Source: Tenacibaculum aquimarinum (GTDB lineage: Bacteria > Bacteroidota > Bacteroidia > Flavobacteriales > Flavobacteriaceae). From it: a stretch of 64,000 nucleotides of DNA. Below, piece by piece: positions 1-64,000 of the stretch. The position numbers were made by a program, and so were the translations under genes. The stretch covers positions 1 through 64,000 of the forward strand of contig NZ_JAKGSC010000001.1 in NCBI RefSeq assembly GCF_022478115.1, given 5' to 3'. A model generated the notes under the pieces. That model did no database searches, was not told where the DNA came from, and saw nothing but the letters and a program-made list of their open reading frames with translations. The first letter of the stretch is position 1. The number at the start of each line of letters is the position of its first letter.

Positions 1-6577
<6,577 letters not shown>

Positions 6578-7555
6578 TTACCTCAACTTAAAATGCATCT
6601 CAACAGGTATATGATCAGAAGCCTCACCAAACTGAGTTAACACTTTTCCATCTAAATATTCTATTGATTTTTTTGTGTAAAAAATATAGTCAATTCTTTC
6701 AACCGGGTTTTTAGTATCAAAAGTATTTCCTGGGTTTCCAGCATTAAAAGCAGCATTACCAACATCATTTAAAGCAAACATTTTCTGTATAATAGCTTCT
6801 TTGTCTCTTGCCCTTGAATTAAAATCGCCCAATAAAATTGTTGGATATTCATTCTTATAAGAATTAAACAACTCTAAAACTGCATTAAACTGATTTACTC
6901 TTGTTTGCTTATCAAAAGCTTCTAAATGCACATTTATAACTACAACCTCTTTATCTTCAATTACAACTTTAGTTACCTGAGCTAAACGTTCAATATATAA
7001 TGCATCTCTATAAAACGGAGCGTCTGCTACGCGCTCTAGAACTATACGTTTATATTCTTTTATAGGATATTTACTAATGACTGATTGCCCAGAATTCATT
7101 CTTCCAAAATGCATACTTGGTGGCCAATACGGAAAAGGAACATAGGTTTCATCCCAATTTGTACCTTCAGCTATATAATTGTAACCTAATTTTGCAATTT
7201 CATCTTGTTGATCTACATCGTAAGATCTTGCTGAAGCATAATCTATTTCTTGAAAAGCAATAATATCTGCTTTTACTTTTTTAAACTCAGATTTTACAAT
7301 TTCCAAGTTTTTATCAAACAACTCTTTTGGCTTTGCAATTGCGCGGTTATTTGTCATTCCACTTAAATACCCAATATTATAGGTTACAATGCTATAAATA
7401 CTATCATTATCGGTAGTTGTAGAATATTCCTTTGTAATTAATTTTTCATATTGACCTTCTTCCATTGTTGGTGATGAAGCCCACACAAAAAACAATGTAA
7501 AAGCAATTAATAATAAAAAAACGAACAAACTTAATACTCTAAAAAAACGTTTCAT
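6578..7555 (-). CDS. Endonuclease/exonuclease/phosphatase family protein, membrane anchored
   Basis: The 325-residue product starts with an uncleaved-looking signal anchor (about residues 5-27), so the catalytic domain should face the periplasm. The EEP fold motifs appear in order: TYNIGYLSG, DIIAFQEIDY (metal-binding Glu), INVHLEAF, LLGDFNSRARD, RIDYIFY and SDHIPVEM (catalytic Asp-His). The family includes nucleases and lipid or sugar phosphatases; substrate cannot be told from sequence. The start codon directly follows the stop of the upstream MscS gene with no gap, so the two are cotranscribed. Confidence 0.85.
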   Translation of the reverse strand: MKRFFRVLSLFVFLLLIAFTLFFVWASSPTMEEGQYEKLITKEYSTTTDNDSIYSIVTYNIGYLSGMTNNRAIAKPKELFDKNLEIVKSEFKKVKADIIAFQEIDYASARSYDVDQQDEIAKLGYNYIAEGTNWDETYVPFPYWPPSMHFGRMNSGQSVISKYPIKEYKRIVLERVADAPFYRDALYIERLAQVTKVVIEDKEVVVINVHLEAFDKQTRVNQFNAVLELFNSYKNEYPTILLGDFNSRARDKEAIIQKMFALNDVGNAAFNAGNPGNTFDTKNPVERIDYIFYTKKSIEYLDGKVLTQFGEASDHIPVEMHFKLR

Positions 7556-9172
7556 TTAGTGTTGATTTTTGGTAAATTCTTCTACTATCTTACTAATAGA
7601 AGTATTTATTTCTTCTTGGTTAATATTATATGCTAAATCTACGGTTTTTTTATCAGGAAATTGTTCAATCATAATTGTTGAAGAAGGAAAAGCAAATTCC
7701 ACACCCAATGCTTTTGCCAGTTTTACAATAGCAATATGAAACTTATGTTTTGAAGATTGCTCAACACCCCATTGTAAAGATTTAAAATACACATTTATCA
7801 TAATTAATAATGCCGAATCACCAAAACCAGTAAACTCTACATTATACGATTCTGATCTTGTTTCTGGATGCACAATAACAATTTCTCTTATTCCTTTTAC
7901 AAACGCTTCAATTAATTCTGGCGGCGTATCGTAACGAATACCTAACTCCGTATTATAACGTCTAAATAAACGTAAACCTTTATTATTGATTGTAATTTCT
8001 GCCAACTTACTATTCGGAATTTGATATATTGAAGTATCTACTCCACGTATTCTAGTTGACCTAAAACCAACCTCTTCAACTTCTCCAGAAATACTATCTG
8101 CTTCTACCCAATCTCCAATATGAAACGGTTTGTCTAAAAATATCATTACCGTTCCTATTAAATTCTTAACAGTGTCTTGAGAAGCCAACGCCAACGCCAA
8201 ACCTCCAATTGAAACCCCTGCAATTACAGCCGTAGTATCAATTCCTAATAAGGTTAACAGTTTTAAGAAACCTAAAAACAGTACAATACCTGTTAAAAAT
8301 TTATGCAAAATTGGCACTAATTGATCATCTAACCTTCCGTGTGTTCTTTCTGTAAATTCTGAATAAATTCTCATTACAACTTTCACTAATTTTAAGAATA
8401 CATAAATCCAAAAAACAGTTGCAGCTATATTTAAAATTAGAAAAACCCACTTATTTACATGCAAACCAAATCTTAAAGAAGGAAAAATAGTTTCTACAAA
8501 CCATATGCCAACCAACAAACTTATTGGATGCGCTAGCTTTTTTAAAACTGAGTTTATTTCTGCATTCTTGCTATGTGTTATTCTATATTGAATTTTTCTT
8601 AAGATGAAATATGAAATCCATCTACAGATAAAATAAATTACAAATGCTATTGCAATTAAAATAAGACTCATTATTGCTTGCCATAATTCTATACCAAATA
8701 ATTTTTTATGACCAACTTCTGGAACAAAATCTTGAATTTTTCTAACATACCAAGGATAAACCTGATTATAAAGAGCATCTATATTTTGTATTGTTTCTTC
8801 TGAATAATACCAACTTTTATCAGTTCTTTCAACAGAAATTAAAGGCATTCTGTCTGGAAACAACACATATTTATAAGATTTCACATAACCAATAGTATCG
8901 TTATAATTAGGATTTGTTGGTATTTTACTAAAATCTACAAACAAACCTTTTCCATCTAAAACCTGTTTTATTCTTTTCGCTTTTTTAATAGCCAAATCCT
9001 CGGGTAAACCTTTTATGGTTTTTGCTGCTTTCTCAGGAAAATAACTATCCGACTGTAAAAAATACAAGTGTGTATATATGGCAGCGTTTGGATTGGAAAG
9101 GTTTACGTTCTGTGTGTTTTGAGCAAAAGTAAACGTAGTTATAGTTAAAAATATAAAGAATAAGTTTCTCAT
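7556..9172 (-). CDS. MscS-family mechanosensitive ion channel
   Basis: Small-conductance mechanosensitive channels release solutes on hypo-osmotic shock. The start is placed at 9172 because the peptide from there is a clean signal sequence (MRNLFFIFLTITTFTFAQ); an in-frame ATG 39 bases upstream would add a polar, unlikely leader. The 538 residues include a periplasmic N-terminal domain of about 140 residues, several membrane helices, and the conserved pore helix and beta-domain (GVSIGGLALALASQDT, then KNLIGTVMIFLDKPFHIGDW). The long N-terminal extension is larger than in E. coli MscS. It forms a two-gene unit with the downstream nuclease-fold gene. Confidence 0.9.
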   Translation of the reverse strand: MRNLFFIFLTITTFTFAQNTQNVNLSNPNAAIYTHLYFLQSDSYFPEKAAKTIKGLPEDLAIKKAKRIKQVLDGKGLFVDFSKIPTNPNYNDTIGYVKSYKYVLFPDRMPLISVERTDKSWYYSEETIQNIDALYNQVYPWYVRKIQDFVPEVGHKKLFGIELWQAIMSLILIAIAFVIYFICRWISYFILRKIQYRITHSKNAEINSVLKKLAHPISLLVGIWFVETIFPSLRFGLHVNKWVFLILNIAATVFWIYVFLKLVKVVMRIYSEFTERTHGRLDDQLVPILHKFLTGIVLFLGFLKLLTLLGIDTTAVIAGVSIGGLALALASQDTVKNLIGTVMIFLDKPFHIGDWVEADSISGEVEEVGFRSTRIRGVDTSIYQIPNSKLAEITINNKGLRLFRRYNTELGIRYDTPPELIEAFVKGIREIVIVHPETRSESYNVEFTGFGDSALLIMINVYFKSLQWGVEQSSKHKFHIAIVKLAKALGVEFAFPSSTIMIEQFPDKKTVDLAYNINQEEINTSISKIVEEFTKNQH

Positions 9173-9299
9173 TAGATTGCAGTTTTCTATAGCCGGGAGA
9201 TTGTTAATCATCTGTTAAAGTAAAAACCAAAGTTAAACCTTTTTAAAATTTGAAGGTCTTAGATGTGTAAATAAATTATAACCTTAAAATAAAAAAAAG

Positions 9300-9758
9300 A
9301 TGAAACAGATAATAACAGTAGTAGCATTAATGTTTGCCGTAACTTTTACAGCACAAGCACAGAAAAAACAAAAAAGAGGAGATTCAGAAAAATTAACCGT
9401 TGCACAACAGGCCGATTTAAAACTTAAGAAAATGACTTTAGCTTTAGATTTAACCGAAAGCCAACAAAGCCAATTAAAACCAATTATAGCTGAGCAAGCT
9501 GCTGAAAGAAAAGCAATGCAAGAAAAGCGTAAGGCAATGAGAGATAGCGATAAAAAACCTAAAAAATTATCTGCAGATGAACGTTACGCTATGCAAAGCA
9601 AAAAGTTAGACAAACAAATTGCAATGAAAAGCAAATTAAAAAATATTTTAAATGACGAGCAATTTGCGAAGTTTGAAAAGAAGTTTGCTAAGCAAAAAGG
9701 GAAAATGAAAAGAAAGATGAATAAGAAGCGTAAAGGCAAAAAAGAGGATAGAAAATAA
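9300..9758 (+). CDS. Small secreted Lys-rich LTxxQ/Spy-like protein
   Basis: The 152-residue product has a signal peptide ending TAQAQ at about residue 20. The mature part is almost all charged helix, rich in Lys, Gln and Met. The segment ALDLTESQQSQLKPII resembles the LTxxQ motif of periplasmic Spy/CpxP-like proteins. Related Bacteroidetes proteins are annotated only as hypothetical or DUF4890-like. A role as a periplasmic chaperone or envelope-stress factor is inference. It is divergent from the MscS gene and monocistronic, followed by a strong terminator. Confidence 0.75.
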   Translation: MKQIITVVALMFAVTFTAQAQKKQKRGDSEKLTVAQQADLKLKKMTLALDLTESQQSQLKPIIAEQAAERKAMQEKRKAMRDSDKKPKKLSADERYAMQSKKLDKQIAMKSKLKNILNDEQFAKFEKKFAKQKGKMKRKMNKKRKGKKEDRK

Positions 9759-9786
9759 ATTAGTTTAGTTGATTAGTTTTTTGATT

Positions 9787-9827
9787 GAAAAACTCGGTTT
9801 CGGTAAAAGGAAATCGAGTTTTTTTTG
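9787..9827 (+). terminator. Rho-independent terminator
   Basis: A 13-bp stem (9789-9801 with 9810-9822, one G.U pair) with an 8-base loop runs into a T tract ending at 9826, 30 bases after the stop of the Spy-like gene. Confidence 0.85.
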
Positions 9828-9869
9828 TGTTTTAAATTTAGTTTGATTCTAAACTTATTTTTAAATAAC

Positions 9870-9926
9870 TTCGCTAACGTTGAATATTAACAATTAAAAC
9901 TGTGAATATTCTTTTACATTAGCGAA
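9870..9926. repeat. Imperfect long inverted repeat at the 3' end of the carbonic anhydrase operon
   Basis: TTCGCTAA at 9870-9877 pairs with TTAGCGAA at 9919-9926. Inner arms GAATATT (9882-9888) and AATATTC (9905-9911) extend the pairing across a small bulge. It sits 32 bases past the stop of the minus-strand operon and lacks a T tract, so it may be a transcript 3'-end hairpin. Confidence 0.5.
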
Positions 9927-9957
9927 TCAATAAAAATAACTTGGTCAGTACGCCCAA

Positions 9958-10473
9958 CTATTCTTTAAACCAACTCGAATATTTTACATAATTATTGGCA
10001 ATTCGGTCAATTTCTCCAGAGATAAGTTCTTGCGAAATGTCTTTAACTTTCTTGGCAGGAACGCCCGCATAAATGCTTCCACTTTTAACGTGTGTGTTTT
10101 TTGTAACCACAGCTCCGGCAGCAATAATTGAATTCGATTCCACAATACAATCGTCCATAATTATGCTTCCCATACCAACCAAAACGTTGTCGTGAATTGT
10201 GCAACCGTGTACAATTGCATTGTGCCCAATAGACACATTATTGCCAATTGTTGTGGGCGATTTTTGATAGGTTGCATGGATTACCGCGCCATCTTGCACA
10301 TTAACCTTGTCGCCCATTTTTATAAAATGCACATCGCCTCTAATTACGGCGTTATACCAAATTGAGCATTCGCTTCCCATTTCTACATCGCCTAAAATTG
10401 TAGCATTTTCGGCTACAAATGTTCCTGCTGGAATTTGTGGGTGTTTTCCGTTTACTGTTTTTATTATTGGCAT
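9958..10473 (-). CDS. Gamma carbonic anhydrase family protein (left-handed beta-helix)
   Basis: The 171-residue product is made of hexapeptide repeats with the gamma-CA arrangement of metal-ligand histidines: H66 (DGAVIHATYQ), H84 (SIGHNAIVHG) and H89. The length matches the short YrdA/PaaY-type family, which lacks the acidic loop of archaeal Cam. Carbonic anhydrase activity is possible but unproven for many short members; the protein is cytosolic and trimeric in known relatives. Its start overlaps the end of the upstream CxC-protein gene by 10 bases, so it is the last gene of the LytTR operon. Confidence 0.88.
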   Translation of the reverse strand: MPIIKTVNGKHPQIPAGTFVAENATILGDVEMGSECSIWYNAVIRGDVHFIKMGDKVNVQDGAVIHATYQKSPTTIGNNVSIGHNAIVHGCTIHDNVLVGMGSIIMDDCIVESNSIIAAGAVVTKNTHVKSGSIYAGVPAKKVKDISQELISGEIDRIANNYVKYSSWFKE

Positions 10474-11036
10474 AGTAGTTTCTTTTTAAGTTTTTGATAA
10501 GAGTAGCGTCTATTCTTTCGTTTGTATGACTTTCCTTTTATCATTCCAAAAACTTCATTTGTTTTCGGAAAATATTTAAGTGAACTTTCAAAACAACCTT
10601 CAAGTGCATAATCATTTTCCGTTTCATTTGGAAGTTTAAATCCTGTTCTTTTAGGTTTATATGTTGCAAAAATATACGTTTTACCTTTTTTAAACTCTTG
10701 AATACTTGCACGACAATCAGCTCCATCAGTATCAAAAATCTCAATAATTCTTCTATTTTCTTTTCCTTTAATAACTTCTATTATTTCAACTCTAATAGAC
10801 TCTCCAAGATCATAGGAATTATCAAATTCATTTTCAATTTGTGCTTCATTAAATTTTTCGAAATCAAAATAACGTTTACCTTCTTTTGTATGATAAACAT
10901 GTTCAATAACTTTTCCTTTTACAACTAGTTCAGACAATGGAGCTAGTTTCATAAAATTCCCACCCCATTCGCAATCACAAGCAAATATCTTATTAGAAAA
11001 ACAAAGAACAGTTAAGATGATTAATATTTTTCTCAT
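10464..11036 (-). CDS. Secreted CxC protein, NTR/TIMP-like
   Basis: This 190-residue protein has a signal peptide ending at about residue 19 (NKIFA), so the mature protein starts with Cys-Asp-Cys. An N-terminal CxC followed by a beta-rich domain with later cysteines (DGADCRASI, LEGCFESS) is the hallmark of NTR/TIMP-like proteins, and bacterial members are known only as hypothetical. Metalloprotease inhibition is therefore only a suggestion. The start lies 2 bases after the response-regulator stop and the end overlaps the carbonic anhydrase start, so it belongs to the two-component operon. Confidence 0.7.
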   Translation of the reverse strand: MRKILIILTVLCFSNKIFACDCEWGGNFMKLAPLSELVVKGKVIEHVYHTKEGKRYFDFEKFNEAQIENEFDNSYDLGESIRVEIIEVIKGKENRRIIEIFDTDGADCRASIQEFKKGKTYIFATYKPKRTGFKLPNETENDYALEGCFESSLKYFPKTNEVFGMIKGKSYKRKNRRYSYQKLKKKLLCQ

Positions 11037-11038
11037 AT

Positions 11039-11770
11039 CTATTTAAAATAAGACAACAAATTAGCTTTTTTAGAGGCAGAAACTAAAATTTCTTTTCCGT
11101 TGGAAACAATAACACTTCCACCCTTTCCTTTTTTGTATTTTGTAATTGCATTTACGTTTACTAAATACGATTTATGAATTCTTGCAAATGTGTATTCTTT
11201 TAAAATATCTTCAAAATACTTCAACGTTTTACTGACTAATTTTTTAGAGTTTGCTAAATGAATTTCGGTATAATTATCGTCTGCTTTGCAGAAAACAATA
11301 TCGTTGATATCTAAAACTTCAAAGCCATCTTGTTGCGGAATGGTTATTTTTCCTGAAGCTGAATTTGTTATTGGCGTTAAAATTTGATGTTGTAATTGAT
11401 TCTCTTTTTCTTTAATTTCGGTAACAATATTTACGGCTTTAATCAGCTCATCTATAGAAATTGGTTTTAGTAAATAATAACTTGCATGGCTGTTTAAGGC
11501 CTCAATTGCGTAATGATCGTAAGCAGTTACAAAAACCGTTTCAAAAGTTCTGTCTTCCACTTTTTCTAACAAATCGAACGCATTTCCAAACGGCATTTCT
11601 ACGTCTAAAAACACTAAATCTAACTCGTGTTTTTCAATTAATTTATACGCATCTTCAATATTACTTGCTTCACCTAACAACGTTACATTTGGGCAATATT
11701 TACCAATATAATTACGGAGAATTTCTCTGCTTATTTGTTCGTCTTCTACTAATATTGCTTTTAGTTTCAT
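11039..11770 (-). CDS. LytTR-family response regulator
   Basis: The 243-residue product has a receiver domain (residues 1-about 120) with acidic pair E9/D10 and phospho-acceptor D56 in FLDVEMP, then a LytTR DNA-binding domain (about 142-243) with FCKADDNYTEIHL and FARIHKSYLVNVNAI. LytTR regulators bind short direct repeats spaced about two helical turns apart, and such an array lies upstream of this operon (14901-14953). Its partner is the LytS-type kinase encoded upstream. A structured RNA element fills the 106-base gap between the two genes. Confidence 0.93.
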   Translation of the reverse strand: MKLKAILVEDEQISREILRNYIGKYCPNVTLLGEASNIEDAYKLIEKHELDLVFLDVEMPFGNAFDLLEKVEDRTFETVFVTAYDHYAIEALNSHASYYLLKPISIDELIKAVNIVTEIKEKENQLQHQILTPITNSASGKITIPQQDGFEVLDINDIVFCKADDNYTEIHLANSKKLVSKTLKYFEDILKEYTFARIHKSYLVNVNAITKYKKGKGGSVIVSNGKEILVSASKKANLLSYFK

Positions 11771-11782
11771 GCTTAATTTTTT

Positions 11783-11860
11783 GAAGCTATTTCCTGCTTT
11801 CCGTTATATCTTTTTTTATGAAAAATAAAAAAAGGATGCCACTTCAATCAGGGCTAAGTT
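11783..11860 (-). ncRNA. Flavo-1-like structured repeat element, copy 1
   Basis: Reading on the minus strand it starts TTAGCCCTGATTGAAG and ends AAGCAGGAAATAGCTTC. AGC/GCT and CCTG/CAGG pair to close the structure, and a T-rich/A-rich central arm (CATCCTTTTTT with AAAAAGATATA) forms an inner hairpin. It lies in the kinase-regulator gap of the LytTR operon in the sense direction. Similar elements recur elsewhere in the window. The Flavo-1 identification is from memory. Confidence 0.65.
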
Positions 11861-11876
11861 TATTTGCTTACTTCTT

Positions 11877-14066
11877 TTACTTCTTTAAAAAAACGTCCAC
11901 TTTGGTTCCGCTTCCGTCTTTAGAAACATCAGCAATTGTTACTGATATTCGCTCTTTATACATATCGTTTAAAATGGCAATTCTGTTTTTAATAGTGCTC
12001 ATTCCTTTCGATTTTTGCTTCAACTGATTTTTAGTTTTTAACGCTTGCGATTGCTTTCTTCCAATTCCGTTATCTTCAATTGAAATCTGAAGTGTTTCAG
12101 CATCTTTTTGAGCTATAGAAATAGATAAATTTCCTTTTTCTTTACGGTAACGTAAACCATGCCAAATGGCATTTTCAATATATGGTTGCAACAACATTGG
12201 CGGAATTGAAAATTGGTCTAAATCAATATTTTTATCCACATTAATTTGATAATCGAACTTGTCTTTAAAACGATTATGCTCTAATTTCACATACAATTCC
12301 AACAGCTCAATTTCTTTTGTAAACGGAATAAAATCTTCATCAGAATTCTCTAAAACAGAACGCATTAATACCGAAAATTCAGATAAATATCGATTTGCAT
12401 TTCGCTCATCATTTACTGCAATAAAACTATTTACTGAGTTTAAAGCATTAAAAATAAAATGCGGATTCATTTGTGAGCGCATCGATTTTAATGCCAATAA
12501 GTTATTTGCAAGCTTTTGTTGCTTTGTGGTTCTAAACATAAAATACGCCAACAAACTCATCAATAAAAAACCAGCAATTAACGAGTAAATTATGTATTGT
12601 TGTCGCTTATTACTTTCTTGGGTAAGTTGCTGATCTTTATACGCTAAACTTATTTTACTTTTATTTAATTCTTTGTCTTTCTCCAGGCTAGAAATTCTGT
12701 TTTGGTTGTCAGAAATCTTTTTAGAAAAACGTTTTGTCTGTTGAATTTCCTGTTGTTTTCTCACATAGTCTTCATCAACCAACTTTACATATTCTTTGTA
12801 ATTCTTTAACGCTTCTGCATCATTTCCAACAGTTGCAAAAGCTTCAGAAATTCTTCGAGTTGCGTCTTTTTCCACTTCAAAATCGCCTTCTTTTTTTGCT
12901 TCACTTTTACTCTTTTTAAAATAACTAATTGCAGCAGGATATTCTTCTTTTAACAAATACGCATTTCCAATTTTATAGTTTATTTTTTGCGTATTTATAG
13001 AGTCTTTATTTATTGCAACTGGAGCTTCTAATTCTAAACTTTCAATTTGTTCTGCTTCTTCTAAAGTTTGCTGACGTAGCTTAATTTCATCATCATACCT
13101 ACTAGATTTATTGTAATAATCTGCTACTCTTTCTTGCTCTTTTAAAGAACGTTTTTTGTTTTCTTTAGAAGCTAAATCCAATGAGTTTTTAAACAATGTT
13201 TCCGCTTCAATAGTATTACCAAGATTTGCAGAAACCTCTGCTAATTTTGAATTTAAATCCGTAATTTTTGGTGTTACTAAATTTTTCTTTGCAACATTTA
13301 ATGCCGTTTGATAGTGCGTTTTTGCTTGTGCAAATTTTTGCTGAGCCAAATACACATCACCCAAACCTTCATTCACCACAATCACCTGATAACTAGTTAA
13401 TTTACTATTTAAAAGTGTTTTATAGTTTTGCTCGCTGTCTTTGTATTTTTTAAACAAAAATTTATTTTTAGCCAACTGCAAACGCGTATCTACTTTGTCA
13501 TTTAAGCCAAGTGAAATCGTATAATTTTCTATCGCTAAATCATATTGTTTCCAGTACGAATACACATCTCCTAATATTTTATAAGCAGTTGCATTTTTAT
13601 CTTTAGCATTGTTGTTTTTTAAAGCTTTAGTTATAAATGAAAGACTTTTATCAATATCTTTTTTCTTATAGAAATCAGCCGAATCTAATAAATGAGTTTG
13701 ATTTACAACTCTAGACTTAGACACATATTTAGACTTTCTTTTTTGTGGAAATCCTTCCACCAAAATCTTAACATCTTCGTCTGACTTTATTGTATAACGA
13801 ACTGTTTCAAAATCTGGATGACTAACTATTAACTCATCATTTATATTGGCTTTTACTTTATAAATCCCATTAAAATCGGCAAATGAAGTTCCAAAACCAT
13901 TTACCTTAACCTCGGCATCTTTAATAGTATTGTTATATTCTTTGTCTACAACCCTTACTTTAACTATAAAGGATTTTGAATTTGATATTGCTTCATTTTC
14001 TTGCGAAAACAAAGAAAAAACAACTCCAAAAAGGAATATAAAAAGTATGTTAATTTGTTTACTCAT
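11877..14066 (-). CDS. LytS-type sensor histidine kinase with TPR and carboxypeptidase-regulatory-like domains
   Basis: The 729-residue protein has a signal peptide (about 1-21), a carboxypeptidase-D regulatory-like beta domain (about 31-105), several TPR units (about 125-430) and a coiled coil. One membrane helix (about 490-512) leads to a cytoplasmic His_kinase domain with SQMNPHFIFNALNS (phospho-acceptor H536) and a HATPase_c domain with DNGIGRKQS. The sensor half should be periplasmic, although TPR kinases of this class often have uncertain topology. It overlaps the stop of the upstream zinc-ribbon protein gene by one base (TAATG), so the pair is translationally coupled. Confidence 0.9.
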   Translation of the reverse strand: MSKQINILFIFLFGVVFSLFSQENEAISNSKSFIVKVRVVDKEYNNTIKDAEVKVNGFGTSFADFNGIYKVKANINDELIVSHPDFETVRYTIKSDEDVKILVEGFPQKRKSKYVSKSRVVNQTHLLDSADFYKKKDIDKSLSFITKALKNNNAKDKNATAYKILGDVYSYWKQYDLAIENYTISLGLNDKVDTRLQLAKNKFLFKKYKDSEQNYKTLLNSKLTSYQVIVVNEGLGDVYLAQQKFAQAKTHYQTALNVAKKNLVTPKITDLNSKLAEVSANLGNTIEAETLFKNSLDLASKENKKRSLKEQERVADYYNKSSRYDDEIKLRQQTLEEAEQIESLELEAPVAINKDSINTQKINYKIGNAYLLKEEYPAAISYFKKSKSEAKKEGDFEVEKDATRRISEAFATVGNDAEALKNYKEYVKLVDEDYVRKQQEIQQTKRFSKKISDNQNRISSLEKDKELNKSKISLAYKDQQLTQESNKRQQYIIYSLIAGFLLMSLLAYFMFRTTKQQKLANNLLALKSMRSQMNPHFIFNALNSVNSFIAVNDERNANRYLSEFSVLMRSVLENSDEDFIPFTKEIELLELYVKLEHNRFKDKFDYQINVDKNIDLDQFSIPPMLLQPYIENAIWHGLRYRKEKGNLSISIAQKDAETLQISIEDNGIGRKQSQALKTKNQLKQKSKGMSTIKNRIAILNDMYKERISVTIADVSKDGSGTKVDVFLKK

Positions 14067-14800
14067 TAGTATCTTTTATGCTCTTTACTCCTAAAAATAT
14101 TTAAACATCTTTGAAAAAAATTAGGTTTTTCTGCAACAGCAATCATTCCTACAGTTACAACTTCCCCTAAAATACTATCATCTTCTTCCATTAGAATTAC
14201 AAGTGGCTTTTTAATTGATAAAATATCAATTTCTTGAGTCTTTAAACCTATAAAAGAAACAACTAAGATATGAGACTTTCTTTTTTTATTGGGTATTTCT
14301 ATAGAAAAATTTCCATCAAAATCTGTTTCTACCCCAATAGTTGTTCCTTTTAAAATAATTGCTGCACCTGGTAAAGGCCCAGTAATATCTTTAATAGTTC
14401 CTTTTATTAAAATACTATCCGTCTTAACTTCTTTATCTAAAAAAACAGCCTCAATAGTTGGATTTACTTTTTTAAAATGATGACTTTCAACCTTATTTAC
14501 CTTACCTTGAGAAAACATTGGCTCAGCACCAGATATCATGGAAATTAAAGCAAAACTTGCAGCTACTTTAGATAAATTTTTATTTTGTGGAGTTTCAATT
14601 TCTCTTTCTAATTGAGTGTTTTTAAAACGACCACATACGTTTTTACTTCCCGAAACTATACTTGTAATTTTAGCATCTGTAAGTTTTGTAAAATCGATAA
14701 CTTCCTTATTACAACTTTTACAAAATTTCCCTTTTTGAACAGGACTCATTTTAGCCCAGTTTTCATGACATGGTTTTGGAATAGATAATTGATATTTCAT
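14066..14800 (-). CDS. Membrane protein with N-terminal Cys cluster and carboxypeptidase-regulatory-like domain
   Basis: The start at 14800 is chosen because the peptide from there begins MKYQLSIPKPCHENW, typical of a Bacteroidetes family; the longer frame adds 12 unlikely residues. C11, C27, C30 and C56 (KFCKSC, NVCGRF) may form a zinc site on the cytoplasmic side. A weak membrane segment (about 77-95) leads to a CarboxypepD-regulatory-like beta domain (about 125-210: IKGTIKD, GAAIILKGTTIG, TDFDGNFSIEIPN). The same type of domain opens the adjacent kinase, so the two proteins may interact. That partnership is inference from gene order and the TAATG coupling. Length is 244 residues. Confidence 0.75.
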   Translation of the reverse strand: MKYQLSIPKPCHENWAKMSPVQKGKFCKSCNKEVIDFTKLTDAKITSIVSGSKNVCGRFKNTQLEREIETPQNKNLSKVAASFALISMISGAEPMFSQGKVNKVESHHFKKVNPTIEAVFLDKEVKTDSILIKGTIKDITGPLPGAAIILKGTTIGVETDFDGNFSIEIPNKKRKSHILVVSFIGLKTQEIDILSIKKPLVILMEEDDSILGEVVTVGMIAVAEKPNFFQRCLNIFRSKEHKRY

Positions 14801-14900
14801 AATAATTAGTTTTAATTTCTTGGTAAACTTAAACACAAAAAACCAACCAAAAAAACGTGAAAACCCAATAAAATCAATCTAAACAAGCTTAAAAACATAG

Positions 14901-14953
14901 TTTACTCAATTCTTATTCTCGTTCACTCATTCAAAAGCACACTTTACTCATTC
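14901..14953. promoter_or_regulatory. Three direct repeats at 21-bp spacing, probable LytTR binding array
   Basis: TTTACTCAATT (14901-14911), TTCACTCATTC (14922-14932) and TTTACTCATTC (14943-14953) begin exactly 21 bp apart. LytTR regulators such as AgrA, ComE and AlgR bind short direct repeats spaced about two turns apart. The array is midway between the divergent starts at 14800 and 15047, so it could control both the LytTR operon and the VWA gene. Confidence 0.65.
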
Positions 14954-14973
14954 TAGTTTTTTTAATAAAAAAG

Positions 14974-14997
14974 TTGACGGTAGTTTTATACCATCAA
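14974..14997. promoter_or_regulatory. Imperfect inverted repeat upstream of the VWA gene
   Basis: TTGACGGTA (14974-14982) and TACCATCAA (14989-14997) match at 8 of 9 positions around a 6-base spacer, 50 bases before the start codon. It could be an operator or a 5' transcript hairpin. Confidence 0.4.
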
Positions 14998-15046
14998 ACT
15001 GATACAAACCGTAAAATAACTTATAACTTAAAAAAACTAAAACATT

Positions 15047-16177
15047 ATGAAAACATCAGTAAAAACATTCGTCCTTTCGTTCCTTTTCTTAGGATTAATT
15101 TCTTGTGGAAATGCAAATGCATCTGAGAAAAATCCGAAGAAAAAAAACACCATTAAAGTTGCTTTATTATTAGATACAAGCGGAAGCATGAGCGGATTAA
15201 TAAACCAGGCAAAAGCGCAATTATGGGAAATTGTAAACGAACTTTCATATGCAAAATGCGGCAACGAAAAACCTAATTTAGAAATTGCTTTGTATGAATA
15301 TGGAAACGACAGAATATCTTCGGAAAGTGGTTTTATCAGAAAGGTTTTACACTTTAGTACAGACTTAGATGAAATCTCAGAACGATTATTTTCTTTAACT
15401 ACAAACGGCGGAAGCGAGTATTGTGGTAAAGTTATTCAGACTTCAATAAACGAGTTAGAATGGGGTAAAAATAAAGACGATTTAAAAATGATTTTTATTG
15501 CTGGTAACGAACCTTTTACGCAAGGAAATGTATTTTACAAAGACGCAATTACCAATGCTAAAGAAAACGATGTTGTTGTAAATACTATTTTTTGTGGTGA
15601 TTATAGATCTGGAGTTTCAGGAATGTGGCAAGATGGAGCAACGCATGGAAATGGAGATTATATGACTATAAACCACAATAAAAAAATTGTACATGTTGTA
15701 ACTCCTTATGATGATGAAATTATCATCTTAAATAAGCGTTTAAACAAAACTTATGTTTATTATGGTAATAAGGGTGCTTCAAAATTTGCAAGTCAATACA
15801 CACAAGATATGAACGCCGAAACATTAGACGAAGTTGTGGTTGTTAAACGTGCAGTTAGTAAAAGTTCTCGTTTGTATAATAATAAAAACTGGGATTTGGT
15901 GGATGCTGAAAAAGAAGCTGACTTTAATTACAACAAGATAAAAAAGAAACAATTACCTAAAGAATTGCAAGGTAAATCTACTGAAGAAATAAAAAAATAT
16001 GTAAAATCAAAAAGTGAAGAACGTGCTAAAATTCAACAAGAAATAAAAGAATTAGATAAAAAACGTAGAGCTTTTGTTACTAAAAAAAAGCTAGAAAAAA
16101 CGAACAAAGATGAGCTAAATAGCGTTATGATTAACGCCATAAAAAAACAAGCGAAAAAGAAAAGTTACACTTGGTAA
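15047..16177 (+). CDS. VWA-domain lipoprotein
   Basis: The 376-residue product has a lipoprotein signal with lipobox ending at C20 (LISCGN). A von Willebrand A domain follows (about 35-230) with a complete MIDAS start D43-T-S-G-S47 and conserved acidic and glycine positions later (TTNGGSEYCG, FIAGNEPF). The last 100 residues form a highly charged Lys/Glu coiled region. Homologues are annotated as VWA proteins with no assigned substrate. It is divergent from the kinase/LytTR operon and shares its upstream region, including the 21-bp repeat array, so control by that regulator is plausible. Confidence 0.85.
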   Translation: MKTSVKTFVLSFLFLGLISCGNANASEKNPKKKNTIKVALLLDTSGSMSGLINQAKAQLWEIVNELSYAKCGNEKPNLEIALYEYGNDRISSESGFIRKVLHFSTDLDEISERLFSLTTNGGSEYCGKVIQTSINELEWGKNKDDLKMIFIAGNEPFTQGNVFYKDAITNAKENDVVVNTIFCGDYRSGVSGMWQDGATHGNGDYMTINHNKKIVHVVTPYDDEIIILNKRLNKTYVYYGNKGASKFASQYTQDMNAETLDEVVVVKRAVSKSSRLYNNKNWDLVDAEKEADFNYNKIKKKQLPKELQGKSTEEIKKYVKSKSEERAKIQQEIKELDKKRRAFVTKKKLEKTNKDELNSVMINAIKKQAKKKSYTW

Positions 16178-16203
16178 AACAGTTTTGGTTGATTTAGTTA
16201 GTG

Positions 16204-16242
16204 GGTTCGTGGAGATTTATAGAAATCTCTGCGAACTTTTTT
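16204..16242. terminator. Bidirectional rho-independent terminator
   Basis: Arms 16205-16218 (GTTCGTGGAGATTT) and 16223-16236 (AAATCTCTGCGAAC) pair with two G.U wobbles around a 4-base loop, followed by TTTTTT. It ends at the stop of the convergent glucosaminidase gene and so may serve both. Confidence 0.8.
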
Positions 16243-17092
16243 AGTTTAACAATAAATGTTGCCCAATACTAATTTCATTACTTGTTAACCCGTTAATTTC
16301 TTTTAACTTCTCAACAGTAGTATTATACTTTCTAGAAATTGAATACAGTGTATCTCCTTTTACTACTTGATAATAATTACCAACCGTATTTTCTATTACA
16401 ATGTTAGGTTCTTCTTTCACAATTTCAGTAGTTTCTTCAACAACAGTATTGTTTTGTTGTGACTTGGCATAATCAAACTCGTACAATTTATACCTTTCAA
16501 TAATACTTATTAATTTACTTGGATATTTTCGATCGGTAGCATAACCAGCTTTTCTCAATCCTTTTGCCCAACGTTTATAGTCTTTAGGATCTAAAGTAAA
16601 TAAGCTTGCATATCTTTTTCTTCCCGCTAAAAAAAGTGAATGATCTTTAAACGAAGTATCTGGATGTTGGTATTTTCTAAAACACTCCCCTTTTTCATCA
16701 TCATCATGCAGTACCTTTTGTCCCTGCCAACCTCTATGACATTTTATTCCAAAATGATTGTTAGAACGAGTTGCTAAATCGCTACGACCATTTCCAGATT
16801 CTAAAATTCCTTGTGCTAATGTGATACTTGCAGGAACTTTATGCGCATGCATTTCTGAAACAGCAATTGGCGCAAATTTATTAATGTATTGTAAAGTGTA
16901 TCTATTTAAATTTGGATTAGCTTTAACAATCTCCTCTACATGTTCTTCTTGGTTAACATTTGGTTGCTCTTCTGGAGTTTCTTCAACAATTACAACAACT
17001 GGTTTTGTAGGTTGGACAACCTTTTTCTTTGAACCACAGCTTGAAAATGCTAAAGTTGACAGAACAATTATTATAAAATATTTTAACCTCAT
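16241..17092 (-). CDS. Glucosaminidase-domain lipoprotein with LysM
   Basis: The 283-residue product has a lipobox ending at Cys19 (FSSCGSK), a Pro/Glu-rich linker and a mannosyl-glycoprotein endo-beta-N-acetylglucosaminidase domain (about 70-205: ASITLAQGILESGNGRS with catalytic Glu, then NHFGIKCH). A C-terminal LysM repeat follows (about 238-283: YQVVKGDTLYSISRKYNTTVEKLKEING). It should cleave peptidoglycan glycan strands at the outer-membrane inner face or cell surface. The start codon overlaps the stop of the upstream PLP-enzyme gene by one base. Confidence 0.92.
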   Translation of the reverse strand: MRLKYFIIIVLSTLAFSSCGSKKKVVQPTKPVVVIVEETPEEQPNVNQEEHVEEIVKANPNLNRYTLQYINKFAPIAVSEMHAHKVPASITLAQGILESGNGRSDLATRSNNHFGIKCHRGWQGQKVLHDDDEKGECFRKYQHPDTSFKDHSLFLAGRKRYASLFTLDPKDYKRWAKGLRKAGYATDRKYPSKLISIIERYKLYEFDYAKSQQNNTVVEETTEIVKEEPNIVIENTVGNYYQVVKGDTLYSISRKYNTTVEKLKEINGLTSNEISIGQHLLLN

Positions 17093-18048
17093 TAAACCAA
17101 TATTAACTCTTTATTCTTTGTCTTTAATTGCGCATTAACTCCGTCAATTCCTTGTAAACCTCCAGTATGAATTACTAAAATTTTACTTCCTTTTTCAAAG
17201 TAATCTTTACCAACTAAATCTAAAACTCCAAATAACATTTTACCTGTGTAAACTGGGTCTAATGGAATTGTAGTTTCTTCTTTAAATTCATTAATGAAAC
17301 GAATTAGTTCTTCATTATATTTTCCATAGCCACCAAAATGATATTTCTTTTGCAATTTCCAATTATCATTTCTTGTTGTGTACTTCTTAATATCATCAGC
17401 TAAAGAATAGGCTTTTAAAGCAGGAAAGCCCAATATTTTCTGGTTCTTTTTTGCTGAATTAACTAACCCTGCAATTGTACCTCCAGTACCAACTGCACTA
17501 CAGATATAATTGAATTGACTATCTTCTTCTGTTAAGATTTCTTGACAACCATCTACCGCTAAACAATTTGTACCACCTTCAGGAATAAGGTAAAAATCTC
17601 CCCATCTGTTTTTTAACTTTTCAATAAAACCAAACGATGTTTTTTGGCGATAAACATCTCTAGGGACAAACTGAAAATGCATTCCATTTTCATGTGCTTC
17701 TCTTAAAGTTGCATTATTTTTTAAGGTTTCCTTTATATTAAGACCTAACTCTTCTCCGCGAATAACACCAATTGTTTTAAAACCACTTTTCTTTCCCGCA
17801 ACAGCTGTTGCTACAATATGATTAGAAAAAGCTCCTCCAAAAGTTAACAGTATTTTTTTCTTTAATTTTTGCGCTTCTTGAAGATTATATTTTAATTTTC
17901 TGAATTTATTACCCGACACAAAAGGATGTATTGCGTCCTCTCTTTTTACAAATAATTCCACTCCTTTTTCTTCTAGAATAGATAGATTAATTTGTTGATT
18001 TTGGGTTGTAATTCCTTCTTTAAAAATATTCATATTAGTATTTTCCAA
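17092..18048 (-). CDS. ACC deaminase / D-cysteine desulfhydrase family PLP enzyme
   Basis: The product is a fold-type II PLP enzyme of 318 residues. FVSGNKFRKLKYNL holds the Schiff-base lysine, FGGAFSNHIVATA binds the cofactor phosphate region, and SAVGTGGTIAGL is the glycine loop. The family includes D-cysteine desulfhydrase and 1-aminocyclopropane-1-carboxylate deaminase; most Bacteroidetes members more likely act on D-cysteine or related amino acids, which sequence alone cannot settle. A second ATG at 18033 (MNIFKEGI) is an equally good start. It is coupled by TAATG to the downstream glucosaminidase gene. Confidence 0.85.
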   Translation of the reverse strand: MENTNMNIFKEGITTQNQQINLSILEEKGVELFVKREDAIHPFVSGNKFRKLKYNLQEAQKLKKKILLTFGGAFSNHIVATAVAGKKSGFKTIGVIRGEELGLNIKETLKNNATLREAHENGMHFQFVPRDVYRQKTSFGFIEKLKNRWGDFYLIPEGGTNCLAVDGCQEILTEEDSQFNYICSAVGTGGTIAGLVNSAKKNQKILGFPALKAYSLADDIKKYTTRNDNWKLQKKYHFGGYGKYNEELIRFINEFKEETTIPLDPVYTGKMLFGVLDLVGKDYFEKGSKILVIHTGGLQGIDGVNAQLKTKNKELILV

Positions 18049-18352
18049 AAACTGGATTTATAAATTTATCTGGTTAGCTCTCTACCTTTACCAAAAGGTT
18101 AGATAATTGCAAAAATAGTGTTTGATTTTGTATTTATAATAACGAAAACCTATAAAAAACGTTTATTTTTTAATAAAATTTAACTTTATGATAATAGTAA
18201 CTTTGGCTTAAAATTATAAAAATAATTTAAAATAAGAAAGAAATCATTATTTATTTGAATGCTTTTTAAAATTATATTTGCTAATTCAATAAACCAAATA
18301 AATTGGTTTATATTAATAAATTAGCCAAAAGGATAACAAAAAAAGAAAACCT
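18049..18352. other. Divergent intergenic region
   Basis: These 304 AT-rich bases separate two divergent genes and carry no ORF. A TATATTTG at 18273-18280 preceded by TTTG at 18254-18257 resembles a Bacteroidetes promoter for the plus-strand gene, though the 15-base spacing is short. An 8-bp inverted repeat, TAAACCAA/TTGGTTTA (18290-18297 and 18303-18310), lies 43 bases before the plus start, downstream of the -7 box, where an operator or 5' hairpin could act. Confidence 0.45.
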
Positions 18353-18988
18353 ATGAATTTAAAGTTAATCTTATTAATTGTTTGTGGCGTTTTTTGGTCT
18401 ATAGCTTATATAGCTGTTGCTAAAAAAGGCTTAAAAGACAAAACGTATGCAATGCCTTTTTTAGCATTGTCGCTTAATTTTTCTTGGGAAGTTTACAACA
18501 CAATACAAGGATATCTTTTTGCAGGTTTTCATATTTCTACAAAAATAAATATTGTTTGGACTTTATTAGATATGCTTATTCTATACTCTTATTTTAAGTA
18601 TGGAAATAAAGAATTAAAGAAAGAAAAACAGTTCTTTTATCTATATTCAATTTCAATTTTGCTACTATCTTTTTGCCTACAACATTACATCGGATATAAA
18701 TTAGGGTTAATACAAGGTGCCGTTTATTCTGGCTTTTGGATTAACTTATTAATGTCTATTCTATTTATCAGAATGTTTTATAAAAGAAGTAATTTAGAAG
18801 GACAATCATTGTTAATTGCATCGGCTAAATGTATAGGAACTTTAGCTATTACAATTCTTGTTGGTGTTCTTGGAATTAACCGTTTAGGCGGAAAAATAGA
18901 CTCAATAATGTATATTGGGTTTATTACTTTTATTATAGATTTCTATTATGTTTACCTTGTTGGTAAAGCTTTAAATACTAAAAATTAG
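18353..18988 (+). CDS. Seven-helix membrane protein, possible transmembrane terpene cyclase
   Basis: The 211-residue product is almost all hydrophobic, with about seven membrane helices. The segment LALSLNFSWEVYN places E46 in an N(x)SWE setting in helix 2, and FIIDFYYVYL places D196 in the last helix. A helix-2 Glu in an N(x)WE motif and a helix-7 Asp are the catalytic acids of the Pyr4/PaxB-type integral-membrane terpene cyclases, and bacterial members of similar length exist. This is pattern recognition, not a search, and no prenyltransferase or oxidase gene adjoins. It overlaps the convergent ABC-F gene by 11 bases. Confidence 0.5.
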   Translation: MNLKLILLIVCGVFWSIAYIAVAKKGLKDKTYAMPFLALSLNFSWEVYNTIQGYLFAGFHISTKINIVWTLLDMLILYSYFKYGNKELKKEKQFFYLYSISILLLSFCLQHYIGYKLGLIQGAVYSGFWINLLMSILFIRMFYKRSNLEGQSLLIASAKCIGTLAITILVGVLGINRLGGKIDSIMYIGFITFIIDFYYVYLVGKALNTKN

Positions 18989-20894
18989 TAACCTGTTCCT
19001 CTACAGTTTCCCAATCTGTCATTAAATCTTCTACTTTTTTCTTTTTAGCTTTATAGTTTTCAAAGAAATTCGGTTTCGAAGAAACTTCATCGTAGTTTTC
19101 TGCTAATTGTAGATCAATTTTGCTAATTTCTTTTTCTAAATCAGCAATTTCAGTTTCAATTTTATTAAGTTTATTCTTTAACTTCTTTAAAGCTTTTTCC
19201 TGATCTCGAGATAATTGATGCGCTTCTTTCTTAGCAGGTGTTTTTTCAACTTTTACAACAGTTCTTTTTTCTGCCTCTCTAAGATTTTCAATTTTATGTT
19301 GCTCTAAGAAATAATCTATATCTCCTAAATATTCTTTAATCTCTTTATCTTTAAAACCATACACAGTTGTAGTTAATCCTTGTAAGAAATCTCTATCGTG
19401 AGAAACAACAATTAACGTTCCATTAAAATTATTTAACGCTTCTTTTAATACTGTTTTAGAGGCAATATCCAAGTGGTTAGTTGGCTCATCCATTATTAAA
19501 ACATTAAATGGCTGCAATAATAATTTACATAATGCAAGTCTATTTCTTTCTCCTCCAGAAAGCACTTTTGCTTTTTTATCTACTGCATCTCCTCCAAATA
19601 AAAACGAACCTAACATGTCTCTAACACGCATTCTGTTTGTATCTGTAGCTGCATCTTCCATAATTTGCAAGACCGTTTTTTCTGGTGGTAAATGTTCTGA
19701 TTGATTCTGAGCGAAATACCCTACTTCTACATTATGACCGAGTTTTAGATGTCCTTCAAACGGAATTTCTCCAACCATCATTTTTGCTAACGTAGATTTT
19801 CCTTGACCGTTTTGACCAACAAAAGCAATTTTACTGTTACGCTCAATTAATAAATCTACACCTTCTAAAACATGTTTATCTCCATAACTTTTGCTAAGAT
19901 TTTCAGCTTCAACAATAATTTTTCCAGGCTCTTTAGAAATTGCAAAACGAACATTCATCGCTTGGTTATCATCTTGATCCACTTCAATTAATTCAACTTT
20001 ATCAAGTTGTTTCATTAAAGATTGCGCCATGGAAGCCTTACTTGCTTTTGCTTTAAATTTGTTTATTAAGTGCTGTTTTTGCTTTATTTCTTTCTCTTGA
20101 TTCTTCTGTGCTTGTAACTGCTTTTCTTTTATTTCTCGTCTTAATAATAAGAATTCTGAATACGGTTTTTTGTAGTCATAAATTTGACCTAAAGAAATTT
20201 CTATAGTTCTATTAGTTACGTTATCTAAGAACATTTTATCGTGAGAAACCAATACAATTGCACCAGAATACGACTTTAAGAAGTTCTCTAACCAAATAAT
20301 TGATTCTATATCTAAGTGATTTGTTGGCTCATCCAACAATAAAATATCGTTATTTTGAAGTAATAATTTTGCTAATTCAATTCGCATTCTCCAACCTCCT
20401 GAGAAAGTATCTGTTAGTTTATCAAAATCTTCTCTTTGAAAACCTAAACCTTGTAAAATTTTCTCTGTATCTCCTTGGTAATTATAACCTCCTAGCAACT
20501 CATAACGCTCAGTAAACTCAGTTAAATCTACAATTAATTGAGAATACTCTTCACTTTCGTAATCAGTTCTTGTAGCAAGTTGCTCGTTAATTTCATCTAG
20601 CTTAGCTTCTATTTCTTTAATTTCTACAAAGGCTTGGTACGCTTCTTCTAATATTGTTCTTCCTTCTACAAAGTCTATATCTTGACGTAAGAAACCCATA
20701 TTAATATCTTTATCAAAAGCCATTGAACCTCCACTAGACTCAATATCTTTAGAAAGGACTTTTAATAAAGTAGATTTTCCTGCTCCGTTTTTACCAATAA
20801 GACCAATTCTATCACCTTTATTTAATTTGAAAGTGATACCAGAAAACAAATCGGTTCCCATAAAAGAAACCGTTAAATTGTGTACGTTAAGCAT
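18978..20894 (-). CDS. ABC-F family ATPase (Uup-like)
   Basis: The 638-residue protein has two ABC domains and no membrane helices. Walker A sites are GKNGAGKST (about 35) and GQNGQGKST. Signatures are FSGGWRMR and LSGGERNRL, each with LDEPTNHLD or MDEPTNHLD. A charged linker (about 240-300) and a C-terminal coiled coil (about 540-638) match the Uup type. ABC-F proteins act on ribosomes, resolving stalled or aberrant states; some give antibiotic resistance, but nothing here shows that. It is divergent from the DUF983 gene. Confidence 0.92.
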   Translation of the reverse strand: MLNVHNLTVSFMGTDLFSGITFKLNKGDRIGLIGKNGAGKSTLLKVLSKDIESSGGSMAFDKDINMGFLRQDIDFVEGRTILEEAYQAFVEIKEIEAKLDEINEQLATRTDYESEEYSQLIVDLTEFTERYELLGGYNYQGDTEKILQGLGFQREDFDKLTDTFSGGWRMRIELAKLLLQNNDILLLDEPTNHLDIESIIWLENFLKSYSGAIVLVSHDKMFLDNVTNRTIEISLGQIYDYKKPYSEFLLLRREIKEKQLQAQKNQEKEIKQKQHLINKFKAKASKASMAQSLMKQLDKVELIEVDQDDNQAMNVRFAISKEPGKIIVEAENLSKSYGDKHVLEGVDLLIERNSKIAFVGQNGQGKSTLAKMMVGEIPFEGHLKLGHNVEVGYFAQNQSEHLPPEKTVLQIMEDAATDTNRMRVRDMLGSFLFGGDAVDKKAKVLSGGERNRLALCKLLLQPFNVLIMDEPTNHLDIASKTVLKEALNNFNGTLIVVSHDRDFLQGLTTTVYGFKDKEIKEYLGDIDYFLEQHKIENLREAEKRTVVKVEKTPAKKEAHQLSRDQEKALKKLKNKLNKIETEIADLEKEISKIDLQLAENYDEVSSKPNFFENYKAKKKKVEDLMTDWETVEEQVTNF

Positions 20895-20935
20895 AGAATG
20901 TAATAAATGTTACTTAATTAAATGGATAAAAAAAT

Positions 20936-20943
20936 TACCTTTG
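20936..20943 (+). promoter_or_regulatory. TAnnTTTG-type -7 box for the DUF983 gene
   Basis: TACCTTTG matches the Bacteroidetes -7 consensus and lies 27 bases before the start codon at 20970. No clear TTTG -33 element was seen at the usual distance. Confidence 0.45.
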
Positions 20944-20969
20944 CAAAAGTATATAAATTATAACGCAAG

Positions 20970-21344
20970 ATGTTTAAAAAAGGAACAAAACTCTACAGTA
21001 TTTTTACAGGTAAATGTCCACATTGCCATGAAGGTAAATTCTTTAAGTATCCTTTTACAATTAAACCTTCAAAAATTCTTAAAATTTACGATAATTGTGA
21101 GGTTTGCAACCAAAAATATATGCTAGAACCTTCATTTTATTATGGAGCAATGTATGTAAATTATGGTTTATCCGTAGCTACTTTTGTGGCTGTATTTATT
21201 ATTGCTAAAGTACTTTTAGGACTTACTATTTTAGAAAGCTTTATCGCAATAATAGTAGTTTCAATACTACTTACACCTTTTTGCCTGCGTCTTTCTAGAA
21301 TTATTTGGATTAATATTTTTGTGCATTACAAAAAGAAAAAGTAA
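20970..21344 (+). CDS. DUF983 family small membrane protein
   Basis: The 124-residue product has an N-terminal zinc-ribbon-like pair of motifs, CPHC (about 16-19) and CEVC (about 42-45), followed by two membrane helices (about 62-82 and 88-108) and a basic tail. This is the layout of DUF983 proteins, whose function is unknown. It is divergent from the ABC-F gene and ends 6 bases from the convergent FAD oxidoreductase gene. Confidence 0.85.
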   Translation: MFKKGTKLYSIFTGKCPHCHEGKFFKYPFTIKPSKILKIYDNCEVCNQKYMLEPSFYYGAMYVNYGLSVATFVAVFIIAKVLLGLTILESFIAIIVVSILLTPFCLRLSRIIWINIFVHYKKKK

Positions 21345-21350
21345 TTTTTT

Positions 21351-22406
21351 TTAGGCCTTCAACTTTTTGATAAATCTTATTATATCGATTTCTTCGTCTA
21401 AGTCTGCACCATTTTCTAAGTGATTATACAATTGCTTAGCAACTGTTGGAGCAATCATAACTCCGCGAGTTCCTAAACCATTTAAAACAACCAAGTTTTT
21501 ATATGTTGGATGTACACCGACTAAAGGTCTTCGTCCTGCTACTGTTGGTCTTATTCCTGCTGTTTGCTCAATAATTTTATAGGGAACGTTAATTACCTTT
21601 TCTAATTTTTCAACGAGTTCTTTTTTTCCTTCTTCAGAAGGATTAGATGTTTTATCCGTCCAATTAAAAGTTGCACCTACTTTGTAAATATTATCTCCTA
21701 AAGGAAGTACAAAAAGTGTTGATTTTAATAAGAAATTAATATCTAATTCTGGCGCATGAATGGTAATTAACTCACCTTTTGCTTCGTTTAAAGGTAATTT
21801 ATTAAAAAACGGATTTTCTGTAACTCCATAGCCTTCACAAAAAACAATATTTGTTGCTTCTACTTCTTTGTAAGTAACTGTTTTTTCTTGAAATTCTATT
21901 TGTTGATGTTCAAACTTCTCGAATCTAATAGCATTTTCACTTTCTAGATAATCTCTATAGGTTTCAACTAGTTTTTTTGTATCTATTCTACCAGTCTCTT
22001 TTACGTTTCCAAATGAGAAATCTGCTAGTACTCCATTGTAACTTTTGGTATCTAAATTTGGATCTATATAAGCTGTTAGTTTTGGTTTATCGGAAGCTTC
22101 AAACCAATTATTTTGGTCTTCTATTGATTTAAAAACTTTTTTGGTTGTAAATTTTTGATCGAACTTTGTATTGAATTTACCTTCTAATTTCTCGTAAAAG
22201 GGAAGTGCAACTGCTAATTGTTCTTTTGCGTTCCAAACGGGAGTAAACCTTTTTAAAATAACGGGATTATAAACTCCTCCTGCTACTAAAGAAGATGTTT
22301 GAGAGCTATCTTCAAAAACTATAAAACTTTTCTTATTTGCTACTAATTCTTCTACAAATGCTAAACCAGCAAGTCCTAAACCAACTATTATATAATCTAC
22401 TTTCAC
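21351..22406 (-). CDS. DAO-family FAD-dependent oxidoreductase
   Basis: The 351-residue protein begins with the dinucleotide-binding motif IIVGLGLAGLAFVEEL, continues with VAGGVYNPVILKRF, and ends with the DAO-type FAD-contact segment NLVVLNGLGTRGVMIAP. These place it with glycine/D-amino-acid oxidase-like or MnmC C-terminal-like enzymes. The oxidised substrate cannot be predicted. No signal peptide is present. It appears to be a single-gene unit. Confidence 0.85.
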   Translation of the reverse strand: MKVDYIIVGLGLAGLAFVEELVANKKSFIVFEDSSQTSSLVAGGVYNPVILKRFTPVWNAKEQLAVALPFYEKLEGKFNTKFDQKFTTKKVFKSIEDQNNWFEASDKPKLTAYIDPNLDTKSYNGVLADFSFGNVKETGRIDTKKLVETYRDYLESENAIRFEKFEHQQIEFQEKTVTYKEVEATNIVFCEGYGVTENPFFNKLPLNEAKGELITIHAPELDINFLLKSTLFVLPLGDNIYKVGATFNWTDKTSNPSEEGKKELVEKLEKVINVPYKIIEQTAGIRPTVAGRRPLVGVHPTYKNLVVLNGLGTRGVMIAPTVAKQLYNHLENGADLDEEIDIIRFIKKLKA

Positions 22407-22462
22407 GCTTCAAAAATACGGATTGTTTATTAATGTTTTGATTTTTATATTGCGTTAAAAAA

Positions 22463-22486
22463 CACCCCTAAAATTCCCTCAAGGGG
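22463..22486. repeat. Short CCCCT...AGGGG hairpin repeat
   Basis: CCCCT at 22465-22469 and AGGGG at 22482-22486 flank a 12-base loop. Similar CCCCTAAA...AAGGGG hairpins are common in flavobacterial intergenic DNA, from memory. Only this copy was noticed here. Confidence 0.4.
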
Positions 22487-22588
22487 ATAACCGAACGTCT
22501 TTAAATTTTCTGTTACTTAAACAAACTGTTTGATGTTAATACATAGAAACATAGTTGAAAAAACTGGAACAAAAAGCTTGCAAACAGG

Positions 22589-22670
22589 TTTAGCCCTGAT
22601 TGAACGGTTTGTTTGAGCTCTTTTGTGAAGAATGAACAAAAAGGGAGTAGTGAAAGCAGGAAATTGCTTC
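22589..22670 (+). ncRNA. Flavo-1-like structured repeat element, copy 2
   Basis: It opens GTTTAGCCCTGATTGAACGG and closes AAAGCAGGAAATTGCTTC, so AGC/GCT and CCTG/CAGG can pair. The central arm is of the second subtype (GAGCTC...GAGTAG), with inner stem CTTTTTGT-like arms TTTTGT/ACAAAA. It lies between the FAD oxidoreductase start and the gldN 3' end, antisense to both. The rest of the 320-base gap 22407-22726 holds the FAD-gene promoter region, one short hairpin repeat and a terminator. Confidence 0.65.
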
Positions 22671-22674
22671 ACAT

Positions 22675-22710
22675 AAAAAAAGCGCTCTTTAAAAAGAACG
22701 CTTTTGTTTT
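22675..22710 (-). terminator. Terminator of the gldKLMN operon (works in both directions)
   Basis: Arms 22678-22689 and 22694-22705 pair over 12 positions with one mismatch. On the minus strand the stem is followed by a run of T, 17 bases after the gldN stop. Confidence 0.85.
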
Positions 22711-22726
22711 ATTTATTGAATTGTGG

Positions 22727-23587
22727 TTAGTAATTCCACATATCCATTTCTCTGTTACGGATACCGTCTTTTATTTTATCTGCTTCTAACAGTTGAAATA
22801 AAGAGTTTCCACGAACGTAATCTTTAATACCTCTATTACCGTAAATGTTTTCTTCTTTTACAATAGTTGCATTAAATCTACGTGCGTTTAACAAGTTATC
22901 GTATGATATTGGTTGCGATGAATTCTTAGGGTTAAAGACTTTCGTTTTATGTAATAAATCTCTTGCTTCTGGATAAAATACCCAGAAAAGTTCATATACA
23001 TTTTCTGAATCGTCTATTTCTTCAACTCCTAAAGATTGTACGTCTGGACCCATTGGCGCAATTGCCAATAAACGATATTTTAATTCACCTTGACGTTTAT
23101 CAAAATACCACATTCCTTTTAACATATATCCTTCAATACGGTCAGATTTGATTTCATAATTATCAACGTAATCTCCTACTTGACGTGAGTTTACTAATAA
23201 TTGATCTAACTCATCTACATTCACTTTTGTAGTAAAATAAGAATCGGTATACACTTCTGTAAGTTGTCCTGATTTTACTCCTTTTAAAAGCGTATCGAAT
23301 AATGAACGACGATTTGCTGGTGCGTTTAAAGTATCGATTGGAAAATAGTATGGTAAATTAATTTTTTGACTTAAATCTACATACTCCCAAACAACCTTAG
23401 ACCATAAAACATCTCTATCGGCTATATAACCGTAAGGTAATGGTTTATCTTTGTCTACTGCTTTTTGCTCTTCAGATTTTACACCAATCTCACCAGCTTT
23501 TTTGGCATTTAAGAGATTAGATTGTGCATTTGCAACACTTACTGTTGCAACTAACACTAAAATCATATAAAAACGTTTCCAATTCAT
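22727..23587 (-). CDS. gldN: Gliding motility / type IX secretion protein GldN
   Basis: The 286-residue protein has a signal peptide ending VANAQ (about residue 22) and the conserved GldN body, including DRDVLWSKVVWEYVDLSQK, NLPYYFPID and the C-terminal ARRFNATIVKEENIYG. GldN/PorN is periplasmic and forms rings with GldK/PorK beneath the outer membrane as part of the T9SS core. It is the last gene of gldKLMN, 18 bases after gldM, and is followed by a terminator. Confidence 0.96.
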   Translation of the reverse strand: MNWKRFYMILVLVATVSVANAQSNLLNAKKAGEIGVKSEEQKAVDKDKPLPYGYIADRDVLWSKVVWEYVDLSQKINLPYYFPIDTLNAPANRRSLFDTLLKGVKSGQLTEVYTDSYFTTKVNVDELDQLLVNSRQVGDYVDNYEIKSDRIEGYMLKGMWYFDKRQGELKYRLLAIAPMGPDVQSLGVEEIDDSENVYELFWVFYPEARDLLHKTKVFNPKNSSQPISYDNLLNARRFNATIVKEENIYGNRGIKDYVRGNSLFQLLEADKIKDGIRNREMDMWNY

Positions 23588-23605
23588 ACTTTTAAATTTT
23601 ATCTA

Positions 23606-25144
23606 TTAATTCGTAATTTCTATACTTACAGGTATTACTTCCTTAAGTTGGTAAGATGAGTTACTTACTTTTGCTTTTATATCGTAAAAAGTAATCATAT
23701 CTCCTCTTCTGGCTTTTGAAATTAAACTAGCAGCCTTAGCATTTAGTTGAGAGCCACTAACATTTGCTGTTAATTGTCCTGGAACTTTAACTTTGAAGCT
23801 TAATACTTGTAATTTTAAATCGAATAAAAAATCTGGTAAACCTGCAGAAATTTGAGCTCTTGAAGCACTACTTTTTGGCATTCTTACAACACCTGTTTTA
23901 CCTCTTACCATTCCCATTGCGGCTGGTATATCTTTTATTCTAAACTTTTTATTTGAACTTACTGGTGTACCATCTGGCAATTTACCTGAAACTCTAATTG
24001 TTACATCACTTCCACCTGCTCCTGTTGGACGCATGTTGTATTTACTTCCTGAACCTTTAGTTAAACCTGGTGCAGAAGCATTTACTTTATTTGTAGGTAT
24101 TCCTGGAATAGAAATAGTCATTGGGTTTGTTAACCCTTTATAAACTACATTCATTTTATCCGCAGAAATTACCGCTTCATTTGGTTTTGGAATTACAGCG
24201 TAAGAACCTTTAATTGGAATTTTAACTAGAGAATCTCCTTCTCTAAACATAAACTCACCTTTTATATCGTGATCTCCTACTCCTCCAGTTGGTCCGTCTA
24301 AAATAACTTGACCTGCCTGAATTTTAGATTTATCAACATCCTTACCATTTAAAACAACTCTTTCAGCTGTTAAGTTTGGATCGTTTTTACCTAATACAAT
24401 TTTTCCTGATAATTTTTCTCCTGCATAATATGCGTTCTTGTCAAAAACCACCATTGCATCGTAGTTTGTCATAGAAACTGCAGCTGATAACTCTTGTGTT
24501 AGCAATGCAGATAAAGCATCTGCTTCAGTAGCTTTAATATCTGCTTGCATTTGAGTTAACTTAGTTACAGAAGCTATTAAAGGAAAACCTTCAAAATGAT
24601 AATTTAACCAGTTTTTTGTTACTCCTTCACTATCGGTAACATCAGTAGTTTCAAAACGAGAAGATACTACACCAGCTAATTCTCTTTTTCCTAAAATTTT
24701 AACTGTTTCATTACGATAGTTGTTAACTTTAGATAAAAATTCTTGACCGTTAGGTGAAGTTTTTCCTCCTTGAAAGAAGTATTCATCTAAAAAGTCTGGT
24801 TTATCCATTTCTTCGTAAGCAGATTTATCTTCAACATCTGAAGTCATTTCTCCTTTTAATCCTTCTAAATAATTATAAAGATCGTCAGACATAGTTCTTA
24901 TACTATCTGTCTTTCTTTTTGCATCACCATATTGCTTAGCTTGTTCAGAAGCTTTCAATTTTAATGCATCATAAGAAGCTGCATTACTCTTTTCAGCTCT
25001 AGTATTAGAGTCTGCTATTTTTTTATTCATTAATCCAAATGCAGAAAGAACTTCTTTACTCATATTCATTGCTAACATTGCAATAAAAACAAGATACATC
25101 AAGTTAATCATTTTCTGCCTTGGAGATAATTTTCCGCCTGCCAT
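23606..25144 (-). CDS. gldM: Gliding motility / type IX secretion motor protein GldM
   Basis: The 512-residue protein has one N-terminal membrane helix (about 9-30, MINLMYLVFIAMLAMNM) and a long periplasmic part of four domains. The helical first domain includes an NSxxY-like coiled segment, and the last beta domains include GLTNPMTISIPGI. GldM pairs with GldL to form the proton-driven T9SS motor that reaches the GldKN ring. Length and order match characterised operons. It begins 45 bases after the gldL stop. Confidence 0.97.
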   Translation of the reverse strand: MAGGKLSPRQKMINLMYLVFIAMLAMNMSKEVLSAFGLMNKKIADSNTRAEKSNAASYDALKLKASEQAKQYGDAKRKTDSIRTMSDDLYNYLEGLKGEMTSDVEDKSAYEEMDKPDFLDEYFFQGGKTSPNGQEFLSKVNNYRNETVKILGKRELAGVVSSRFETTDVTDSEGVTKNWLNYHFEGFPLIASVTKLTQMQADIKATEADALSALLTQELSAAVSMTNYDAMVVFDKNAYYAGEKLSGKIVLGKNDPNLTAERVVLNGKDVDKSKIQAGQVILDGPTGGVGDHDIKGEFMFREGDSLVKIPIKGSYAVIPKPNEAVISADKMNVVYKGLTNPMTISIPGIPTNKVNASAPGLTKGSGSKYNMRPTGAGGSDVTIRVSGKLPDGTPVSSNKKFRIKDIPAAMGMVRGKTGVVRMPKSSASRAQISAGLPDFLFDLKLQVLSFKVKVPGQLTANVSGSQLNAKAASLISKARRGDMITFYDIKAKVSNSSYQLKEVIPVSIEITN

Positions 25145-25189
25145 ATTAATTAGTTTTTTTTAGTTAAAATTAGTTGAACTAATTAATTA

Positions 25190-25822
25190 TTATTTAGACA
25201 TTGCTGATAACATACCACCGTAAACTCCATTTAATGAAGATAAGTTAGTTGCTAAAGAATCCATTTGTTCTTGTAAACGAGAAGCATTTGCTACCATTTC
25301 AGAATTTAACTCTGATTGCTTTTGGGCAGATTCAACTTGGTTTACATATAAGCTATTTAATTGCTCCATCTTAACCGCAGCTAAAGACATTTGCTCGTTA
25401 TATTTATTTGTTGAAGAAACAGTTTCTGATGCAGAAGTTAATCCTTGTGCAGCATTTTCAAAGTTCTTAATTCCATCTCCTAAACGAGACATTAAACCTG
25501 CATCTAATTTTGCTTCAGAAAGCATGTTATCTAATTTTTGAGATAATAAACTTTGTGCATCAGCTGGAGATGCATCTCCACTTAAAGATGAACTTTCTGC
25601 TCCTGCTAATTCTGGGTATACTTTGGTCCAATCTAAATCATCCTCAACTGGTTCAAAAGCTGATATAAAGAATACAATTGCTTCTACTATCATACCTACC
25701 ATTAACACTTCGTTACCATAAGGCCAGTGTAAAATTTTAAATAAAGCTCCTAAAATTACTACTGCAGCTCCGATACCGTAAGCCATGTTAAATAATTTCT
25801 TAGTTGATTTTGATTGTGCCAT
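25190..25822 (-). CDS. gldL: Gliding motility / type IX secretion motor protein GldL
   Basis: The 210-residue protein has two N-terminal membrane helices (about 13-31 and 37-56). They are joined by the conserved KILHWPYGNEV turn, and the second contains intramembrane E47 (MIVEAIVFF), in line with the charged residue needed for proton flow in GldL. The remainder is a cytoplasmic coiled region rich in Ser, Gln and Leu. It forms the inner-membrane motor with GldM. Confidence 0.96.
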   Translation of the reverse strand: MAQSKSTKKLFNMAYGIGAAVVILGALFKILHWPYGNEVLMVGMIVEAIVFFISAFEPVEDDLDWTKVYPELAGAESSSLSGDASPADAQSLLSQKLDNMLSEAKLDAGLMSRLGDGIKNFENAAQGLTSASETVSSTNKYNEQMSLAAVKMEQLNSLYVNQVESAQKQSELNSEMVANASRLQEQMDSLATNLSSLNGVYGGMLSAMSK

Positions 25823-25874
25823 AATTTTTTTCTTTTAATTAAGGGTTTAAAATATTAAAGTTTGATTATTAAAT

Positions 25875-27242
25875 TTAATTCTTTTTAGTTCCAAGGTAAT
25901 CTTGAACTGTTCTAAAACCGATATAACTTCTTGCTGTATCAGAATATTCCCAATCACGAGAACCTACCTCTAAGAAATAAGCTACATCTTTCCATGAACC
26001 TCCACGAATTATTTTCTTTTTATTTTCTCTGTTTTCTACATTTGGATTCATAGTAGAACCCATATAGTAAGACATTTGATTGTAACCAGTTGCAGTCCAT
26101 TCTGCTACATTACCAGACATATTATACAAACCATATTCGTTTGCATTGTATGATTTTGCTTCTACTGTGTATAAAGCTCCATCTGCTGCATAATCTCCTC
26201 TTACTGGTTTAAAGTTTGCTAAGAAACAACCTTGGTCGCTCGTTGTACTTGGACCTCCCCAAGGATATTTTGCGTATTTTAAACCTCCACGTGCAGCATA
26301 TTCCCATTCTGCTTCTGTTGGCAATCTAAATCCTGGTACACTTCCTAACTTTTTTCTTGAACTTTGGTAAGCGTTTTTAATTTTTGTTCTCCAATTACAA
26401 AATGCTCTTGCTTGATCCCAAGTAACACCAACTACTGGGTATTCTTCATAAGCTTGGTGAGCGAAGTATTCTTGGTGCATTGGATCATTATAAGAATAAT
26501 TGAAATCCTTTATCCAAACTGTTGTATCTGGAAAAACATTTACAGCTTCATGCTTTAAGAAGTTTTTTCTACTTTTTCCTTTACGTGCAGCTTCTTCATT
26601 ATCAAACCAAGAAAAACGATATTCTAAATACTTTGTATTAAAAGTTCTAACTCCATTTAAAGCTTCGTCTCTTTTAATATATAATGAGTCCATAACCTCT
26701 ACATAATCTGCATCTGGATATTCATTTTTATCCCAAAGTAATTCTTCTTCCCAATTTAATGGTTTTAAAGAATCTAACCCTTCACCTAAATCATAATAGT
26801 TTTCTATCATGTATTTTTGATAAGCTGTTTGGTTTGTTGTGTCTGCAGATGCAAACGCATAACGTTGTATACCTGTAGCATCATCTCCTTCTACACCAGA
26901 GTCTCCTCCAACTGCAAATTCTGCTTGGTATGCTAACTTAGTTCTAGTAATAGAATCTCTAACCCAGTAAACAAATTGTTTGTATTCACTATTTGTTATT
27001 TCAGTTTCATCCATATAATATGGCTGAACCGTAACTGTTCTTGTTGGAGCATTCATAGTTGCTAATGGGTCTTCATCTTGTTTTCCCATAGTAAAAGATC
27101 CTCCTGGAATTAATGTCATTCCTAAAGGCTTCTCTGCAAACCATTTTCTTTTAGATTTAACACCTACAAGTTCTCCTCTATCGTTAGAGCCACAACTGTA
27201 AATAAATGCTATTAGTACTGCAAATACTGCGATTTTCTTCAT
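25875..27242 (-). CDS. gldK: Gliding motility / type IX secretion lipoprotein GldK
   Basis: The start at 27242 gives a proper lipoprotein signal (MKKIAVFAVLIAFIYSCGSN, lipidated Cys17); an in-frame ATG 21 bases upstream would only add charged residues. The 455-residue product has a formylglycine-generating-enzyme-like domain (IPGGSFTMGKQDED, EYPVVGVTWDQARAFCNWR, RLPTEAEWEYAARGG, GNVAEWTATGYN, RGGSWKD). GldK/PorK is an outer-membrane lipoprotein that forms the ring with GldN; the FGE-like fold is structural in this family. First gene of gldKLMN. Confidence 0.96.
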   Translation of the reverse strand: MKKIAVFAVLIAFIYSCGSNDRGELVGVKSKRKWFAEKPLGMTLIPGGSFTMGKQDEDPLATMNAPTRTVTVQPYYMDETEITNSEYKQFVYWVRDSITRTKLAYQAEFAVGGDSGVEGDDATGIQRYAFASADTTNQTAYQKYMIENYYDLGEGLDSLKPLNWEEELLWDKNEYPDADYVEVMDSLYIKRDEALNGVRTFNTKYLEYRFSWFDNEEAARKGKSRKNFLKHEAVNVFPDTTVWIKDFNYSYNDPMHQEYFAHQAYEEYPVVGVTWDQARAFCNWRTKIKNAYQSSRKKLGSVPGFRLPTEAEWEYAARGGLKYAKYPWGGPSTTSDQGCFLANFKPVRGDYAADGALYTVEAKSYNANEYGLYNMSGNVAEWTATGYNQMSYYMGSTMNPNVENRENKKKIIRGGSWKDVAYFLEVGSRDWEYSDTARSYIGFRTVQDYLGTKKN

Positions 27243-27321
27243 ATTACTTCTATATCTTTTCAAAAAAGTCTGTAAACCTATTATTTTTTTAACTAAAAAA
27301 CAACGTTTTTTGTTAGTCTTT

Positions 27322-28479
27322 TTATATTTTTTTTAGAGCTTTAAACCATCTATCAGGAATTTTTTGTGCTATTGCTTCTTTATAATCCTGATATGTACAT
27401 GGTATTAACGCATGTCTTTTGTATTTATTATTTGTAATTAAATTTATTTCCATCCACCAACGACCGCTCTTATCGCTTTTATAAAAGTTAATTGGATCAT
27501 CATCTTCTAATAAAACAGTGAATTTTTGATAACTCTCTTTGGTTGAATATGGATAATCTTTTGCCCTAAAATTCACTCCTTCAATAAAATACCAAATAAT
27601 TTGGGCTATTAAATGCGCTGTTTGAAAATTAGCATCGTGTTTAGAATTATACTCATAAACTCCAAATGACGTTACTTTATCACTTATTCCTGCATAACGT
27701 GCAATGGCACAAATTTCTTCACCATAAAAACCATTGGGCGACGCATTATTATTGGCAGGAGCTTCACTTTGACGGATACTTCCAATATCAATTGAAACAA
27801 TATCTGCATCTCTCATTATTGGTTCAACTAAAGTTATATCTTTAACCTTACCCAAACGATATGCATCAAAAAACATATTTTCTAACAATTCTAATTCTTC
27901 CTGTGAATTAAAATATGTTTGATAACCAATATTACTATAATTAAACAAATTATTAGGCTGTTGCATAATAATTTTACTTAAAAAAGAAGTTGATGTTAAT
28001 TCATCTTCAAGTGTACCAATATCAAAACGACTATCAACAGAAACTAAATTTACGGTTTGCTCTAAAACATCATATGCTCTATAGTTTGCAAATGTAAGAT
28101 CTTGGCTTCCTCCAATAATTACTGGTATTATATCATTTTTTAACAAATGAGAAATAATTTCTCTAACCGCAAAATAAGTATCTTTTACTGTATTTCCTTT
28201 TTGAACATTTCCTAAATCTGCAATTGCTGCATTCCATTTTCCTGGAAATAATTGATATAAATGTTTTCTAATATTGTGTAAATTTTCGCCACATCCAATA
28301 TTATCTTCTGCATTTCTATCTTCTTGCACACCAAAAATGGCGATTTTAACATCGTCTAATTCTGGAAAACCATCCTGCTGAGAGTGAATAGTAATATTAT
28401 TTCCCAAAGCCTGATCTGACTGCAACACAAGATGTGCTACAACAGTTTCTTTTACAGGTGATAAAAAATCTGCAATCAT
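27322..28479 (-). CDS. Ureohydrolase (arginase/formimidoylglutamase)-fold protein with degraded metal site
   Basis: The 385-residue protein aligns by eye with the arginase fold: GVQEDRNAEDN, IPVIIGGSQDLTF, LVSVDSRFDIGT, ADIVSIDIGSIRQSEA and the C-terminal ICAIARYAG. In active enzymes the manganese ligands lie in GGxH, DxHxD and SxDxD. Here they read GGSQ (Q126), D149-S-R151-F-D153 and S-I-D231-I-G233, so three of six ligands are missing. Hydrolase activity is therefore doubtful, although flavobacterial relatives are commonly labelled formimidoylglutamase. It lies 4 bases after topA and 79 bases before gldK, which suggests a conserved link with the secretion genes. Confidence 0.75.
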   Translation of the reverse strand: MIADFLSPVKETVVAHLVLQSDQALGNNITIHSQQDGFPELDDVKIAIFGVQEDRNAEDNIGCGENLHNIRKHLYQLFPGKWNAAIADLGNVQKGNTVKDTYFAVREIISHLLKNDIIPVIIGGSQDLTFANYRAYDVLEQTVNLVSVDSRFDIGTLEDELTSTSFLSKIIMQQPNNLFNYSNIGYQTYFNSQEELELLENMFFDAYRLGKVKDITLVEPIMRDADIVSIDIGSIRQSEAPANNNASPNGFYGEEICAIARYAGISDKVTSFGVYEYNSKHDANFQTAHLIAQIIWYFIEGVNFRAKDYPYSTKESYQKFTVLLEDDDPINFYKSDKSGRWWMEINLITNNKYKRHALIPCTYQDYKEAIAQKIPDRWFKALKKI

Positions 28480-28483
28480 TTAC

Positions 28484-30979
28484 TTATTTCTTTTTTGCTG
28501 TTTTTTTAGCTGGTGCTTTTTTCTTTGCTTTCTTTTTTGGTGTCTTAGCTTCAATCATTTTTACCGCTTCTTCTTTAGAAAGTTTTTCTATTTCAGTGGT
28601 TTTAGGTAACTCAATTTTAATTTTCCCTTTTAAAACGTTGAATCTTCCCCACCTTGCTTTTTCCACACGGATACCAACATCTTCCCAGTTATGGATTACT
28701 TTGTCGATTTCTTTTTGTTTTTTAACTTCAATTAATTCAACAATATCATCATCAGAAAGATTATCGAAATCGTATTTTTTATTAACGTTGATAAACATTG
28801 AGTTCCATTTTATAAATGGTCCAAAACGCCCAACACCTTTTTGTACTGGTAAATCTTCGTAATGATAAATTGGTGCGTCTGCTTTTTGTTTTGCTACAAT
28901 TAATTCTTGTGCTCTTGGCAAATCTACTTCCATAGGATTTTCTCCTTTATCAAGAGAAACAAACATGGTTCCAAAACGAATATATGGTCCAAAACGACCG
29001 TTAGAAACAATTACGTCTTCACCTTCATAAGAACCTAACGTTTTTGGAAGCAAGAATAACTCTAACGCTTCTTCCATAGTTATGGTTCCTAAATTCTGGT
29101 CTTTATTTAAACTTGCAAATACTTTCTCTTCATCTTCTGGCGCTCCAATTTGTGCAATTGGCCCAAATTTACCCAAACGTACTAATACCGTTTTTCCAGA
29201 TTCTGGGTGTTTTCCTAAGATGCGCTCTCCACTTTCTCTATCTGCATTTTCTTTAACATCTTCTACAGTTTCATGAAATTTAGTATAGAAACCTTTAATC
29301 ATTTCTATCCAATCTTCATCACCTTCAGAAATATCATCAAAAGAGTTTTCTACTTTAGCTGTAAATCCGAAATCTAAAATATTAGAGAAATTAGCAACTA
29401 AAAAGTCGTTTACAATGTTCCCAATATCAGTTGGAACTAATTTGTTTTTATTAGATCCTGTTTTTTCGGTTAAGGTTTGACTTTTTACAGTTCCGGCAGT
29501 TAAAATCATCTGCTCGTAACCTCTTTCTACACCTTCATCTTCACCTTTTTCTACATAACCTCTTCTTTGAACAGTAGAAATTGTTGGCGCATATGTAGAC
29601 GGACGTCCAATACCCAATTCTTCTAATTGCTTAACTAAAGAAGCCTCTGTAAAACGGTAAGGTGGACTTGTAAATCTTTGTGTTGCATTTATAAAAGTAT
29701 AATCTAATGCTTCTCCTATTTTTAAATTCGGCAACATTCCTGCTTGCTCTTCATCTTCGTTATCATTTCCTTCTAAATATACTTTAAGGAAACCATCAAA
29801 CTTTATCATTTCTCCGTTTGCAGTAAAGATTTTTGCGTTTTCAGAATTTTCAATCTTAAAATTGGTTCTTTCTAATTGCGCATCACTCATTTGAGAAGCT
29901 AATGTTCTTTTCCAAATTAAATTATACAATCTAGTTTGATCATATTCAGTATCAATAGAATGCATTTTCATATTTGTAGGTCTAATAGCTTCGTGAGCTT
30001 CTTGAGCACCTTTTGCTTTCGACTTAAAAACACGTTGTTTACTATATTCTTTTCCGTAATAATTTGTAATTTCTTCTTCAGCAGCATTTCTTGCATCTAC
30101 AGATAAGTTCACACTATCTGTTCTCATATAAGTAATTAAACCGGCTTCATACAAACGTTGTGCAACTTGCATTGTCTTGGCAACAGGAAAACCTAATTTC
30201 CTTGATGCTTCTTGTTGTAAAGTTGATGTTGTAAATGGTGCTGCTGGAGATTTCTTTGCGGGTTTTTTTGTTAAATCTGCAATAGAAAAATCTGCATTAG
30301 CACAAGACTCTAAGAAGCTTTCTGCTGCTTTTTTAGAATCGAAATTTTTAGGAATAGCTGCTTTAAACTTCTTTCCTTCGTTATTAGAAAACTCAGCAAC
30401 TACTTTATAATGTGTTTCTGAAGTAAACTCCTGAATACTTCTTTCTCTTTCTACTATTAAACGTACAGCAACAGACTGAACTCTACCTGCAGATAAACCT
30501 CCTTTTACTTTACGCCATAAAACAGGCGATAATTCATAACCAACAAGTCTATCTAAAACTCTACGTGCTTGTTGTGCATTTACCATATTATAGTCTATAT
30601 CTCTTGGATTTTCGACTGCTTTTAAAATGGCATTTTTAGTAATCTCATGAAAAACAATACGTTTTGTATTTTCATCTTTAAGTTCTAATTGCTCTTTTAA
30701 ATGCCAAGCAATTGCTTCTCCCTCTCGATCCTCATCACTTGCTAACCAAACAGTTTCTGCTTTCTTTGCTAAGGTTTTTAATTTCTTAACTACTGGTTTC
30801 TTATCGTCGGAAACTATATATTTTGGACTAAAATCGCCATCAACATCAATACCTAATTCTTTGGAAGGTAAATCTGCAATATGTCCATAACTAGACTCTA
30901 CTTGAAAATCTTTTCCAAGAAATTTCTCAATGGTTTTTGCTTTTGCTGGTGACTCTACTATAACTAAATTCTTTGCCAT
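28484..30979 (-). CDS. topA: DNA topoisomerase I (type IA)
   Basis: The start at 30979 gives the usual MAKNLVIVESPAKAKTIEKF; the extra four codons of a longer frame are unlikely. The 831-residue product has the TOPRIM domain (SDEDREGEAIAWHL), the central catalytic domain with GLITYMRTDSVNLS (active-site Tyr) and AHEAIRPTN, and repeated C-terminal TopA-type segments (LGKFGPIAQIG, NGRFGPYIRFG, VGRFGPFIKWN). The tail is Lys-rich and may bind DNA. The zinc-finger cysteines of the E. coli enzyme are absent, as is common in Bacteroidetes. It relaxes negative supercoils. Confidence 0.96.
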   Translation of the reverse strand: MAKNLVIVESPAKAKTIEKFLGKDFQVESSYGHIADLPSKELGIDVDGDFSPKYIVSDDKKPVVKKLKTLAKKAETVWLASDEDREGEAIAWHLKEQLELKDENTKRIVFHEITKNAILKAVENPRDIDYNMVNAQQARRVLDRLVGYELSPVLWRKVKGGLSAGRVQSVAVRLIVERERSIQEFTSETHYKVVAEFSNNEGKKFKAAIPKNFDSKKAAESFLESCANADFSIADLTKKPAKKSPAAPFTTSTLQQEASRKLGFPVAKTMQVAQRLYEAGLITYMRTDSVNLSVDARNAAEEEITNYYGKEYSKQRVFKSKAKGAQEAHEAIRPTNMKMHSIDTEYDQTRLYNLIWKRTLASQMSDAQLERTNFKIENSENAKIFTANGEMIKFDGFLKVYLEGNDNEDEEQAGMLPNLKIGEALDYTFINATQRFTSPPYRFTEASLVKQLEELGIGRPSTYAPTISTVQRRGYVEKGEDEGVERGYEQMILTAGTVKSQTLTEKTGSNKNKLVPTDIGNIVNDFLVANFSNILDFGFTAKVENSFDDISEGDEDWIEMIKGFYTKFHETVEDVKENADRESGERILGKHPESGKTVLVRLGKFGPIAQIGAPEDEEKVFASLNKDQNLGTITMEEALELFLLPKTLGSYEGEDVIVSNGRFGPYIRFGTMFVSLDKGENPMEVDLPRAQELIVAKQKADAPIYHYEDLPVQKGVGRFGPFIKWNSMFINVNKKYDFDNLSDDDIVELIEVKKQKEIDKVIHNWEDVGIRVEKARWGRFNVLKGKIKIELPKTTEIEKLSKEEAVKMIEAKTPKKKAKKKAPAKKTAKKK

Positions 30980-31122
30980 AAATCTTTTCAATTATCAATA
31001 TCTTACACCTTATATATATGATGTAATGAGTTTGCAAAAGTAGAACGTTTTTTTTAAAAACAAATTTTTTATTCCATTTTAAGGTGTTTTTAATGGAAAA
31101 ATACCCGTTAATATTCTGCCAA

Positions 31123-31157
31123 TTTGTCACAATCCTTATATTTTGGTTGTATATTTG
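31123..31157 (+). promoter_or_regulatory. Bacteroidetes-type promoter of miaB
   Basis: TTTG at 31123-31126 and TATATTTG at 31150-31157 (TAnnTTTG) are 23 bases apart, the long end of the accepted range. The -7 box lies 28 bases before the ATG at 31186. The promoter sits inside the apparent upstream extension of the frame, which argues against the earlier start at 31084. Confidence 0.65.
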
Positions 31158-31185
31158 CCTTCTATTTTACACGAATAAAGTACAC

Positions 31186-32643
31186 ATGGAACCGATTGAA
31201 AAAGTAATTGATGAAAGAGTGCAAGGTAAAGCACTTACTACTGAGCATAAAGATGGAAATACTAAAAAGCTTTTTATAGAAAGTTATGGTTGTCAAATGA
31301 ATATGAACGACAGTGAAATTGTTGCTTCTATTCTTTCTGACCAAGGTTTTAACACCACTCAAATTTTAGAAGAAGCCGATTTAGTTTTGGTAAACACTTG
31401 TTCTATTAGAGAAAAAGCCGAAACTACTGTAAGAAAACGTTTGCAAAAATATAATAGAGTAAAAAAAGAGTCTAACAAAAACATGAAAGTTGGTGTTTTA
31501 GGCTGTATGGCAGAACGTTTAAAAGAAAAATTTTTAGAAGAAGAAAAGATTGTAGATTTAGTAGTTGGTCCAGATGCTTATAGAGATATTCCAAATCTTT
31601 TAGAAGAAATTGACGCAGGTAGAGATGCCGTAAATGTGATACTTTCTAAAGACGAAACTTATGGAGACGTTTCTCCTGTTCGCTTAAACTCTAACGGAGT
31701 TTCTGCATTTGTTTCTATTACGCGTGGTTGCGATAATATGTGTACATTTTGCGTAGTTCCATTTACTCGTGGTAGAGAAAGAAGTAGAGATCCAAAGAGT
31801 ATTATTGAAGAAATAAGATCTATGGTTGATAAAAACTTCAAAGAAATTACACTACTTGGTCAAAACGTAGATTCTTATTTATGGTATGGCGGCGGATTAA
31901 AAAAAGATTTTAAAAAAGCCTCTGAATTAGCACAAGAAACAGCTGTAGAATTTGCAGAATTGTTAGATATGTGTGCTACAGAATTCCCAAAAACACGTTT
32001 TCGTTTTTCAACTTCTAATCCGCAGGATATGAGTTTAGACGTAATACATGTAATGGCAAAACATAAAAACGTTTGTAAATACCTACACTTACCTGTTCAA
32101 AGTGGTTCTAACGCAATGTTAAAAGCCATGAACAGACAACATACACGCGAAGAATACATGGAGTTGGTAGACAATATTTTTAAAATTGTTCCAGAAATGT
32201 CACTATCTCAAGATATGATTGTTGGTTTTTGTGGAGAAACAGAACAAGATCATCAAGACACCTTAGAGTTGTTGAGATACGTAAAATACGATTTCGGTTT
32301 TATGTTCACCTATTCTGAAAGACCAGGAACTTTAGCTGCCAAAAAAATGGCAGATGATGTACCAGAACCTGTTAAAAAACGTCGTTTACAAGAATTAATC
32401 GACTTACAACAAGAACACGCTTTATATAGAACACAACAACATTTAGGAAAGACGGAAGAATTTTTAATTGAAGGAACTTCTAAGAAAGATCCAAACCAAT
32501 GGAAAGCCAGAAATACCCAAAATACCGTTGCTGTTTTTGAAAAAGGAGACTATAAATTAGGTGATTTTGTAATGGTGAAAATTGAAGATTGCACTTCAGC
32601 AACCTTAAAAGGAACTGTTGTTGGATATTCTGATAATAATTAA
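31186..32643 (+). CDS. miaB: tRNA-2-methylthio-N6-dimethylallyladenosine synthase MiaB
   Basis: The 485-residue enzyme adds the methylthio group at A37 of tRNAs. The start at 31186 (MEPIEKVIDERV) is preferred; the open frame reaches back 34 codons, but those overlap the promoter. The UPF0004 domain carries cluster-binding cysteines in ESYGCQMNMND, NTCSIREKA and GCMAERL. The radical-SAM motif is CDNMCTFC, and a TRAM domain (about 415-480) closes the protein. First gene of a plus-strand unit running to secG. Confidence 0.96.
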   Translation: MEPIEKVIDERVQGKALTTEHKDGNTKKLFIESYGCQMNMNDSEIVASILSDQGFNTTQILEEADLVLVNTCSIREKAETTVRKRLQKYNRVKKESNKNMKVGVLGCMAERLKEKFLEEEKIVDLVVGPDAYRDIPNLLEEIDAGRDAVNVILSKDETYGDVSPVRLNSNGVSAFVSITRGCDNMCTFCVVPFTRGRERSRDPKSIIEEIRSMVDKNFKEITLLGQNVDSYLWYGGGLKKDFKKASELAQETAVEFAELLDMCATEFPKTRFRFSTSNPQDMSLDVIHVMAKHKNVCKYLHLPVQSGSNAMLKAMNRQHTREEYMELVDNIFKIVPEMSLSQDMIVGFCGETEQDHQDTLELLRYVKYDFGFMFTYSERPGTLAAKKMADDVPEPVKKRRLQELIDLQQEHALYRTQQHLGKTEEFLIEGTSKKDPNQWKARNTQNTVAVFEKGDYKLGDFVMVKIEDCTSATLKGTVVGYSDNN

Positions 32644-32648
32644 TTTTT

Positions 32649-32712
32649 AGAAAAGAGAAGCAAGAGACAAGAACAAAGATCACCTCTTTTCTCTCTATTC
32701 TTTTTTCTCTAT
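32649..32712 (+). repeat. Purine-arm/pyrimidine-arm hairpin element, copy A
   Basis: AGAAAAGAG (32649-32657) pairs perfectly with CTCTTTTCT (32684-32692), followed by more pyrimidine-rich sequence with a TTTTTT run. It lies between miaB and the sigma-54 activator and may attenuate transcription. A related element is at 40735-40799. Confidence 0.5.
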
Positions 32713-32726
32713 TCTGAAGAAAAAAA

Positions 32727-33947
32727 ATGGAAAACCTACAAGCAATAAAACAACGTTTTGGCATTATCGGTAACGATGTGCAACTTAATCGTGCAATAGA
32801 AAAAGCATTACGAGTAGCGCCTACAGATATTTCTGTTTTGGTAACTGGAGAAAGCGGAGTTGGTAAAGAAAATATTCCGAAAATAATACATCAATTATCG
32901 CACAGAAAACATGCAAAATATATTGCTGTAAACTGTGGTGCAATTCCTGAAGGAACAATTGATAGTGAACTTTTTGGGCACGAAAAAGGCGCTTTTACAG
33001 GCGCAACTGCAACCAGAAAAGGATATTTTGAAGTTGCCGATGGAGGAACTATTTTTTTAGATGAAGTTGGAGAATTACCATTAACAACTCAAGTACGTTT
33101 ATTACGTGTTTTAGAGAATGGAGAATTTATAAAAGTTGGTTCTTCACAAGTACAAAAAACCAATGTTCGTATTGTTGCAGCTACCAACGTAAATATGCAA
33201 CAAGCAATAGCAAAAGAAAAATTTAGAGAAGATTTATATTACAGATTAAGCACTATTGAAATTAATTTACCAGCGCTTAGAGAACGTGGTGAAGACATTC
33301 ATTTGTTATTCAGAAAATTTGCTTCAGATTTTGCTCAGAAATACAGAATGCCAACTATTAGACTGGATGACAATTCAGTAAAAATGCTGTTAAATTACCG
33401 TTTTCCAGGAAATATTCGTCAATTAAAAAATATAGCAGAACAAATTTCTGTTGTAGAGGAAAGCAGACAAATAACTGCGGATAAAATGGTGCAATATCTA
33501 CCAAACAACAACGGTAACTTACCTGCAATTTTTGGAGAAAAAGCAGCAAATGATTTTTCTACAGAACGCGATATTATGTACAAAATTTTGTTTGACATGC
33601 GTAACGACATTAATGATTTAAAGAAATTGACTTTAGACTTAATGCAACATGGTAATTCCGAAGAAGTACAAGAAGAAAACAGCCGATTAATTGAACGTAT
33701 TTACGAAGAAAAACCTGCTCTACAAAATCAAGTAGAGGTTGTACAGTTACCACAAAAATCGGTTGAAAATAATTACGATTTTGCAGAAACCGTAGAAGAA
33801 GATGAAAGCTTATCATTACAAGACAAAGAAATTGAAATGATTAGAAAATCGTTAGAAAAAAACAAAAATAAACGTAAATTGGCTGCAAAAGAGCTCGGTA
33901 TTTCTGAGAGAACTCTGTACAGAAAAATTAAACAATACGATTTGTAA
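32727..33947 (+). CDS. Sigma-54-dependent transcriptional activator (AAA+/Fis, no receiver domain)
   Basis: The 406-residue product starts directly with the AAA+ domain: Walker A GESGVGKE, intact sigma-54 contact loop GAFTGA, Walker B GGTIFLDEVGEL and arginine-finger region REDLYYRLS. A spacer of about 100 residues precedes a Fis-type HTH (LAAKELGISERTLYRKIKQ). With no sensory domain it is probably controlled by expression level or by a partner protein. Its place in the miaB-lptE-secG unit, just upstream of groES, is typical for the class. A sigma-54-like box precedes groES. Confidence 0.93.
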   Translation: MENLQAIKQRFGIIGNDVQLNRAIEKALRVAPTDISVLVTGESGVGKENIPKIIHQLSHRKHAKYIAVNCGAIPEGTIDSELFGHEKGAFTGATATRKGYFEVADGGTIFLDEVGELPLTTQVRLLRVLENGEFIKVGSSQVQKTNVRIVAATNVNMQQAIAKEKFREDLYYRLSTIEINLPALRERGEDIHLLFRKFASDFAQKYRMPTIRLDDNSVKMLLNYRFPGNIRQLKNIAEQISVVEESRQITADKMVQYLPNNNGNLPAIFGEKAANDFSTERDIMYKILFDMRNDINDLKKLTLDLMQHGNSEEVQEENSRLIERIYEEKPALQNQVEVVQLPQKSVENNYDFAETVEEDESLSLQDKEIEMIRKSLEKNKNKRKLAAKELGISERTLYRKIKQYDL

Positions 33948-33958
33948 TACTTTAATAC

Positions 33959-34150
33959 ATGAAAGCAGTAGAAATTTTTAAAATAAGAAAATCTTTTTCT
34001 CCAAACAGTTCAGAAACAATTAAAACTGAAGCAGAAGATTTAATCAATGAAAAACACTACAAAGGTTACAGGTTAGTTTCTACATCTTTTACTGTTGAAG
34101 GTCGTTATTTTTATGCTTTTATTACCATGAAAAAACCTAACACATATTAA
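33959..34150 (+). CDS. Small conserved-context protein of unknown function
   Basis: The 63-residue ORF fits exactly between the sigma-54 activator (11-base gap) and lptE (2-base gap) on the same strand, which supports it as a real gene. It is basic and lacks a signal peptide or membrane helix. A predicted alpha-beta-beta pattern (SSETIKTEAEDLINEKHYKG, then YRLVSTSFTVEGRYFYAFITM) is reminiscent of small single-domain proteins that sense or bind ligands. I do not recognise a family. Confidence 0.65.
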   Translation: MKAVEIFKIRKSFSPNSSETIKTEAEDLINEKHYKGYRLVSTSFTVEGRYFYAFITMKKPNTY

Positions 34151-34152
34151 TT

Positions 34153-34653
34153 ATGAAATTACGTCAAATTGGCTTTTTAGTTATAGTTGCAATTACAATT
34201 GTAGGTTGTGGTGCTTATTCTTTTACAGGAGGAAATACTGGTGATGCAAAAACAATTCAAATAGATTTTTTCCCAAATCAAGCTTCTTTAGTTGAACCAA
34301 CACTAAGTCAAAAATTTACGAACGATTTACAAGATTTATTTACAAGACAAACCAACTTAACTTTAGGTCCAAATGGCGACTTAGTTCTACAAGGTGAAAT
34401 TACAGGTTACAGAATAACACCAATGAGTGCAAATGCAGACCAAACTGCATCTCAAAACAGATTAACAGTTACCGTAAATGTAAGATTTACAAACAAATTA
34501 GTTGAGAAAGATGATTTTGAAAGAAGTTTTTCTTTCTATTCAGACTACGGAGCACAAGTACAATTAATTGGAGGTGTTTTAGAAACGGCATTAGAAGAAA
34601 TTATAGAAAGAATTACGCAAGATATTTTTAATGCATCAGTTGCAAAATGGTAA
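34153..34653 (+). CDS. lptE: LPS assembly lipoprotein LptE
   Basis: The 166-residue product has a lipoprotein signal (lipidated Cys19, ITIVGCGAYSF) and an LptE-like body with GNTGDAKTIQIDFFPN, LTLGPNGDLVLQGEITGY and a C-terminal amphipathic helix (ALEEIIERITQDIFN). LptE plugs LptD and helps deliver LPS to the outer leaflet. The small size and the GCG(A/I)YSF start are typical of Bacteroidetes LptE. Part of the miaB-secG unit. Confidence 0.88.
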   Translation: MKLRQIGFLVIVAITIVGCGAYSFTGGNTGDAKTIQIDFFPNQASLVEPTLSQKFTNDLQDLFTRQTNLTLGPNGDLVLQGEITGYRITPMSANADQTASQNRLTVTVNVRFTNKLVEKDDFERSFSFYSDYGAQVQLIGGVLETALEEIIERITQDIFNASVAKW

Positions 34654-34667
34654 CAGTTAGAACTGAA

Positions 34668-35387
34668 ATGGATAAAAATAGATACATACAAATTCTTAAC
34701 ACACCACATTTAATTCAGCAAGAAGAAATAACCGAATTAAAGAAGGTTATTGATGAATTTCCTTATTTTCAAAGTGCAAGATCATTATATTTAAAAGCTT
34801 TAAATAACCAAAAAAGTTTTAAATACAATAATGAACTTAAAACCACAGCAGCTTACACTACAGATAGAACCGTATTATTCAATTTTATTACTTCAACTAT
34901 TTTTACGGAAGAAACCTCAACCAAAGAAGCAACACTTCATCAACAAATAGCGGAAGAAATTCAACAAGAAGAACCGCAAGAAGTTCTAGACATAAAAGAA
35001 GAATTATCATTAGGAAAACCTCTCTCTTTTACACAAAACGAATCTCACTCTTTTAATCAATGGTTGCAATTATCTGTTAAAAAACCAATAATTAGAACTT
35101 CTGAAAAGCCTAAAACTGAGGATAAAATTTCAATTATAGAAAAATTCATACAAAATAGTCCTAAAATATCAAGAGTAAAAAAAGGTGCTATTTCTGAAGT
35201 AAAAGTTCATAAAAATGAGCAACCAACCCTTTTAATGACAGAAACTTTAGCTAAAGTTTATCTTGAACAAAAAAAGTATGGAAACGCTATAAAAGCTTAT
35301 GAAATTTTAAGTTTGAAATATCCAGAAAAAAGTGGTTTCTTTGCAGACCAAATTAAACGAATACAAATTTTACAAAACTCAAAATAA
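34668..35387 (+). CDS. Tetratricopeptide-like protein of the miaB-secG unit
   Basis: The start at 34668 (MDKNRYIQILNTPH) leaves a 14-base gap after lptE; an ATG at 34647 would overlap lptE by 7 bases and add a poor leader. The 239-residue product has a helical N-terminal segment (EITELKKVIDEFPYFQSARSL), an acidic low-complexity middle, and one clear TPR near the C-terminus (TLAKVYLEQKKYGNAIKAYEIL). No signal peptide is seen, so it should be cytoplasmic. Function unknown; it may act with SecG or LptE, judging only from position. Confidence 0.75.
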   Translation: MDKNRYIQILNTPHLIQQEEITELKKVIDEFPYFQSARSLYLKALNNQKSFKYNNELKTTAAYTTDRTVLFNFITSTIFTEETSTKEATLHQQIAEEIQQEEPQEVLDIKEELSLGKPLSFTQNESHSFNQWLQLSVKKPIIRTSEKPKTEDKISIIEKFIQNSPKISRVKKGAISEVKVHKNEQPTLLMTETLAKVYLEQKKYGNAIKAYEILSLKYPEKSGFFADQIKRIQILQNSK

Positions 35388-35726
35388 ATGACAACTTACG
35401 GTTTAATCTTAATTTTAATCTTAATTGTTGCAATTGCACTAATCTTAATAGTAATGGTTCAAAACCCAAAAGGTGGCGGATTATCTTCTTCTTTTGGTGG
35501 TGGCGGTTCTCAATCTTTAGGAGGTGTTCAAAACACAAACAAATTTTTAGACAACACAACATGGACATTAGCAATTGCTATGTTTGCTTTAATTTTATTA
35601 GCAAACTTTGCTATTCCTAGAGGAAATGGAAGTGATACACATCAATTAGATAATACTTTAGACGGAATAGAAGCTACTACTCCAGTTGAAGCTCCAGCAA
35701 ATACTGGAAACGACAGTATTCAGTAG
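35388..35726 (+). CDS. secG: Preprotein translocase subunit SecG
   Basis: The 112-residue protein has the SecG layout of two membrane helices (about 5-23 and 58-76) around the conserved loop MVQNPKGGGLSSSFGGGGSQSLGG. A Thr/Glu-rich tail follows. It stimulates the SecYEG translocon. It starts on the base after the upstream stop codon and is followed by a strong terminator, so it ends the unit that began with miaB. Confidence 0.95.
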   Translation: MTTYGLILILILIVAIALILIVMVQNPKGGGLSSSFGGGGSQSLGGVQNTNKFLDNTTWTLAIAMFALILLANFAIPRGNGSDTHQLDNTLDGIEATTPVEAPANTGNDSIQ

Positions 35727-35745
35727 TTTACTAAATAACACTATT

Positions 35746-35785
35746 AAAAATGCCAACGAAAATGACACGTTGGCATTTTTTTTTA
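35746..35785 (+). terminator. Rho-independent terminator after secG
   Basis: A perfect 13-bp stem (35746-35758 with 35768-35780) closes a 9-base loop and continues into a T run to 35784. Confidence 0.9.
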
Positions 35786-35821
35786 CAACTATTTTAAGCA
35801 AAAAACTATTAGCTCGTAAAT

Positions 35822-35854
35822 TTGTCAGTTGAATTCAATTGGCATAATTTCTGA
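35822..35854 (+). promoter_or_regulatory. Candidate sigma-54-like promoter and TGTCA box upstream of groES
   Basis: TTGGCATAATTTCTGA (35839-35854) matches the -24 element TTGGCA well and the -12 element poorly (GA where GC is expected). TGTCA at 35823-35827 and its partial mirror TGAC at 35852-35855 flank a TTGAATTCAA palindrome. It lies 48 bases before the groES start, after a terminator, so a promoter is required here. Confidence 0.4.
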
Positions 35855-35901
35855 CTACTTATAAAACATAAAAAGTAATTAATTAATCAAAATTTATAAA
35901 A

Positions 35902-36177
35902 ATGGGATTAAATATAAAACCTTTAGCAGACAGAGTTCTTGTAGAACCAGCTCCTGCAGAAACAAAAACAGCATCTGGATTAATTATTCCAGATAACGCA
36001 AAAGAAAAGCCTCAAAAAGGTACAGTTGTAGCTATTGGAAATGGAACAAAAGACGAACCTTTAACTGTAAAAGTTGGTGATACTGTGTTATATGGTAAAT
36101 ATGGCGGAACAGAATTAAAACTAGAAGGAAAAGATTATTTAATGATGCGTGAAAGCGATATCATGGCAATTGTATAA
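35902..36177 (+). CDS. groES: Co-chaperonin GroES
   Basis: The 91-residue protein has the GroES features: [15 protein letters not shown] at the start, the mobile loop ([19 protein letters not shown]) and the C-terminal [20 protein letters not shown]. It caps the GroEL chamber during ATP-driven folding. It leads the groES-groEL pair, 84 bases before groEL. No CIRCE operator was seen upstream, in keeping with other Bacteroidetes. Confidence 0.97.
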
Positions 36178-36239
36178 AAGTAGCATTCAATTTTTAGTTG
36201 CAGTATTCAGTCGCAACAATTAAACGAATAAACATTTAA

Positions 36240-37895
<1,656 letters not shown>

Positions 37896-37922
37896 TCGTT
37901 TATTACAACACTCTATAAATTT

Positions 37923-37957
37923 AAAAAATCCGTTCTTTGCTGAACGGATTTTTTTAT
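37923..37957 (+). terminator. Rho-independent terminator after groEL
   Basis: Arms 37924-37935 and 37942-37953 form a perfect 12-bp stem with a 6-base loop, and T residues follow. Confidence 0.9.
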
Positions 37958-38032
37958 TATAAACCAATTAATAAAAGACTTAAATAAAATCTCAATGATA
38001 AACTGGTAAAAATTTAATTCTACTATTTACAA

Positions 38033-39115
38033 CTAACTTAAAATCTTATTTATTAGTTCTTGTTTTGCTTTTTCATCATCACCAAACAACCATTGCAGCA
38101 CATTGTCTTCCCAAATTTGACCTTTTTCAGTTTCTGTAATAATTTTCTGATCAATTGCTAAATCTAAAATTTTTCCAGGATACGAAGATTGCCTATCACT
38201 TTCCATTTCTCCTAAAGGATACGGATCATCTAAGCCCATTAAAACTTGACTTGTTCCTTGCCTTTTAAACATTAATTTCAACGAATCCGTGTCGTGAACT
38301 AACGTATCGAAAAAGATGTTTTTATGACCAACTGCTTTTCTTGGATGTGTTTTCCCTTCAAATAAATCTGGTCTTCCATCAAAACCTTGAATACGTCTTC
38401 CTAAATTCATTTGTGCCAATTGGCCTCCGTGTGCAAAACATGTTCTGATATTCGGAAAGCGTTCTTGCATTCCGTTTAAGGTATAAAAATGATACGCATC
38501 GCCACATTGTGCCAACATCCAAATTAGGTGAAAACGCCAATTTGTGTTTTCTAGTTTTATCATTTTATCTCCATCATACGGATGAATCTCAATTGCTAGT
38601 TTGTATTTATCTGCTAATTCAAAAATTCGATCGTTTTCTTCGTCAAAAACACAACGCCATTGCCCTATTGAATCCATAAAATGCGTTGGCAAACAAAGAA
38701 CTTTTAAACCTAATTCTTCCACACAACGTTTCATTTCATCTAATGCTCCGTAAATAAAACCTGGATGCACAACAAAACCACAGGTAAACTTAGATGGATT
38801 ATCATGCTCTACTTTTGCATTAAAATCGTTTTGAAAACGTAATGCCTTTTTCATTTCCTCTAAACGTAATCCATTTCCATATAATTGAGATAGATTTAAA
38901 ACTACTGCGTGATCTATTTTGTTTTTCTCCATCCACAATAATTTCTCATCTAAGAAAAAACTTGAATCGGTTACTGGACGTCTCCATCCCTTTTGCAACA
39001 TATGTTTACGCTCATCATCTACCCAAAAAATTTCCTTTTCCTTCATAAAATCAGGAATTTGCTCTGGATAAGGCAATAAATGTGAATGTCCGTTTATTCG
39101 TAGTTTACGCTTCAT
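38033..39115 (-). CDS. nbaD: 2-amino-3-carboxymuconate-6-semialdehyde decarboxylase (ACMSD)
   Basis: ACMSD removes CO2 from the ring-opened product of 3-hydroxyanthranilate, steering tryptophan carbon away from quinolinate. The 360-residue amidohydrolase-superfamily protein has all zinc ligands of the family in place: H10 and H12 (NGHSHLLPYP), H178 (IEIHPYDG), H229 (CFAHGG, activating His) and the late Asp at 296-297 (MGLDDPYP). Its start follows the stop of the 3-hydroxyanthranilate dioxygenase gene without a gap. Last gene of the kynurenine cluster. Confidence 0.93.
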   Translation of the reverse strand: MKRKLRINGHSHLLPYPEQIPDFMKEKEIFWVDDERKHMLQKGWRRPVTDSSFFLDEKLLWMEKNKIDHAVVLNLSQLYGNGLRLEEMKKALRFQNDFNAKVEHDNPSKFTCGFVVHPGFIYGALDEMKRCVEELGLKVLCLPTHFMDSIGQWRCVFDEENDRIFELADKYKLAIEIHPYDGDKMIKLENTNWRFHLIWMLAQCGDAYHFYTLNGMQERFPNIRTCFAHGGQLAQMNLGRRIQGFDGRPDLFEGKTHPRKAVGHKNIFFDTLVHDTDSLKLMFKRQGTSQVLMGLDDPYPLGEMESDRQSSYPGKILDLAIDQKIITETEKGQIWEDNVLQWLFGDDEKAKQELINKILS

Positions 39116-39643
39116 TTATTTAATTTTCTTTGGTGATTGCATTACGGTTCCACAATTAGAACAGGTGCATTTCTTTTTATCTGAATAATATTTATCGAAA
39201 ATAATTGGCATATCGGTTTCTATGTTATCCAATGCAAATTCTTCTCTGTATAATGGATTTCCACAGTTTTCGCAATACCATTCTAACGCGTCCAACATTC
39301 CTTCCGAACGTGGATATTCTATAACTAAACCAACAGTATTTTCTTTTCTTTGTGGAGAGTGTGGTACTTTTCCTGGCAGTAAATAAATATCACCTTCATT
39401 AATTTCTACGTCAATCATTTCTCCTTTATCGTCTATGATTTTTAAAATCATATCGCCTTCTACTTGATAGAAAAACTCTGGAGTTTCATTATAATGATAA
39501 TCTTTTCTGTTATTTGGCCCACCAACAACCATAACAATATACTCGCCATTATCCCAAACTTGTTTGTTACCAACGGGTGGTTTTAATAAATGACGATGTT
39601 CATCAATCCACTTTTTAAAATTTAAAGGTTGTACTAAATTCAT
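39116..39643 (-). CDS. nbaC: 3-hydroxyanthranilate 3,4-dioxygenase
   Basis: The 175-residue cupin uses Fe(II) to open the ring of 3-hydroxyanthranilate. The cupin core contains DYHYNETPEFFYQVEGDM (iron ligands His and Glu) and LLPGKVPHSPQRKENTVG (third His). A C-terminal rubredoxin-like site, CENCGNPL and CTCSNCGTV, matches the bacterial form of the enzyme, in which this second iron is not catalytic. Directly followed by the ACMSD gene, which uses its product. Confidence 0.95.
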   Translation of the reverse strand: MNLVQPLNFKKWIDEHRHLLKPPVGNKQVWDNGEYIVMVVGGPNNRKDYHYNETPEFFYQVEGDMILKIIDDKGEMIDVEINEGDIYLLPGKVPHSPQRKENTVGLVIEYPRSEGMLDALEWYCENCGNPLYREEFALDNIETDMPIIFDKYYSDKKKCTCSNCGTVMQSPKKIK

Positions 39644-39758
39644 TTTATAGATTTTTAAATTATTGGATATTTTGATTGTTAGACTTTAAAATTACTGATT
39701 TTTTATGTCTTTATAATTTATCACTTCGTTTCTTTTAACTCACAAACCTCCACAAACA

Positions 39759-39837
39759 AGTTTAGCCCTGATAGAGCGGCATGTTTGAGCTCGTTGAGGA
39801 ACGAAACAGCGAGTAGCGAAAGCAGGAAATAGCTTCT
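39759..39837 (+). ncRNA. Flavo-1-like structured repeat element, copy 3
   Basis: It runs from AGTTTAGCCCTGAT to AAAGCAGGAAATAGCTTC. Closing stem AGC-CCTG/CAGG-GCT; central arm of the GAGCTC...GAGTAG subtype with inner CGTT/AACG pairing. It is antisense to the flanking kynurenine genes. Confidence 0.65.
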
Positions 39838-39846
39838 TATAACAAT

Positions 39847-39938
39847 TTGGGCGTTACCTAAAGGTCGGGCTTTTATCTATATCTTTTTTTTGAAAAAAGA
39901 AAAAAGGATGTCGTTTCAATCCCTAACGCGGGGCTTCG
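39847..39938 (-). ncRNA. Variant structured repeat element sharing the Flavo-1-like central arm
   Basis: On the minus strand the order is GCGTTAGGGATTGAAACG, the CATCCTTTTTT/AAAAAGATATAG arm, then AAAGCCCGACC and GGTAACGCCC. GCGTTA (39924-39929) pairs with TAACGC (39851-39856) in place of the usual closing stem. It looks like a second class of the same element family. Confidence 0.5.
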
Positions 39939-39946
39939 TTATACAT

Positions 39947-40723
39947 TTATAAAGATTTTGTTCTTCCGCCATCTACAGGAAGGTTAATTCCGTTGATATA
40001 ACTTGCCTGTTCGCTTGCCAAAAAAGTAACAGCTGCAGCAGTTTCCTCTGGTTTTGCAAAACGTGCAGCCGGAACATAACTTTTTAAAAGTTGCTCCATT
40101 TCTGCTTCGGTTGTGTTTGCTTTCTCTGATTTTATCTTAATAATTTGGTCTAAACGCGCCGTATTTGTAAAACCTGGCAGCACATTATTTACCGTAATTT
40201 GAAACCCACCAAGTTCTGTTGCCAAGGTTTTTGCCCAATTACCAACCGCATTTCTAATAGTATTTGAAACACCTAAACCCGGAATTGGCTCTTTTACAGA
40301 TGTAGAAATTACATTAATAATTCTACCAAATTTCTCAGATTTCATAAACGGAACCACTGCTTGCGTTAAAATTTGATTGCAAACAATATGCATTTGAAAC
40401 GCATTTATTAAATCGGTTGGAGTTGCTGTTAGTAACTCTCCTCCTTTTGGTCCTCCAGTATTATTTATTAAAATATGAAACTTTAAATCGGTAGTTTCTA
40501 ATACTTTTTTTAGTTCTTCTGGTTTAGAAAAGTCTGCAACCAAATAACCATGGCATTGGTTATCTTTTGGTAATTCTGCTAGAACTTCTTTAAGTTTTTC
40601 TTCGTTTCTTGCTACTAAAGTTACGTTAGCTCCTTCGTTTGCTAAAGCCATTGCTGTGGCTTTTCCAATTCCTTGAGTGCTTCCACAAACTAATGCGTTT
40701 TTGTTTTTTATGTTTAAATTCAT
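39947..40723 (-). CDS. SDR-family oxidoreductase in the kynurenine cluster
   Basis: The 258-residue short-chain dehydrogenase/reductase has the cofactor motif GSTQGIGKATA, the structural motif NNTGG (usually NNAG), and ends DGGRTKSL. At the catalytic site, where YxxxK is usual, the sequence around SVKEPIPGLGVSNTIRNAVGNWAKTLA shows Ser or Asn instead of Tyr. This is seen in the SDR subfamily grouped with 3-oxoacyl-ACP-reductase-like proteins next to kynurenine genes. Its reaction is unknown; a link to 2-aminomuconate or 4-oxalocrotonate metabolism is inferred from position. Confidence 0.8.
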   Translation of the reverse strand: MNLNIKNKNALVCGSTQGIGKATAMALANEGANVTLVARNEEKLKEVLAELPKDNQCHGYLVADFSKPEELKKVLETTDLKFHILINNTGGPKGGELLTATPTDLINAFQMHIVCNQILTQAVVPFMKSEKFGRIINVISTSVKEPIPGLGVSNTIRNAVGNWAKTLATELGGFQITVNNVLPGFTNTARLDQIIKIKSEKANTTEAEMEQLLKSYVPAARFAKPEETAAAVTFLASEQASYINGINLPVDGGRTKSL

Positions 40724-40734
40724 GTTTTATAGAT

Positions 40735-40799
40735 GAAAGAAAAAAGAAGTTAGAAGTAAGACTTTCTCATCTCTCTTCTTGACTCTTTTCTCCAGATTC
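40735..40799 (+). repeat. Purine-arm/pyrimidine-arm hairpin element, copy B
   Basis: A purine-rich 5' half (AGAAAAAAGAAGTTAGAAG) faces a pyrimidine-rich 3' half (TCTCTCTTCTTGACTCTTTTCT), which can fold back imperfectly. It resembles the element at 32649-32712 and fills the gap between the small unknown gene and the SDR gene. Confidence 0.4.
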
Positions 40800-41018
40800 T
40801 TATTTATTTTCTAACACCATTTCTTTAATCTTCACTGCTTTTTCAAAGTGATCTAATTTATGTGTATCAATCCACCAAGTTGCTGCTTCCATTAACAACT
40901 TTGGATTGTCATTTTTATTTTTGAAAAATGCGTAAAAAGACAAACCTACGTTTGTTCCTTTTTTTTCAATTTTATCATCACAAACTTGAATGATTTTTTC
41001 TTTTAATTCTTTATTCAT
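40800..41018 (-). CDS. Small conserved protein (possibly DUF6500)
   Basis: The start at 41018 (MNKELKEKIIQVCDDKI) overlaps the dehydrogenase stop by 8 bases, typical of a coupled operon gene; the longer frame would overlap by 68 bases. The 72-residue product is soluble and rich in aromatic residues in the middle (VGLSFYAFF, AATWWIDTHKLDHFEKA). I think it belongs to the Bacteroidetes family DUF6500, but am not certain. Function unknown. Location suggests an accessory to aminomuconate metabolism. Confidence 0.65.
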   Translation of the reverse strand: MNKELKEKIIQVCDDKIEKKGTNVGLSFYAFFKNKNDNPKLLMEAATWWIDTHKLDHFEKAVKIKEMVLENK

Positions 41019-42453
41019 AACTAATACAAATATTTTTAGGTTCAGTAAAAAAACGCAAAGCTTCAAAACCTCCTTCACGTCCTACTCCGCTTTCTTTTTG
41101 CCCTCCAAAAGGCGTTCTTAAATCTCTCATTAGCCATGTATTAACCCAAACAATTCCACTATGTAATTGTTTAGAAAACTGCATGGTTCTATTTAAGTTA
41201 TTTGTCCATAAAGTAGCTGATAATCCGTATTTTACATCGTTTGCTAATTGCAAAGCTTCATCATCTGTCTTAAAAGGGATAATAGTTACAACTGGACCAA
41301 AAATTTCTTCTTGATTCAATCTACATTGATTGCTTTCAACTTCTATAATTGTTGGTTGTAAATAGTAGCCGTTCTCGCTTCCATTTACGGCAACTTTTTT
41401 ACCTCCAAAAAGTATTTTCCCACCTTCTTGTTCGGCAATATCTATGTAACTTTTTACTTTTTCTAAATGTTGTTTGGATACTAATGCACCAATATTTGTA
41501 TCAGTTTCTGATGGATTTCCAACTTTCAATTCAGATACTTTCTGAACAAAATCTTTTTTGAATTGCTCATATATTTTTTCTTCTACAAAAATTCTACTTC
41601 CACATAAACAAATCTGACCTTGGTTTGCAAATGAAGAACGAACCGTAGTTTCTAACATTTTATTGTAATCGCAATCTGCAAAAATTATATTCGGATTTTT
41701 ACCGCCTAATTCTAAAGACAGTTTCTTAAACATTGGAGCAGCAACTCGCGCAATGTGTGCGCCTGTTGTTGTTCCGCCTGTAAAGGAAATTGCTTTAATA
41801 TTTTTATGCTCAACAATGGCTTGACCTGTTGTTTGTCCTAATCCGTGAACAATATTTAAAACGCCTTTTGGGAGGCCAGCCTCTTTTGTTATTTCTGAAA
41901 GTAGATATGCTGTAGCAGGAGTCACTTCGCTTGGTTTTGCGATAACGCAATTTCCTGCAGCGATTGCTGGTGCAATTTTCCAAGTGAATAAATACAATGG
42001 TAAATTCCACGGAGAAATACAACCAACAACGCCAATTGGTTGGCGTAAGGTAAAATTAACGGCATTTAACCCAACACTTTCATGAGCTTCTGAAGAAAAC
42101 TGTGTAATTGCATTTGCAAAAAACTGAAAGTTTGCTGCTGCTCTTGGAATGTCTATTGCAGTTGCTAAACTAACTGGTTTCCCGTTATCTTTAGATTCTA
42201 CTTCTGCTAAAAAAGTTAATTTCTCTTTTATTAAATCCGCTATTTTAGACAAGATTTTACTTCTTGTTGCCAATGTTGTATTAGACCAACTTGGAAATGC
42301 TTTTTCTGCCGCTTCAACAGCTTTTTCTACATCTTCTTTTGTAGAATCTGGAATTTGCCCATACACTTCTCCAATTGATGGATTATAGTTATCAATATAA
42401 TTACCCGAAATTGGATTTACAAATTCTCCGTTTATGTAGTTTTGGATTTTCAT
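41011..42453 (-). CDS. Aldehyde dehydrogenase, probable 2-aminomuconic 6-semialdehyde dehydrogenase
   Basis: The 480-residue NAD-dependent aldehyde dehydrogenase has the family landmarks: SPWNLPLYLFTWKIAPA, the catalytic Glu in LELGGKNPN, the nucleophile Cys in FANQGQICLCGSRI, and EEIFGPVVTI. Context (ACMSD, deaminase, HAO) points to 2-aminomuconic or 2-hydroxymuconic semialdehyde as substrate, oxidised after ACMSD acts. Its ATG overlaps the upstream RidA-like stop by one base. Confidence 0.9.
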   Translation of the reverse strand: MKIQNYINGEFVNPISGNYIDNYNPSIGEVYGQIPDSTKEDVEKAVEAAEKAFPSWSNTTLATRSKILSKIADLIKEKLTFLAEVESKDNGKPVSLATAIDIPRAAANFQFFANAITQFSSEAHESVGLNAVNFTLRQPIGVVGCISPWNLPLYLFTWKIAPAIAAGNCVIAKPSEVTPATAYLLSEITKEAGLPKGVLNIVHGLGQTTGQAIVEHKNIKAISFTGGTTTGAHIARVAAPMFKKLSLELGGKNPNIIFADCDYNKMLETTVRSSFANQGQICLCGSRIFVEEKIYEQFKKDFVQKVSELKVGNPSETDTNIGALVSKQHLEKVKSYIDIAEQEGGKILFGGKKVAVNGSENGYYLQPTIIEVESNQCRLNQEEIFGPVVTIIPFKTDDEALQLANDVKYGLSATLWTNNLNRTMQFSKQLHSGIVWVNTWLMRDLRTPFGGQKESGVGREGGFEALRFFTEPKNICISYE

Positions 42454-42857
42454 TATTGCTTCTTATAAGCCGTTACCTTAATTTCTACAACCAAATCTGG
42501 ATGCGGTAATTGATGCACGGCAACTGTGGTTCTTGTTGGTCCTGTTTCTTTGTCAAAAAACTCTGCGTAGGCTTTATTATATCCTGCAAAATCATTCATA
42601 TTTACTAAAAACGAAGAAACATCTACTACATCTTCTATAGATGCTCCAACAGTTTGTAACGTTTTATCTATGTTTTTTAAAACTTCTCTTGTTTGGGTTT
42701 CAGCATTTAAACGCTTTGTTCCCATTTCATCAATAATATCAACGCCTGCAATGGTGTTGTCTGCTCTACGTGAACTGGTTCCTGATACAAAAATAAAATC
42801 GCCCACAACTTTAACATGTGGATATGCGCCTCTTGGTGTTACTTTTTTTTCTGACAT
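42453..42857 (-). CDS. RidA-family protein, probable 2-aminomuconate deaminase
   Basis: The 134-residue YjgF/YER057c/UK114-family protein has the fold motifs [36 protein letters not shown] and [23 protein letters not shown]. In Pseudomonas nba/amn clusters this family member hydrolyses 2-aminomuconate to 4-oxalocrotonate, and the neighbours here make that the best prediction. The alternative is a general RidA enamine/imine deaminase. It is coupled (TAATG) to the downstream dehydrogenase and starts 1 base after the DUF1697 stop. Confidence 0.88.
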
Positions 42858-42858
42858 A

Positions 42859-43377
42859 TTATTTTGCTAATTCTAACAGTTTTAATGTGGTTCTTAAATT
42901 TCTTGTTGTTGCTATAACTTTGAGTTTCTTCTCAATACTATTATTGGTCAGTTTTGTTTTACCAAAACCAGATGGACAATTTAAATACACAACATCATTG
43001 TCAACTTTATATTTGTCTTCTCCAATATTTTTAATCTCAATAATTGTTTCTTCTGGCACTTTATTTAAAAACGAAAAAGCAACTATTTTTTCATTTTTTG
43101 TTGAAAAATGATAGCTCTCAATTACTTTTTCCCATTCCGGAATTGTTCTTATAATTACAGGAACATCATAACCGAATTTATCTAAAATTCCGTTTTCTAT
43201 TATTTTACAGATTTCTGATTTTAGTTTTTCTGACTCTAAAATAATATTCCCGCTTTGAATGTATGTTTGAACATTTTTAAAACCTAAATCGTTTAATAAA
43301 TTACGAAGTTCTGCCATTGGAAGTTTGTTTTTCCCTGACACATTTATTCCACGTAATAAAACAATGTACTTTTTCAT
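42859..43377 (-). CDS. DUF1697 family protein
   Basis: The 172-residue product begins [19 protein letters not shown] and continues [19 protein letters not shown], which are the DUF1697 signatures. The function of this family is unknown. It sits between kmo and the deaminase gene on the same strand, but there is a gap of 137 bases before it, holding a structured repeat. It may have been brought into the cluster by chance or serve an unknown role in the pathway. Confidence 0.88.
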
Positions 43378-43429
43378 TTTTAACTTAAATATTCTATTAG
43401 TTTCAATTTATAACTGTCTTTTATAAAAA

Positions 43430-43506
43430 GATTTAGCCCTGATTGAAACGGCATCCTTTTTTATTTTTCATAAAAAAGATATAGTGAAAAGCAGGAAATA
43501 GCTTCA
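43430..43506 (+). ncRNA. Flavo-1-like structured repeat element, copy 4
   Basis: Opens ATTTAGCCCTGATTGAAACG, closes AAAGCAGGAAATAGCTTC. The central arm is the CATCCTTTTTTAT/ATAAAAAAGATATAG subtype. It lies antisense between kmo and the DUF1697 gene. Confidence 0.65.
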
Positions 43507-43514
43507 AAAAAAAA

Positions 43515-44924
43515 CTATAATCCTGCTATTTTATTTGCTTCTAAAATTTCATTTGTTTCAACTTTCACTTTTTCTAAAATGACTTTTAATTCATCTTTTG
43601 TCATGTTCAAATGCGTGTGAACTTCATCACCTGCAATTAAATTCAGTAACGCTTTGTCTTGCGCTCTTCCTCGCTTCATTGCTTCATTGTAACCAATTTC
43701 ATCATTAAAAGTTACCTTTGAGTATTTAGAAAAATACTTTGTTGGAAAGGTTTTCTCTAAATCCATTTCTATCTTTCTTTTTTCTTTAAACAACGGATTT
43801 GCGACATGACCTTTCATCTCATGGAAATTATCTAATGCCAAATCTGCAATTGCATCTGTGTTTTCTTTCCTAGCTTTTTCATACGTTTTGAAAACGGTTT
43901 CCCAATTGCCTAATTCTTGATTTAAAATTTCGTCAAAAACGGTAACATCTTCAAAGGAAGCATTCATTCCTTGTCCGTAAAACGGAACAATTGCGTGTGC
44001 TGCATCGCCCAATAAAATGGTGTTATTTTTATAAGACCAAGGCGAACATTTTACGGTTCCTAACGCACCTGTTGGGTTGTTTAAAAACTCTTCTTTTATA
44101 TTCGGAATTATTGCCAACGCATCTGGAAATTCATTTTCAAAAAATGCTGTTATTTTTTCTTCGGAAGTTAAATTATTGAAATTATATTCGCCTTCATCAT
44201 AACTTAAAAATAAGGTTACTGTGAAGCTTCCGTCCATATTTGGTAATGCAATTAGCATATAATCGCCACGAGGCCAAATGTGTAAATGTCCATCGCTTAT
44301 TTGATGTTTTCCATTTTTATCCGCTGGAATTTCTAGCTCTTTATAACCGTGTGTTAAGTAATTTTGCGAATAACTAAACAAGAATTTCTTTTCTAAATAA
44401 TAGCTCTTTCTTAAAATAGAACCTGCTCCATCGGTTCCAAAAATAACATCTGCATCAATAGAAAATGTTTCTTTAGTTTTGTAGTCTTTAAAATGAGCGA
44501 TTGTATTTTCTATAGCTACCGAAGTACATTTTTTATTAAAATGAATGTTTACATTTTCATGTTTTTCTGCTTCAGTTAATAGAATTCCGTTTAAATCGCC
44601 ACGAGAAATTGAATTTATATATTCATTTTCTCTTCCTGAATAATTAGAGGCAAACGTATTTCCTTCTTTGTCGTGCATTAAACGACCGTACATTGGTATA
44701 CAAATTTCTCTTGCCTTCTCTTCTACTCCACATAAACGTAATGCTTTAAATCCGCGATCTGACAATGCTAAATTGATTGATCTTCCTGCAGAAATATCTG
44801 TAGTTCTTAAATCTGGTCTACTTTCATACACCTCAACTTTGTAACCTCTTTGTGCTAATCTTAAAGCCAATAAACTTCCGCATAAACCAGCTCCTATTAT
44901 TAGTATGTTATCTTGTTTTGTCAT
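43515..44924 (-). CDS. kmo: Kynurenine 3-monooxygenase
   Basis: The 469-residue flavoprotein hydroxylase converts L-kynurenine to 3-hydroxykynurenine. It has the FAD motif IIGAGLCGSLLALRLAQRG, the DG-type motif FGTDGAGSILRK and the second FAD motif TILLGDAAHAIVPFYGQGMNA. KMO-specific features include SAGRSINLALSDRG. The C-terminal part is hydrophilic, unlike the membrane anchor of eukaryotic KMO. It lies between kynU and the downstream kynurenine genes. Confidence 0.96.
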   Translation of the reverse strand: MTKQDNILIIGAGLCGSLLALRLAQRGYKVEVYESRPDLRTTDISAGRSINLALSDRGFKALRLCGVEEKAREICIPMYGRLMHDKEGNTFASNYSGRENEYINSISRGDLNGILLTEAEKHENVNIHFNKKCTSVAIENTIAHFKDYKTKETFSIDADVIFGTDGAGSILRKSYYLEKKFLFSYSQNYLTHGYKELEIPADKNGKHQISDGHLHIWPRGDYMLIALPNMDGSFTVTLFLSYDEGEYNFNNLTSEEKITAFFENEFPDALAIIPNIKEEFLNNPTGALGTVKCSPWSYKNNTILLGDAAHAIVPFYGQGMNASFEDVTVFDEILNQELGNWETVFKTYEKARKENTDAIADLALDNFHEMKGHVANPLFKEKRKIEMDLEKTFPTKYFSKYSKVTFNDEIGYNEAMKRGRAQDKALLNLIAGDEVHTHLNMTKDELKVILEKVKVETNEILEANKIAGL

Positions 44925-45016
44925 TTATTTTTTCTTTATTCTTACATTCATTTTGTTTTGATACAAAACGAACCAAAAAATCATATTGAATTGAGGAAAT
45001 TCCTTCGTTCATTATT

Positions 45017-46276
45017 TTACAAAAGCGTTTGTAAAATTGAAACCATTCTATAAACATCTTCAAAAGAATTATACATTGGCGTTGGCGCACAACGAATAAC
45101 ATCTGGTTCTCGCCAATCTGTAATAATATTGTTTTCTGTTAGTTTTTTATGTAAACTTTTATCAGCGTTTTTAACTTGAATTGATAACTGACAACCGCGT
45201 TCTTTTGGATTACTTGGCGTTATAATTTTAATGTCATGCGAACCAATTTCATTTATTAAAAACTCAAAATACCCTGTTAGTTTTTCTGATTTTTCTCGCA
45301 ACGCAACCATACCAACCTCTGCAAACATATCTAAAGATGCTTTAATTGCCGCCATAGATAATATTGGTGGATTACTTAATTGCCAACCTTCTGCTCCGTC
45401 CATTACATCAAATGGTTGACGCATATTAAAACGTGTATCTTTATTATGATTCCACCAACCTGCAAAACGTGGTAAATCTTTATTTTTTGAATGTTTTTCG
45501 TGAACAAATAATCCGCCTAAACTTCCTGGTCCAGAATTTAAGTATTTGTAAGTACACCAAGCTGCAAAATCTACTCCTGAATTGTGTAAATCTGGCGAAA
45601 TGTTTCCTGCTCCGTGTGCTAAATCGATTCCGACGACACAATCTTTAAAATGACCAATTTCTGCAATTCGTTTTAAATCTAAATATTGACCCGTATAATA
45701 ATTTACGCCTCCGATTAGTAATAAAGCAATTTCATCTCCTTGTTCAGAAACAATGGTTTCTAAATCTTCAATATTTAGTAATTCTTCCCCTTTTCTTGGT
45801 TTCCATTCAATAACATCTTCTTCAGAAAAGCCGTGAAATTTTAATTGTGACTGTACCGCATATCTATCCGAAGGAAAAGCATCTGATTCAATTACAATTT
45901 TATATTTTGTTTTTGTTGGCCTGTAAAACGACACCATTAGCAAATGAAGATTGGTTGTAAGCGTATTCATAACCACAACTTCAATTGGTTTAGCACCTAC
46001 AATTTTTGCCATATTTTCAGTAAGAAACTCATGATAAGGCATCCAAGGATTTTTGGCTTCGAAATGACCTTCTACTCCGTAATTTGCCCAATCATCTAAT
46101 TCTTGTTGAATATATTCTTTGGTTGATTTTGGCTGTAAACCAAGAGAATTCCCTGTAAAGTAAAGCCAATTATTTCCGTTTTTGTCTTTCGGAATATGAA
46201 ATCGATTTCGTAAATAAGAAAGTGTATCTTCTTTATCTTGCTGTTGCGCGTACGCTAAAGTGTTTTGGTAGTTCAT
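45017..46276 (-). CDS. kynU: Kynureninase
   Basis: The 419-residue PLP enzyme cleaves 3-hydroxykynurenine to 3-hydroxyanthranilate and alanine. Typical segments are YFTGNSLGLQPKST at the N-terminus, GIDLAHGAGNISPDLH, and the Schiff-base Lys in DFAAWCTYKYLNSGPGSLGG, followed by FAGWWNHNKDTRF. Length is standard. It is probably first in the cluster; a TATATTTG (-7-like) box at 46298-46305 on the minus strand lies 22 bases upstream of its start. Confidence 0.96.
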   Translation of the reverse strand: MNYQNTLAYAQQQDKEDTLSYLRNRFHIPKDKNGNNWLYFTGNSLGLQPKSTKEYIQQELDDWANYGVEGHFEAKNPWMPYHEFLTENMAKIVGAKPIEVVVMNTLTTNLHLLMVSFYRPTKTKYKIVIESDAFPSDRYAVQSQLKFHGFSEEDVIEWKPRKGEELLNIEDLETIVSEQGDEIALLLIGGVNYYTGQYLDLKRIAEIGHFKDCVVGIDLAHGAGNISPDLHNSGVDFAAWCTYKYLNSGPGSLGGLFVHEKHSKNKDLPRFAGWWNHNKDTRFNMRQPFDVMDGAEGWQLSNPPILSMAAIKASLDMFAEVGMVALREKSEKLTGYFEFLINEIGSHDIKIITPSNPKERGCQLSIQVKNADKSLHKKLTENNIITDWREPDVIRCAPTPMYNSFEDVYRMVSILQTLL

Positions 46277-46281
46277 TAAAT

Positions 46282-46321
46282 AAAAAAATGATTGTCTTCA
46301 AATATAAAACAATCATTTTTT
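46282..46321 (-). terminator. Terminator after the serB-serA fusion gene
   Basis: Arms 46284-46295 and 46309-46320 form a perfect 12-bp stem (AAAAATGATTGT) with a 13-base loop; the minus strand continues with T. The loop includes TATATTTG, a possible -7 box for kynU. Confidence 0.7.
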
Positions 46322-46345
46322 AGATAATAATATTTACTATAGATT

Positions 46346-48229
46346 TTAATACAATACTCTAAACTTAATAGTTCCTTCTATTTTTCTTAATTCGTCTAAA
46401 ACTTCTGTATTATATTCTTTATCTAGATCTGTAATTACATAACCAACTTTAGGATCTGTAGACAAATACTGACCTGTTATGTTTAAGTTATATTCTGCCA
46501 AAACCTTATTAATTTTAGCCATTACGCCTGGAACATTTTTATGAATATGTAAAAAACGATGCGCATTAGTTTGTCTAGGCAATCTAATATTTGGGAAATT
46601 TACTGCATCTACAGTATTACCAGAATTTATATATGCCATAATTTTACCAGGAACAAAATCTGCAATATCTCTTTGTGCTTCTTCTGTACTTCCACCAACG
46701 TGTGGTGTTAAAATTACGTTTGGCAATCCTTTTAATTCTGTGAAAAAATCACCGTTCTTTCTTGGCTCTTCTGGATACACATCTACTGCAGTTCCAGCAA
46801 TTTTACCTGATTTTAAAGCTGCTACTAAAGCAGGAATATCTACCACAAAACCACGAGAAAGGTTTACTAAATGTGCACCATCTTTCATCTGAGAAATCTC
46901 TTTTTCTCCAAAGAAATTTTTATTTGCAGCATTATCATCAACATGTAAAGTAACAACATCTGAAAGTGCTAATAAATCTGACAATTCATCTACTTTAGTT
47001 GCGTTTCCTAATGCTAATTTATCTTCAACATCATAATAATAAACATCCATTCCAAGAGCTTCTGCTAAAATAGAAAGTTGTTTTCCAATGTTTCCATAAC
47101 CGACAATTCCTAATTTTTTACCACGAACTTCCCTAGAACCTTCTGCTGTTTTATTCCATTGACCATTGTGAATTTCTGTGCTTCGTTGAAAAACAGAACG
47201 CATTAACATAATAATTTCCCCAATTGCCAACTCTACAACTGAACGTGTATTACTATAGGGTGCGTTAAAAACTACAATTCCGTTTTCTTTACACGCTTCT
47301 AGATCAATTTGCTTTGTACCAATACAAAACGCACTTACAACCATTAATTTTTCAGCAGCATCAACAACTTTTTGAGTTACATGCGTTTTAGATCGAATAC
47401 CTAAAACGTGTACGTCTTTTATTTTTTCAATTAATTCGTCTTCAGACAAACTTTTTGAAACTGTTTCTACTGTAAAACCATCTTTAGACAACTTCTTAAA
47501 AGCATCTGAATGTACGTTTTCTAACAATAAAATTTTAATTCTGTTCTTTGGGTATGAGATATTTCTTGGCAAATCGTTTATGTATAAAAATTCGTCTAAA
47601 CTTGGTGTAATATGGTCTGCATTTGCAACCGTTTTTTCTCTTGACACATTTTCTGTATATGCAAAAAAAGTATCTGCAATTCCTGCTACCTTAGTAACAG
47701 CATCACTGTAACCGTCTCCAATTACTTGAATTTCCCCCACTAAATCTAGATTTTGTAAACACTCTATTTTTCCATTGTGTTTAGAAAGTGAGTTCTCTGC
47801 ATCAAAACCTACAATTAAATCGTTTTCATCAAACTCAAAAGTATTGGCAAAAACTCTTTCTGAAGGAATATTATATTCCGCAACAATTGGATCTATAAAT
47901 TCTTTAAATCCTGCTGAAATTACATAAATATCATCAGAATATTGTTCAAAAAATTCTTTATTTCTTTCTATTGAAGGTGAAACATATTTTTTTAATTCTT
48001 CAATTAAAACAGATAAATCTGATTTTTTAGCTTTTAGTAACTGAATTCTTTGTTTTAATGACTCAGGAAAAGAAATATCACCATCAATTCCTTTATTGGT
48101 AATATTTACAATCTCTTCTAAAACTTCTTCTCTATTAGGATTATTAGCCTGTGTAATTTCACACAATACATCTAGAGCTTCTACACTTGTTAATGTGCTG
48201 TCAAAATCGAAAACATAATTTCTTTTCAC
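46346..48229 (-). CDS. serA: Bifunctional phosphoserine phosphatase-like / D-3-phosphoglycerate dehydrogenase
   Basis: The 627-residue fusion appears to combine the last and first steps of serine synthesis. The start is a GTG at 48229 (MKRNYVFDFDSTLT); a TTG 36 bases upstream is less likely because the HAD motif begins at once after the GTG. Residues 1-215 are a SerB-like HAD domain (DFDSTLT with D8 and D10; VIGDGYSDAVT). About 230-550 is the dehydrogenase (GIVGYGNIGKQLSILAEALG, LVNLSRGFVVD, LTPHVGGSTEEAQ). About 555-627 is an ACT domain. The phosphatase half keeps its catalytic aspartates. Confidence 0.92.
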   Translation of the reverse strand: MKRNYVFDFDSTLTSVEALDVLCEITQANNPNREEVLEEIVNITNKGIDGDISFPESLKQRIQLLKAKKSDLSVLIEELKKYVSPSIERNKEFFEQYSDDIYVISAGFKEFIDPIVAEYNIPSERVFANTFEFDENDLIVGFDAENSLSKHNGKIECLQNLDLVGEIQVIGDGYSDAVTKVAGIADTFFAYTENVSREKTVANADHITPSLDEFLYINDLPRNISYPKNRIKILLLENVHSDAFKKLSKDGFTVETVSKSLSEDELIEKIKDVHVLGIRSKTHVTQKVVDAAEKLMVVSAFCIGTKQIDLEACKENGIVVFNAPYSNTRSVVELAIGEIIMLMRSVFQRSTEIHNGQWNKTAEGSREVRGKKLGIVGYGNIGKQLSILAEALGMDVYYYDVEDKLALGNATKVDELSDLLALSDVVTLHVDDNAANKNFFGEKEISQMKDGAHLVNLSRGFVVDIPALVAALKSGKIAGTAVDVYPEEPRKNGDFFTELKGLPNVILTPHVGGSTEEAQRDIADFVPGKIMAYINSGNTVDAVNFPNIRLPRQTNAHRFLHIHKNVPGVMAKINKVLAEYNLNITGQYLSTDPKVGYVITDLDKEYNTEVLDELRKIEGTIKFRVLY

Positions 48230-48354
48230 GTTACTTATTTCTTGAATTAAACACCTAATGTACAACCCTTTTTTAAAATAATTTTAAGACAAATACCTCA
48301 TTTTATTCATTTTTTCTGAATATGCACTAAAGCGAAATATTCACTATCATTTTC

Positions 48355-49188
48355 TTAAAAAATGGCTTGCATTTTATCAAATCCTAAAAGTAATAACCAC
48401 CAAAAAACAGGAACTGCTTCTACCCAAACTGCACTATAATATTTAGATTGCTTTACTGAGGCTCTCATCAATAGAAATAACACTAAAAAAAAGACTATTA
48501 AAAAGACTGACCTAAAACTTGAATTTGGAGTTATTAAAAATTCTAAAAACAAACAAAAAGCCAACAAAACAAAACCTACCTTTTTAGTTTTCTCTACACC
48601 TATTTTCTGTGGAAGGGTTTGTAAGGAAATTGCATCAAATTGCAAATCTCGAATATCGAAAGGCAAAATTAAAACCACCACAAATAAAAAACGTTGAAGC
48701 GCAGTTAAAAAAACAGTTAAGTCAACTATTTTTTCCGCATTATAAACTGGTAATAAAACTGTAAAACCTGACCAAACTAGTGCAACTACAATAATTTTTA
48801 AATGACTTATGTTTCGTAAATTCTTTTGAAATCCACTTAAAAAAGGAACCGCATACAAAAGTGTTAATAGTACTAAAGGTGATAAAAACAACAATGTTTT
48901 TAATGATAATTGCCATGCATAAAAGCACATCAACAAAAAACAAATAAGCGAGAAAACCTGTATTATTTTTAAGTTTTTGGTTAAACTTCTGTGATGCAGT
49001 TTTGCTACACCGGCATATTTTACAAAGTTATAACCTGTAATTGTTCCGAAGAAAGCAAAAAAACTTAATGAATTACTATAAGGTAAATCAAAATACAACT
49101 CAGTAATTCTAACTAAAGAAAAAACTGCTAATGCAACATGAATACTTGAATTTATATAAAAATTTAATATTTTTTTAAAGAACAACAT
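48355..49188 (-). CDS. UbiA-like membrane prenyltransferase homologue
   Basis: The 277-residue protein has about eight or nine membrane helices. FGTITGYNFVKYAGVAK stands where the first UbiA motif (NDxxDxxxD) is expected, but its aspartates are missing. The second motif is kept as LPFDIRDLQFDAISLQTLPQ. Without the first Asp-rich motif, ordinary prenyl transfer is questionable. Many Bacteroidetes carry such UbiA-like proteins of unknown activity. It is divergent from gcvP. Confidence 0.7.
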   Translation of the reverse strand: MLFFKKILNFYINSSIHVALAVFSLVRITELYFDLPYSNSLSFFAFFGTITGYNFVKYAGVAKLHHRSLTKNLKIIQVFSLICFLLMCFYAWQLSLKTLLFLSPLVLLTLLYAVPFLSGFQKNLRNISHLKIIVVALVWSGFTVLLPVYNAEKIVDLTVFLTALQRFLFVVVLILPFDIRDLQFDAISLQTLPQKIGVEKTKKVGFVLLAFCLFLEFLITPNSSFRSVFLIVFFLVLFLLMRASVKQSKYYSAVWVEAVPVFWWLLLLGFDKMQAIF

Positions 49189-49304
49189 TTCACAAAAATA
49201 CTTAATTGTTTATAACCTCAAAAAAAGGTTGATAAATATCTAATTTGCCAATCTAAAATTCTTTGATTTTGGTTATTTTTACACACGGAAAAACATATAG
49301 CCTA

Positions 49305-52154
49305 ATGAACACAACTTCATTTCAATTAAGACATATTGGACCTCGTAAAAAAGACCAATCTAAAATGCTCGAAACTATTGGTGTAAATTCTTTAGACCAA
49401 TTAATATTCGAAACAATTCCTGATGATATTCGCCTAAAAAGTGAATTAAATTTAGCGCCAGAAATGAGTGAATATGAATATTTAAATCATATTAACGAAT
49501 TGGGAGCTAAAAACAAGGTTTTTAAATCTTACATCGGTTTAGGATATCACGAAGCAATTGTGCCAAGTGTAATTCAACGAAACATCTTAGAAAATCCAGG
49601 TTGGTACACAGCGTACACGCCTTACCAAGCTGAGATTGCACAAGGTCGTTTAGAAGCCTTATTAAATTACCAAACTATGGTTTGCGATTTAACAGGTATG
49701 GAACTTGCAAACGCATCTTTACTAGACGAAGGAACTGCCGCAGCAGAAGCAATGGCTTTATTATTTGATGTTCGTGAACGTACACAAAAGAAAGCAAATG
49801 TGAATAAATTCTTTATTTCTTCAGCAATTTTACCACAGACTTTATCGGTTTTACAAACACGTGCAACTCCAATCGGAATTGAATTAGTTATTGGAAATCA
49901 CGAAGATTTTGATTTTTCTACGGATTTTTTCGGAGCAATTGTTCAATATCCTGGAAAACATGGTCAAGTTTATGATTATACAGATTTTGTTACAAAATGT
50001 AATAACAATAATATAAAAGTAGCAGTAGCAGCTGATATTTTATCATTAGTAAAGTTAAAAGCTCCTGGAGAATTTGGTGCAGATGTAGTAGTTGGAACAA
50101 CACAACGTTTTGGAATTCCTTTAGGTTACGGAGGTCCTCACGCAGGTTACTTTGCTACCAAAGAAAAATACAAAAGAAGTATTCCTGGAAGAATTATTGG
50201 TGTTACAAAAGATGTTGATGGCGGCCGAGCAATGCGTATGGCGTTACAAACACGAGAACAACATATTAAAAGAGAAAAAGCCACTTCTAACATTTGTACT
50301 GCACAAGTTTTATTAGCAGTTATGGCAGGAATGTATGCTGTGTATCACGGTAAAGACGGCTTACAATTTATTGCTGATAAAGTTCATAGCGCAACAAATA
50401 CGTTAGCTAACTCTTTAACAAATTTAGGTTTTACTCAAAAAAATAGTTCATTCTTCGATACTATTTTAGTTGAAGTTGAAGCAAATATTTTAAAACCAAT
50501 CGCAGAAGCAAACAATATTAACTTTAACTACGTTGATAACAATCTTGTTTCTATTTCAATAAATGAAACAGTTAGTTTAAAAGAATTAAATGCTATTGTT
50601 AATTGTTTTGAACAAGCATTTAATCTTAAAAAAGCAGAAATTACTGAATTCACTTCTGAAGAAAAAATTATAGATGCTGCAAAAAGGAACACTTCTTTTT
50701 TAGAGAATAAAATATTTAACACGTATCAATCGGAAACAGATATGATGCGTTATATTAAAAAATTAGAACGTAAAGATTTAGCCTTAAATCACTCAATGAT
50801 TTCTTTAGGTTCTTGTACAATGAAGTTGAATGCAGCTTCAGAAATGTTACCTTTAAGTAATCCTAATTGGGGAAATATTCATCCTTTTGTTCCTTTAAAT
50901 CAAGCTGAAGGATATCAAACAGTTTTAAAAAATCTTGAAGAACAGTTAAATGTTATTACTGGTTTTGCTGGAACTTCTTTACAGCCAAATTCTGGTGCAC
51001 AAGGAGAATTTGCTGGTTTAATGACAATTAGAGCATATCATCAATCTAATAATGATTCACACAGAAATATTTGTTTAATTCCAGCTTCTGCTCACGGAAC
51101 AAATCCTGCGTCAGCAGTAATGGCCGGAATGAAAGTGGTGGTTACAAAAACAGATGAACGCGGAAATATTGATGTTGAAGATTTACGCGCAAAAGCCGAA
51201 TTACACAAAGACAATTTAGCTGCATTAATGGTTACATATCCTTCTACTCACGGAGTTTATGAGAAAGCTATTATGGAAGTTACCAAAATTATTCATGATA
51301 ACGGCGGACAAGTTTATATGGACGGTGCAAATATGAATGCCCAAGTTGGATTGACAAATCCTGCAACAATTGGCGCAGACGTTTGTCACTTAAACCTACA
51401 TAAAACATTTGCTATTCCACATGGTGGTGGTGGACCTGGAGTTGGACCAATTTGTGTTGCTCCACAATTAGTTCCATTTTTACCGACAAATCCTGTTGTT
51501 GCAACTGGTGGTGAAAATGCTATAACAGCAATTTCTGCAGCGCCTTGGGGTTCTGCTTTAGCTTGTTTAATTTCTTACGGATATATTACAATGTTAGGCT
51601 CAAATGGATTAACAAACTCAACCAAAAATGCCATATTAAATGCCAACTATATTAAAGAACGTTTAAACGGGCATTACGAAACTTTGTATACGGGTGAAAT
51701 GAATCGTGCTGCACACGAAATGATTTTAGATTGCCGTGCTTTTAAAGAAAAAGGAATTGAAGTTGTTGATATAGCAAAACGTTTAATGGATTTCGGTTTT
51801 CATGCTCCAACTGTTTCTTTTCCAGTAGCAGGAACTATAATGATAGAACCAACAGAAAGTGAAAGTGTTGAAGAATTAGATAGATTTTGTGATGCAATGA
51901 TTGCGATTAGAAAGGAAATTTCTGAAGCTGAAAAAGACAATGTGAATAATCCACTTAAAAATGCACCACACACACAAGCAATGCTAACATCGGATGAATG
52001 GTCTTTACCATACTCAAGAAAACAAGCGGCATTTCCATTAGAATATATTGCTGATAATAAATTTTGGCCTTCTGTACGTAGAGTTGATGATGCTTTTGGA
52101 GATAGAAATTTAATGTGTTCTTGTAATCCTATTGAAGATTATATGGAAGCATAA
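49305..52154 (+). CDS. gcvP: Glycine dehydrogenase (decarboxylating), P-protein
   Basis: The start at 49305 gives [18 protein letters not shown], the usual N-terminus; a longer frame adds 14 unlikely residues. The 949-residue homodimeric P-protein has both halves, the first with [23 protein letters not shown]-like core and the second with [17 protein letters not shown] and the PLP lysine in [18 protein letters not shown]. It decarboxylates glycine and passes the aminomethyl group to lipoylated H-protein. Single gene with its own terminator. Confidence 0.96.
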
Positions 52155-52177
52155 AACAATAAATATTGATAATTCAC

Positions 52178-52216
52178 CAAAAACCCAACAAAATTTTTGT
52201 TGGGTTTTATTTTTTA
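52178..52216 (+). terminator. Rho-independent terminator after gcvP
   Basis: AAAACCCAACA (52180-52190) pairs with TGTTGGGTTTT (52198-52208), followed by ATTTTTT. It lies between convergent genes and may act on both strands. Confidence 0.85.
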
Positions 52217-52222
52217 AAACAG

Positions 52223-53734
52223 TTATCTATAAACCTCTTCTAAGCTTTCAATCTTACCATTTTCTACAGATCTTCTGAAAATTTCTGTTGCTTTAACATC
52301 TGCTATAGATTTTTTACCCATTGCCGCAACCAATTCTTTTGTTGCCAAAATGGTTTTTTCATGATAATTTTTTACACGAACATTCTTATCACCTACAACC
52401 AACGCTTTTACCAAATCGTCATCTTGGGTTGCAACACCTACTGGACACGTATCTAAATTACACTCTCTGGCTTGTATACAACCTAAACTTAACATAAAAC
52501 TACGCGCCATTCCTATTGCATCAGCACCAAGTGCAAAATATTTTACAATATCGAAAGCATCAATGGCTTTACCACTAGCAATAATTTTAATTTGATGTCT
52601 AAGATTATACTTTTCTAATGTTTTATTTACAAAAGATAATCCGTCTAACAGTGGCGTTCCAACATAATTAGAAAACTCTAATGGCGCAGAACCTGTACCT
52701 CCTTCTCCTCCATCAACAGCTATAAAATCAGGATAATTATTAGCTTCAGAAAATGCTTTAATCATCTCTTCAATCTCTTCATTGTTACCAACACAAAACT
52801 TAACTCCAACAGGCTTTCCTTCGGATAAATCTCTTACTTTTTGCAAGAAAACAATCATTTCTTCAAAATTAGAAAAAGCCGAATGTCCTGGAGGAGAATC
52901 TACCTGTGTAAATGGAACAACACCTCTAATTTGTGCAATTTCTTCAGTGTTCTTTTTTGCAGGAAGAATTCCTCCATGTCCTGGTTTCGCTCCTTGAGAA
53001 AACTTAATTTCAATCATTTTTACTTCTGGACGGATTGCATTTTTCCTAAACGCTTCATCATCAAACAAACGCTTACCATTAATATCGTGTTTTCCTGCAC
53101 CAAAATAACCTGTTCCTACTTGAAAAATTAAATCGCCACCTTGTAAATGGTATGGTGAAATTCCTCCTTCTCCAGTATTATGAGCAAATCCTGCCATTTT
53201 TGCTCCTTGATTTAAAGCCTTAATAGCATTTTTACTTAAGGAACCAAAAGACATTGCCGAAATATTAATAATAGAAGCATCATACTTTTGAGAACATTTA
53301 TCGGAACCTATTAATACTCTTTCTCCAGTAACTTTATGATGATCTGTTGGGAATAAAGAATGTTTTACAAACTCATACCCTTTTGCATACACGTTATGCT
53401 GTGTTCCAAAGGGAATTGTATCTTTTTGCAGTTTTGCTCGTTGGTAAACAATAGATCTTTTTTCTCTGTTTATTGGCGTTCCATTTAAATTATCTTCAAT
53501 AAAATATTGTTGAATTTTCTCTCTTTCATCTTCAAAAAGCCAACGTAATCTTGCAATTAAAGGAAATGATCTTAATAAAGAATGCTTATCTTGAAAAGCA
53601 TCAAAAAGTGCAACTATAGTTAAAATTCCTGTAATTGATAGTAAAATAATATTACCAACATGTGGTAGAAAGTAAACTAAGACTCCGGAAGCTAAAGTTG
53701 CAGTTATTAAAATAGCAAGAATTGTATTTCTCAT
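52223..53734 (-). CDS. FMN-binding glutamate synthase family protein
   Basis: The start at 53734 (MRNTILAILITATLASG) is preferred, giving 503 residues and an N-terminal pair of membrane helices (about 3-22 and 27-45). The catalytic part matches the central FMN domain of glutamate synthase: GEGGISPYHLQGGDLIFQ, GAKPGHGGILPAKK, VDGGEGGTGSAPLEF, and the 3Fe-4S ligands in CIQARECNLDTCPVG. It lacks the glutaminase domain of GltB. Such membrane-tethered stand-alone proteins are of unsettled function. Confidence 0.88.
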   Translation of the reverse strand: MRNTILAILITATLASGVLVYFLPHVGNIILLSITGILTIVALFDAFQDKHSLLRSFPLIARLRWLFEDEREKIQQYFIEDNLNGTPINREKRSIVYQRAKLQKDTIPFGTQHNVYAKGYEFVKHSLFPTDHHKVTGERVLIGSDKCSQKYDASIINISAMSFGSLSKNAIKALNQGAKMAGFAHNTGEGGISPYHLQGGDLIFQVGTGYFGAGKHDINGKRLFDDEAFRKNAIRPEVKMIEIKFSQGAKPGHGGILPAKKNTEEIAQIRGVVPFTQVDSPPGHSAFSNFEEMIVFLQKVRDLSEGKPVGVKFCVGNNEEIEEMIKAFSEANNYPDFIAVDGGEGGTGSAPLEFSNYVGTPLLDGLSFVNKTLEKYNLRHQIKIIASGKAIDAFDIVKYFALGADAIGMARSFMLSLGCIQARECNLDTCPVGVATQDDDLVKALVVGDKNVRVKNYHEKTILATKELVAAMGKKSIADVKATEIFRRSVENGKIESLEEVYR

Positions 53735-53802
53735 TTTATTGAATTTATTTGACGGATAAAAGTACAAAAATGCGTTCAAATTAAAGCCAAAAATTATTTG
53801 AT

Positions 53803-53886
53803 AAGTTTAGCCCAGATTGAACGGCGTGTTTGAGCTCTCACGCTTTTTCAGCGTGAAGCGAGTAGTGAAAGCTGGAAATAGCTTCC
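53803..53886 (+). ncRNA. Flavo-1-like structured repeat element, copy 5, with compensatory base change
   Basis: Here the closing stem reads AGC-CCAG...CTGG-GCT, against CCTG/CAGG in the other copies: both strands have changed and pairing is kept. The central arm has a perfect TCACGCT/AGCGTGA stem with a TTTTC loop. It lies antisense between rpmE and the glutamate-synthase-like gene. Confidence 0.7.
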
Positions 53887-53887
53887 A

Positions 53888-53919
53888 TAAAAAAAGCCCT
53901 AACAGACGTTAGAGCTTTG
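53888..53919 (-). terminator. Terminator of rpmE
   Basis: On the minus strand AAAGCTCTAAC pairs with GTTAGGGCTTT (one G.U), followed by TTTTTT, about 20 bases after the rpmE stop. Confidence 0.8.
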
Positions 53920-53940
53920 AATAAATTGCAATCAAAAAAA

Positions 53941-54192
53941 TTATTTTTTGAATTTTGCGTATCTTGTTTTGAACTTGTCAATACGACCAGCTGTATCTAC
54001 TAATTTAGATTTACCAGTGTAAAATGGGTGAGAAGTTCTTGAAATCTCTAATTTAATTAATGGATATTCTGTACCCTCAACCTCTAAAGTTTCTTTAGTG
54101 TTTGCTGTAGATTTAGTTAAAAAAACATCTCCGTTAGACATGTCTTTAAACGCTACCATTCTATAATTTTCTGGATGTATACCTTTTTGCAT
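53941..54192 (-). CDS. rpmE2: 50S ribosomal protein L31, type B
   Basis: The 83-residue protein begins [18 protein letters not shown] and includes [24 protein letters not shown], the L31 signature. It lacks the zinc-binding cysteines of type A L31 and has the longer type-B form. Type B is often the zinc-starvation form, but many Bacteroidetes have only this type. Monocistronic, followed by a terminator. Confidence 0.97.
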
Positions 54193-54359
54193 CTTGTATA
54201 ATTTTAATATCTTACTTTTGTATAAAACTGTTTAAATTGGTAAAATTAAAACGTTTTATTTATCAAAAACCTGCAATGGCTATTTGAGTGCGCAAATTTA
54301 ACCCTTTTTTTGAATTTGCAAACAAATAAATTGTTTTATTTGTAGTGAAAATTATAATT

Positions 54360-55400
54360 ATGTATAAATCTAAACTTTTATTGGTTGTTTTTACAGCAAC
54401 TATCTTACTCTCAGCTTGTAAAAGCGGTTATAAATTTAAATTAACATCGCCTAAAAAAACTACACTTGGTAAAAGTGTAACTGTTTCTTTGGAAGAAATT
54501 AATGGAAATGCGGTAGATTCTATTCAGTTTTTTGTGAATAACAAGAAAATTGTTTCTAAAGGTGCTTCTGCAACTATTAATACTAAAGAATTTGGTGTTG
54601 GTAAACACGCTGTAACTGCTGTTGCTTTTTATCCTGAAAAAGCGAAAAAAATTAATAATACAATTGAAATTTTTGCCACAAAAGCACCTGATGTTTATTC
54701 TTACAAAATTGTAAACACGTTTCCGCATGACCAAAAAGCCTATACACAAGGTTTAGAGTTTAATAATGGTTTTTTATATGAGACAACTGGTAGAAAAGGA
54801 CAGTCTTGGTTACGTAAAGTTGATTATAAAACAGGTGAAGTTCTACAGCAAGAAGACTTAAGCAGCACTTATTTTGGTGAAGGAATGACTATTTTTAATG
54901 ATAAAATATTTTGGCTTACTTGGCAAGCTGGTAAAGGTTTTGTGTATGACGTAGATTCATTTAAACAAGAAAGAAGCTTTGAGTATTTTAACAGTAAAGA
55001 AGGTTGGGGTTTAACGCATAATGATACTGAATTAATTAAATCTGACGGAACTAATAGAATTTGGTTTTTAGACCCAGTAAATCAAAAAGAAAAGCGTTCT
55101 ATCCAAGCTTACACAAACAAAGTTTCTTTACAGAGTTTAAACGAATTGGAATATATTAATGGTAAAATTTATGCGAATTACTGGCAAAAACCTTTAATTG
55201 CAATTATAAATCCAGAAAATGGAACTGTAGATGGAATTGTTGATCTTACTAATTTAGTAAAAGAAATGAAGAAGTCTCAAAAGTTAGATGCTGCTGATGA
55301 TGTTTTAAACGGAATTGCTTTTGATGCAAAAAACAACAGAATGTTTGTTACCGGAAAACATTGGAGCAAATTATTTGAAATTGAATTGGTAAAAAAATAA
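54360..55400 (+). CDS. Glutaminyl-peptide cyclotransferase-like lipoprotein
   Basis: The start at 54360 (MYKSKLLLVVFTATILLSAC) gives a lipoprotein signal with lipidated Cys20; an upstream GTG is less suitable. The 346-residue product has an N-terminal Ig-like domain (about 25-105) followed by a beta-propeller domain of the plant/bacterial glutamine cyclotransferase family (AYTQGLEFNNGFLYETTGRKG, FGEGMTIFNDKIFWLTWQAG, LNELEYINGKIYANYW). These enzymes turn N-terminal Gln into pyroglutamate on exported proteins. T9SS substrates often carry pyroglutamate, so the link is sensible. Confidence 0.9.
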   Translation: MYKSKLLLVVFTATILLSACKSGYKFKLTSPKKTTLGKSVTVSLEEINGNAVDSIQFFVNNKKIVSKGASATINTKEFGVGKHAVTAVAFYPEKAKKINNTIEIFATKAPDVYSYKIVNTFPHDQKAYTQGLEFNNGFLYETTGRKGQSWLRKVDYKTGEVLQQEDLSSTYFGEGMTIFNDKIFWLTWQAGKGFVYDVDSFKQERSFEYFNSKEGWGLTHNDTELIKSDGTNRIWFLDPVNQKEKRSIQAYTNKVSLQSLNELEYINGKIYANYWQKPLIAIINPENGTVDGIVDLTNLVKEMKKSQKLDAADDVLNGIAFDAKNNRMFVTGKHWSKLFEIELVKK

Positions 55401-55420
55401 GTCCATAATGGACGTTTTTT
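55401..55420 (+). terminator. Short hairpin terminator
   Basis: GTCCA TAA TGGAC followed by GTTTTTT starts directly after the cyclotransferase stop codon. The stem is only 5-6 bp. Confidence 0.55.
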
Positions 55421-55438
55421 AATTATAAATGTCAGATG

Positions 55439-55477
55439 GAGCGCAGAAAGACCTTAATTAACCTCTCGACTGCGCTC
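55439..55477. repeat. GAGCGCAG/CTGCGCTC hairpin repeat
   Basis: GAGCGCAG (55439-55446) and CTGCGCTC (55470-55477) are perfect complements around a 23-base loop that contains CTCTCGA. It resembles the GTCAGTTCGAGCGCAGTCGAGA repeat seen widely in flavobacterial intergenic DNA, from memory. It ends 22 bases before the next start codon. Confidence 0.6.
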
Positions 55478-55499
55478 TAGGAGATCGAAATGAAAAAAT

Positions 55500-56999
55500 A
55501 TGCGTAACTTTCTTATAGTATTACTTGTAATTATTCTTGCTTCTGTAACTTCTTGTAGAAAAGATTTTACAACCATACAAAGTTTTGGCAACTTAGAATT
55601 TTCTAAAGACACTGTTTTTTTAGACACTGTTTTCAGCAATATTGGTTCAGCAACATATAACTTAAAAGTATATAATAGAGGAAGCAAGGCAATTACAATT
55701 CCGTCAATTCAATTAGAAAACGGAATGGCTTCTAACTACCGTTTAAACGTAGACGGAATTTCAGGAGACACTTTTAACGACATAGACATTCTTGCAAACG
55801 ATAGTATGTATGTTTTTATTGAAACTACAATCGATTTTAATGCAGTTCCAAATCCGCTGTACACCGATAAAATTTTATTTGATAACGGTAACAATCAACA
55901 AGATGTAGATTTGGTAACGTTGGTACAAGATGCGGTTTTTCTTTTTCCTGATAGAGATCCGATTTCTATGAAAATTGACAGTTTAACTTTAGATGGACAA
56001 CCAACTACAATTAGAGGTCGATTTTTAGAAGATTCAGAATTAACGTTCACCAACGAAAAACCTTATGTAATTTATGGTTACATGGCAGTTCCTAACGGAA
56101 AAACAGCAACAATTGAAGCAGGTGCAAAACTTCATTTTCATGACAATTCTGGTTTCATTGTAGATAATGGTGCAACATTAAAAAGTAACGGAACATTAAC
56201 CGAAAAAGTTGTTTTTGAAGGCGATAGATTAGAACATGCCTTTAGTAATATTCCTGGACAATGGGGAACACTTTGGATGCGCGCAGGAAGCAAAGAAAAC
56301 GAATTACATAACACACAAATTAAAAACGGAATTATTGGTGTTTTGGTTGATAGTATTAACGGAACAAACCCTGTTTTAACATTAAAAGGCACAGAAATTT
56401 ACAACAATTCTAACTACGGAATTCTTGCCAGAGAAACCAATATTTTAGGAGAAAACATTGTTATTGGCAACGCAGGCCAATCTTCTTTAGCGGCAACTAT
56501 TGGCGGAACTTATAACTTTACACACAGCACATTTGCCAACTATTGGAGCAACAGTTTACGTCAATTACCTAGTGTTTTGGTAAATAATCATTTCACGTAT
56601 TTAAATGCAAGCGGAGATGAAATTACCGAAACCAGAGATTTACACGCGGCAAACTTTACCAACTGTATTATTACAGGAAATAATAACATCGAATTTATTT
56701 TAGACAAGGTAGATGGAAGCGCTTTTAACTATTCTGCGACAAATAGTCTAATTCAGTTTGAAGATGTTGGTGGAACATTTACAAACAATACAGAAATGGA
56801 TTTTACAAATTCCAATTACAACAATATAATTCTAAACGGATTCCCACATTTTAGAGATACTTCTAAAAACGATTTTATTATTGGTGAAAATTCCGATGCT
56901 ATAAACGCAGCTGCTCCAAGTTCAATTTCAGAAGACATTTTAGGAGTTAGTAGAACTGTAAATCCAGCAATTGGTGCGTATCAAGATATTATTTTTTAG
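55500..56999 (+). CDS. Surface lipoprotein with right-handed beta-helix
   Basis: The 499-residue product has a lipoprotein signal (lipidated Cys19, ASVTSCRKDF). The first 150 residues look like an Ig/ASPM-type domain (LEFSKDTVFLDTVFSNIGSATYNLKVYNRGS). The remainder is a right-handed parallel beta-helix with repeated short strands (TIEAGAKLHFHDNSGFIVDNG, LKSNGT, NTQIKNGIIGVLV, TEIYNNSNYGIL). No catalytic residues of a known polysaccharide lyase are obvious. Likely outer-membrane or cell-surface; function unknown. A GC-rich hairpin lies in its 5' leader. Confidence 0.8.
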   Translation: MRNFLIVLLVIILASVTSCRKDFTTIQSFGNLEFSKDTVFLDTVFSNIGSATYNLKVYNRGSKAITIPSIQLENGMASNYRLNVDGISGDTFNDIDILANDSMYVFIETTIDFNAVPNPLYTDKILFDNGNNQQDVDLVTLVQDAVFLFPDRDPISMKIDSLTLDGQPTTIRGRFLEDSELTFTNEKPYVIYGYMAVPNGKTATIEAGAKLHFHDNSGFIVDNGATLKSNGTLTEKVVFEGDRLEHAFSNIPGQWGTLWMRAGSKENELHNTQIKNGIIGVLVDSINGTNPVLTLKGTEIYNNSNYGILARETNILGENIVIGNAGQSSLAATIGGTYNFTHSTFANYWSNSLRQLPSVLVNNHFTYLNASGDEITETRDLHAANFTNCIITGNNNIEFILDKVDGSAFNYSATNSLIQFEDVGGTFTNNTEMDFTNSNYNNIILNGFPHFRDTSKNDFIIGENSDAINAAAPSSISEDILGVSRTVNPAIGAYQDIIF

Positions 57000-57150
57000 A
57001 AGCTATTTCCTGCTTTCCGTTATATCTTTTTATGCTGTAATGGTCAAGTTTTACTTTTTTGTAAACTGTGGCAATCTCATAATTAAAAAACAGATTGCTT
57101 CGTTATTTTTTTAGCATAAAAAGGATGCCACTTCAATCAGGGCTAAACTT
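56999..57150 (-). ncRNA. Flavo-1-like structured repeat element, copy 6, with extended central arm
   Basis: On the minus strand it runs from GTTTAGCCCTGATTGAAGTG to AAAGCAGGAAATAGCTTC. The central arm is expanded: CCTTTTTATGCT (57112-57123) pairs with AGCATAAAAAGATA on the far side, and the roughly 80 bases between contain a further CAATCTG...AGATTG pairing. Its end touches the stop codon of the beta-helix gene. Confidence 0.65.
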
Positions 57151-57160
57151 ATTTGCTAAC

Positions 57161-58189
57161 TTAAGTTTGCTTTTGAGTTTCTTCAGAAATCAAACCTACA
57201 AATTCATTTTTCTTATCAACTGAAATAGCTAACGATTTTGCTTTCTTTTTAAAACCGTAAAAACTATCAAATTCAACTTCATCTTTTAAATGAATAATTA
57301 CATTATGACCACCTAAATCATTTAATGGAGAAAAACTTACTATACTTTTGTCTTCAGGTAAATCTTTTGTACTGACCTCCACTCCTTCAATCAAATTAAA
57401 AGGTATAATTGCTTTGCTAAAAAAACCAAATTGTAATAAAACTTCCTTTGTTTCAACATCAACTTTAAAAGGCATTCTTACTAAAGATTTTACCAAAGCA
57501 AATATCTGCAACCCTGTATAAATACTTGTTCCAGTTAAAATCCAAGATAGTAATACATTCCAATCTTCTATTAATTTATGAATAGCAATTGTTTCTATAA
57601 AAACAATCAATATTAAAACAAGTAAAACTGAAACAAGCCCATTTTCTTTATAATTAGAAAACTCATTTTTTTTAAGATTTCGTTTTTTCCATAAAAAAAA
57701 ACCATAATAAATAACAGCTACTTCAGTTGCTAACAAGGTTGCAATTTTGGAAGGAAAACTTTCTTTACAAGCAATTTTTACAGTATCAAAGAAATTTAGA
57801 TTTGTAGTTTTAAGCTTTTTAAATTCTAGTGTAATTTTTCTAATTTTAATAAACAGAAAAGTTAAAACTCCTAACTCAATAATAGGAAAGAAATAAGTTT
57901 TAATTTGAGACAAAAGTGATTGTTGATTCTCTGGCAACATAAAACTTGCCGTTACCAAACCGATAAGAAATAAAGAAATAATAGTGATTTTTGGAATTTC
58001 TTTTTTTCTAATACTAAAAAAGTAAACTAACGGAATTGTAAACAACAAATCTAAAGTAATTCCTATAGAAAGTTCTTTAGGATACTTAGAAAACCAAGTT
58101 GATTTTGTCAATAAAAACATTAAAAAAATCATTAATAAGGGAATCCCAAAAACTATTAAATTACTTTTAACAGTAGTTATTTTAATCAT
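57161..58189 (-). CDS. Multi-pass membrane protein with C-terminal PH-like domain
   Basis: The 342-residue product has about seven hydrophobic helices over the first 240 residues, in pairs. A soluble C-terminal part (about 245-335: FKVDVETKEVLLQFGFFSKAIIPFNLIEGVEVS, then NVIIHLKDEVEFDSFYGFKKKAK) resembles a bacterial PH domain. I do not recognise a family. AT-rich, lysine-rich codon use is like that of neighbours. It seems monocistronic, with an upstream gap of 70 bases to the amidohydrolase gene on the same strand. Confidence 0.7.
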   Translation of the reverse strand: MIKITTVKSNLIVFGIPLLMIFLMFLLTKSTWFSKYPKELSIGITLDLLFTIPLVYFFSIRKKEIPKITIISLFLIGLVTASFMLPENQQSLLSQIKTYFFPIIELGVLTFLFIKIRKITLEFKKLKTTNLNFFDTVKIACKESFPSKIATLLATEVAVIYYGFFLWKKRNLKKNEFSNYKENGLVSVLLVLILIVFIETIAIHKLIEDWNVLLSWILTGTSIYTGLQIFALVKSLVRMPFKVDVETKEVLLQFGFFSKAIIPFNLIEGVEVSTKDLPEDKSIVSFSPLNDLGGHNVIIHLKDEVEFDSFYGFKKKAKSLAISVDKKNEFVGLISEETQKQT

Positions 58190-58259
58190 AAGAAAACTGT
58201 TTTATGTTACACTACTTATTAGTAGTAAAACACTTTAATATGTTACAATTTTCATTGGT

Positions 58260-59543
58260 TTATTTCTCCTTATAAACAACTCCATTTTTCATTACAAAAA
58301 CAACATTTTCCATGGTAGCAATATTCTTTGTAGGATCATCATTTACAGCAATAATATCAGCAAAAAAACCTTTTTTCACTTGACCAATTTCTGCTTCCAT
58401 TTTTAACAACATGGCGTTTGTAATTGTTGCAGATTGCAATGTTTCCATTGCTGGCATACCAGCTTCAACCATATAACCAAATTCTTTTCCGTTGTTACCG
58501 TGTTTAAATACACCTGCATCGGTTCCAAAAGCAATTCCAACACCTTTTTTATACGCTTTTGCAAAAGTTCCTTGTATTTGTGGACCAACTGCCAATGCTT
58601 TTGGCACAACAATATCAGGGTAAAATCCTTTAACGGCAGCTTTTTCAGCCACTTCTTTTCCTGCAGTAATTGTTGGGACTAAATACGCGTCGTGTTTTTT
58701 CATTAACTCCATGGTTTTATCGCTCATGTAGGTTCCGTGTTCAATGGTTTTAACGCCACCAATAATTGCGCGTTGCATTCCTTCATCTCCATGCGCATGC
58801 GCAGCAACATGCATTCCGTAATCTTTTGCCATATCACAAATTGCTTTTACCTCTTCAATTGTAAATTGTGGATTGTCACCCGATTTTGCGACACTTAAAA
58901 CGCCACCAGTTGCAGTTATTTTTATACAATCTGCTCCGTTTTTATAACGTTGTCTTACTGCTTTTTTTGCATCTTCAACAGAATTCACAACACCTTCTTT
59001 GGGTCCAGGGTTTCCAATAAGCACTCTACTACTTCCGTTTGTTGGGTCTGCATGACCTCCAGTTGTTGCCAACGATTTTCCTGCAGTAAAAACTCTTGGC
59101 CCAGGAATTTTACCCGCTTCAATTGCTTTTTTTATGGAAATATTTACGCCTGTTCCTCCTAAATCTCTAACCGTTGTAAATCCGTTTAACAACGTAGATT
59201 TTGCAAAACCTACTGAGTTATAAGCAACATCAGCTTCGTTTAATGTGTATTTATTAATCCTTGTTTTTTTATCGTATTCCATTTCAATATGAACGTGCAT
59301 ATCAATTAAACCAGGCATAACCACTTTATCTTTTAAGTCGATGGTTTTGTCAACCGCATTTCTTGGCATCACATAACCACTCATCACATCAATTATTTTG
59401 TTTTGATTGACAACAATGGTTTGTTCTGTTTTAATATTTCCAGATTTGGTGTCAATTAATTTTCCACATAAAATATAGGTGTTTTGAGATTGTGCATTAC
59501 AAATCATCAATAGGAAACAAAAAATAAATGTTAGTTTTTTCAT
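58260..59543 (-). CDS. Secreted amidohydrolase (imidazolonepropionase/prolidase-like)
   Basis: The 427-residue protein has a signal peptide (about 1-19, ICNAQS). Metal-dependent hydrolase motifs are complete: HVHIEM (HxH), the likely carboxylated lysine in CIKITATGG, MHVAAHAHGDEG, IEHGTYM and FGTDAGVF (Asp). Similar exported enzymes act on Xaa-Pro or Xaa-Lys dipeptides. The exact substrate is not known. It should be periplasmic. Confidence 0.88.
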   Translation of the reverse strand: MKKLTFIFCFLLMICNAQSQNTYILCGKLIDTKSGNIKTEQTIVVNQNKIIDVMSGYVMPRNAVDKTIDLKDKVVMPGLIDMHVHIEMEYDKKTRINKYTLNEADVAYNSVGFAKSTLLNGFTTVRDLGGTGVNISIKKAIEAGKIPGPRVFTAGKSLATTGGHADPTNGSSRVLIGNPGPKEGVVNSVEDAKKAVRQRYKNGADCIKITATGGVLSVAKSGDNPQFTIEEVKAICDMAKDYGMHVAAHAHGDEGMQRAIIGGVKTIEHGTYMSDKTMELMKKHDAYLVPTITAGKEVAEKAAVKGFYPDIVVPKALAVGPQIQGTFAKAYKKGVGIAFGTDAGVFKHGNNGKEFGYMVEAGMPAMETLQSATITNAMLLKMEAEIGQVKKGFFADIIAVNDDPTKNIATMENVVFVMKNGVVYKEK

Positions 59544-59618
59544 GAGTAAAAAATTTAGTTGAGTTGATAAAAGTAAGGATTTTTTAAGTAGCTTGCTTCT
59601 TTAAATTATAAGTACTTA

Positions 59619-60299
59619 ATGAAAAATGTAGTTATTACTGGAACAAGTAGAGGAATTGGTTTTGAATTGGCTAAACAATTTGCCGAAGCAGGCAATAATG
59701 TATTGGCTTTATCAAGAAATACAAAACCTTTAGAAACTTTTAATCATAAAAACATCACCACAATTTCTGTAGATTTATCTAATAATTCTGATATTAAAAA
59801 AGCGGTAGATTTTATAAAAACTGAATGGAAACAGGTTGATATTTTAATAAACAACGCAGGTAAATTAGTTAACAAGCCGTTTACAGAATTAACTTCTGAA
59901 GATTTTTTAGACGTATATAAGGTGAATGTTTTTGCAGTGGCAGAATTGACAAAAAGCTTGATTCCGTTTTTCCAAAAAGGAAGTCATGTTGTTACCATAA
60001 GTTCTATGGGTGGAATTCAAGGAAGTTTAAAATTCCCAGGTTTAGCGGCTTATTCTTCTGCAAAAGGCGCAGTAATTACACTTTCTGAATTATTAGCCGA
60101 AGAATACAAAGAACAACAAATTGCATTTAATGTATTGGCTTTAGGAGCTGTACAAACCGAAATGCTAGAAGAAGCTTTCCCTGGTTATATAGCACCAATT
60201 TCTGCAACAGAAATGGCTGAATATATTTTCAATTTCGCTTTAACAGGGAATAAAGTGTATAACGGAAAAGTGCTGCAGGTTTCATCTACAAATCCTTAA
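59619..60299 (+). CDS. SDR-family oxidoreductase
   Basis: The 226-residue classical SDR has the cofactor site GTSRGIGFELA, the NNAG motif (INNAGKLV), catalytic Ser in ISSMGG and YSSAKGA as the YxxxK motif. It is short and has no extra domain. Substrate unknown. It leads a plus-strand group with the SprT-like and manC genes. Confidence 0.88.
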   Translation: MKNVVITGTSRGIGFELAKQFAEAGNNVLALSRNTKPLETFNHKNITTISVDLSNNSDIKKAVDFIKTEWKQVDILINNAGKLVNKPFTELTSEDFLDVYKVNVFAVAELTKSLIPFFQKGSHVVTISSMGGIQGSLKFPGLAAYSSAKGAVITLSELLAEEYKEQQIAFNVLALGAVQTEMLEEAFPGYIAPISATEMAEYIFNFALTGNKVYNGKVLQVSSTNP

Positions 60300-60317
60300 A
60301 AAAATGAATATAAACTT

Positions 60318-60911
60318 TTGAAAGAAATACTTATAAAATATATTCCTGAAAAAGCAATTCCGTTAGTCGAATATTTAATTAACGAACATAACATCAATCT
60401 GAAAATTGTAAGTCAACGACAAACAAAACACGGTGATTTTAGAAAATTAGCCAACGGAAAAATGCAAATTACCGTTAATAACAACCTCAACGAATATCAG
60501 TTTTTATTAACGTTAATTCATGAAATTGCGCATCATGTTGCGCACGTTAAGTTTGGAAGGGTACAACCGCACGGAAAAGAATGGAAAACGGTTTTTCAGC
60601 ATTTAATGTTACCTTTTTTACAGCCAGAAATTTACCCGAAGGAAATAGTTCCTTTTTTAGCAAAATATCTTAAAAACCCTAAAGCAAGTACTGATGCAGA
60701 TGTTAAACTTTCGTTAGCATTACGCGGATTTAAGGCAGAAACAGGAAAGAACTTTATCTTTGAAATTCCTAATGGAAGTGTTTTTAAGTTTAAAAACAAA
60801 TTGTACAAACGCGGTGCAAAAAGAAGAACTCGTTACGAGTGTTTGCAAATACAAACAAAACGCGTATATTTATTTAATCAAAATGTAGAAGTGGAATTAT
60901 ATGAAAGATAA
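60318..60911 (+). CDS. SprT-like zinc metalloprotease-fold protein
   Basis: The 197-residue product carries HEIAHHVAH, the HExxH zinc motif of SprT-domain proteins, about residues 75-83, followed by QPHGKEWKTVFQHLM with the third histidine. The frame has no ATG; the start is a TTG at 60318 (KEILIKYIPEKA). An ATG at 60304 opens a five-codon frame that ends in TGA across this TTG. Either the TTG is used, perhaps by coupling, or one T is missing from the TTTT run. It overlaps manC by 11 bases. Confidence 0.85.
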   Translation: MKEILIKYIPEKAIPLVEYLINEHNINLKIVSQRQTKHGDFRKLANGKMQITVNNNLNEYQFLLTLIHEIAHHVAHVKFGRVQPHGKEWKTVFQHLMLPFLQPEIYPKEIVPFLAKYLKNPKASTDADVKLSLALRGFKAETGKNFIFEIPNGSVFKFKNKLYKRGAKRRTRYECLQIQTKRVYLFNQNVEVELYER

Positions 60912-61977
60912 CTATTACGCAGTAATTATGGCTGGTGGCGTTGGCTCAAGATTTTGGCCTGTAAGCACACAAGAGTTTCCAAAGCAATTTCATGATATGC
61001 TTGGAACTGGACAAACATTAATTCAACGAACTTTTGAAAGAATTAACGAGTTAGTTCCTTCAAAAAATATTTTAATTGCAACCAATGCTCGTTACGAGGA
61101 ATTGGTTTTAGATCAATTACCAAAAACAACAAAAAAGCAACTATTATTAGAACCTGCAATGCGTAATACCGCACCTTGTATTTTATATGCTGCTTTAAAA
61201 ATACACGCACAAAATCCTGACGGAATAATGCTAGTTGCTCCTTCGGATCATTGGATTGATAATGAAAGTGAATTTACAAAAAACATAAAAACTTCTTTTG
61301 ATGCTTGTGCTAAAGAAGATATTTTAATGACTTTAGGTATTCAGCCAGACAATCCAAATACAGGTTATGGTTATATTCAATTTGAAGGAAATTCAACTGA
61401 GATTAAAAAAGTGAAAAACTTTACAGAAAAACCAAATTTACCAACTGCAAAACAATTTTTAGCAAGTGGAGATTATCTTTGGAATGCGGGTATTTTTGTT
61501 TGGTCGGTTAAGAGTATTTTAAAGGCTTTTAAAAACTATTTACCCGAAATGGTTGACCTTTTAGATGACGGAAACAATGTTTACAATACAGATTTCGAAG
61601 ACGATTTTATAAATAGTAATTATGTGAAATGTCAAAATATTTCTATTGACTTCGGAATTATGGAACATTCTAAAAACGTACATGTTTTACCTGTAGACTT
61701 TGGTTGGAACGATCTAGGAACTTGGGGTTCACTTTATAATAAATTAGAAAAAGACACTGCTAAAAACGCAAGCATTGGTGCACAAACTATTTTTAAGGAT
61801 GCCAACGGAAACATGATTAGAACACAGTCTGGTAAACGTGTTGTAATTCAAGGATTGAGTAATTATATAGTTGTTGAAAAAGACGATGTATTACTTATTT
61901 GTCCGAAAGAAGACGAACAAGATATTAAGCAAATTTCACAAGAAGTAAAAGATACTTTTGGTGATGAATATGTATAA
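60901..61977 (+). CDS. manC: Mannose-1-phosphate guanylyltransferase
   Basis: The 358-residue nucleotidyltransferase makes GDP-mannose for surface polysaccharides. It has the GTP-binding signature AGGVGSRFWPVST, the lysine-containing EFPKQF, LVAPSDHWI, FTEKPNLP and the C-terminal VEKDDVLLICPKEDEQ. It lacks the isomerase domain of the bifunctional enzyme. It overlaps the SprT-like gene and ends at a terminator. Confidence 0.95.
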   Translation: MKDNYYAVIMAGGVGSRFWPVSTQEFPKQFHDMLGTGQTLIQRTFERINELVPSKNILIATNARYEELVLDQLPKTTKKQLLLEPAMRNTAPCILYAALKIHAQNPDGIMLVAPSDHWIDNESEFTKNIKTSFDACAKEDILMTLGIQPDNPNTGYGYIQFEGNSTEIKKVKNFTEKPNLPTAKQFLASGDYLWNAGIFVWSVKSILKAFKNYLPEMVDLLDDGNNVYNTDFEDDFINSNYVKCQNISIDFGIMEHSKNVHVLPVDFGWNDLGTWGSLYNKLEKDTAKNASIGAQTIFKDANGNMIRTQSGKRVVIQGLSNYIVVEKDDVLLICPKEDEQDIKQISQEVKDTFGDEYV

Positions 61978-62011
61978 AAAAAGGCTTCCGAAATGGAAGC
62001 CTTTTTTTTTT
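61975..62011. terminator. Bidirectional rho-independent terminator
   Basis: A perfect 14-bp stem (61976-61989 with 61994-62007), AAAAAAAGGCTTCC/GGAAGCCTTTTTTT, closes a 4-base loop. It lies between the convergent manC and DUF389 genes and has T runs in both directions. Confidence 0.93.
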
Positions 62012-62013
62012 AT

Positions 62014-63471
62014 CTAATCTCTTTTAATAAAGAGAGTATCTAATTCCATTTCTTTCTGTAACCAAGTACGCAATTCTCTTTCTTTTGGACTTATAATACT
62101 ATCTGGCAAACTTCTATTCCATTTTAAAGTTAGTACAGGAATCGTATCAATTTTAATAAAATCTTTCGATAATAAAACGTTTGCAAAACCAATTTCTTGA
62201 ATACCGTTATATCTTATTTTAGCATCTTTTGCAATGCTACTAAACGCTACTACTTTTTGATTTTTATTTTGTGCGTTTAATTCAATCCTTTGATTTAAAG
62301 ACGAAACTGTTCCTTGTAAATCTTCAATCTGTTTTTGTAACCCAGCAATTATATTTTTACTCTCTTGAAGTTCTTGACGCTTCTCTTTATACGCTGTAGT
62401 TATCATGTCAAAACTCTTAGTATCACTTCCTTTAATATTAAGTGTAAAATCTTTTATATGATTATATTTAGTATCACTTACTAGTTCATTTTCTAAATCA
62501 TTTTTTGTGGCATCAGTAATTTCATTAAAAAAGTTTAAATCAATAGTTTTTGTCTCTAAATTAGGTTCAAATTCTATTAACTGTAAAGAAACATTTCCTT
62601 TTATTTCATTTTGAATAAAACTCTTAACCTCTTGATTCATTCTTGTTTCACTCAACAATGTTAAAAAAGTTAAAACCGCTGGTATCATGGCTATTAACCC
62701 AAAAAAAGCTGCCATTTGCGCTATTCTTTTTCTTTTTTGTGAATTAGCGTATTTTAACATAGGAAAACTTAATACTTTTAAAACTATAAAAGTAGAAAGC
62801 GCAATGAAGGTAGTATTGATTGTAAACAAATACATAGCTCCAAAAAAGAAGCTATAATTACCAATTGCTAATCCATAACCTGCAGTACATAAAGGTGGCA
62901 TTAATGCAGTTGCAATTGCTACACCAAAAATAACTGAAGCTATTGTTCCTTTTTTTGTTCGTGCAACTATTAAAGCCAAACCTCCAAAAATTGCTATAAG
63001 TACATCAAGAATATTGGGCGATGTTCTAGCCTCTAATTCTGGTGTTAGTTCAGTAAGTGGAGATATCCAAAAATACAAATATGCTGTTAAAACACTTAGC
63101 ACAACCATTACCAAAAGATTAATAAAAGAACTTTTTAGAGTATCAATATCATTAATTGCTAATGACATACCTATTCCTAAAATAGGCCCCATTAAAGGAG
63201 AAATTAACATGGCACCAATTACTACAGCAGTAGAACTTACATTTAAACCAATAGATGCTACAAATATTGCGAAAATAAGAATCCAAGCTGTGGCTCCTTT
63301 TAATGGAATATCATTTTTTATAGCTAAGATTGTTGCATCGTGATCCGTGTCATGCCTAAAGTCAAAAATATCTTTTATAAATTTCTTTATACTTTCAACT
63401 AAGCCAATAGCATCTTCCCTTACTTCTTGTTTAGATTGTTCTATTTCTAATTCTTTATTATTTTCTTCCAT
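62014..63471 (-). CDS. DUF389 family membrane protein
   Basis: The 485-residue protein has an N-terminal charged segment, then at least six membrane helices (about 60-275) with the DUF389 signatures VVIGAMLISPLMGPILGIGMS and SVIFGVAIATALMPPLCTAGYG. A periplasmic or cytoplasmic tail of about 200 residues with a coiled coil (EKRQELQESKNIIAGLQKQIEDLQG) follows; it is longer than in many relatives. Function unknown. Confidence 0.88.
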   Translation of the reverse strand: MEENNKELEIEQSKQEVREDAIGLVESIKKFIKDIFDFRHDTDHDATILAIKNDIPLKGATAWILIFAIFVASIGLNVSSTAVVIGAMLISPLMGPILGIGMSLAINDIDTLKSSFINLLVMVVLSVLTAYLYFWISPLTELTPELEARTSPNILDVLIAIFGGLALIVARTKKGTIASVIFGVAIATALMPPLCTAGYGLAIGNYSFFFGAMYLFTINTTFIALSTFIVLKVLSFPMLKYANSQKRKRIAQMAAFFGLIAMIPAVLTFLTLLSETRMNQEVKSFIQNEIKGNVSLQLIEFEPNLETKTIDLNFFNEITDATKNDLENELVSDTKYNHIKDFTLNIKGSDTKSFDMITTAYKEKRQELQESKNIIAGLQKQIEDLQGTVSSLNQRIELNAQNKNQKVVAFSSIAKDAKIRYNGIQEIGFANVLLSKDFIKIDTIPVLTLKWNRSLPDSIISPKERELRTWLQKEMELDTLFIKRD

Positions 63472-63539
63472 AAAAATACACTTATATAATGTTCGAAATA
63501 TACAAAAAGAATTTCTAGTTATAAATGGATTTATTTTTA

Positions 63540-64000
63540 TTAAAAATCTACAATAAAACCAAAACCTGGCAATAAATTTCCTTGAGAGTTTTCTACCTCT
63601 TCTAAGACATATTTTGAAGAATCATTTGGATCTACAACCTTATTTCCGTTTGCGTCTAAAACTGGAACCAAAAAGGCTTGTTGCACAGACTCTGAACCTA
63701 ACGCATTCTGGATATCAATATAAAAATTAAGTGAAGTCTTCTTCCAATACCAAGTTTTATCAATTCTAAGATCTAATTGGGTAAAGGTGTCAAATCTTTC
63801 TGTATTTAATTTTGAGAAATCTAAAACCCCTTGATTATTTGCATCATAATTTTCAATAATTGCTGATTTTTCAAAGTCGTAAGGCGTATAAGGTCTACCT
63901 CCAACTAGTCTAAATTTTGCACCAATTTCCCAATTTCTATTTAATTTTTTCCCTCCAGTAAAAGTTAACAAATGCTTATTGTCCCAAGTTGAAGGAACAT
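63540..64000 (-). CDS. TonB-dependent receptor, C-terminal end only
   Basis: The frame is open past the right edge (codons before 63971 read VPSTWDNKHLL), so only the last 153 residues are present. STWDNKHLLTFTGGKKL, NWEIGAKFRLVGGRPYTPYD and DLRIDKTWYWKKTSLNFYIDIQN are typical of the last beta-strands of Bacteroidetes TonB-dependent receptors. The final residue is Phe (GFGFIVDF), as expected for an outer-membrane barrel. The ligand cannot be told. Confidence 0.88.
   Translation of the reverse strand, partial: VPSTWDNKHLLTFTGGKKLNRNWEIGAKFRLVGGRPYTPYDFEKSAIIENYDANNQGVLDFSKLNTERFDTFTQLDLRIDKTWYWKKTSLNFYIDIQNALGSESVQQAFLVPVLDANGNKVVDPNDSSKYVLEEVENSQGNLLPGFGFIVDF

Follow-up and report, generated by a model that had tools for sequence, protein, structure and literature searches.

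A three-unit direct-repeat array as the probable operator of a LytTR regulator between two divergent promoters in Tenacibaculum aquimarinum

Three described systems offer the closest comparisons for the locus reported here. In Escherichia coli, the LytTR regulator YpdB, known from the promoter PyhjX, is paired with a kinase of the seven-transmembrane (7-TM) LytS type. BtsR (YehT) of E. coli recognizes ACC(A/G)-CTCA-like repeats, which resemble TTCACTCA and have about the same pitch as the array described below. In Staphylococcus aureus, the divergent agr promoters P2 and P3 serve the regulator operon and RNAIII. A usual place for a LytTR activator is directly upstream of the −33 region.

Counted on the oligonucleotide printed in the excerpted source, the YpdB site is a direct repeat of GGCATTTCAT with a 21-bp pitch, and the excerpt describes its sites A and B as bound in sequence (PMC4847170). 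The BtsR target in E. coli is given in the source's excerpt as a pyruvate transporter (PMC10653868). In the agr intergenic region, the direct repeats bound by AgrA are placed by the available text immediately in front of P2 and of P3 (PMC4227749). Among the matches listed in a search of the open-access literature, we found no operator for a LytTR regulator of the Bacteroidetes.

A repeat array beside a LytTR two-component operon

We analyzed a 64-kb stretch of the T. aquimarinum genome, referred to as the window (64,000 nucleotides). A first-pass annotation had proposed three direct repeats at exactly 21 bp between a LytTR operon and a VWA lipoprotein gene. Both the setting and the repeats were confirmed in the letters, where three YTYACTCAWTY units start at 14901, 14922 and 14943. 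The features are:

11039-11770, minus strand: LytTR response regulator, presumed array binder (PF04397, 4.4e-21; PF00072, 2.1e-18)
11877-14066, minus strand: TPR histidine kinase with a LytS-type kinase domain (PF06580, 2.5e-21)
14066-14797, minus strand: CarboxypepD_reg-like protein, first operon gene (PF13715, 5.1e-16)
14901-14911, plus strand: repeat unit 1, TTTACTCAATT, nearest to the operon, kept in orthologues
14922-14932, plus strand: repeat unit 2, TTCACTCATTC, kept in orthologues
14943-14953, plus strand: repeat unit 3, TTTACTCATTC, nearest to the VWA promoter, the most conserved unit
15047-16177, plus strand: VWA-domain lipoprotein, divergent gene and probable target (PF00092, 3.6e-06)

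The VWA product was called a lipoprotein by eye from its N-terminus. We took the ATG at 14797 as the first start codon of the operon because the operon −7 box lies at 14824-14831; an alternative GTG at 14836 is upstream of that box.

The regulator has a LytTR DNA-binding domain behind a receiver (PF04397, 75.4 bits, cut-off 22.6; PF00072, 66.9 bits, cut-off 30.2). The phospho-acceptor pocket of the receiver (D10, E11, D56, T82, K102) was invariant in eight aligned regulators. The signature FARIHKS, in a region conserved in the eight, is the counterpart of the FhRhHRS signature of LytTR regulators printed in the available part of PMC4227749. No residue-to-base code was readable from the eight aligned regulators. 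The best NCBIfam match of the regulator was BtsR (NF008677), and its assignment as a BtsR equivalog was rejected at 116.7 bits against a cut-off of 246.

The system resembles that of YpdB in combining a LytTR regulator with a LytS-type kinase, which here is a TPR kinase rather than a 7-TM one. The array has the same 21-bp pitch as the YpdB site but other letters, and three units instead of two. With three 11-bp units at this pitch, it has the layout of LytTR operators, in which at least two short direct repeats lie about two helical turns apart.

We observed two further features in the operon. The kinase N-terminus (in 11877-14066) looks CarboxypepD_reg-like by eye (VRVVDKEYNNTIKDAEVKVNGFG), where Pfam gave no match, and a domain of this kind also occurs in several candidate targets. 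A Flavo-1 RNA (RF01705, 78 bits, gathering 42) occupies 11786-11859 in the gap that separates the kinase gene from the regulator gene, on the same (minus) strand as the operon; among 10 other loci scanned, L044 and L045 had copies elsewhere in the neighbourhood.

A three-unit pattern composed after the array had been seen (≤3 mismatches) matched once in the 64-kb window and in 0 of 100 dinucleotide shuffles. A letter-blind test, confined to the 246-bp intergenic stretch, allowed every pitch between 15 and 30 bp and scored the best self-match of three 11-mer copies. The self-match of 27/33 was equalled in one of 300 mononucleotide shuffles, which is weaker evidence than the pattern test. We take the array as real because it is conserved in orthologues, which is the stronger proof and decides the matter.

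Conservation and promoter geometry

We searched 59 genomes, the own genome included, for the regulator. It was 77–93% identical in 18 genomes besides the own one; matches in the other 40 genomes, some of them incomplete, were at most 53% identical among the matches listed. The kinase adjoined the regulator in 18/18 fetched loci. The window and these 18 orthologous loci (L042-L059) served as the defining set, and the array was found in 19/19. The triple-unit score beat every dinucleotide shuffle in each of the 19 orthologous intergenic stretches, that of the window among them (300 shuffles per stretch, 60 for the longest, L055). Mean pairwise identity in these loci was 0.67–0.80 for the units versus 0.34 and 0.46 for the spacers, and the conserved part of the second spacer is an A run after unit 2.

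A weight matrix built from the 19 training loci was used to score held-out loci. The scan yielded 80 named loci, which were the best among 570 confirmed, with regulator identities of 70–93%, from Polaribacter, Tenacibaculum, Kordia, Winogradskyella, Maribacter, Cellulophaga, Zobellia and others. Excluding three without upstream DNA (L206, L219, L272) and eight that share a contig with training loci left 69. The array was the best match by at least 8 bits in 69/69 and scored above 15 bits in 68/69, and the opposite strand never scored above 11.8 bits. Unit 3 reached a mean pairwise identity of 0.75 in the 61 non-Kordia held-out loci, versus 0.31 and 0.38 for the two spacers. The first-pass annotation had suggested looking for the array beside orthologous Flavobacteriaceae operons, and it was present in every defining and held-out locus; these loci are related to one another, and the counts are not independent events. 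The recognition sequence proposed there, YTYACTCATTC, was right, with unit 3 as its most constrained copy.

The Bacteroidetes −7 consensus TAnnTTTG is reported, in the excerpted source, as confirmed in Flavobacterium johnsoniae, where the −33 motif was not confirmed (PMC7366714). Predicted promoter elements lie on both sides of the array:

14824-14831, minus strand: −7 box of the regulator operon promoter, TAAGTTTA, 68–69 bp from the array in 19/19 loci
14957-14963, plus strand: T tract near position −33 of the plus-strand promoter (mean pairwise identity 0.77, 61 held-out loci)
14981-14988, plus strand: −7 box of the VWA promoter, TAGTTTTA, with unit 3 starting exactly 38 bp before it

Unit 3 lies directly upstream of the T tract of this predicted promoter, as LytTR repeats lie just upstream of −35/−33 elements. 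The −7 box of the divergent gene was 38 bp from the start of unit 3 in 19/19 defining and 59/69 held-out loci. When offsets 12 to 69 were scanned in the 19 loci, 38 had the box in all of them and the next best, 27, in three. Offsets other than 38 had a −7 box in a mean of 0.32 of the 69 held-out loci. Among the ten misses, four have GANNTTTA and two CANNTTTA at 38 bp (boxes starting with G or C). The remaining four are L207 (box at 37), L210, L235 and L273, and in none of them does the divergent slot contain a 120-codon ORF that begins within 330 bp.

On the operon side, the −7 box was 69 bp from the array edge in 16 defining loci and 68 bp in three. The spacing was 68–69 bp in 59 of the 69 held-out loci and 67 bp in one, and the box was not found in one. 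In Kordia it was 79 bp in 8/8 loci, exactly 10 bp (one helical turn) over 69. Mean identity of the stretch between array and operon promoter was 0.34 in the 61 non-Kordia loci, where we estimate ~0.28 to be expected from composition; this stretch keeps its length far better than its sequence. The four loci without a divergent gene (L207, L210, L235, L273) keep the array at 20.8–38.6 bits and the operon spacing at 69 bp, an argument that the array acts on the operon too.

The first-pass annotation had predicted divergent control and autoregulation. Divergent control gains support from the fixed 38-bp distance to the plus-strand −7 box and from an unlinked site in the own genome with the same geometry, which was found without asking for a −7 box. 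The fixed distance of 68–69 (or 79) bp to the operon −7 box, together with the four loci without a divergent gene, points to autoregulation. Relative to the divergent gene, the array has the position of an activator site; relative to the operon it lies farther upstream, and feedback there may be of either sign.

We used BLAST against four seeds to assign the genes in the divergent slot of 88 nonredundant loci (19 plus 77 minus 8), and applied Pfam to the window VWA and to representatives. The first plus-strand gene was VWA in 41 loci, SIMPL/DUF541 in 36 (21 plus 15 of a longer subfamily) and DUF4349 in three, and eight loci had none. The divergent gene changes identity while promoter and array stay. 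VWA, named as the divergent target, is only one of several genes in this slot.

In L049, L054, L213 and L216, which have no divergent gene, the array promoter leads into a conserved, terminator-ended stretch without a 60-codon ORF. Rfam gave no family at gathering score for this stretch, with chance-level matches only. A model of it (R3) matched in 8 of 146 genomes; six matches were relics and two (G095, G152) were the 3' end of a SIMPL gene. From these matches we read the stretch as the relic of a deleted SIMPL gene and set aside a small RNA reading. L294 (which looks alike), L295, L298 and L299 are similar relic loci, and the named ones are Tenacibaculum. Array, promoter, SIMPL 3'-end relic and terminator remain in the relic loci, which predicts a ~110-nt transcript without an ORF.

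Sites elsewhere and the candidate regulon

Scanning the own genome for pairs of units at 21 bp, as the first-pass annotation had suggested, without a promoter requirement, gave one further pair, at C10:98582-98609. A perfect TAGTTTTG lies 38 bp after the start of its second unit. The ORF behind it (204 aa) begins with a signal-like N-terminus and gave no match in Pfam. A composite pattern (≤3 mismatches) had 8 matches in the own genome versus 11 for its reversed control. We kept as credible the matches with 0 and 1 mismatch (the C10 site and the window array) and C5:1212242.

Pairs at 21 bp alone mixed true sites with noise. We left out of the regulon low-complexity TTACTCA runs in G025 and G052. 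Also left out was a near-identical 28-mer (like TTACTCATAATTACTTTGCGCTCACTCA) that recurs in at least eight genomes (e.g. G016:C1:830622, G004:C22:44315, G019:C1:20639) and contains two TYACTCA at a 21-bp pitch. Of its versions, the one in G025 alone fits the composite pattern at two mismatches, and the 28-mer may be conserved coding sequence.

Around the C10 site, in L062:2631-5973 (~96.6-100.0 kb of C10), orphan genes follow one another, separated by five copies (61–74% alike) of a repeat of at least 43 nt with an AACG core; the arrangement resembles gene cassettes. One repeat copy has the second own-genome array at its edge, and the same combination was seen by eye in G014, G024 and G029. 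The element pattern around the C10 site showed no genome-wide excess (24 matches versus 42 for the reversed control).

We ran a sequence-only model of the 19 loci (R1) and a reversed decoy (R2) on the 59 genomes. Beyond the training loci, R1 found 17 sites of at least 26 bits. Sixteen of these were in 7 of the 19 regulator-bearing genomes, which make up 40% of the bases searched, and one was in G014. The decoy had none of at least 26 bits (best 25.6, another 24.3), the cut having been placed after the decoy's best was known. Given these decoy sites, single sites near 24–26 bits are not secure. Both models match 56/59 genomes at E 0.3, so weaker sites are indistinguishable from background. No further R1 site of at least 26 bits was found in 12 of the 19 regulator-bearing genomes.

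The G014 site scored 26.0 bits, in a genome that is 84% complete and in which no regulator orthologue was detected. Weaker R1 sites were present in G001 (24.4 bits) and G024 (23.5 bits), where no close regulator orthologue was found. In G001, a complete genome, an MG2-like gene (L193) keeps a three-unit array at 24.4 bits without a close regulator orthologue found.

Behind 14 of the 17 sites, an ATG ORF of at least 120 codons starts within ~160 bp (exceptions L138, L145 and L147). Pfam identified YfbK-type VWA with CarboxypepD_reg (G009, G012, G035), VIT with CarboxypepD_reg (G003), CarboxypepD_reg (G012), an unlinked VWA gene (G035) and DUF6146 (G015). MG2 was matched behind the own-genome site C5:1212242 (R1, 28.1 bits). 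By eye we recognized further DUF6146 relatives (G029, G009) and MG2 relatives (G009, G015). Sites below 26 bits had the same kinds of gene behind them: a DUF6146 relative (G005), MG2 relatives (G029, G001), a MuiA family gene (G012, 25.5 bits) and CarboxypepD_reg genes (G002, G003, G029). The products of the target genes appear to be secreted, as judged by eye from their N-termini. Most trans sites have two good units, whereas the operon array and the MG2 and YfbK-type sites have three. The 38-bp distance at many trans sites is not independent evidence, because the search pattern and R1 already contain the −7 box.

The own genome has eight LytTR matches. At the seven other than the window regulator, the 10-kb stretches examined contained no such array; the best score there was 10.8 bits, versus 43.6 for the window array. 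More distant regulators occur in G039 (49% identical) and G058 (52%). By eye, the sites at their loci L060/L061 have other letters (G039 TTCACCAAG, G058 TTCACTAAT) and retain both the pitch of 21 bp and the 38-bp spacing. The G058 site is the best R1 match of its genome, weak at 19.8 bits. In G047 (L063), only the 21-bp pitch is kept, by eye. L064 and L065 (G041, G038) had no array beside the operon when searched with the window array's letters only.

A model for the array and its alternatives

The array, its conservation, both fixed spacings and the extra sites are observed directly. From them, we consider it highly probable that the array is the operator of the neighbouring LytTR regulator, with activation of the divergent gene, control of its own operon and action in trans at unlinked promoters. 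Bound at units 2 and 3, just upstream of the −33 region, the phosphorylated regulator would activate the divergent plus-strand promoter, here that of the VWA lipoprotein. We infer this activation because unit 3 adjoins the −33 T tract, as with the AgrA repeats, and because the pitch equals that of YpdB; binding and its dependence on phosphorylation are likewise part of what we infer. Through unit 1, at a helically phased distance, the array would also control the regulator's own operon. In trans, the regulator would act on unlinked promoters with two or three units 38 bp before the −7 box.

Chance similarity, or a tandem remnant with no regulatory role, would fit the one shuffle in 300 that equalled the intergenic stretch in the letter-blind test, but 19/19 and 69/69 loci conserve the array in constant geometry, and we give this reading almost no weight. 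It is improbable, if less extremely so, that another DNA-binding protein, e.g. a LytTR paralogue, uses the array as its operator and that the place of the array next to this operon reflects control of the two-component system by that protein. Array-like sites in G014, G001 and G024, where no close regulator orthologue was found, speak for such a protein, as do the many LytTR paralogues in such genomes (eight LytTR matches in the own genome). However, the other seven own-genome LytTR loci lack the array in the 10-kb stretches examined, and 16 of the 17 further sites fall in the 19 regulator-bearing genomes with their 40% of the bases.

That the same array also controls the regulator's own operon seems likely to us. 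The constant operon-promoter distance could instead be an accident of compact shared DNA, with only the divergent promoter controlled; this reading contradicts the operon clause alone, and its odds are not additive with those of the main reading. It would agree with an array that abuts the divergent −33 region but lies 68–69 bp from the operon −7 box, and with trans sites that have one gene behind them. We regard it as unlikely, since the intervening stretch keeps its length and hardly its letters, differing by exactly 10 bp in Kordia, and since the four loci without a divergent gene retain the array.

Building on the neighbouring regulator as the binder, we tentatively propose a joint reading that we consider possible, though doubtful as a whole. 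The middle unit may be common to two overlapping dimers, such that units 2 and 3 would switch on the divergent effector while units 1 and 2 would set the operon level, providing output and feedback. Between families the letters would drift as the 21-bp pitch and the 38-bp distance stay. The effector would be swapped (VWA, SIMPL, DUF4349, or a decayed SIMPL relic between promoter and terminator), and the cassette-like units may carry promoters tuned to the same regulator.

The array is very probably the docking site of the regulator encoded next door. As LytTR operators go it would be of an ordinary kind, though both the operator and its candidate regulon are new. In agr there is one site per promoter, whereas here one three-unit array lies between both promoters, and the effector here is a protein gene, unlike in agr. 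The envelope-type proteins of the candidate regulon also differ from the pyruvate transporter targeted by BtsR.

LytTR systems are numerous in such genomes. When F. johnsoniae was coevolved with Burkholderia thailandensis, each of five lines was mutated in a LytTR protein (FJOH_RS09515) or a histidine kinase (FJOH_RS09520), according to the excerpted report (PMC10197871). For the two-component system described here, itself unstudied, our analysis yields a recognition sequence, an exact promoter geometry and 69 further named loci. The candidate regulon comprises VWA, CarboxypepD-like, SIMPL and MG2 proteins, several without an assigned function, and the locus would provide a clean case of one operator feeding two divergent promoters.
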